Assembly (NCBI GenBank): GCA_028693815.1
Contig: JAQUUP010000021.1
Location: forward strand, 1 to 35,264
From: Candidatus Omnitrophota bacterium
GTDB taxonomy: Bacteria; Omnitrophota; Gorgyraeia; Zapsychrales; Aceulaceae
Reading direction: 5' to 3'
DNA length: 35,264 nucleotides
Made by a program: the position numbers and the translations under genes. Under the pieces are notes generated by a model, which was not told where the DNA came from, made no database searches, and saw only the letters and a list, made by a program, of their open reading frames with translations. Shown piece after piece: positions 1 to 35,264 of this stretch. Positions within the stretch are counted from its first letter, which is position 1. Every line of letters begins with the position of its first letter.

Positions 1-28
1 TACCGGTAATTAATGCTACTTTTTTCAT
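1..28 (-). CDS. Start of a nucleotide-binding (Rossmann) protein, cut by window edge
   Basis: An ATG at 28-26 opens a frame that reads MKKVALITG before the window ends. This is a typical first beta strand of an NAD(P)-binding Rossmann fold, as in GDP-mannose 4,6-dehydratases, sugar epimerases and short-chain dehydrogenases. It starts 31 bases after the stop of a glmS remnant, which would fit a nucleotide-sugar gene, but nine residues cannot decide the family. No clear Shine-Dalgarno sequence is visible upstream. Confidence 0.45.
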
Positions 29-59
29 CTAATTGATTGTTATATATTTCTTAAGTTAC

Positions 60-104
60 TTATTCCACCGTCACACTTTTTGCCAGGTTACGTGGTTGGT
101 CCAC
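60..104 (-). pseudogene. glmS: 3' stub of glmS (last 14 codons and stop)
   Basis: In the frame two bases off from the truncated GT9 gene, this strand reads VDQPRNLAKSVTVE followed by TAA at 62-60. That is the highly conserved C-terminus of glucosamine-fructose-6-phosphate aminotransferase (isomerizing), the enzyme that makes glucosamine-6-phosphate. The residue before it is Trp rather than the usual Asp, and nothing further upstream in this frame resembles GlmS; the upstream DNA belongs to the GT9 gene. The stub is therefore the tail of a glmS gene whose body is missing at this locus. Identification rests on recalled family sequence, but the match is long and specific. Confidence 0.8.
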
Positions 105-919
105 CCAACACTGCTCGCCACATGCAACGGCCCTGAGTCTGCTGAAATGACTACATCTGCCCTTTGCATAACTCCCATGAGTTGTGAAAGATTTGTTTTC
201 CCAGCAAAATTAACAACATCGTTTTTTAAACCAGCAATAATTCTTTCAACACGCTCAACATCTTTTAACCCGCCTGTTAAAACTATTTTAAATCGAAACT
301 CTTTAGCGATCTGATCAATAAGAAAAGAAAAACTTTCTTCAGACCATTGTTTTAAATCCCAATTGCCACCCGTATTTAAAACAATTACAAAATCATCGCT
401 CTTTATTCCATTGTCCTTAAAAAGCTTACTAACAAATTCGATATCCTCATCATAAACTTTTAAATAATAATTTCTATCTTTAACCTCGATGCGAAAAAAT
501 TCAATGACGTTCAAATAAAAATCGCTTCGATGAACAACTCCAATCAAAGGTTTGACTCTATGCGTTAAAAACATCCCTCTTTTTTTGGCATCATACCCAA
601 CACGAATTGGGATTCCTGCCATAAAAACTAACAAAGCCCGTGTCAAAGATCTGTGAAACAAAAAAACAATGTCAAAACGTTTTTTTCGGAGTTGATTGAT
701 TAATCTCAACTTTCCCAAAAGACTCGCATGACACCCTTTCTCTTCATAAACAATAACCTCGTCGATCCCATCAATATGCTCTAAAACTTCGGCAACGCGC
801 GGAACACCCAAACACGCCACATGACTTTCTGGATATTTTTCCTTAAGCGCTTTAAATGCTGGCGATGAAAAAATAACATCACCCAACCAATTAACATTAA
901 CAACAAGAATATTTTGCAT
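71..919 (-). CDS. Glycosyltransferase family 9 (heptosyltransferase-like), C-terminally truncated
   Basis: This 282-residue protein belongs to the GT9 family, which adds heptose or related sugars to lipopolysaccharide core at the inner membrane. The N-terminus (MQNILVVNVNWLGDVIFSSP) is the family's first nucleotide-fold strand and glycine loop. TGG appears near residue 219, and the donor-binding segment DSGPLHVASSVG ends at residue 272. Family members run to about 340 residues and continue with an ALFGPT-like strand and two more helices. Here those are replaced by ten unrelated residues (WTNHVTWQKV), read out of frame from a glmS 3' end. The product probably lacks part of the donor-sugar domain and may be inactive. 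The ATG start at 919 has only a weak ribosome binding site and lies 84 bases after a GT4 gene. Confidence 0.8.
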   Translation of the reverse strand: MQNILVVNVNWLGDVIFSSPAFKALKEKYPESHVACLGVPRVAEVLEHIDGIDEVIVYEEKGCHASLLGKLRLINQLRKKRFDIVFLFHRSLTRALLVFMAGIPIRVGYDAKKRGMFLTHRVKPLIGVVHRSDFYLNVIEFFRIEVKDRNYYLKVYDEDIEFVSKLFKDNGIKSDDFVIVLNTGGNWDLKQWSEESFSFLIDQIAKEFRFKIVLTGGLKDVERVERIIAGLKNDVVNFAGKTNLSQLMGVMQRADVVISADSGPLHVASSVGWTNHVTWQKV

Positions 920-956
920 AAATAAGTTTCAGCCGTACAGAGCCTTTTAAACAACA

Positions 957-977
957 TAAATTTGTTGAACGAATTTA
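957..977. repeat. Hyphenated inverted repeat in the GT4-GT9 gap
   Basis: Two 10-base arms, TAAATTTGTT and AACGAATTTA, flank a single G; nine of ten positions pair. The dyad lies in the 84-base spacer between the GT4 stop and the GT9 start. In transcript orientation no T run follows, so a classical intrinsic terminator is unlikely. It could be a processing hairpin or an operator. Confidence 0.45.
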
Positions 978-1003
978 TCCCTCACCGAAGGGTGTCGGAA
1001 TCT

Positions 1004-2107
1004 CTAACGTTTAGTTTTTTCACAAACTTTTTCATAAACAGCATACGTTTGATTAATCATACGCTGAATAGAAAAATTTTCTTTAGCAAACACCTTGGCT
1101 CTTTGCCCAATCTGCTTGGCTTGGTCTGGATTTTCAATCAAATATATCAAAGCCGCTGCAAGCTCATCCACATTTTCTGGCGGCACAAGAATTCCTGTTG
1201 TGCCGTTATCGATCAGGCTAGGAATTCCTCCCACTCGCGACGCAACAACGGGCAAACCTTGCGCTTGCGCTTCCATCACGGAAAGCCCAAGCCCTTCTTG
1301 TCGAGATGGCATAACAAAAATATCCAATATAGACAAAATAGTATCAACCTGATTAATAATAGGTAAAAAAATAATATTATCCTCAAGCCCCAAATTCTTC
1401 CTCATCTCCTTTAAATGATCTTCTATTTTTCCTCGGCCGACAACAAGAAGTCGTGCATCATTCTTTTTATCAACAACTTTACGCATAGCATTAATAAGGA
1501 TATCATGACCTTTCACATTTGATAGCCGAGCAACAATACCTACTAAAGGACCTGGTGCAACGCCAAACTCTTTTCTTTTCTTCAAGGATTCTTCTTGGCT
1601 TAAAAGATTCAAGTCACATGAAATGCCGTGAATAACCCAAAAAACCTTGCTAGAGGAAAGATGGAAATCATGAAGCAAATGATCCTCAACTTGACGACTA
1701 ATGGCAATAGTCGCGTCTCCCCAACATGGAAAAATCCGTCTAAATAAGCGCACCTTAAAAAATCCATGACATGTCGATACATGTTTGACAGGACTTATTT
1801 TAGATAATATTGCAGCCAACACTTGGGCAATTCTTGTTTGCGAATGAATAACATCAATATTGTTTTCTTTAATAAATCGTAGCAGCTTAGGCAGCGCTCG
1901 ATAAAGTTTGGGACTTACTTCTGATTTTGTGCGAATATCAAAACACACATGCTTAACACCTGCGCGCTCAATATCAGCCACCATGTTTCCGCCGCTTGAT
2001 ACCACAAAAACTTTATGATTATTTTTACGCAACCCTTTTGCTAAAGTTAAAACATAACTTGTAATGCCACCAGTATTAAAATGTGTTGTTAAAATTAAAA
2101 TATTCAT
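1004..2107 (-). CDS. Glycosyltransferase family 4 (GT-B fold)
   Basis: This 367-residue protein is a GT4 glycosyltransferase, presumably acting on lipopolysaccharide core or another envelope polysaccharide. It opens with MNILILTTHFNTGGITSYV, the acceptor-domain glycine loop of the family. It has STCHG near residue 130 and VGIVARLSNVKGHDILI in mid-protein. The donor-site segment EGLGLSVMEAQAQGLPVVAS carries the E-x7-E motif, followed by GGIPSLIDNGTTGILVPP. The start at 2107 overlaps the stop of the upstream GT9 fragment by ATGA, the usual junction in this cluster. A longer frame reaching 2224 would add 39 residues without family similarity and run through the upstream gene, so it was not used. 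The exact sugar and acceptor cannot be told. Confidence 0.88.
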   Translation of the reverse strand: MNILILTTHFNTGGITSYVLTLAKGLRKNNHKVFVVSSGGNMVADIERAGVKHVCFDIRTKSEVSPKLYRALPKLLRFIKENNIDVIHSQTRIAQVLAAILSKISPVKHVSTCHGFFKVRLFRRIFPCWGDATIAISRQVEDHLLHDFHLSSSKVFWVIHGISCDLNLLSQEESLKKRKEFGVAPGPLVGIVARLSNVKGHDILINAMRKVVDKKNDARLLVVGRGKIEDHLKEMRKNLGLEDNIIFLPIINQVDTILSILDIFVMPSRQEGLGLSVMEAQAQGLPVVASRVGGIPSLIDNGTTGILVPPENVDELAAALIYLIENPDQAKQIGQRAKVFAKENFSIQRMINQTYAVYEKVCEKTKR

Positions 2108-2748
2108 GATCTTGATGGTGTTTGCATTAACTGCTCTACTTCTTCCAAAACTTGCTCTGGTGTTATTTTCTTCATACAGGCATGCGTCTGAATCGGACAC
2201 TGACCTTGATAGCATGGCGCACAATCAATGCGTTGAAAAAGCGTTCGAAACACCTTTGCGGGCGGCATATGACGTACTGGATCCGTCGGGCCAAACAAGG
2301 CAATAAACGGTGTCCGCACTGCTGCTGCAATATGTAGTGGAGCAGAGTCAGGTGCGATATAAACACAGCAAGACTTAATAAGCGCAGCAAGTTGTAAAAT
2401 ATTTGTTTTTCCAACACAATCAACTGGCTTTGCCTTTGTCATCCTCGAAAGTTTTTGCATTAAAGAGATGTCCTTTTCTGCTCCGGTTATAATTGTTCGA
2501 ATATTCTTCGCAGCCAACATGTCACAAAGTTGTGCAATATGCTCAAGGCTCCAAGATTTCGTTGCCCAACGCTGCGATGCCGCTAGATGAATTCCAACAA
2601 GTCGAGCATTCTCATTAACCCATTGTCCTTGCAAAAGCTCCTTAATGTACTTCTGATCTTCTCTCGACAACCATAATTCTAAAAGCTGACTTTGAGGAAA
2701 AATGTCTAGTTCTCTTAAAATGCGAAACTGATGCAAAACAGCAGGCAT
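2104..2748 (-). CDS. Glycosyltransferase family 9, C-terminal half (detached)
   Basis: This 214-residue frame is the donor-binding half of a GT9 heptosyltransferase-like enzyme. It contains VGIHLAASQRWATKSW, ITGAEKD, the conserved APDSAPLHIAAAV and then FIALFGPTDPVRHMPP, the part that the other GT9 in this window has lost. A Cys-rich stretch, CAPCYQGQCPIQTHAC, lies near residues 175-190. It has no N-terminal acceptor domain of its own. That half lies directly upstream, at the end of the preceding protein, in another frame. Reading back from its ATG in this frame gives LDDGGP, and the two halves join to a normal length of about 340 residues if one T is added. Whether the fragment is translated alone from 2748 is doubtful. 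Confidence 0.75.
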   Translation of the reverse strand: MPAVLHQFRILRELDIFPQSQLLELWLSREDQKYIKELLQGQWVNENARLVGIHLAASQRWATKSWSLEHIAQLCDMLAAKNIRTIITGAEKDISLMQKLSRMTKAKPVDCVGKTNILQLAALIKSCCVYIAPDSAPLHIAAAVRTPFIALFGPTDPVRHMPPAKVFRTLFQRIDCAPCYQGQCPIQTHACMKKITPEQVLEEVEQLMQTPSRS

Positions 2749-3128
2749 TGGACCTCCATCATCTAAAATACATTAGACAAAAGATGTCCCCATTTTTTAT
2801 TTTTATACCCATATCGCTGTAAGCAAAAACTCAAAAATGCCAACAAATGACTTTTTCGATTATTCTGAAAATCAATCGTCTTGTCCAGCTTGTATCTTCG
2901 CAATCTTCTTGCTAGCTTCCAAATTCCCCACCAGCCTCTATTCTTATCTTTTGAATCATAAACAATAAGGTCATCAATATATGGACATCGTTGCAAAATT
3001 TCTCGAGCTTCTTTTCCTACAAGACAATATATTTTAGCAAAAGGATATTTTTCCCTCAATGCGCGTAAAGACGGCGTTACGAGAATAACGTCACCAATCG
3101 CACTAAACTTAATAACAAGAATATTAAT
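2104..3128 (-). pseudogene. Reconstructed GT9 gene interrupted by a frameshift
   Basis: Residues 361-481 of the upstream fusion protein (INILVIKFSAIGDVILVTPS to LLSNVF) and the downstream 214-residue frame together make one GT9 of about 341 residues. Around 2765-2770 the message reads GTA TTT TAG ATG; with one more T it reads GTA TTT TTA GAT GAT, and the frame runs through into the second half. The run is TTTT on this strand. The cause may be a real mutation, a homopolymer base-calling error or, less likely, minus-one ribosomal slippage. Also, where the GT9 start codon would be expected the codon is ATT (3128-3126). Confidence 0.75.
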
Positions 3129-4208
3129 TTTCTTTAAAAGCTCCTCATAAACTTTAAGCGTTTGGCTTGCCATATGCTCAAGTGTATAATTTGATAATAT
3201 CTTTTGCTTTGCATTTGCAACAAGCCGCGCCGCTAGTGCTTTATCCTCCAGCAGACGAACAACAGCCTCAGCCATCTCTTCAGGCTGTCTCGGTAAAACT
3301 AAAAGTCCTGTTTTTTCATGATCAATAATTTCAACAACGCCACCGACTTTTGTTGCGACGACAGGAACTCCTGCAGCCTGCGCCTCAACAATAACGCGAC
3401 CAAATGACTCCTGCGTTACCGTCGAAAGAACTAACACATCAGTCTTGGATAAAAGCTCTGGAATATCCCGACGATTTCCTAGAAATTCAACGTTATCCGA
3501 AAGCCCTAGACGCCTTGTCAGCGCCTCAAGCCCATCTTTATAAGATTGTTTTTTTGGTGATGCATCTCCAATAATCCAAATCTTCATATATGGAAAATGA
3601 CGAACAACACGTGCCATTGATTTTAAAAAATACTCATGCCCCTTCAAAGGAGTAATACGACCGACAATCGAAACAACATATCCTGACCCTCCAGCGATAC
3701 TCTTGTGAGGAATATCGTACTTTCTAAGATCTACGCTTCTTGGAATGAGACGAATATTCTCAGGTAAAACATTGAAATTCTGAATCATATGCTGACCAAT
3801 GACTTGGCTTGGGACAATGACAAACTTGCTCCATCCCATCACTCGCCCAAATAAATTCTTCGAGTAATACCCATGGCACGTTGTCAAAAAAGGTGTCCTC
3901 GTTTTTCGACACGCAAAATAAGCAATCCATCCAGGAACACGCGATCGCACATGAACCAAATCAATCTTTTCTCTAATAATAATTTCAGCAAGTTTCTTAA
4001 CTGAATAAACTGCTGTCCAAAGATTCTTTTTGTGCACAGGAAGCTTAAAATGCTTCCCTCCTGTTTTTTCGAGATCTGCAACAAGATCGCCCCCATGAGA
4101 CACAACAAACGACTGGTGCCCATGCTCAACTAAATACCGAGACAAGTCTACAGTTCCGGTCTCAACACCACCCACATTCAATTCTGGAAGAATTTGAAGT
4201 ACTCTCAT
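2763..4208 (-). CDS. GT4 glycosyltransferase fused to N-terminal half of a GT9
   Basis: The first 360 residues form a complete GT4 glycosyltransferase: MRVLQILPELNVGGVETGTV at the start, TTCHGYYSKN, VSIVGRITPLKGHEYFL, and the donor-site block ESFGRVIVEAQAAGVPVVA with E-x7-E, then GGVVEIIDHEKTGLLV. At residue 361 the frame runs straight, without a stop, into INILVIKFSAIGDV, the N-terminus of a GT9 acceptor domain. This continues for 121 residues and ends at TAG (2765-2763). The rest of that GT9 lies in the next frame downstream. The gene starts by ATGA overlap with the LpxL-ELM1 gene. The GT4 part is probably functional. The GT9 part is active only if the frameshift is an artefact or is bypassed. 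Confidence 0.82.
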   Translation of the reverse strand: MRVLQILPELNVGGVETGTVDLSRYLVEHGHQSFVVSHGGDLVADLEKTGGKHFKLPVHKKNLWTAVYSVKKLAEIIIREKIDLVHVRSRVPGWIAYFACRKTRTPFLTTCHGYYSKNLFGRVMGWSKFVIVPSQVIGQHMIQNFNVLPENIRLIPRSVDLRKYDIPHKSIAGGSGYVVSIVGRITPLKGHEYFLKSMARVVRHFPYMKIWIIGDASPKKQSYKDGLEALTRRLGLSDNVEFLGNRRDIPELLSKTDVLVLSTVTQESFGRVIVEAQAAGVPVVATKVGGVVEIIDHEKTGLLVLPRQPEEMAEAVVRLLEDKALAARLVANAKQKILSNYTLEHMASQTLKVYEELLKKINILVIKFSAIGDVILVTPSLRALREKYPFAKIYCLVGKEAREILQRCPYIDDLIVYDSKDKNRGWWGIWKLARRLRRYKLDKTIDFQNNRKSHLLAFLSFCLQRYGYKNKKWGHLLSNVF

Positions 4209-6160
4209 ATAATTTGACGTGCAGCCTCAAGCAAAATTTGTTGATCACAAATAGGCTTAGTGGTAATATTTTTTTCAATAACATTATTTAAAACCTGCCC
4301 AATTTCATGCGTTTTCGCCCTCAAAACATGTTCTTGCTTAAATAAATTCTCTACAAAAACTTCATGCTTTCCCTTACAGTTTGTTTTTTTGTTTTCAGCA
4401 TCAAACACAATGACAGTTTTGCCAGAACTCACAGCTTCTGAAATCATAGAAATGCTATCTGAAGAAATAATAACAATATCAGAAATCCCTAAAATACCGC
4501 CAACGGCCTCTGGCACATTATTTTCGGTTGCAATAATTAAAAATGGACATAAAGCAAAATTAGACAACTTTCTTTTAACAGTTTCCTCGACATCTTTTTG
4601 AGTTCGTCTCGAAGTTGTTACTAAAATCCATCCTTGATGCTTTTCAACAACTTCCTTAACCTGATCAATGATGCTCTCCACTTGAATATTCGATATAAAA
4701 TGATTTTTTGATTCTCCTCCAATCATCAGTCCGATACTCGGATTCTTTTGCGATTGAAGTCTCGGAAATTTAGCAATTAGCCTATTTGTCTGATCTTGCA
4801 AATAATTCTGATCAACAAGATTTGGCGTTAAGCTGGTAAAAATCACATTCTTTTTATGCTCAAAAGATTCTCTTGCGTCATGCTTTGGTAAAAGGACAAG
4901 ATCAAATCGGTTCAAACTTAAAATTCCAGGCTTTTGAAGAACAATACTTTTTGCATGATAGTCCTGAGACAAAAAGTAATTAACTCCTGCAAGCGAAGAA
5001 CCACAAGATATCACAAAATCTCCTTTAACGCTCATCACCTCTAAAAAAGATTTACGCTTTAAAAACCACTTTAAATATCGAAGGCGTCCTTGAGAAATCT
5101 TTTCATTCGTAGCAAAACTAAGCGCAGCAAACATGGTCCTCTTAGCCTCATCTTTAAATTCAACATCAATAACTTCAATGTGGCATTTAATAGCCCTCTC
5201 AGAAAGTGCTGTTTTAATTTGCTCAGCAAACGCTCTTGACTGATTAAGATGGCCAAACTTTTGATCACTTAAAACAACAATTGTAGATTCTTTTGAATAT
5301 TTCCAAATTTTGTAAAACCACATATACTCAGAGGGATCTTTTGCAATCGCTTGCTCCATATATCCAACAACCTTATCCAAGCTGCGCGTAATATCCTTTT
5401 CTCGGTCACCACTTGATTCAAGCTCAAGAGGCGAAAATATTTTAAGTTTATGATGTGCTCTTTTTTGATCACGAACAAGCGTACAAAAACATACAGGTAC
5501 GCCAAGCTTCAAGGCCATTTTTATCGCACCAATCGACATCGAGGCCTCACGCCCAAAAAACTTAACAAGGCTACCAGTTCTTCCTCCCTGATCGACAACC
5601 ATCCCTACAATTTCGTTGTTACGCAGCGCTTTTACAAAATCACGCGTTCCGGATCCTGGCTCAACAAGGCTCGCCCCTGCCTGCTGACGATAAGAATTAA
5701 GCAGATCATTAAGCCGTTGATACCGTTTTTGCGGATTAACAACAACTCGATACCGGTATCCTAAAAGCTTACTCATAAAATTACAAAGCTCCCAACTCCC
5801 AAAATGCATCGCAAGCAAAATAAGTCCTTTATTCTTTTTTAGCGACTCGTCCACATGTTCTTTTCCTTCTAACGTAATGTATTGATGTGGATCTATCTCT
5901 GGAAGACGTAAAAGCTCGACAAAATTCTGCGCATAATTCTGAAAAACTTTTTTTAAGATACGCTTGATTTCTTTTGTCTTTTTTTGGCGAGCAAATGCAA
6001 TCTTTAGATTAGCATAAGCAAGTGTCCTATGTCGATGATCAGCAAGATATCCGATTGTCCCAATCACGCGTCCCAACCAAAGAGCAACCGACACAGGAAG
6101 CCGACGCACAATCGTAGAAAAAATCTTAATGATCCAGAAAATAAAAGATTCGTTTTTCAA
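4205..6160 (-). CDS. LpxL-type lipid A acyltransferase fused to an ELM1-family glycosyltransferase-like domain
   Basis: This 651-residue protein has two parts. Residues 1 to about 290 are a lysophospholipid acyltransferase of the LpxL/HtrB type: a hydrophobic N-terminal segment and then MHFGSWEL, in which His119 and Glu124 form the HX4(D/E) catalytic motif. MVVDQGGR and FFGREASMSIGAIKMALK follow. Such enzymes add a secondary acyl chain to lipid A at the inner membrane. From about residue 292 (VVLSDQKFGHLNQSRA) it becomes an ELM1-like GT-B domain, with SCGSSLAGVN, GLMIGGESKNH, VTTSRRT and SSDSISMISEAVSSGK. ELM1 relatives are putative glycosyltransferases in bacteria. The gene overlaps lpxK by 35 bases and the next gene by ATGA, so translation is probably coupled. 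The acyltransferase call is firm; the sugar donor for the second domain is unknown. Confidence 0.87.
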   Translation of the reverse strand: MKNESFIFWIIKIFSTIVRRLPVSVALWLGRVIGTIGYLADHRHRTLAYANLKIAFARQKKTKEIKRILKKVFQNYAQNFVELLRLPEIDPHQYITLEGKEHVDESLKKNKGLILLAMHFGSWELCNFMSKLLGYRYRVVVNPQKRYQRLNDLLNSYRQQAGASLVEPGSGTRDFVKALRNNEIVGMVVDQGGRTGSLVKFFGREASMSIGAIKMALKLGVPVCFCTLVRDQKRAHHKLKIFSPLELESSGDREKDITRSLDKVVGYMEQAIAKDPSEYMWFYKIWKYSKESTIVVLSDQKFGHLNQSRAFAEQIKTALSERAIKCHIEVIDVEFKDEAKRTMFAALSFATNEKISQGRLRYLKWFLKRKSFLEVMSVKGDFVISCGSSLAGVNYFLSQDYHAKSIVLQKPGILSLNRFDLVLLPKHDARESFEHKKNVIFTSLTPNLVDQNYLQDQTNRLIAKFPRLQSQKNPSIGLMIGGESKNHFISNIQVESIIDQVKEVVEKHQGWILVTTSRRTQKDVEETVKRKLSNFALCPFLIIATENNVPEAVGGILGISDIVIISSDSISMISEAVSSGKTVIVFDAENKKTNCKGKHEVFVENLFKQEHVLRAKTHEIGQVLNNVIEKNITTKPICDQQILLEAARQII

Positions 6161-7181
6161 GATCTTGTTCTCCTTTCAAAATTTTCATCTCAACTTCTAG
6201 AATAAACACATCCAATTCTCTTAAAAATAAATACAACAACTCTTTTAACCGAGCAGCATCTTTCTGTGTTGTTATTATTGTTTTAATATTGTGAGCTCGA
6301 CAATAATGAACAATGCGCTCAATATCATCTTTAGAATACTTATGGTGATCCATAAAAATAAAATGTTTCTTAATCGCTATTTTCAAAGACTTTGCGCTTT
6401 CCTCAAATGAGCGAGGATCACCAATACCTGAAAAAAGACATACCGAATTACCCGCCAAATCAAACAAATTTCTTTTGTCTCCATAATTATTAATATTGAC
6501 TAACGACACGGGGCTATGAATTGTCTCGACAATAGCCGCTGTAGGCTGAAATTGCTTTATTTTCTGATAGATCGTCTTGAGATTCTCTTTTCCCAAATCT
6601 GTTTTTGTTAAAACAAAAATATCGGCTCGCTTTAATGAATCCATTGGCTCACGCAAAATTCCTCTTGGAATTAAAAAGAAATTTCCAAACGGACGCGTTG
6701 CGTCAATAGCGACAATATTAAAATTCCTAAAAAGTCGCCAATGCTGAAATCCATCATCCAAAATAAAAACATCAGTTGTATTCGTTTCTAAAAAATTTTG
6801 AGCCACCTGATATCGATTCGCTCCAACCAAAACAGGAACATCTTTAAGCTGAGTTTTAAGCATCTCAGCTTCATCGGAAACCATGCCCTTGGCCATATAG
6901 CCTCGAGTTAATATCGCGGACTTAAGACCATGCCTTTGAAACATCTTCGCAATCAACCGAACCAAAGGTGTTTTTCCAACGCCACCAAGAGTAATGTTGC
7001 CAACGCTAATAACAGACTTTGGTAATCGCTTCGTTTTTAGAACTCCTGAACGATACATCCACAAAATTATTTTAATTCCCATCCAATAAAAAAAAGACAA
7101 AATCACTAAAATAATCTTGATTCCAAAAGACAGATAATCTTTACGCTGATCTGTCATTAATTCATAGAGATATTTCTTCAT
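6126..7181 (-). CDS. lpxK: Tetraacyldisaccharide 4'-kinase LpxK
   Basis: LpxK phosphorylates the 4' position of the lipid A disaccharide at the cytoplasmic face of the inner membrane, giving lipid IVA. The 351-residue length is normal. A hydrophobic N-terminal segment (about residues 20-42) would anchor it. The P-loop SVGNITLGGVGKTP lies at residues 59-72 and the Walker B-like LDDGFQHWRL at 141-150, with Asp142 and Asp143 in the usual place. LTRGYMAKGM and VSDEAEML are also typical. It starts by ATGA overlap with waaA and runs 35 bases into the acyltransferase gene, as expected for a lipid A operon. Confidence 0.95.
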   Translation of the reverse strand: MKKYLYELMTDQRKDYLSFGIKIILVILSFFYWMGIKIILWMYRSGVLKTKRLPKSVISVGNITLGGVGKTPLVRLIAKMFQRHGLKSAILTRGYMAKGMVSDEAEMLKTQLKDVPVLVGANRYQVAQNFLETNTTDVFILDDGFQHWRLFRNFNIVAIDATRPFGNFFLIPRGILREPMDSLKRADIFVLTKTDLGKENLKTIYQKIKQFQPTAAIVETIHSPVSLVNINNYGDKRNLFDLAGNSVCLFSGIGDPRSFEESAKSLKIAIKKHFIFMDHHKYSKDDIERIVHYCRAHNIKTIITTQKDAARLKELLYLFLRELDVFILEVEMKILKGEQDLEKRIFYFLDH

Positions 7182-8449
7182 TTCTTTACCTTACTCAAAA
7201 CAGTCGAAATCAAATCAAGTGTTTTTTCACTTGCCCCCTGATACTGCTCAATCACTTCTCTTGCGCGCCTGCCTTGCTCCTCGCAACAGACCGGGTCTTC
7301 CAAAAGACGCTCAAGCTCTTTTGCAAACTCAGTTTTATCTTTGACTTGAACAATCGCATTATTTTGCAAAAACAATGCTGTAATATCCTTGAAATTTTGC
7401 ATATAAGGTCCGACAATAATCGGTTTCTCAAAATACGCAGGCTCAATAATATTATGCCCCCCTTGTGCCGTTAAACTTTTCCCTACAAAAACAACTTTTG
7501 CCAAACGATACAATGAACGCAAATGGCCAATCGTATCAACAACGACAACTGTTTGCTGATCGATGATCAAATCATAAACTTGAGAAAACTTGATCGCCTT
7601 AAACCCTTTTTTTTCAACCAAATCAATAATCTCACCAGTCCGCTCAGGATGCCGAGGAGCAATAATGAGACGTAAATTCTCAAAACGCTTTTCTATTCTT
7701 TTAAAAATATCTAAAACAATCTCCTCTTCTCCTGGATGCGTACTTCCTGCAACAAAAAGTTCTTCAGACTCATCAAGAATTGAATTCGAAAGCTCTTTTT
7801 GATGTTCGTCTAAAATATCATCAAACTTCATATTGCCAACAACTTTAACACGCTCAGAGCATGCCCCAAGCTCTTTGATTCGATCAGCATCAAGATTGCT
7901 TTGCATGCAAAAGAAACTAAAATAATTAAGAATCGGCTTAATCACTGGTCTTAAAAAACGGTACCCCTTTAACGCTTGATCAGAAATACGCCCATTCACC
8001 TGAACAATCGGAACACCTCGGCGATATAATTGCGTTAACAAATTTGGCCAAAGCTCTGTCTCAGCATTAATGTAAATTCTTGGATTAATAACATCAATAT
8101 ATCTGCGCACAGATAAACTAAAATCTAAAGGCGCATAAATAACTTGATCAACTTCATCCGAAATCTTTTGCGCCATTTCAAAACCTGTCTGAGTGACCAC
8201 AGTAATCACGACAGGATTTTCGGGATATCTTAGACGAATCTCGTTTAAAAGATTCTTAATCACCACCACCTCACCTACGCTGACAGCATGAATCCATATG
8301 CGAGATACATTAGAATTTCCAATATCTATTTCTTTAAGAAATCCAAAACGCATAGCAAAACCCTTATGCCATTTGCGTTTAACTAAAAGATACGGTAAAT
8401 AGATTATTGAAAAAATAAAAAATGCTAAATCATACAATATGGTCATCAT
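7178..8449 (-). CDS. waaA: 3-deoxy-D-manno-octulosonic acid (Kdo) transferase
   Basis: WaaA (KdtA) moves Kdo from CMP-Kdo onto lipid IVA at the inner membrane. At 423 residues it has family length. A hydrophobic N-terminal anchor (about 5-22) precedes MRFGFL and WIHAVSVGE, whose Glu60 matches the catalytic base in this family. Further on come YAPLDFSLSVRRYI, NAETELWPNLL, VNGRISDQALKGYRFLRP, GSTHPGEEEIVL, APRHPER and GGHNIIEPAYFEKPIIVGP, all characteristic. It begins by ATGA overlap with xerC and ends by ATGA overlap with lpxK. The linkage to lpxK and an lpxL-like gene shows an outer membrane with lipid A. The number of Kdo units added cannot be predicted. Confidence 0.95.
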   Translation of the reverse strand: MMTILYDLAFFIFSIIYLPYLLVKRKWHKGFAMRFGFLKEIDIGNSNVSRIWIHAVSVGEVVVIKNLLNEIRLRYPENPVVITVVTQTGFEMAQKISDEVDQVIYAPLDFSLSVRRYIDVINPRIYINAETELWPNLLTQLYRRGVPIVQVNGRISDQALKGYRFLRPVIKPILNYFSFFCMQSNLDADRIKELGACSERVKVVGNMKFDDILDEHQKELSNSILDESEELFVAGSTHPGEEEIVLDIFKRIEKRFENLRLIIAPRHPERTGEIIDLVEKKGFKAIKFSQVYDLIIDQQTVVVVDTIGHLRSLYRLAKVVFVGKSLTAQGGHNIIEPAYFEKPIIVGPYMQNFKDITALFLQNNAIVQVKDKTEFAKELERLLEDPVCCEEQGRRAREVIEQYQGASEKTLDLISTVLSKVKK

Positions 8450-9306
8450 GCTCTCGGATGTGCGTGATCATAAATTTTCTTAAGTTTCTCTGTGGTCATA
8501 TGAGTATAAATTTGGGTTGTTGACAAATTAACATGTCCCAATAATTCTTGCACAGCACGTAAATCTGCTCCAGCATTTAAAAGGTGTGTTGCAAATGAAT
8601 GTCTTAATGCGTGTGGTGAAATCTTGGTTTGAATACTTGCCTCAGAAATATGTTGATTAACAATATTTCGGATGCTTCGGTCTGTTATGCGCGTGCCGCG
8701 TTGATTTAAAAAAACCGCCTCTGATTTATGCTTTCGTTTGTTAATATATTCGCGAATGCTTTTAAGCGCTGTTTCCCCTATCGGCATAAGACGCTCTTTT
8801 TTTCCTTTTCCTGAAACCTTAACAATATTACTGATAAAATCAACCCGATTCAAATCCAAAGATACCAGCTCGCTAACGCGCATCCCAGTGCTGTAAAGTG
8901 TTTCTAAAATAGCGCGATCTCTTAAGCCTGGCTCATCTTTCTTTTTTGATATTTCCATCAAACGGCCAGCGTCTTGTTCGGATAGAAAATGAGGCAACTT
9001 CTTGTCCAGCTTGGGCGTCATCAAAAGAGTCGCGGGATTCTTACTAACCAATCCTTCTCGAAAAATAAATTTAAAAAAACTCCTCAAAGCCGAAAGCTTG
9101 CGCGCAACGGTTCGTGATTTTAAGTCTCTAGAACGCAAACTTGCCAAATAGCGCCTTAAGTGAAAATAATCAACTCGCTCAATTGAAGTATCTTTTAAAA
9201 AAACAAAAAACTCTTCTAGATCAATCTTATAGTTTAGAATCGTATGTTTTGAATAATTCTTTTCTATATCGAGATACGACAAAAACTTTTCAACATATCG
9301 ATTCAT
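8446..9306 (-). CDS. xerC: Tyrosine recombinase XerC
   Basis: This 286-residue site-specific recombinase resolves chromosome dimers at dif. Residues 1 to about 90 form the SAM-like core-binding domain and the rest the catalytic domain. The full catalytic set is visible: Arg143 (TGMRVSEL), Lys167 (SGKGKKERL), His232 and Arg235 (HALRH), His258 (LGHVN) and Tyr267 (IYTHM). The C-terminus, IYDHAHPRA, resembles XerC more than XerD. The order dprA, topA, xerC is the arrangement known from Firmicutes, where trmFO usually sits between topA and xerC; trmFO is absent here. Its stop overlaps the waaA start by four bases, tying it to the lipid A operon. Confidence 0.92.
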   Translation of the reverse strand: MNRYVEKFLSYLDIEKNYSKHTILNYKIDLEEFFVFLKDTSIERVDYFHLRRYLASLRSRDLKSRTVARKLSALRSFFKFIFREGLVSKNPATLLMTPKLDKKLPHFLSEQDAGRLMEISKKKDEPGLRDRAILETLYSTGMRVSELVSLDLNRVDFISNIVKVSGKGKKERLMPIGETALKSIREYINKRKHKSEAVFLNQRGTRITDRSIRNIVNQHISEASIQTKISPHALRHSFATHLLNAGADLRAVQELLGHVNLSTTQIYTHMTTEKLKKIYDHAHPRA

Positions 9307-9330
9307 AAATTAGAGTTTCTTGGGTTTGTT

Positions 9331-9413
9331 GAGTTCATAGAGTTCATCATGCTAGTAATATTCTATTTAATCAAATCATCCAACTCTATAAACTCCATGA
9401 ACGCTATAAACTC
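9331..9413. repeat. GAGTT(C/T)ATAG inverted repeat between topA and xerC
   Basis: The plus-strand arm GAGTTCATAGAGTTCAT (9331-9347) is matched on the other strand by GAGTTTATAGCGTTCAT (9413-9397), 15 of 17 positions. A further related unit, GAGTTTATAGAGTTGGATGA, sits inside the right arm. The right arm overlaps the end of topA: the last codons and TAG stop of topA are made of repeat sequence. The same motif family recurs upstream of topA. Confidence 0.6.
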
Positions 9414-11365
9414 TCTTTAGGTAACTGCCTGCTAGTAAACGTACACTCCGGATACTGGCTACATCCATAAAACGTTGTCCCTCTTCTTGATCGCCTTTGC
9501 ACCAACTCTCCTACGCAATTTTCTTCTGGACATTTAACACCCGTCAGAAATGGTTGCGAATGCTTGCACTCAGGAAAGCCCGAACAACTTAAAAACTTTC
9601 CATTGCGTCCCCATTTAACCGCTAAAGGCTTCTGGCACTCGGGACATTTATGCTCTGTCAAAGATACAACTTTTTCAATATTCTCTGTTGCATAATCAAG
9701 CTCTTCTTTAAAAGGCTTATAAAACTCATTGAGAAGCTTTGTGTAATCAAGCTCGCCTTCTTCAATCAGATCAAGATGCTCTTCCATAGTCGCTGTAAAG
9801 CTTATGGCCATAATTCTTGGAAAATATTCAACTAAAAGATCAATAATCGTAAAAGCTAACTCTGTCGAGCTAAAATATCCATTTTCACGATACACATAAT
9901 TGCGCATAACAAGCGTATTGATAATTGGCGCATATGTACTCGGCCGACCAATGCCAGCTTCTTCAAGCCCGCGAACAAGCGTAGCTTCAGAATAGCGTGG
10001 TGGTGGTTTTGTAAAATGCTGTGTCGGCTTAGCCTCCACAAGCTCAAGAGCCTCATCTTTTTTATACAGAGAAAGATCAACAACAGAATCTTTTTCTTTT
10101 GAGCTTTGATCCAAAACAAGCTGTCCATCAAATTTAAGACTAGAGGCCGACGCGCTAAAATCAAACTTTCCGGCATTAATCAAAATTCTTTTTTGCAAGA
10201 AAACCGCTGGTGTCATTTGACAGCTGACAAATCTTCGCCAAATAAGTTCATAGATTTTATATTGCTCTTCTGTCAAAAAAGGCCTCATGTCCTCTGGCTT
10301 TCTAAAGACATCTGACGGACGAATCGCCTCATGAGCTTCTTGCGCTCTCTTTTTTGACTTATACTCATTGGGTTTTTCCGGCAAATACGCTGCGCCATAT
10401 TGCTGTTCAATTAAATCCCGAACTCTTTTTTTGGCTTCGTCAGCAATATTAACAGAATCTGTACGCATATAGGTAATCAAACCAACAGTTTCTCCGTCTC
10501 CAAGATCAACACCCTCATAAAGTTGCTGAGCAACCATCATTGTTCGACTTGTGTTAAAATTAAGCTTGTTAAATGCTTCCTGCTGAAGTGTACTGGTAAT
10601 AAATGGTGGCAGTGCATTTCGGCGCACTTCTTTTTCTGTTACGTCAGAAATAACAAACTGCTGGCTCTTGATGTCCTCTAAAATCTGATCCACTTCCTCT
10701 TTGGTTTTCAAATCAATCTTGTCATTATCAATCTTATCGAGCGATGCATTCAAAATATCTTGGCTATCAGCCTTTTTTAAATCAACAGACATCTGCCAAT
10801 ATTCTTGAGGATTAAATGCAGCAATCGCGCGATCTCGCTCAACGATAAGACGAAGCGCAACAGACTGAACGCGTCCAGCGCTTAAACCCGAACCAACTTT
10901 TTTCCAAAGCAATGGACTAAGCTGATATCCTACTAATCGATCCAAAACACGCCGTGCTATTTGTGCATCAATTCTTTTCTCGTCAAATTCACGTACATTA
11001 TCAAACGCCTTTAAAACAGCCTCTTTGGTAATTTCATGAAATGTCACACGATAAACATTCTTTCCTTCGCCAATTTCCTTAGCCAAATTCCATCCTATCG
11101 CCTCTCCTTCGCGGTCAGGGTCTGTGGCAATATAAATGTTCTTCTTTTTCAAAGCTTCTTTCTTAAGAGCTTTAAGGGTTTTTTGCTTGCTACGAATAAT
11201 GATCAACTTGGGCTTAAAGTTATCTTCCAGATCGATGCCAAGCGTTGATTTAGGTAAATCAATTAGATGCCCCATGGAAGAGACAACCTTAAAGCTCTTG
11301 CCTAGGATTTTATTAATCGTTTTGACCTTTGCAGGAGATTCAACAATAACCAATGAGTTTGCCAT
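9404..11365 (-). CDS. topA: DNA topoisomerase I
   Basis: Type IA topoisomerase that relaxes negative supercoils. The 653-residue protein has the TOPRIM domain at the N-terminus (LVIVESPAKVKTI; acidic triad in ATDPDREGE, residues 80-88), then the gate domains. The catalytic Tyr299 lies in GLITYMRTDSVN, with Arg301 following. SAGRVQSVALRLI and GRPSTYAPII are also conserved. The C-terminus carries two four-cysteine zinc ribbons (about residues 574-645; CPEC...CSGFPEC and CPEENC...CSQYPEC), fewer than in some relatives. The ATG at 11365 is preceded by AGGATATTTT. A good promoter overlaps the end of dprA upstream. The last residues (KESL) are encoded by an intergenic repeat, so the original stop may have been elsewhere. 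Confidence 0.96.
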   Translation of the reverse strand: MANSLVIVESPAKVKTINKILGKSFKVVSSMGHLIDLPKSTLGIDLEDNFKPKLIIIRSKQKTLKALKKEALKKKNIYIATDPDREGEAIGWNLAKEIGEGKNVYRVTFHEITKEAVLKAFDNVREFDEKRIDAQIARRVLDRLVGYQLSPLLWKKVGSGLSAGRVQSVALRLIVERDRAIAAFNPQEYWQMSVDLKKADSQDILNASLDKIDNDKIDLKTKEEVDQILEDIKSQQFVISDVTEKEVRRNALPPFITSTLQQEAFNKLNFNTSRTMMVAQQLYEGVDLGDGETVGLITYMRTDSVNIADEAKKRVRDLIEQQYGAAYLPEKPNEYKSKKRAQEAHEAIRPSDVFRKPEDMRPFLTEEQYKIYELIWRRFVSCQMTPAVFLQKRILINAGKFDFSASASSLKFDGQLVLDQSSKEKDSVVDLSLYKKDEALELVEAKPTQHFTKPPPRYSEATLVRGLEEAGIGRPSTYAPIINTLVMRNYVYRENGYFSSTELAFTIIDLLVEYFPRIMAISFTATMEEHLDLIEEGELDYTKLLNEFYKPFKEELDYATENIEKVVSLTEHKCPECQKPLAVKWGRNGKFLSCSGFPECKHSQPFLTGVKCPEENCVGELVQRRSRRGTTFYGCSQYPECTFTSRQLPKESL

Positions 11366-11390
11366 AAAATATCCTATGTTATAAATGTTT

Positions 11391-11445
11391 GAGTTTATTG
11401 CGTTGATAGCGTTATTGAGCTTATCGAATTGACTCTATAAGCCCT
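11391..11445. repeat. Second GAGTTTAT-type repeat, upstream of topA
   Basis: The plus strand reads GAGTTTATTG CGTTGATAGC GTTATTGAGC, followed by an inverted partner (GACTCTATAAG). It resembles the element downstream of topA and lies in the topA 5' leader. The copies are degenerate, so the family relation is a judgement by eye. Confidence 0.4.
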
Positions 11446-11497
11446 ATGATTTCATTTCTTACTAATTTATATTATTAATATTTATATAAGTAAATCT

Positions 11498-11525
11498 ATT
11501 ATAGAGGATTTTTAGATTCTGACAA
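11498..11525 (-). promoter_or_regulatory. Candidate sigma-70 promoter of topA
   Basis: On the minus strand TTGTCA (11525-11520) and TATAAT (11503-11498) are separated by 16 bases, five and six matches to consensus. The -35 box lies inside the last codons of dprA. It would give topA a leader of about 125 nucleotides that includes the repeat above. Confidence 0.55.
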
Positions 11526-12612
11526 ACAGTTTTCCAGGCAATTGCTTAATCAGCCGCTTTAGCTCCAAAGAGAGCAGCCCTGAAGATGCCTGAGAAATGG
11601 AAAGTCCAGTTTTTTCTAGAATTTGATCTAGATAGGTAGGCTTTAAGGAAATCGAGTCAAAAATTCTTTGCTCAACATCGCTGAGATTTTTTACAAGAGT
11701 CTGGTCATCATTTTCCAGCACCTTTAATCGAGCATTTTTAAGATTTATTTGAAGATCTTCCAAAACATCCTCAATCGAGCTTACAAGTTTTGCACCTTGC
11801 TTAATAAGATTATTCGTGCCCTGAGCACTTGGACTGTCAACTTTTCCAGGAATCGCAAAAACTTCCCTTCCCTGCTCAAGAGCCAAATCAGCCGTAATAA
11901 GAGCACCGCTTCTTTGAGCAGCTTCCACAACAATAACACCTAAAGACAATCCGCTAACAATACGATTTCTTCTTGGAAAATTACCAGCCAAAGGTTTTGT
12001 CGACATTGGAAACTCAGAAATAACAGCACCGTTTCTAGAGATATCTTCGGCCAATTTCTTGTTTTCTGGAGGATAGATATTGGCCAATCCACTTCCTAAG
12101 ACAGCGATGGTTCGCCCCTTAGCGCGTAAAGCACCTCTATGCGCTGCCGTATCAATTCCCCGAGCCATTCCAGAAACCACGGTAATGCCAAAATCAGAAA
12201 GTTGCATCGCAAACTTTTCAGCTGTCGATGTTCCATAAACCGAAGCTCGGCGAGAACCAACAATCGAGATAGCATTGGCATCAATGGCTTCAAGCGTTCC
12301 CTTGACATAAAGAACAACCGGTGTATCACTGATATTCTTTAAATTCTTCGGAAACGACTCTTGAGTTATTGCACAGACATTAACATCATGACTTTTCATT
12401 AAAGCATGTTCTTTTTCTAGAAATTCCTCTTTTGGAAATTCTGAAATATTTTGAGCAACATTCTTTGGAATACATCCAAGCGAAAGAATCTCTTTTTGAG
12501 AAGCCAATAAAACTTTTTTGGCAGATACAAAATAAGATAAGAGTTGTTTAATTCGAATCGGCCCGAGGCCAGGGATAGCATTTAGAATAAGTAAGGAATC
12601 GATAGAAGTCAT
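11512..12612 (-). CDS. dprA: DNA-processing protein DprA (Smf)
   Basis: DprA binds incoming single-stranded DNA and loads RecA during transformation. In this 366-residue protein, residues 1 to about 70 form a helix-hairpin-helix/SAM-like region (LNAIPGLGPIRIKQLL). The Rossmann-like core has ISIVGSRRAS, VVSGMARGIDTAAHRGAL, VLGSGLANIYPPEN, FPRRNRIVSGLS and GALITADLALEQGREVFAIPG. The C-terminal 60 residues resemble the winged-helix domain of the family (YLDQILEKTGLSISQASSGL). I chose the ATG at 12612. A longer frame to 12660 adds 16 residues that come from the flanking repeat element. The Shine-Dalgarno is weak for both. It sits between aroK and topA. Confidence 0.93.
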   Translation of the reverse strand: MTSIDSLLILNAIPGLGPIRIKQLLSYFVSAKKVLLASQKEILSLGCIPKNVAQNISEFPKEEFLEKEHALMKSHDVNVCAITQESFPKNLKNISDTPVVLYVKGTLEAIDANAISIVGSRRASVYGTSTAEKFAMQLSDFGITVVSGMARGIDTAAHRGALRAKGRTIAVLGSGLANIYPPENKKLAEDISRNGAVISEFPMSTKPLAGNFPRRNRIVSGLSLGVIVVEAAQRSGALITADLALEQGREVFAIPGKVDSPSAQGTNNLIKQGAKLVSSIEDVLEDLQINLKNARLKVLENDDQTLVKNLSDVEQRIFDSISLKPTYLDQILEKTGLSISQASSGLLSLELKRLIKQLPGKLFVRI

Positions 12613-12648
12613 AAGATTAAATAACCAATACACAAAGTTCAAATTACA

Positions 12649-12874
12649 AGCAATAGACAATCAAAAGAATAGGCAACAAACCAAATCCCAAATTCCACTT
12701 CAAAATCTAAAATAAATCTAAAATTTAAACTTCCAAAACGTCTAACAAGACAGACAATAGACAAGATCCCAAATTCAAACTTCAAAATCCAGAATAAATC
12801 TAAAATTCAAATGGATTTGTTTTGATTTTTGAGCTTTGGATTTTGATGTTACATTCATTTTATTGTCTATTGCT
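12649..12874. repeat. 226-bp AT-rich element with inverted ends between dprA and aroK
   Basis: The ends are inverted copies: AGCAATAGACAATCAAAAG at 12649-12667 on the plus strand, and AGCAATAGACAATAAAATG on the minus strand at 12874-12856. The first 13 bases are identical. Inside are two direct, imperfect copies of a unit with CCCAAATTC, ACTTCAAAATC and AATAAATCTAAAATT (near 12685-12735 and 12768-12812), and an inverted partial copy at the right (GGATTTTGAT). No reading frame of interest lies within. The right arm reaches into aroK and encodes its last four residues (SNRQ) and stop. It looks like a non-coding palindromic repeat, perhaps MITE-like, but no target duplication is evident. Confidence 0.6.
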
Positions 12875-13384
12875 CGACTCATGACTTATGGCTTTTATGA
12901 TTTCTTCCACCACTTTTTCAACACTCTTGCCATCTGTATCAACAGTTAAATCTGCTTTTTCATAAAAAGATGCACGCTCTATGAGAAGCTCTGCAATCTT
13001 GACTTTTGGATTTTCTACGTTTAAAAGTGGTCGGTGTGATTGGTCTTTGATTCGACGATAAATAGCTTGTGAAGAAGTTTTTAAATAAACGATGGTACCG
13101 TTATAACGTAAGTTATTTATATTCTGTTCTCTTAAAACAACTCCTCCGCCGCAATCAATCACAAGGCCTTCACCTCGACTAACCTCAAAAACAACGTCTT
13201 CTTCCACATTTCTAAAATATTTTTCGCCTTTAATTGAAAAAATATCAGTAATTTCCATTCGTTCTCGATCAATAATCAACTCGTCAGTGCTGACGAGCTT
13301 GCGCCCGCTCTTCTCAGCCAAAAGCTTGGCCACGGTAGATTTTCCAGAACCCATAAAACCAACTAATGCAATGTTTTTGTTCAT
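12860..13384 (-). CDS. aroK: Shikimate kinase
   Basis: AroK phosphorylates shikimate at the 3-hydroxyl with ATP, a step of the chorismate pathway; aroE is about 12 kb away in this window. The 174-residue length is normal. The P-loop GFMGSGKST is at residues 9-17. STDELIIDRERMEI carries the shikimate-binding Asp region, YFRNVEED the Arg, and DCGGGVVL the glycine-rich segment; DQSHRPLL is the lid Arg region. The gene stands alone between the P1 terminator and a repeat element. A promoter-like sequence ends only six bases before the ATG, so the message may be leaderless. The C-terminal SNRQ comes from the repeat. Confidence 0.95.
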   Translation of the reverse strand: MNKNIALVGFMGSGKSTVAKLLAEKSGRKLVSTDELIIDRERMEITDIFSIKGEKYFRNVEEDVVFEVSRGEGLVIDCGGGVVLREQNINNLRYNGTIVYLKTSSQAIYRRIKDQSHRPLLNVENPKVKIAELLIERASFYEKADLTVDTDGKSVEKVVEEIIKAISHESSNRQ

Positions 13385-13390
13385 AAGCTA

Positions 13391-13419
13391 ATTGTAGCAG
13401 AAAAATGTTAGGTGGTAAA
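13391..13419 (-). promoter_or_regulatory. Candidate promoter of aroK, near-leaderless
   Basis: TTTACC (13419-13414) and TACAAT (13396-13391), with TGC in front of the -10 box, are 17 bases apart on the minus strand. Only six bases separate the -10 box from the aroK ATG, so transcription would begin at or next to the start codon. No Shine-Dalgarno is present, which fits. This rests on sequence alone. Confidence 0.4.
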
Positions 13420-13456
13420 AGATTAAAAAACTAAAAAAACTAAAACTAAAACTAAA

Positions 13457-13487
13457 AGGGCCGCTGTTTTATCTAAACAGCGGCCCT
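13457..13487 (-). terminator. Strong intrinsic terminator behind P1
   Basis: A perfect 13-base stem (AGGGCCGCTGTTT with its complement) and a 5-base loop lie 45 bases after the P1 stop. On the minus strand it is followed by TTTAGTTTTAGTTTTAG, a T-rich tail made of short ACTAAA repeats on the other strand (about 13425-13457). It separates P1 from aroK. Confidence 0.85.
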
Positions 13488-13531
13488 ATATTTGCAACAT
13501 AAAGAATATAAATAAATTAACAAGATTAAAA

Positions 13532-16500
13532 TTACTTTAAAAAACTTAGCCTTTTCGGCTCCTCAGCATATTCCCTGGACATCTCAGTTTCATAAAAGTT
13601 GTTCTCATTAGCCATTCCAAGAAGCCATGGAAGATCAGTAATAATTACAAAATTAATTATCATCGGCACTAGCCCATCAATGTCAATATGCCCAACATCC
13701 TGAAACTTCACCGGCAAAGGTATTCCATCTTTATCCCGCTTAATCTGCATATCGAAATTGATACGATTAAAGTCTATACCACCAGTTGGTACAACTGCTG
13801 AAGAGGCCTCTCCTTTTTTTTCTTTCAAGGGAAACAATTTCTCTGTATTATTAGCTAGATCGCTAATCACACCATAAATCGACTCATTAACATAAAAAGG
13901 AACACCGGCTTTTTTGGCTGCTGTTGCTAAAATGAGAATTGGGCGTCTTAACTGATAGTCAACATCGTGTTTCGTGATGTCGACCCCATTGATATTATCT
14001 TCTTCAAGAGCCATTAAATCCGAAACAAGGCGAAGTGGATCTGCGATGTCAAGATAGGAAATATTCAGATTCGGATCAAGGATTTCCTTGATTTCATATA
14101 AGTTAGCAGGAACCTCAACGGAAACAGCAAGTGGGACGCCAAGCTCTATTTCGCCTAATAATTCTCTTACCTTTTTGATCTCCTCGAAGCTTCGGACAGC
14201 TTTTAACTCAAGAACAATGTTATCATTGTCTTCTTCGATGAGTTCTTTGATGATCTCCAGGTCAACCTTAAAAAATTTCCTGTTATCGTTTAAAGATTTA
14301 ACAAGCCCGTGCACTCCATAGCCAGGATTTGCTTCTTTTGGCTCATAAACTTCCCCATATTTTAGTTTTTGGTACTCTGAAGAGAAGATATTGTCGGTCG
14401 AGATAAAAAGTTTCTTTCCTTGCTTTTTAGCTTCATAGGCTGCTTCCCTAACAGCTTCTTTTAATTTTGCCCGATAAAAAAGCAAGCCAATCCCTTCCTT
14501 GTCGATGCTGAGGCTATATCCGTTTTCACGAAGCATATTACGGATATCCTGATACATAGACCGATAGATATGCCAATCTGCTCCGGCAAGCATCTTCCCT
14601 TCTTTCACGGTAGGCAAAATTTCTTTATCATAAGATTCAAAAGCCTTAAAATGCATACCCAGGGTCAATAAAAATTCTCCGATATTAAAATGATTAGGAC
14701 TTTCTTTTTTAATGGATTGAATCGCCTTCGGATCCATGTCAAAATCGAAACCGACAGCGTCTTTGGCCACTTGAGGTATTTCAAAATTCGTATTGGCTAA
14801 ATTTTTAGCGACTCTCTCGTATACCTCAAGCAAAACTGAAACCGCATCATAACCAAACGCCTTCAAGATAGCGCCATAATCATCTTGACCCGGAACCGAA
14901 GGATCATTACCGCAATAACTCACGGAATATTTTTTGTTATATTTTTTATTAAAATCTCTTACGATTTTAGCAATACGCGCGTTCCATCTAAGGACAGAAG
15001 GACTATAGGCATTAACCGTATCTTTTAATGCTTTATTATCGGTGTTCCTATCGATCCTGGCATTTGTCTGAAGAGCATCATTGCCCCCTGTTGAGAAAAA
15101 GAAATTAAGCTTTTTTCCTGTTTCATCTTCAAAATTTTTGGCAGCCATCAAGAAATCCTCAACGTTAATTGAATTCGTCGGGATTTCTGTCATGATGCCG
15201 ACCTTAATGTCTTCGGTTAACATGCCAAGTTCGTCCATCACCTCAAGCATCCTGGTTACATCCTCTGGCCGCCTGACAATAGGCGCAAAAACACCGATCT
15301 TTACTTTTTTAGTGTCTAAGACTTTTTTGATAGCTCCTAGCTGCCAACGCAAAACCTGCGGATTATGAAACATCAGATCAAGTCCTCGAAATCCTTTCAT
15401 GGGGTTCACTTCCCTTTTGATAAACCTTTCCGCGGAATAGACGCCCTCGTACTCATCGGTCTTTCTGTCATCTAGGCGGATATAATGCCTTTTATCCAGA
15501 AGCATCACAATCTGCGACAAAATCTCGGCATCTGAGTCTGCCTCGATCTTGCCACCTACTTTTTTGATCAATGTTTTTAATATTCCTTCTAATTGGTGAA
15601 GAGGGGCAACGCGACCAAGTCCATCGCGATAATACTGCTTTACAATATTTAAAACTTTAATCCGAAGCTGATAGTCAGCAAGGCTCTGCGCACGAACTAA
15701 AACATTGTTTTCTGAAGGGATCGTTGATACTGCTTTTGATAAGAGGGATTCGTATAGGGTTGAAACATAAAAATCCTCTGCCGAATTATAACCCTTAATA
15801 GCTTCTTCTACATATTTGATTTCATCCTTATCTTTTTCCCTGTCCAAGATCGGACCTTCATGCGACATGTGATTCTCACGTCTAATCATATTGTCATAGG
15901 CTAAAAGGAGATCCGGATATATTCCTATGCTATTTGTGAGCGTTAATTCCTGGCGGTCAAGCCCAATCCCGTAAAAAGACGGCATATTCCGTAGCGGCGC
16001 CCCCTTGTAGGCCTTATCAGTAGTGGCCGCAAAAACACCTAAACGGATATCGCCGTAAGGCGTAGAAGGAAGACCTTTGATACTAAAATCTTTTCCTGCA
16101 ACTTTAAGCTCATGATCCATCCCTAGTAATATTTTTCCCCGATTCGCATCAATGGTGATTTCAGTTCCATTCGGCAAAGCATCGCGCACGTCTTCAAATG
16201 TCGCATTTGTTATGCCCGTAACCGCAACGAGCCCAAACTCCGAAGCAACAATCATAGTGTGGGAATTTGGCCCACCTTTTTGTGCGATAATACCACGGGC
16301 CGCTTGCATAGCAGAATTCATATCAGGATCGCTTTGATATGCTGCCATAATTTTGTTGATAGTTCGGGCCAAAGTTTCCGGATTTTTATCTAAAACCCAA
16401 TAAATCTCCCCTTGTGCGGCTCCACCTGTTTTGGCAAGAAAATTAAACGGTAAAACCCGTCCTTCCTTTTGCGCTTTTTCAAATGCCTTATCAGTTACAA

Positions 16501-19500
16501 TAATATCTTTTAAAAATACTACATCGGGATCCCTTGAAGACCACACGGTTTCAGGCCTAGCCTGGGTGCTCACGATGGTCCAATCCTTTCGTGGAAATCC
16601 ACGCTCATCTTTTAGCGATTCTTGGTTTTCCCCTAATAATATAATATCATTGCCTTTGTTGTCCTTTTTGACGCGAAAAGCTCCTTCTAAATCAACAAAT
16701 CCACCATAAAAATCATGTAAGACCTTAAAATAAAATGCTGTCTTTTCAGCCAAGACAAAATCTGTTATGACAAATTCAGATTTTAAATTATCAGGGATAT
16801 CAATTTCTTGTTTTCCTAAACCACCTGCTGTTTCAACGACCATCTTCTCGCGTTTTCCTTTTGCGCGCAATAAAAGAGTCCCGTCATACTCCATGAAAAA
16901 TTTGCTTCCCGTCTCGTCTCCTGAAACAAGCTTTTCACCCTGGCCTTCTGTAGCGGAAAGCGACATGACAGGAAAACCGGTTTCTCGATCGAGAGAAAAT
17001 CCAATAAAACTAATTTGCGATAGAAACATCTCCTGCAAAAGCGTGCTGATTTCCGCATGTTCATCAAATGTAGGCAAGCCATGCTCAAAGCGGTAATCAA
17101 TCGCGCGTTTATTAAATAACGAGGCCTGATTGAATATCCAATTTTGAATGATAAAATCCAATCCGTCTTCCCCTTCTTTTTCGGAAAAAGGCGTTACAAA
17201 AATATATGTATCTTGACGGCCTGCAAAGGACGCAGTCTCGCTATCCTCTCCAACGGCAGAAGAACGAATGGCTAAAACAAGTTTTTCCAAAGGAATCCCA
17301 AGACGCTCGGCTAATTTCACTAGTCCTCGTTTCATTTCGTCCTTAACGGCTTCTGGGACAGTCATAAGCCTTGCGGCAATAAGCAATTTCTCAGATATCT
17401 CGGAGGTCACATGTTCATATTCAAGCTGTAGCTCTTGTAGCTGATCATCTAATGCAGCCTTGCCTTTTATCAAATCACTGCGTTGAGATGTTTTTATCTG
17501 CGCATCAAGCGCGTTTATTTTTAATTTTAATTGCTCCTGTGCTTCCTTAATCCGATTGACTTCTTGGTCTAAAGACTTACCATTCTTCTGAAAATATGCA
17601 TTTAAATTTTCATATCCATTTTCTGTAAAATCATCGACTATAGAAATCATAGTCTTTAAAGTTTTTCGGATTTGGTACTGCGCAGACGCATCTTCTTTAA
17701 AATCAATCGCAACGCCGCGAAGCGCCAATTCTTTTTCAAGCTTTTCTTTTTCTTCGTTTGTCATCCCTATTACATTTTTGTCGAGGAATTCACCATTCTT
17801 GTCCAAATAGTTATAAATTTCTTTTATTTTAGTCTCGATGTGCAAAAGATACGTCTTAATGTCCGTGATAAATAACCTCTGGAAGAGCTCCCCTGATGTG
17901 GCAAAATTAGGAAGCGTAACAACGTAAGGGCAAAACATCATTTCCCCGGTATGAGCGGTTTTACCCCCAAAATTAACTTCATCTTGGCGCTCTACCTCGA
18001 TATCCCATACGGTTGCACGTCCCTGAAAGGCCGGATCTTGAATATACTGCCTTTTTAAGCCATAAAGCGTTATTTTCTTTCCTTGCTCTACTCCGTCGGC
18101 TTCTTCATAAATTATTTTTGCATCCGGACTTAATTTATTTTTAAGATCTTCGATGGGATCCTCAATAAATATTTCAGATATTTCGACAATATCCGAATGT
18201 TCTTTGGAGAATTGCGCAAGGAGATCCGCTGCTTTTTCCTGACTAATTTTTCCATAAAAAAGATACTCTTCTTCAAGATATTTTGCAAGGCGGCGCTTGC
18301 CTAAAACTTTTCCACGATGAAGCATGTCTGACATAAAAAGAAAAATGTCCTTGTCACTCAGAAAAGAAGGATTTCTTGCCCCTTCGAGCGTATCATTGCG
18401 AATAACTTTTTTCTTCAATTGATAAAGTTCTTTTGTATCGTCTAACCTTGATCTTTTCTCTCCGGTCAAGCTTCTTTTGCTTGCCCCAACTAAAATCTCC
18501 AAGTCTTTTATGTCTATTCCTACTTTCTCTTTCCACGCTTCTGCAACAAGACCAGCTATAAAAGACATGGCAATTTTCTTTCGTCCTGTTTTAAAAAGAA
18601 AATCCATAAAATCTTCGTTCAAAACAATTCTTTTTGTTTTTAAATTAATATCTGCATATTCATTCTCTGTTGCACCAACAAAAAAATCTGTTTTTTCAAT
18701 ATAAGAGGAAATCTCGCGCAAAACCTTATACTCGTTCTTGTCTCCTCCATAATATGCAAGAAAATTCTTGGCAAGAGGATACAACTTGTCATATTTTCCA
18801 AAAAACAACTCTCCCTTCTTGACATTTTGGAAGCCAGGAATATTGGCTGATCTTGGAATCTCTTTGATTGAAGAACTCGCCACCTTAACGCTAGATTCTT
18901 CAGGTTTGACAAAAAGCACGCTAGAGCTAACGATCCCAGATTTTTCATGACCTCGAATATTTCTTATCGGAGGGATGCTAGTTCTATCAAGATTTTCTAT
19001 TACCAGTCTTGATCCACCTGAAAAATATTTACGAGGAATATTACGGCCAGCATTTGGGTCATATTCAGCCTTTATATAATTATAAGCACCTTTTTTGTAT
19101 GCCTCAAGATATTGATTGTAAATTTTCTCTTTGACGTCTGGATCGTTGATATTTAAGCCATTAATCTTTTTCTTGTCTACATAAATTTGGCCCAAAAGAC
19201 TTTCTTGAAGGCTTTTCTTAAACCAATTCGCTAAAATAAGAGAACTATAAATTTGGCGCAGCTGTGCAAAATGCTTGCCTTGATTGACTTCCTTAGTAAT
19301 TTCAGGAATAACAATTTCGCGAACAATCTCTGAAGCAAGATTAGCATTTCTAGAAACCGAGATTCCTCTATCCTTAAAATATTGAGCCTCTTTCTGCTTA
19401 TCGCTATGCTGCAGAGCAATGTAATCTTCTTCTATCATTACTTTCAAAGTACTTTCGGCAACAAACACGCGGTTTCCGGTCTCATAAACAACAGCTTTAT

Positions 19501-20068
19501 CAGGCAAAATCCAGACCTTGTTAAAAGTATCTAGAGGTATGTCCGTTGTGCCATATTGAGAGTATGCTTTTTTATAAACTTTATCCCAGAATTTCTTACC
19601 CAGCTCATCTTCAGGATAAACCAAAGAAGCTGTTATCTGCTTTAGGATATAATCCTCCGCTAATAGATCGCGCCCCATATCTGTTAAGCTAAATTCATCA
19701 GGAATAATTCTGTCTTTTTCATATGGAGAAAGATTAACCCAAAGCTCATCCTCTGGAATGGTCAAAGAAGTCAAGAAATACTTAACCATTTTTTCAGTCT
19801 CTTGCTTCAACTCCTCCCCTTGAATGTTTTCTTCGCCGGTATTAATAAAGAAATTGAATTCCAAAGGATTATCACAATTAATTTCAAGACCCTTGATGAT
19901 CGGGGGAGCAAATTGAGGCGTGAGGGTCAACATCGTACCAGGAGCAGGCAAAGCAAGCATCTGCGCAAAGCCTTGAGTCGGCAAAATCATGTTGCCGAGA
20001 AAGGCAATCGTGATTACAAGGCTAACAATCTTTAGTAAACGGGTATTCTTTGTTTTAAAACTTAGCAT
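13532..20068 (-). CDS. Giant exported protein P1 with PEP-synthase-like cargo
   Basis: 2178 residues. A Sec-type signal peptide (basic KTKNTRLLK, hydrophobic 12-29, likely cut after QGFA, residue 35) precedes a module (about 40-352) shared with P2, from LPAPGTM to IPRKYFSGG. An unassigned region follows to about 640. Then comes a phosphoenolpyruvate synthase/PPDK-like enzyme: GGKTAHTGEM; LAIRSSAVGED with Arg935, as in the ATP-grasp domain; TQARPETVWS; the phosphohistidine domain KGGPNSHTMIVAS with His1270; and a PEP-binding barrel with GFRG, TEIPT, GGNDALQT and YCGNDPS (Cys1719). A coiled coil of about 120 residues precedes Arg935. Residues 1960-2065 resemble a second, decayed barrel. The tail (2096-2178, GGIDF onward) matches that of P2. 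The start has a good AGGAG site. Family-level homology is clear; activity outside the cytoplasm, where ATP is scarce, is puzzling. Confidence 0.85.
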   Translation of the reverse strand: MLSFKTKNTRLLKIVSLVITIAFLGNMILPTQGFAQMLALPAPGTMLTLTPQFAPPIIKGLEINCDNPLEFNFFINTGEENIQGEELKQETEKMVKYFLTSLTIPEDELWVNLSPYEKDRIIPDEFSLTDMGRDLLAEDYILKQITASLVYPEDELGKKFWDKVYKKAYSQYGTTDIPLDTFNKVWILPDKAVVYETGNRVFVAESTLKVMIEEDYIALQHSDKQKEAQYFKDRGISVSRNANLASEIVREIVIPEITKEVNQGKHFAQLRQIYSSLILANWFKKSLQESLLGQIYVDKKKINGLNINDPDVKEKIYNQYLEAYKKGAYNYIKAEYDPNAGRNIPRKYFSGGSRLVIENLDRTSIPPIRNIRGHEKSGIVSSSVLFVKPEESSVKVASSSIKEIPRSANIPGFQNVKKGELFFGKYDKLYPLAKNFLAYYGGDKNEYKVLREISSYIEKTDFFVGATENEYADINLKTKRIVLNEDFMDFLFKTGRKKIAMSFIAGLVAEAWKEKVGIDIKDLEILVGASKRSLTGEKRSRLDDTKELYQLKKKVIRNDTLEGARNPSFLSDKDIFLFMSDMLHRGKVLGKRRLAKYLEEEYLFYGKISQEKAADLLAQFSKEHSDIVEISEIFIEDPIEDLKNKLSPDAKIIYEEADGVEQGKKITLYGLKRQYIQDPAFQGRATVWDIEVERQDEVNFGGKTAHTGEMMFCPYVVTLPNFATSGELFQRLFITDIKTYLLHIETKIKEIYNYLDKNGEFLDKNVIGMTNEEKEKLEKELALRGVAIDFKEDASAQYQIRKTLKTMISIVDDFTENGYENLNAYFQKNGKSLDQEVNRIKEAQEQLKLKINALDAQIKTSQRSDLIKGKAALDDQLQELQLEYEHVTSEISEKLLIAARLMTVPEAVKDEMKRGLVKLAERLGIPLEKLVLAIRSSAVGEDSETASFAGRQDTYIFVTPFSEKEGEDGLDFIIQNWIFNQASLFNKRAIDYRFEHGLPTFDEHAEISTLLQEMFLSQISFIGFSLDRETGFPVMSLSATEGQGEKLVSGDETGSKFFMEYDGTLLLRAKGKREKMVVETAGGLGKQEIDIPDNLKSEFVITDFVLAEKTAFYFKVLHDFYGGFVDLEGAFRVKKDNKGNDIILLGENQESLKDERGFPRKDWTIVSTQARPETVWSSRDPDVVFLKDIIVTDKAFEKAQKEGRVLPFNFLAKTGGAAQGEIYWVLDKNPETLARTINKIMAAYQSDPDMNSAMQAARGIIAQKGGPNSHTMIVASEFGLVAVTGITNATFEDVRDALPNGTEITIDANRGKILLGMDHELKVAGKDFSIKGLPSTPYGDIRLGVFAATTDKAYKGAPLRNMPSFYGIGLDRQELTLTNSIGIYPDLLLAYDNMIRRENHMSHEGPILDREKDKDEIKYVEEAIKGYNSAEDFYVSTLYESLLSKAVSTIPSENNVLVRAQSLADYQLRIKVLNIVKQYYRDGLGRVAPLHQLEGILKTLIKKVGGKIEADSDAEILSQIVMLLDKRHYIRLDDRKTDEYEGVYSAERFIKREVNPMKGFRGLDLMFHNPQVLRWQLGAIKKVLDTKKVKIGVFAPIVRRPEDVTRMLEVMDELGMLTEDIKVGIMTEIPTNSINVEDFLMAAKNFEDETGKKLNFFFSTGGNDALQTNARIDRNTDNKALKDTVNAYSPSVLRWNARIAKIVRDFNKKYNKKYSVSYCGNDPSVPGQDDYGAILKAFGYDAVSVLLEVYERVAKNLANTNFEIPQVAKDAVGFDFDMDPKAIQSIKKESPNHFNIGEFLLTLGMHFKAFESYDKEILPTVKEGKMLAGADWHIYRSMYQDIRNMLRENGYSLSIDKEGIGLLFYRAKLKEAVREAAYEAKKQGKKLFISTDNIFSSEYQKLKYGEVYEPKEANPGYGVHGLVKSLNDNRKFFKVDLEIIKELIEEDNDNIVLELKAVRSFEEIKKVRELLGEIELGVPLAVSVEVPANLYEIKEILDPNLNISYLDIADPLRLVSDLMALEEDNINGVDITKHDVDYQLRRPILILATAAKKAGVPFYVNESIYGVISDLANNTEKLFPLKEKKGEASSAVVPTGGIDFNRINFDMQIKRDKDGIPLPVKFQDVGHIDIDGLVPMIINFVIITDLPWLLGMANENNFYETEMSREYAEEPKRLSFLK

Positions 20069-20261
20069 GGGTATTTCTCCTTAATGACGCCGCCATTAAT
20101 TCAGGGACAAAGCGAATTAACTTTGCGCTTTTTATGAAGCTGAGATTAAATTAAAAATTTTTTTAGTTATTTTGATAATTTTTATTCTTTTTCAGATCTT
20201 TTCCAACAAGTAACCGTGGCGTGTTAATTTAAGAATTAAGATTTAAAAATCATATTTATTT

Positions 20262-20364
20262 GGAATACATACGATATGTGTTCCGGAAAACGCTTTCTTT
20301 TAAGAAAACGTGTATAAAATATAGCATATTTTGGAAAGAAATCAAGTTTCTAACCAAGAAACTT
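20262..20364. promoter_or_regulatory. Three consecutive dyads around the P1 promoter
   Basis: Three inverted repeats lie within 103 bases. The first is GGAATACATA/TATGTGTTCC around CGA (20262-20284, 9 of 10 paired). The second is CGCTTTCTT/AAGAAAACG around TT (20291-20310, 8 of 9). The third is a perfect AAGTTTCT/AGAAACTT around five bases (20344-20364), overlapping the candidate -35 box. They could be operators for a dimeric regulator or hairpins in the leader. Nothing in the window identifies the regulator. Confidence 0.4.
20318..20345 (-). promoter_or_regulatory. Candidate sigma-70 promoter of P1
   Basis: On the minus strand TTGATT (20345-20340) and TATATT (20323-20318) are 16 bases apart. 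The spacing and -10 box match the candidate P2 promoter. It would leave a 5' leader of about 240 bases. AT-rich surroundings make chance matches common. Confidence 0.4.
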
Positions 20365-20554
20365 AAATGTTTTAAAAGAAATTAGGCTCATAAAGTATTG
20401 ATTTTTAGTAATTTATGGCTCGGCTAAAAGAAATATCGATAAAATACAATTTTTTTGAGAAATATATCCAAGAATTTCATTTTAATCTAAGAAATAAGCC
20501 AGATGAATGCGTTATCAAAGGAAGGCAGGCGATTTATTAAAGAGTCTCAATCTT

Positions 20555-20634
20555 TTAATAAAGACCATGTCCCGATAGAATCTAATTGAGAATTGGATCT
20601 AAAAGAAAAGTGCAATTAGCGGCCCCGATCACCA
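20555..20634 (-). pseudogene. Decayed copy of the 3' end of the prepilin peptidase gene
   Basis: The plus-strand text AAAAGAAAAGTGCAATTAG (20601-20619), followed within two bases by GCCCCGATCAC, repeats the coding strand complement near 24656-24687, which encodes IGALIALFF of the prepilin peptidase. A second match, AATAAAGACC (20557-20566 against 24611-24620), covers the stop region, and the distance between the two matches is 44 bases here against 45 in the gene. The homology fades at about 20634, six bases before the P2 stop. It is not translatable as a peptidase. It points to duplication of the pilD region. Confidence 0.65.
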
Positions 20635-20639
20635 AAAAA

Positions 20640-23600
20640 CTAATCGCCATGCGCATCATCTAGCCTAGTTAAGCTCAAAATTTCGCCTTCCTTTCCCCCT
20701 CCCTCGCTAAGCCCCATAAGCATATTAAAACTCGTAATCGGGACAATATTAATAATAATAGGAACAAAACCCTCTGCTTGGCTTAGTGCCGTTATGTCGA
20801 TTTCAGAAATATCCAGCGCTATTCCCTTACCTCTAGATTCAATCTCAAACCCATCGGCGTCAAAATCAATACCACCAGGTGCCTGAATTGATGACGAACC
20901 TATCGAGTTTTCAACGTCCCTTTGATCACGATTCAGCCTGCTACCTTTTTTGCTTAAATCTAATACATACCGGTCTCCAAAAAAATGTCCAGCTAGCTCA
21001 AAACCCCACGCTTCCAATGCATTTCTTGTCTCTAAATCGTCTTGCTTTATAAGAACCTCGACTTGCCCATCATCGGCAAATAAGCTCTCTTCCGCACGAT
21101 GAACTAAATTTAGAAGATGCGCATAGGAATACCCAGAAAACTCATCAAGTCCTGCGAAGAAAATACTATCAAATAACTCCGGAACAATTTCCTTGTCTTT
21201 GGAAAAAGCAACAAAGGTAGCTTCAGCCAAATTTCCCCGGAATACCGTTACCTTGGTTTCACGACTTGAATCAATGGCCGTTCGCAAATTAAGTGGATTG
21301 ACATCATTAGCCAAAACAAAAACATTCTTGCTGTCTGCATTGTAAAACCTATCAACATAACCCTTTGTAATCTCTCCGGAGCCGGACCCGAGGTGCAGAA
21401 CTAAACGAACGCCTGGATCATGTTCTTTGTATATTTTTAAGAAATTTGCCAATGGAAATTCTTCCATAGGATAACCTTTTTGGAGAAGTAAGTTTTCCCA
21501 TCTACCGTCTGTATCCGCCCTGACATAACTATCTTTACTTGCTTTAAAAACAGCGCCAAAAAAGAATGGGATATATAAATCTTTTCCATCCCATAATATT
21601 CTTTCAATATTGACATAGTATTTCCCAAGGACCTCTTTTTCCTGTACATTCAAAAATTTAGATATATCCTCTTTTCCTCTAAACAATGCACCTGACTTTG
21701 GATTTTTTTCAAAAATTTTTTCATACAAATCTCCAATGATGTCATATAGTTTGCGTCTTTCGGCAATATCCAAAAACTGAAATAATTTTACAAAATGCCC
21801 AGGGGAATCAATATTCGGAATAAAAGCCGGAAACGGGATTTTCTCTAAACTCTTACGCGCTTCTTCTGCCTTTTTAATCTTTGCACGAGCCCGCAATATC
21901 TTCTTAAACAAAGCTATCTCCGTATCAGAAAGTTTTGGCGAGTCTAGCATTAGCTCATGTTGAAAAGATTCGTCGGGCAGATTCGAATCCGTCATCCTCC
22001 CCCATTCCTCTGAAGTAGCATTTATCCTAACAATTTCTCTAAAATCACCGTACGCTAAATCAATGAAAAATCTTGCGTTTCTAAAATCTCCTAACCTATA
22101 ACTTAATTCGGCTATCTCTCGATGGATGTTCGCAATCTTTGGATGACCAGAAATTGCTCGGTCAGTTTTTTCTATCGCCTCGCTGAGAGCTTCCTCGATC
22201 TTTTTTCTATCAGACTCGGATACTTTCTCAAAAGTAAAAAGCGAGCTCATCTGCTCATCCGTCATATGGAACTTTTTGGTCGTTGGAGCAAGCCCGAAAC
22301 TTTCATTGATTATATGGCCTACATGCTCTGTATATTCTTGATTTTCTTCCGGGCCAAAAATTTTATCCTGAAGGCCATAACGAAATGCCCTTGGGTATTG
22401 AAGACGTATAGTCTTTCCATCGCCACGCAAATAACGATGAATGCTGCCCCACTCTTTCTTTTGAAGGGCTTTCTTAAGGAGCTTACGATTTTCCTCTAAA
22501 CGTAAAAATCCTTCTCCTGCCTCATGAAAAACTCCTATAGCTGTCACAACTTCTTTATTTAAGAAAATTCGATGACCAATAGGATCAAAAACACCTTTAA
22601 ACCCGTGAATGTTATCATCTAAGAAGTAAATATCAAGGTCTTTGAGTAGCTCAACAATGCCTTCAGCTATTTTAATATCGTTTTTTCTTAATTTATTTGA
22701 TACAAGGCTCGTCCCAACTCGCCCCATAGTAATTTTGCCCTTACTCTTTTTTCGCATGTTAATTTTTAATTTAATCTCATTAATCAAACTCCCTTTCTTA
22801 GAGTCATCGAGCTTCTCCCCTGAAAATGTTAAGCTACCAACTCTTTCTCCCATTTTATCATAGACATGCTTCCCATCTTCTGTGCCCAAGAAAATTTCGT
22901 TTGTGTCGTTATAGACTTGCATGCTCAAATTCGTCCGCCCAACCTCAGAACCGTCTAACCAAAAGAAATTGTTGTACGCAGATCCTATTAATCCTGTCTC
23001 AGCATCAATCCTATCGCCTTCCTTCTTTAAAAGATTGGAAGAAACAAATTGTTCAACTTCAGATTGAATGAACGAAAAACGATCTTTGCCTGCTAATAAA
23101 GCAAGATTATTTCCTTGGTCGCCGCTTAAAGTAGTGCCTGCTACATAATCAGAATTCTTAAGCATCATATTAAATCCACCAGAAAAATATTTTCGTGGGA
23201 TATTCTGCTGAGTATTTTTATCATATTCAATCTTGATTATATCGCAGGCGCCTTTTTTAAAGGCAGCAAGATACTGATCGTAGATTTTCTGTGTGATCTC
23301 TTTATCCTCAACATCTATGCCTCTAACCTTTCCTTTATCTGCATAGACTTTATTAAGAATCGCATCTTTCAGATTATTCTTAAACCAATACGCTAAAATT
23401 AAAGAAGAATAAATCTGACGCAAAGGTGCAAAATGTTTACCCTCGTTGACTTCACGCTCAAGCTCCGGAATAATGATTTCACGAACAATTTCGTTTGTCA
23501 GCTGTGCGCTATAACCTGCAAAATTAACACTCTGAGGGCTTACAGTTTGTGATTTACGGCTTTCTTGCGTAGCAAGATAATCCTCTTCCAGCATCACTTT

Positions 23601-24233
23601 TAATTTACTCTCTACCACAAGTGCACGATCACCGTTTTCGTAAACAGCAGCCTTTTGTGGCACAATCCATACCTTATTAAAAGTCCCTACTGGAATATCA
23701 GTTGTGCCGTACTGTTGATAAGCTTTTTTGTAAACCTTATCCCAAAACTTTTTACCAAGCTCGTCTTCCGGTGAAATCAATGAAGCCGTGATTTGTTTTA
23801 AAAGATAATCCTGAGCAAGCATATCACGACCCATTTCAGTGAGGCCAAGCTTGCTAGGGATAATACGGTCTTTTTCGTAAGGCGAAAGATTAACCCAAAG
23901 GTCTTCATCCGAAATAGTTAAAGATGCCAAAAAGTATTTAATAAGCTTTTTACTCTCAGGCTTTAGGGTCTCACCTTTAAGCCCCGTATCTCCAGAATCT
24001 AAAATAAAATCAAATTTTAAGGGGTTGTTGGGATAGATTTTGATACCGCGTAACATGGCGGGTGCAAAGCCTGGGCTTGAAGGAACCATTACGCCAGGAT
24101 TTGGCAAGCCCAGCAACCCCGTATTTGCAAAGGCAGATGGTGGGAATACAGTTGTCCCCATGAAAACCATGAGGACAAAGAAAACCCCTACCTTAAAAAA
24201 TGTAGTCTTTTTTGTAATTTTGTGATTTAGCAT
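20640..24233 (-). CDS. Giant exported protein P2 with methyltransferase-like cargo
   Basis: 1197 residues from the ATG at 24233, which has GGGTG upstream; an in-frame ATG at 24248 and a longer frame to 24281 are possible. The signal peptide (KITKKTTFFK, hydrophobic core, PPSAFA then N, cut after residue 36) is followed by the module shared with P1 (43 to about 350; LPNPGVM, LWVNLSPYEKDRIIP, NIPRKYFSGG). The middle is unassigned. It includes HRIFLNKEVVTAIGVFHEAG, which resembles but does not complete a zinc-protease HEXXH, and a helical stretch. Near residues 945-1060 there is a class I methyltransferase-like fold: LVLHLGSGSGE (948-954 for the glycine motif), VLANDVNPLN as the acidic strand, and DSIFFAGLDEFSG. 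The tail from GGIDF (1120-1197) matches P1. The substrate is unknown. Confidence 0.82.
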   Translation of the reverse strand: MLNHKITKKTTFFKVGVFFVLMVFMGTTVFPPSAFANTGLLGLPNPGVMVPSSPGFAPAMLRGIKIYPNNPLKFDFILDSGDTGLKGETLKPESKKLIKYFLASLTISDEDLWVNLSPYEKDRIIPSKLGLTEMGRDMLAQDYLLKQITASLISPEDELGKKFWDKVYKKAYQQYGTTDIPVGTFNKVWIVPQKAAVYENGDRALVVESKLKVMLEEDYLATQESRKSQTVSPQSVNFAGYSAQLTNEIVREIIIPELEREVNEGKHFAPLRQIYSSLILAYWFKNNLKDAILNKVYADKGKVRGIDVEDKEITQKIYDQYLAAFKKGACDIIKIEYDKNTQQNIPRKYFSGGFNMMLKNSDYVAGTTLSGDQGNNLALLAGKDRFSFIQSEVEQFVSSNLLKKEGDRIDAETGLIGSAYNNFFWLDGSEVGRTNLSMQVYNDTNEIFLGTEDGKHVYDKMGERVGSLTFSGEKLDDSKKGSLINEIKLKINMRKKSKGKITMGRVGTSLVSNKLRKNDIKIAEGIVELLKDLDIYFLDDNIHGFKGVFDPIGHRIFLNKEVVTAIGVFHEAGEGFLRLEENRKLLKKALQKKEWGSIHRYLRGDGKTIRLQYPRAFRYGLQDKIFGPEENQEYTEHVGHIINESFGLAPTTKKFHMTDEQMSSLFTFEKVSESDRKKIEEALSEAIEKTDRAISGHPKIANIHREIAELSYRLGDFRNARFFIDLAYGDFREIVRINATSEEWGRMTDSNLPDESFQHELMLDSPKLSDTEIALFKKILRARAKIKKAEEARKSLEKIPFPAFIPNIDSPGHFVKLFQFLDIAERRKLYDIIGDLYEKIFEKNPKSGALFRGKEDISKFLNVQEKEVLGKYYVNIERILWDGKDLYIPFFFGAVFKASKDSYVRADTDGRWENLLLQKGYPMEEFPLANFLKIYKEHDPGVRLVLHLGSGSGEITKGYVDRFYNADSKNVFVLANDVNPLNLRTAIDSSRETKVTVFRGNLAEATFVAFSKDKEIVPELFDSIFFAGLDEFSGYSYAHLLNLVHRAEESLFADDGQVEVLIKQDDLETRNALEAWGFELAGHFFGDRYVLDLSKKGSRLNRDQRDVENSIGSSSIQAPGGIDFDADGFEIESRGKGIALDISEIDITALSQAEGFVPIIINIVPITSFNMLMGLSEGGGKEGEILSLTRLDDAHGD

Positions 24234-24292
24234 ACTTGCACCCAACATACTAACATATCTATTAATATCATGTTGTATCAAAATCTTCTATA

Positions 24293-24320
24293 AATATATA
24301 CTATTTTAAGAAAAAAACAA
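24293..24320 (-). promoter_or_regulatory. Candidate sigma-70 promoter of P2
   Basis: TTGTTT (24320-24315) and TATATT (24298-24293) on the minus strand are 16 bases apart, the same -10 box and spacing as at P1. The leader to the ATG at 24233 would be about 55 bases. Chance is possible in such AT-rich DNA. Confidence 0.4.
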
Positions 24321-24508
24321 GAGTGAGGAGAACTTTGTGGAGAATGCTCTCGTAGGATAAAAACTCTATAAAAGCAAGGGCAGCTTGAACTTACGCAAGC
24401 TACCATTAATACTGCTAAAGAATTCTTATTTAATTATGCATTGGCCGATTTATTGTACATCATTCTAAAGCAAAACCGCCAATACCTGCATCATAAAACT
24501 TCAAAGAG

Positions 24509-24539
24509 TCTGATCGGTTTTTAAAGCCTACTGATCAGA
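24509..24539 (-). terminator. Hairpin behind the prepilin peptidase gene
   Basis: Arms TCTGATC (24509-24515) and GATCAGA (24533-24539) are perfectly complementary. Within the loop GG/CC and TTT/AAA can extend the structure. It lies about 70 bases after the pilD stop. The bases that follow on the minus strand are only moderately T-rich, so termination is possible but weak. Confidence 0.3.
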
Positions 24540-24608
24540 AAAATCTTTGATAATCTTGATCCAATGGAAAGGAATATGTTTTAAATAAAGGTATTTAATA
24601 ACTAAATA

Positions 24609-25409
24609 CTAATAAAGACCGTAACCGCTCATAATCCATGCAAGAAGCGGTTCTGAAAAGAAAAGTGCAATTAGAGCCCCGATCACAAGAAATGGACCGT
24701 AAGGAATAAGGCTCTCTTTAGTTCTAATTTTCTCAATAATACCAAAAACCGCACCAAAAAACGGAGCGATAAGAAATCCTAAAAGTGCAAGCTTCCATCC
24801 TAAAAATGCGCCAATCATAGCCATGAGCTTAACATCGCCACCACCCATGGATTCTTTTTTAAAAAGAAAATCGCCAATGATACCCATCAAATAAATCGAA
24901 CCGCCACCAATCAAAACCCCTAAGACTGATCGCCATAAAGACAAAAGATGCGAATCCGCGTGATGCAGCTGTGGAATCGCAAGGCTAAAAATAAGACCAA
25001 CAACCATTCCTCCAACACTAATCTCATCAGGAATAATCCTCTCATCAATATCAGTAAATGTTGCAACAATAAAACCTGACACCATAACTAGATAAGGCCA
25101 TAAAATCGGCTGAAAACCAAAGTATCGATAAAGCCCTAAAAATGAAAGAGCTGTCAAAAGCTCAATTAGAAAATAGCGAAAAGAAAACTTTTCGCCGCAA
25201 AATCGACATTTTCCTCGCAACATAACATAACTTAAAAGTGGGATATTGTTGTACCAAGGAATCATTTTATTACATTTCAAACAGTGAGACCCTGGAGTCA
25301 CAATAGATTCTTCTTTGGCCATACGAATAATGCAGACATTTAAAAAACTACCAATAATAGAACCAAATACAAAAAATACAATCGAAATAAAGTTTTGTTC
25401 TAATATCAT
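24609..25409 (-). CDS. pilD: Prepilin peptidase (A24 family)
   Basis: A membrane aspartic protease that cleaves type IV prepilin leader peptides and usually methylates the new N-terminus. In 266 residues it shows the N-terminal GSFLNVCIIRM segment, two CxxC pairs (Cys43/Cys46 and Cys68/Cys71) of the methylase part, and both catalytic aspartates: Asp120 in FTDIDERIIPDE, and Asp192 in the GGGD of MGGGDVKLMAMIGAFLGWK. Several hydrophobic helices fit the family topology. I chose the ATG at 25409: it has AAGGAG nine bases upstream and lies just behind the aroE stop, whereas an ATG at 25436 would overlap aroE. No pilin or pilus assembly gene is in the window. A decayed copy of its 3' end lies behind P2. 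Confidence 0.93.
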   Translation of the reverse strand: MILEQNFISIVFFVFGSIIGSFLNVCIIRMAKEESIVTPGSHCLKCNKMIPWYNNIPLLSYVMLRGKCRFCGEKFSFRYFLIELLTALSFLGLYRYFGFQPILWPYLVMVSGFIVATFTDIDERIIPDEISVGGMVVGLIFSLAIPQLHHADSHLLSLWRSVLGVLIGGGSIYLMGIIGDFLFKKESMGGGDVKLMAMIGAFLGWKLALLGFLIAPFFGAVFGIIEKIRTKESLIPYGPFLVIGALIALFFSEPLLAWIMSGYGLY

Positions 25410-25410
25410 G

Positions 25411-26274
25411 TTATTTAACTCCTTGCTGAAGAGCATTTTTCATTTTGGATCGAACAACCTCCGGCAGATCAATTTCGGCCCAATGCTGAAAAGCCAAAAC
25501 GCCTTGATAAAAGAGCATGCCCAATCCGTTAGAAGTTTTTGCTCCTTTTTCTTTTGCCATCTTCAAAAACTTTGTTTGGTCAGGATTATAAATTAAATCG
25601 TACACCAGCATATCTGAATGCAATAAGTCTGGCTCAATAAGAACCTCATCTGAATCTTTTAATCCAATCGGCGTAGCATTAATCAAAAGATCCGACAGCT
25701 CAATATTAAGATCATCAATACTCTGGCACACCTCTACCTTTTCGCAGTTTAAATTTTGCGAAAGATCAGAAACAAGCATTTTTGCCTTATCATAATCAAC
25801 ATCATAAATTTTAATCCACTGAGGAGCCTGTTCAATCATACAAAATACTGAAAGAATCGCTCGGGCTGCTCCCCCTGCCCCTAAAATTGAAATACGTTTT
25901 GATTGCGGATTAAAACCAAGCTCTGTTATGTGAGCCAAAAAACCTGGGCCATCCGTATTGTATCCAGTAAGCCTTCTATTTTTTCCAATGACAATTGTAT
26001 TAACAGCTTTGACTTTCTGCGCATAAGGATTGAGATTATCGAGATATGGGATAACTTTTTCTTTGTAAGGAACAGTGACATTTAGGCCAAAGATGGGGCT
26101 ATCTGGTTTTTTTAATTCTCCTAAAAAAACCGAAAACTCTTCTTCTTTAAGGGGAAACAACTGATATGTCGCATCTACTTCTAACGCATCAAACGCAGCG
26201 TTATGCATTAAGGGTGATAGGCTATGGCCTAAAGGATAGCCTACCAACCCATAAATAGATTTTTGCTCATTCAT
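25411..26274 (-). CDS. aroE: Shikimate dehydrogenase
   Basis: AroE reduces 3-dehydroshikimate to shikimate with NADPH, one step before shikimate kinase. The 287-residue protein shows GYPLGHSLSPLMHN (Ser18 and Ser20 bind the carboxylate), NVTVPYKEKV (catalytic Lys71) and GYNTDGPGF (Asp108). The nucleotide loop LGAGGAARA is at 131-139, and LINATPIGL and NGLGMLFYQG are near the end. It starts eight bases behind leuA and ends one base before the prepilin peptidase, so the three are probably cotranscribed. The ribosome binding site is poor. Confidence 0.95.
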   Translation of the reverse strand: MNEQKSIYGLVGYPLGHSLSPLMHNAAFDALEVDATYQLFPLKEEEFSVFLGELKKPDSPIFGLNVTVPYKEKVIPYLDNLNPYAQKVKAVNTIVIGKNRRLTGYNTDGPGFLAHITELGFNPQSKRISILGAGGAARAILSVFCMIEQAPQWIKIYDVDYDKAKMLVSDLSQNLNCEKVEVCQSIDDLNIELSDLLINATPIGLKDSDEVLIEPDLLHSDMLVYDLIYNPDQTKFLKMAKEKGAKTSNGLGMLFYQGVLAFQHWAEIDLPEVVRSKMKNALQQGVK

Positions 26275-26282
26275 AAATTATT

Positions 26283-27800
26283 TTATTTTGATTGCGCAAT
26301 CATTTTGTTGATTGCATTCAAATACGCTTTAGCCGATGCCTCTAAGATATCTGTGCTTGCACCATGGGCGATATAACTTTTGCCTTTGATGCGCACCTTG
26401 ACGGTAACCTCTCCTAAAGCATCTTTGCCGCGTGTAACCGACTGAATCGCATAATCCAAAAGTTCACCTTTAAGCTTAACAATGCTTTCAATCGCTTTAT
26501 AACATGCGTCGACTGGTCCATCTCCGGAAGAACTTTTTTCAAAAGTTTTTCCTTTTGATTTAATCGCCACCGTAGCCTCTGGTTCAATTTTTGTTCCGCT
26601 TGTCGAAGAAAGGCTGACCAACTGCCATGCCTTTGGAATCAATTTCGCCTCATCCTCAGCAATAGCAATTAAGTCTTCGTCGTAAACTTCTTTTTTCTTG
26701 TCCGCAACATTTTTAAAACGATCAAACGCCCGGTCTAGTTCTTCATCTTTTAAGTCAATGCCCAAAGCTTTTAAACGAACACGAAAAGCATGCCGCCCAG
26801 AATGTTTTCCTAAAACCAAACCGGTTTCAACAAAACCAACATCTTCTGGTTTCATGATTTCATAAGTTGTTCTTTCCTTTAAAACACCATCCTGATGGAT
26901 ACCCGCTTCGTGACGAAATGCATTCGCCCCAACAATAGCCTTGTTTGGAGCAACTAAAAAACCACTATATTTACTAACCAAACGCGAAATTCTACAAATT
27001 TCCTGCGTTTTAATTCCCGTCGAACATCCATAATAATCTGACCGTGTTTGCAATGCCATGATGATCTCTTCGACAGATGCATTTCCTGCACGTTCGCCGA
27101 TACCATTGACCGTGCATTCAACCTGACGTGCACCATTTTTGATCGCAGCCAAAGAATTTGCAACAGCAATACCCAAATCATTATGACAATGAACAGAAAT
27201 AATGGCCTTGTTAATATTTGGCACGTTATTTCGAATATCTGAAATCAATTGTCCAAATTGATCCGGAACACCATAACCAACTGTATCTGGAATATTAACC
27301 GTCTTAGCGCCAGCTTTGATAACAGCCTCAACGATTGCGTACAAAAAATCTTTTTCTGTTCTCGACGCATCTTCCGGAGAAAATTCAATATCATCTGTCT
27401 TTTTTCTCGCGTACTTAACGGCATCAACAGCCATTTTTAAGATTTCATCTTTGCTTCGTTTTAATTTATGTTCCAAATGAATCTTCGATGTTGCCAAAAA
27501 TACATGAATGCGCGGACGCTTTGCATCTTTAATTGCGTTATAACACGCATCAATATCTTTTTTCATTGATCGCGCCAAACCACAAACACTTGACTTCTTG
27601 ATGTGTTTAGCCACATTACGAACAGAATTAAAATCTCCTTTTGAAATGATAGGAAATCCTGCTTCGATAATATCGACACCCAAACGCTCTAACGCAAAAG
27701 CCACTTCTAGCTTTTCCGTTTCGTTCATACTTGCGCCAGGCGCTTGTTCGCCGTCGCGCAACGTTGTGTCAAATATAAAAACTTTATCTTTTTTATTCAT
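26283..27800 (-). CDS. leuA: 2-Isopropylmalate synthase
   Basis: LeuA condenses acetyl-CoA with 2-ketoisovalerate, the first committed step to leucine. The 505-residue length fits the bacterial type. FDTTLRDGEQAPGASM at residues 10-25 holds the first metal and catalytic residues, and VHCHNDLGIAVANS (His204, His206, Asn207) completes the metal site. GIGERAGNAS, HEAGIHQDG and GKHSGRHAF are conserved. The last 120 residues form the regulatory LeuA dimerisation domain (SGDGPVDACYKAI), so leucine feedback is likely. The close homologue citramalate synthase is less likely given the downstream domain and ilvC next to it. AGAGG lies eight bases before the ATG. Confidence 0.93.
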   Translation of the reverse strand: MNKKDKVFIFDTTLRDGEQAPGASMNETEKLEVAFALERLGVDIIEAGFPIISKGDFNSVRNVAKHIKKSSVCGLARSMKKDIDACYNAIKDAKRPRIHVFLATSKIHLEHKLKRSKDEILKMAVDAVKYARKKTDDIEFSPEDASRTEKDFLYAIVEAVIKAGAKTVNIPDTVGYGVPDQFGQLISDIRNNVPNINKAIISVHCHNDLGIAVANSLAAIKNGARQVECTVNGIGERAGNASVEEIIMALQTRSDYYGCSTGIKTQEICRISRLVSKYSGFLVAPNKAIVGANAFRHEAGIHQDGVLKERTTYEIMKPEDVGFVETGLVLGKHSGRHAFRVRLKALGIDLKDEELDRAFDRFKNVADKKKEVYDEDLIAIAEDEAKLIPKAWQLVSLSSTSGTKIEPEATVAIKSKGKTFEKSSSGDGPVDACYKAIESIVKLKGELLDYAIQSVTRGKDALGEVTVKVRIKGKSYIAHGASTDILEASAKAYLNAINKMIAQSK

Positions 27801-27820
27801 TTCAAATACCTCTAATAAAA

Positions 27821-27955
27821 ATTACAATACACAAAATCCAAATTACAAACAATGACCAATAACCAATAAAACCAACAAACAAAAACCCTCAAAACTTTTA
27901 GCATCTTTTGTTTATTGTAATTTATTTGTCATTTGTTTATTGTAATTTGTAATTT
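27821..27955. repeat. AT-rich inverted-repeat element between leuA and ilvC
   Basis: ATTACAATACACAAAA (27821-27836) is matched on the opposite strand by ATTACAATAAACAAAA (27922-27907), 15 of 16 positions. A second related right arm ends near 27955. The element fills the leuA-ilvC gap and has no reading frame of note. It resembles the dprA-aroK element in composition but not in detailed sequence. Confidence 0.5.
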
Positions 27956-27972
27956 CAAAAATGTTTTTACCC

Positions 27973-28962
27973 TCATTTCATCCAAGGCATCATACCGCGA
28001 AGCGTGAGACCAACTTCTTCTATTTTGTGTTCGTCTGCTTCTTTACGCCATTGGGTAAAATTTGGTCTTCCTTTTTTATTTTCTCGGATCCACTCTTTAG
28101 CAAATTTACCAGATTGGACTTCCGTTAACATCTTTTGCATAACTTTACGTGTCTTGTCGCTGATGATGCGCTTTCCTCGAGAAAGATCACCATATTCAGC
28201 CGTATCAGAAACACATTTTCTCATTCCTTGAATACCTGACGAATAAATCAAGTCTGTGATGAGCTTAAGCTCATGCAGGCATTCAAAATAAGCAATCTCT
28301 GGTTGATAGCCAGCATCAACGAGCGTATCAAAACCAGCTTTAACAAGCTCACTAACACCGCCACATAAAACAGCTTGCTCACCGAAAAGGTCTGTTTCTG
28401 TTTCTTCCTTAAAAGTTGTTTCAATAACACCAGCACGTGTTCCGCCAATACCCTTAGCATAAGCTAAAGCGGTTTGAAGAGCATTGCCTGTTGCATCTTG
28501 ATGAATCGCAACCAAACAAGGAACACCTTTTCCCTCTTCGTACTGACTTCTAACAAGTGCACCTGGTCCTTTAGGCGCAATCATAAAAACATCAACATCA
28601 GCCGGCGGAACAATTTGACCAAAATGAATATTAAATCCATGAGAAAAAACAAGCGATTTGCCTGCTGTCAAATTCTTCTTAATGGCTTTTTTATAAAGCA
28701 TTGCCTGAACATGATCTTGTGTCAAAATCTGAAGGATATCTGCTTTCTTAGCCGCCTTCTTTGCATCCATCGGTTTAAATCCGTCCTCAACAGCCAAGGC
28801 ATAATTTTCAGTATCTTCAAGCTCGCTAACAATAACATTTAATCCGCTATCACGAAGATTAAGCGCTTGTCCTCGGCCTTGAATACCGTAACCGATGATT
28901 GCAATAACTTTGTCTTTGATTGCATCAAAACTTGCATCTTTGTCATAATAAATTTTTGCCAT
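27973..28962 (-). CDS. ilvC: Ketol-acid reductoisomerase (class I)
   Basis: IlvC rearranges and reduces acetolactate or acetohydroxybutyrate in valine and isoleucine synthesis, and feeds leuA. The 329 residues match class I. The nucleotide loop [12 protein letters not shown] (24-35) is followed by SHGFNIHFG (His108), APKGPG (Lys131), [12 protein letters not shown] (Asp191, Glu195) and [11 protein letters not shown], the magnesium ligands. The loop after the second strand reads [13 protein letters not shown], where NADPH-using enzymes have Arg, Lys and Ser residues for the 2'-phosphate; here these are Leu, Glu, Thr and Asn. That suggests NADH use. GAAAGGG precedes the ATG by about eight bases. 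No ilvB or ilvN is in the window. Confidence 0.95.
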
Positions 28963-29088
28963 TTTATTTACCCTTTCTTTAAATGAGCATCTGACTTACG
29001 TTGAATTTAGCGAGGCGTCAAATCAGCCCGCGTGAATTTACCCCAGGAGCGATTTAAAAGCGACGTGGGGGTTTTTCTAATTGTTATA
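28963..29088 (-). promoter_or_regulatory. Hairpin-rich leader of ilvC
   Basis: Between the candidate promoter and ilvC lie two GC-rich hairpins: CCCCA/TGGGG arms (about 29041-29070) and GCGGGC with GCC-T-CGC (about 29010-29031). A three-codon frame, Met-Leu-Ile-stop (28990-28979), ends just before the ilvC ribosome binding site. Read on the plus strand the first hairpin is followed by TTTTT. The stretch is richer in G and C than its surroundings. No known riboswitch is recognised. Confidence 0.35.
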
Positions 29089-29117
29089 ATGTTACAAACT
29101 TATCTCTTTTATGTCAA
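29089..29117 (-). promoter_or_regulatory. Candidate promoter of ilvC
   Basis: TTGACA (29117-29112), a perfect -35 box lying in the last codons of pfkA, is 17 bases from TAACAT (29094-29089). It would begin a leader of about 120 bases. The -10 box has only four consensus matches. Confidence 0.4.
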
Positions 29118-30083
29118 AATTTTAACCAACTGATAATATTCATCAATAGGAACAACATTGATGCTACACGCTTGTCCCAAATCAACAACATTAATTTTAT
29201 CCTGCACAACACCGACCGCTTTACCATACTCTCCTCTAAGAAGACATTCAATGGCAGCTGCCCCAACCCGTGTTGCTAAAATTCGATCAGATGCCGTCGG
29301 AACACCACCTCTTTGAATATGACCCAAAACAACATAACGACTTTCAAAGCCTGTAACCTCTGTTACTTTTTGAGCAACTTCATGAGCCTTGCCAGCACCC
29401 TCGGCCACAATAATCATCCAGCTGATTTTTCCTTTAGCATGCCCTTTCTTAATATCTTCATACATCGCTTCATAATCAAATTTTCTTTCTGGGATAATTA
29501 CATCTTCTGCTCCTGAACCTAAAGCAACCTGAAGTGCAATGTATCCTGAACGATTGCCCATAACCTCAACAACAAAAATACGTTCCATACTATGCGCGGT
29601 GTCTCGAATTTTATCAATCGCATCAAGTGCAGTATTAACCGCTGTATTGCAACCTATCGTTTGATCTGTTCCGCGAAGGTCGTTATCAATTGTCCCTGGA
29701 AGGCCAATCGTTGGAATTTTCCATTTTTTAAAAAGATCAAGCGCTCCAGCATAACTTCCATCCCCACCAATCACAACAACTGCATCAATACCATATTTTT
29801 TGATGGTCGCAACCGCCTTTTTTTGCCCCTCTTCATTTCTAAATTCAGGAGAACGAGCTGTTTTTAAGAACGTTCCGCCGCGGCTAATCATGTTGGCCAC
29901 AGATCGATGATTTAAGTCAATAACTTCATCATTAATTAATCCGCTATATCCACGCATAACACCTTTCACTTCTAAACCATTATACACTGCCATGCGCACA
30001 ACGCTTCGAATCGCTGCGTTCATACCCGGACCATCACCGCCAGAAGTTAAAATTGCTATTTTTTTTATTTTATTTTCTATCAT
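29109..30083 (-). CDS. pfkA: 6-Phosphofructokinase, ATP type
   Basis: PfkA phosphorylates fructose-6-phosphate in glycolysis. The 324-residue protein begins MIENKIKKIAILTSGGDGPG, then MNAAIRSV. VVIGGDGSYAGA (residues 104-114) has Gly after Asp, and GLPGTIDNDLRGTD (128-140) has Gly before TIDND. Both positions fit ATP as donor, whereas pyrophosphate-dependent enzymes have Asp and Lys there. The catalytic Asp is 133. VEVMGNRSGYIAL and VLGHIQRGG are also conserved. I chose the ATG at 30083, one base after the ahcY stop. A longer frame to 30134 adds 17 residues that overlap ahcY. Confidence 0.95.
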   Translation of the reverse strand: MIENKIKKIAILTSGGDGPGMNAAIRSVVRMAVYNGLEVKGVMRGYSGLINDEVIDLNHRSVANMISRGGTFLKTARSPEFRNEEGQKKAVATIKKYGIDAVVVIGGDGSYAGALDLFKKWKIPTIGLPGTIDNDLRGTDQTIGCNTAVNTALDAIDKIRDTAHSMERIFVVEVMGNRSGYIALQVALGSGAEDVIIPERKFDYEAMYEDIKKGHAKGKISWMIIVAEGAGKAHEVAQKVTEVTGFESRYVVLGHIQRGGVPTASDRILATRVGAAAIECLLRGEYGKAVGVVQDKINVVDLGQACSINVVPIDEYYQLVKILT

Positions 30084-30084
30084 C

Positions 30085-31506
30085 TTAATACCGATAATGT
30101 TCTGGTTTATATGGTCCTCCAACTGGATAACCAATATATTTTGATTGTTTCTCCGTCATAACTGTAAGTTTTGCGCCAACATGATCAAGATGCAAACGAG
30201 CAACTTCTTCGTCTAATTTCTTAGGTAATCGATAAACACCAATCTTATATTCATTTTTCCAAAGATCAAGCTGTGCTAACGTTTGGTTTGTAAACGAATT
30301 GCTCATAACAAAAGACGGGTGGCCCGTTGCACAACCCAAATTAACCAAACGTCCCTGTGCTAAAAGAATAATAGAATGCCCATCAGGAAAATAATACAAA
30401 TCAACCTGAGGCTTAACATTAATTTTTTTGATTCCTGGCCAATGCTCGAGTTTTGTAACCTGAATCTCATTATCAAAATGACCAATGTTACAAACAATCG
30501 CGCTATCTTTCATTTTAGACATATGGTCTGCTGTAATAATTTCGAGGTTTCCCGTTGTGGTCACATAAATATCCCCAACATCCAAAACATCTTCGATTAT
30601 CTTGACTTCAAAACCTTCCATGGCAGCTTGAAGCGCACAAATAGGATCAATCTCGGTAATAATAACCCTTGCTCCATAACTTTTCATTGAGCGCGCCGAT
30701 CCTTTTCCAACATCTCCATAACCGCAAACAACAACCACTTTGCCTGCAATCATAATATCCGTTGCGCGCTTAATACCATCAGCTAAAGATTCACGGCAAC
30801 CATAGAGATTATCAAATTTTGATTTTGTTACAGAGTCATTAACATTAAACGCGGGAAATAAAAGCTTGTTGTCCGCCATCATCTGATAAAGCCTGTGAAC
30901 ACCCGTTGTTGTCTCTTCAGAAACACCTTTGATATCTTTGGCCATGCGATGCCATTTATCTTTATCTTGTTTTAGAATTTCTTTGAGACAAGCGTACAAT
31001 TCTTTTTCATCTTCTGTCTCGACATTGGCATCCAAAATAGATGCATCGTCTTCGACCTCGCAACCTTTGTGAACCATCATAGTTGCGTCACCGCCATCGT
31101 CAACAATCAGTGTCGGTCCTTTGCCTTCAGAAAATGATAGTGCCTGAAGCGTACACCACCAATACTCTTTCAGTGTCTCGCCTTTCCAAGCAAAAACAGG
31201 AACACCCAAATCAGCAATCGCTGCGGCAGCATGATCTTGAGTCGAGAAAATATTGCAACTCGCCCACCTAACCTGCGCACCCAGTTCAACTAAAGTTTTA
31301 ATCAGAACTGCTGTTTGAATTGTCATGTGGAGCGATCCAGTAATGCGAGCGCCTTTTAATGGTTTTTCTTTTCCGTATCTTTTTTGAAGAACCATTAATC
31401 CTGGCATTTCTTTTTCAGCAAGTTCAATTTCTTTATGCCCAAATTCAGCCAAAGAGATATCGGCAATTTTATAATTCTGAACACTGTCTTTCAATTTTGT
31501 CATCAT
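30085..31506 (-). CDS. ahcY: Adenosylhomocysteinase
   Basis: AhcY splits S-adenosylhomocysteine into adenosine and homocysteine, clearing the inhibitor left by methyltransferases. It follows metK by 47 bases, so the two form a SAM-cycle pair. The 473 residues match the long bacterial form. [40 protein letters not shown] and [13 protein letters not shown] are substrate-site segments. [16 protein letters not shown] is the NAD loop, and [12 protein letters not shown] and the C-terminal [10 protein letters not shown] complete the family pattern. Two ATGs stand together at 31506 and 31503; AAGGA is better spaced from the second. Confidence 0.97.
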
Positions 31507-31532
31507 TTCCTTTTTTATTTCATCTCGTTAGA

Positions 31533-31555
31533 AAACCTAATTCTTTAGCAGGTTT
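31533..31555. repeat. Small hairpin between metK and ahcY
   Basis: AAACCT (31533-31538) and AGGTTT (31550-31555) are perfect complements, with CTAA/TTAG pairing possible inside. It overlaps the metK stop codon. It lacks a T tail and is more likely a spacer hairpin than a terminator. It does not show a SAM riboswitch pattern. Confidence 0.3.
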
Positions 31556-32708
31556 ACTTTAAAGCTTTGGCAAGCTTTGCTGCTTTGTCTGTTTTTTCCC
31601 AAGAAAATTCTTCTCGCCCAAAATGACCATATGTTGCAGTCTTACGATAAATGGGCTTTAAAAGATCCAACGTCTTAACAATACCACAAGGCGTTAAATC
31701 AAAATTCTCTTCAATCATCTTAACGATTTCTTGCTCAGAAATCTTTCCTGTGTCAAACGTATCAACCATAATGCTAACCGGCTCTGCCTTACCAATAGCG
31801 TATCCAAGCTGAACCCAGCATTTCTTAGCCAACTTTGCAGCAACAACATTTTTCGCGATATAACGTGCCATATATGTTGCAGATCTGTCAACCTTGCTTG
31901 GATCTTTTCCAGAAAAAGCACCACCGCCATGCGAAACAACCCCACCATATGTATCAACAATAATCTTTCGCCCTGTGACACCTGTATCTGATTGTGGCCC
32001 ACCAACAACAAATTTTCCTGTCTGATTAACATAAAACTTTGTTTTCTTATCAATCAATTTGTCTAAAATCGGTCGAATAATCATGTCAATCATTTGCTTT
32101 CTTGATTTATCCGTAATCTTTTTACCTGTCTTATCAAGAATCTTTTCTGTATGCTGACACGCTAAAACAATAGCATCAGCGCGCACTGGTTTTCCATCTC
32201 TATATTCAATCGTAACTTGACTCTTGCAATCTGGGCCAAGATAATCTAACTTTTTTGACTTTCGAACATCTTCAACCCTCTTAACAATCTTGTGAGCCAA
32301 CATAATCGGCAACGGCATAAGCTCCTTTGTTTCATCGCAAGCATAACCAATCATAATGCCTTGATCGCCCGCTCCACCAGAATCAACACCTTGCGCAATA
32401 TCCGGAGACTGACTAACAATCGCATTTAAAATGGCGCATGTATGCGCTGAAAATCCGTACTTATCATGAGTATATCCAATATCCAAAAGAACCTCTTTAA
32501 CCAATTTCTGAATATTAACATATGTTGTTGTTGTAATTTCCCCGCCGACAACAACGAGCCCTGTTGTAATAAACGTCTCACAAGCAACTCGTCCTTTTGG
32601 GTCACCCTGTAGAACAGCATCTAAAACAGCATCAGAAATCTGATCACACACTTTATCTGGATGTCCATTTCCAACTGATTCTGATGTAATAAAATATTTT
32701 CCTTTCAC
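31554..32708 (-). CDS. metK: S-Adenosylmethionine synthetase
   Basis: MetK makes SAM from methionine and ATP. The 384-residue protein contains the family signatures [32 protein letters not shown] and [19 protein letters not shown], and the [14 protein letters not shown] and DTYGG segments of the active site. The start codon is GTG (32708-32706), with GGGAGG and a second GGAG about six bases upstream, a strong site that supports this start. The gene sits 24 bases behind the nucleotidyltransferase and before ahcY. The downstream methyltransferase-like P2 would be one possible consumer of SAM only if it acts in the cytoplasm. Confidence 0.97.
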
Positions 32709-32732
32709 TTAGAACTCCCTCCCTTTTAAAAT

Positions 32733-33479
32733 TTAAGAATTTATTCTAAAATCAATTTGCGCTTGAGTATAAGCCTCGATACTTCCTATATCATACCATT
32801 TTCCTTCAAACTGAAATCCTAAAAGCTTCTTTAGCTGACAAAGCCACTTAATATAATCCCCAGCCAAATCAACTTTTCCAGATTCTTTGATATACTCTGC
32901 AATTAAAGAAAGTGTTTCTACCGGCATGTAATAAAGGCACATCGCAATCAAGCTTGTTTTGGGCTTCGCAGGCTTCTCTTCAAAAACAGTAATGTTTCGA
33001 TTTCCATTCATCATGGCAACGCCAAACTTTTTTGCCATTTCTTTTTCTTTAATATCATAAAGTCCTACTGTGACCTTATCGCTCTGCTCTTTAGCAAAAT
33101 TTAAAAACTCATCTAAGGCATAATCAAATAAATTATCTCCGCCAATAACAAGCAAATCTTCCTTTATGTCATGCTGATTAGCAACAAACCGAATATCACC
33201 AATAGAACCTAATCGATCTTCTGGTGTTTCTGTTTTATCATTAATAATTGTAATTGGAAAAGAAAAATCTTTTTTTCCAGAAGCCCAATCTTTAAAATGC
33301 TCAAAAAATTTATCATTCGTAACAACGTAAACTTCACTTAAATCTGAAGCATTCTTTACTTTTTCAATCAAATGATCAATCAGCGGCTTATCACCAATAG
33401 GAAGTAACGGCTTTGGTTGATCCTTTGTCAAAGGGTACAATCGCGTCCCATAACCTGCTGCCAGAATTAAAGTTTTCAT
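32733..33479 (-). CDS. Sugar-phosphate nucleotidyltransferase
   Basis: A 248-residue enzyme of the NTP-transferase family, which joins a sugar-1-phosphate to a nucleotide to make a nucleotide sugar. The signature LILAAGYGTRLYPLTKDQPK and then PLLPIGDKP is at residues 3-31. GGDNLFDYALDEFL holds the metal-binding Asp, and VFEEKPAKP and WYDIGSIEAY are typical of glucose-1-phosphate thymidylyl- or uridylyltransferases. No C-terminal acyltransferase domain is present, so it is not GlmU. The base and sugar cannot be fixed from sequence alone. It lies six bases behind ptsI. Confidence 0.88.
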   Translation of the reverse strand: MKTLILAAGYGTRLYPLTKDQPKPLLPIGDKPLIDHLIEKVKNASDLSEVYVVTNDKFFEHFKDWASGKKDFSFPITIINDKTETPEDRLGSIGDIRFVANQHDIKEDLLVIGGDNLFDYALDEFLNFAKEQSDKVTVGLYDIKEKEMAKKFGVAMMNGNRNITVFEEKPAKPKTSLIAMCLYYMPVETLSLIAEYIKESGKVDLAGDYIKWLCQLKKLLGFQFEGKWYDIGSIEAYTQAQIDFRINS

Positions 33480-33485
33480 AAAATC

Positions 33486-35261
33486 TTACTCTTTTCCACT
33501 GTAAACATGAGGAGCATGTTTTTTTAATTTCATCTTCAGGAACTCCTCAACGTGCTCACTGGTTGAAAGCATCAAAGCTTCTTTTGCAACGGATTGCGCA
33601 TCGGCATAACTAACGCTACGAATAAGCTCTTTAATTTGCAAAATATTAAAAGACGACATACTAAACTCATCTAACCCCATTCCAAGCAAAAGAAAAGCTA
33701 AAATCGGCTCACTAGACATTTCCCCACATAAACCAATCTCAATGCCCGCCTCACGTCCAGCATCAATTGTTCTCTTAATAAGCCTTAAAACCGCCGGATG
33801 TGCTGGTTGATAAAGGCTTGCTGTTTGTTCATTTGTTCGATCAACCGCCAACGTATACTGGATCAAATCGTTTGTTCCAATGCTAAAGAAATCAACTTCT
33901 TTTGCTAAAAGATCCGCTGTCATTGCTGCTGAAGGAACTTCAATCATAACACCTACTGACATCTTAGGCTTAAAAGCAATCTTTTCTTTTTTCAAGCTAT
34001 TCTTTGCCTCTTGCAACATAGCATTGGCCTCCCTAAGTTCAGAAACACCCGAGACCATAGGATACATCATTTTTAAATTTCCATAAACCGATGCCCTTAA
34101 GATAGCACGCAATTGTGTTCTAAAAATTTCTGGTCGCCCTAAACAAAAACGAATAGCGCGCCATCCTAAAAAAGACTGAACTTCCTTTGGCACCTCAACA
34201 CTTGAAGCAAATTTGTCACCACCAAGATCAAGAGTTCGAATAACAACTGGATTTGGCGCCATTTTCCTTAAGATATATTTGTATGCTTTAAACTGTTCTT
34301 CTTCAGTTGGCAAATCGCTTCGATTCATATAAAGATATTCTGTCCGATATAGGCCAACGCCATTGCTACCTTGTTTTAAAATGACTGGAATTTCTTCCGG
34401 AAGTTCTAAATTGGCCATGATTGAAACACGCCGCCCATCTGTTGTTTCTGCTGGCAAATCCTTGATATCATCAAAACGTGTTTTAGATGCAGCAATTTTA
34501 CTTTTAACAATATTATATTTTTCCTTCGTCTTTTCGGACGGATGAACAATAATCAAACCCTTGCGGCCATCTACAATCAAATAATCCTGGTTACTAACAC
34601 GAAGCATAGCATCTTTAAGACCAACCACAGCAGGAATCCCCAAAGACTTTGCCATAATAGCCGTATGCGACGTTCGTCCTCCAACATCCGTTGCAAATCC
34701 CAAAATCTTTTTATTATACATACCCGCTGTATCTGAAGGAGAAAAATCATGCGCAATGACGATTGTCTCTTCTGTCAAATCACTAAGATCATGCAATTTT
34801 GTTTCTTCCACCAAATTTTTCAAAACACGCTTGCTCACATCATTAATATCGCTTGTGCGATCTCTCAAATATTCATCTTCAATTTCAGAGAAAACTTTAA
34901 TATACTTTTTCATCACCTGAGAAAAAACATATTCAACGCACATTCTTTCTTTTTTAATACTTTTAATAACTTCCTGAATAATTGTTCGATCTTCCAAAAC
35001 AAGCAAATGAGCATCAAAAATTTGCGCATGACGAACACCCATATCTTTTGAAATTCTTGTTTGAATGCTTAAAATTTCTTCACGTGTTTTAATCAACGCT
35101 TCCTCAAAACGTGCAATCTCAACTGGAATTTCTTTTTCCATAATCGATCTAGGGGAAATATATAAATCCTGTTTATCTAAAATAAACGCTGGCCCCGAAG
35201 AAACCCCTGGCGCTGCGGAAATTCCTATCAAAACTAATTCTTTCTTTTTCATCTTTGTCAT
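33486..35261 (-). CDS. ptsI: Phosphoenolpyruvate-protein phosphotransferase (PTS enzyme I)
   Basis: Enzyme I takes phosphate from PEP and passes it to HPr. The 591-residue protein is complete: an N-terminal HPr-binding helical part, the phosphohistidine site [21 protein letters not shown] with His199, then the PEP-binding barrel with [33 protein letters not shown] and [10 protein letters not shown] with catalytic Cys512. All key residues are present. The start may be the ATG at 35261 or the one at 35252; only three bases precede the first in this window. An HPr gene ending in an ATGA overlap upstream would fit but cannot be seen. No sugar-specific PTS components are in the window, so a regulatory role is possible. 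Confidence 0.95.
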
Positions 35262-35264
35262 AGC

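Follow-up and report, generated by a model that had tools for sequence, protein, structure and literature searches.

Polymorphic toxin systems combine a conserved, exported N-terminal part with a variable enzymatic part, and are found as many paralogues whose modules recombine. The TANFOR-domain proteins of Bacteroidetes are an example of such systems (PMC7073777). The proteins P1 and P2 described here, and the carrier family to which they belong, resemble polymorphic toxins in their exported conserved N-terminus, variable enzymatic part, paralogues and module recombination; however, in polymorphic toxins the toxin domain varies at the C-terminus, whereas the carrier family varies internally and has a fixed C-terminus, and the cargo that could be recognised consists mostly of metabolic or regulatory domains instead of known toxin domains. 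The cargo of type IX secretion is alike in having a signal peptide and a short conserved C-terminal element on many unrelated proteins, but the carrier family has in addition a large conserved N-terminal module (N-module), and its C-terminal GGID tail did not match the NCBIfam sorting-signal models (T9SS C-terminal sorting domain).

Giant, poorly conserved ORFs of more than 20 kb were reported in Omnitrophota (Seymour et al. 2023, PMC10066038), and, as far as the portion of that account considered here goes, the carrier family is similar to them in phylum, unusual size, scarce annotation and possibly in consisting of surface proteins. Nevertheless, the genes of the family span ca. 2–14 kb, with products of 627–4790 aa where both ends are present, therefore falling short of 20 kb, and have a defined conserved frame that does not appear in that portion of the account. 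We found no description of the N-module/GGID frame in the literature searched.

P1 and P2 share their two ends

The window, that is, the whole stretch of 35,264 nt that was analysed, contains the genes for P1 and P2, whose previously assigned coordinates were correct when the ORFs were re-checked. Their features are:

13532–20068, minus strand: P1, exported-type modular protein of 2178 aa (ORF with ATG start)
19965–20068, minus strand: P1 signal peptide, cut after GFA and before Q (hydrophobic core and AxA-type site, a pattern common to the family)
19013–19951, minus strand: P1 N-module, 313 aa (profile A1 at full length, 520 bits)
13802–19012, minus strand: P1 centre (cargo), 1737 aa, PEP-synthase-like (Pfam PF01326, PF00391 and PF02896; catalytic His and Cys aligned with 9dae)
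13604–13801, minus strand: P1 GGID tail, with GGIDF at 13769–13783 (profile A2, 83 bits)
20640–24233, minus strand: P2, exported-type modular protein, with its start taken at the ATG at 24233 (ORF; alignment of its N-terminus to that of P1)
24126–24233, minus strand: P2 signal peptide, cut after AFA and before N (signal-peptide scan)
23175–24107, minus strand: P2 N-module, 311 aa (profile A1 at full length, 519 bits)
20895–23174, minus strand: P2 centre (cargo), 760 aa, no recognised family (0 Pfam, NCBIfam or PDB matches)
20700–20894, minus strand: P2 GGID tail, with GGIDF at 20862–20876 (profile A2, 67 bits)

The ORF of P2 opens with a TTG at 24281, and the ATG used here is situated further in. 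The N-termini of P1 and P2 are identical at 203 of 365 positions (56 %; BLASTP, 432 bits, E 6e-131), in agreement with the closely similar N-terminal module, preceded by signal peptides ending in FA, that the sequence-only reading had described. That reading had also proposed a common tail. A pairwise BLASTP of the two tails gave a weak match (22.7 bits, E 0.40), so that the pair by itself is no proof of tail homology, but both tails scored well above this value with profile A2, which was built from 57 sequences including those of P1 and P2 and retrieved the same tail in many genomes; the common tail is thus upheld by the profile. P1 and P2 each contain a Sec-type signal peptide, an N-module and a GGID tail in one protein, the combination by which we define the carrier family.

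The neighbouring genes (positions 7178–30134) are of the housekeeping type, including KDO transferase-like, XerC/D, topA, dprA, shikimate kinase, aroE, leuA, ilvC and pfkA genes, and there are no obvious dedicated export genes among them. Positions 24609–25436 had no match in NCBIfam.

The centres of P1 and P2

The centre of P1 contains the Pfam domains PPDK_N, PEP-utilizers and PEP-utilizers_C, and, with the alignment to the solved PEP synthase 9dae, these show that the domains for ATP binding, the mobile His and PEP binding follow one another as in that enzyme; the mobile-domain His (GGPNSHTMIV) and the C-terminal Cys (SYCGNDPS) also align. The previous assignment of a PEP-synthase-like enzyme to this centre is therefore well founded. 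P1 coincides with PEP synthase (TIGR01418/PRK06464) in domain order and catalytic residues but differs from it in being located inside an exported-type protein of 2178 aa and in scoring below the curated equivalog cut-offs of both models (277.6 vs 739.75 and 314.6 vs 598). Over 1708 residues, the P1 cargo has 58 % identity with that of locus L042, against 59 % for the N-modules, and a full-length copy was found in just one further genome among the 54 of the order. Judging from these identities, P1 is an exception in the family, its own cargo not being fast-evolving.

The centre of P2 did not produce any match to Pfam, NCBIfam or PDB, and the only visible hint of function is a motif-I-like VLHLGSGSGEIT. 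The methyltransferase-like domain previously proposed here, and a SAM-dependent methyltransferase in particular, is thus unsupported. Compared to its counterpart from the same genus, the P2 cargo is 29 % identical over 769 aa and the N-module 74 % identical.

Size and distribution of the family

The observation of shared ends is confirmed, and extends to a family far larger than P1 and P2. The genome containing the window (assembly of 1.9 Mb in 52 contigs, 96.5 % complete) holds ca. 24 N-module/GGID ORFs, a count that includes a few pieces of split genes, which together take up 130 kb (6.8 % of the assembly), and related genomes contain from 13 to 77 family genes each. Profile searches for N-modules and tails gave, respectively, 25 and 20 in genome G000, 14 and 15 in G176, 13 and 12 in G045, 77 and 58 in G114, and 60 and 58 in G121. 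The N-module was present in 89 of the 285 genomes of a phylum sample; those listed all belonged to the same class as the window, and G107 and G206 were the sole genomes of the sampled order without it. All 46 loci retrieved from the GTDB collection were from Omnitrophota or, going by the record title, Candidatus Elulimicrobium, and the closest N-modules were those of Candidatus Aceula, which was described from Ace Lake in Antarctica (PMC8542988). It is fairly likely that the family consists of lineage-specific, exported carrier proteins.

The two ends occur together

The fetched loci provided 431 complete, unmasked ORFs with a length of 250 aa or more, of which 88 contained both ends, six only the N-module, four only the tail, and 333 neither (Fisher 8e-79); these loci were largely retrieved via the N-module, and an independent genome-wide search for the tail gave the same picture, all 47 genomes with the tail in the scan of 285 genomes also having the N-module. 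The ends were thus found together in 88 of the 94 complete N-module ORFs, the opposite of what was expected had they been joined only in P1 and P2. The four tail-only ORFs are directly downstream of a tail-less N-module ORF, which indicates that these are split genes. Nevertheless, the tail may be genuinely absent from a few members, as seems to be the case for a NUDIX protein of 681 aa (locus L083).

A simple scan, different from SignalP, detected a hydrophobic core in 113 of 114 N-termini, and an AxA-[QNDGE]-type site at most 12 aa from the module in 84 of them.

Structure and motif core of the ends

The N-module has ca. 313 residues and its predicted structure, of moderate confidence, is alpha/beta (pLDDT 68.5, pTM 0.64); it had no match in Foldseek searches against PDB and BFVD, nor did its sequence in Pfam, NCBIfam or PDB. 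The tail, of ca. 70 residues, was predicted as mostly coil, with no confident fold (pTM 0.31). Deeper relatives (loci L143–L145 in G073, and L146–L162 in G122, G051 and G102) keep the N-module and have other C-terminal ends. Proteins from G073, which also show a TM-like N-terminus, stop a few residues past GGID or AGID (GGIDLRNMRINLR), and in those from G122 and G102 a different end, helical in appearance, follows a GGID-like motif. The retention of GGID in distant members of the class despite their differing ends indicates that it is the conserved core, which is consistent with a recognition peptide.

Exchange of centres between conserved ends

The cargo ranges from 217 to 4327 residues (median 996), and cargo segments are mutually ca. 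14 % identical, which corresponds to background. Two paralogues from the window's own genome, L089_57 and L091_20, show 86.8 % DNA identity exactly across the N-module (560–1597 and 542–1579, respectively), and no similarity was detectable between their cargo. Likewise, L083 and L084 are 85 % identical across the upstream region and the N-module, and the match in the cargo is limited to 38 residues at the junction. In proteins whose cargo differed, DNA identity between the tails was as high as 91–96 %. Between genomes, the N-module was 89 % and the cargo 29 % identical with a counterpart from the same genus (L088), and 78 % and 38 %, respectively, with a counterpart in another genome (L041). 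These results support the previous proposal of a changeable centre between fixed ends, since unrelated centres are flanked by near-identical DNA in paralogues. Among paralogues, the ends are conserved or homogenised, and the centres are replaced or diverge quickly.

Distances among N-modules and among tails were correlated in three genomes (Mantel r 0.61–0.69, p ≤ 0.0015), which may be explained by shared ancestry alone or by compatibility of the two ends. Contigs C2 and C42 of G000, and many in G114, start within N-modules, as expected for near-identical repeats.

Nature of the cargo

Recognised cargo in the window's own genome includes PEP synthase-like, NUDIX, response regulator, methyltransferase, histidine phosphatase, cytidylyltransferase, HMGL-like, FHA and NHL domains, some of these matches being below the curated cut-off, and many centres were not recognised. 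In relatives, we found phosphoglycerate kinase (PGK), triosephosphate isomerase (TIM), GAPDH N-domain, LpxC, DnaJ, starch synthase, GNAT and HAD, among others. An ordinary PGK of ca. 400 aa, next to a TIM of ca. 258 aa, is present in almost all genomes of the order; the framed copies of PGK and TIM are therefore extra. These framed enzymes keep most of the catalytic motifs, with losses in some, such as the PGK of L181, in which the arginine of SHLGRP and the aspartate of GGGD are missing. The best match of the PGK cargo in an N-module/GGID protein from L182 (2244–3431) was the archaeal PGK 2cun (204 bits), which we take to be the structure from Pyrococcus, and that of the PGK cargo from L184 was a bacterial PGK. 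These best matches suggest that PGK cargo probably has at least two origins.

Possible roles of the family

In the reading that we favour and consider probable, the family is a lineage-specific, Sec-dependent export and docking frame with exchangeable cargo. Sec would carry the protein over the inner membrane, and the N-module and GGID tail would jointly dock it to, or sort it into, a single envelope, surface or secretion route, with both ends possibly serving a common pathway, as the sequence-only reading had proposed. The centre would be the functional payload, and new members would originate when captured or duplicated genes are placed into the frame. Most recognised payloads are cytosolic-type enzymes and regulatory domains, which would fit work at the envelope or inside another cell, be it a partner, a host or prey; the carrier proteins are plausibly displayed on the envelope or directed to a host or prey. 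Export of the family is predicted, and its destination, partner and function are inferred. However, ATP-dependent enzymes are not expected to be functional in the periplasm, and the deeper families of the class combine the N-module with other tails. We identified no secretion machinery, receptor, transporter or processing enzyme tied to the family, and searches for an ATP/ADP translocase and for the T9SS protein SprA (SprA_N) gave 0 matches in the 54 genomes of the order, the control genomes being equally silent.

The cytosolic type, diversity and fast evolution of the cargo, with mostly intact active sites, together with the probable two or more origins of PGK, would also suit host- or prey-directed effectors, with the frame taking enzymes into another cell where PGK, TIM, PEP synthase, methyltransferase and NUDIX activities make sense. 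Host-dependent or predatory lifestyles were inferred for Omnitrophota in published work (PMC10066038), and this picture makes such a role plausible, if unproven. Nevertheless, neither injection machinery nor a partner was found, and the species has no known host, so we deem effectors unlikely, though far from negligible. It is rather doubtful that the N-module and a GGID C-terminal signal are read by a lineage-specific secretion route for large enzyme-bearing proteins, among them captured glycolytic and gluconeogenic enzymes, of bacterial and archaeal origin, that rewire host or prey metabolism. The great length of the proteins, the strict frame at both ends, the correlated N and tail types and the numerous centres without a recognisable domain could alternatively indicate an envelope scaffold or coat, in which enzyme folds are reused as building blocks between assembly ends and perhaps form head-to-tail polymers through the N-module and the tail; the catalytic residues are largely retained in P1, PGK and TIM cargo, which is unexpected for a pure scaffold and makes this option unlikely.

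An uncleaved N-terminal anchor, holding the proteins at the cell's own inner membrane and facing the cytoplasm, where the centres would take part in ordinary metabolism, agrees with the ATP-using enzymes among the cargo and with the TM-like N-terminus of the deep relatives from G073; yet most members have AxA-type cleavage sites right before the module, and separate housekeeping PGK and TIM are present, which make it quite improbable. Finally, plain expansion of a gene family by duplication and relaxed selection, the common ends reflecting common ancestry only, is compatible with all members being paralogues with alignable ends, but it is a very poor explanation of unrelated centres lying between ends with 85–96 % DNA identity, the breakpoints falling on the module edges, and of the lack of detectable homology between the centres of paralogues with near-identical ends.

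The export and docking frame that we favour consists of two domains, matched by neither Pfam nor NCBIfam, that delimit as many as 77 proteins in one genome and ca. 7 % of the window's own genome. Its profiles allow the annotation of many unexplained large proteins and, with the GGID motif, are handles for finding the transporter or the partner in a phylum with a debated lifestyle; the frame also opens a test of whether enzymes of the cytosolic type have a use outside the cell that produces them.

Split genes, artefacts and unusual cargo

In L095 (1–6621, contig C42 of G000), an N-module ORF is followed by an in-frame tail ORF past one stop codon, which could represent a split gene or readthrough. 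Two other candidates were discarded: a glycogen synthase of 918 aa with a tail (L054) was joined through masked N, and an ORF of 24,583 aa with a tail in G195, considered as a link to the giant ORFs, was an artefact of masked N stretches. A TIM with conserved catalytic motifs is situated inside an N-module/GGID protein from L123 (4380–9380). By eye, the cargo of a tail protein in L141 (1–4602, from G195) resembles an ADP-ribosyltransferase in one stretch and a 2H-phosphoesterase in the next. Additionally, one of the centres from the A3 set (L033–L099) matches the Pfam intein splicing domain (4e-21), corresponding to an intein within the cargo.
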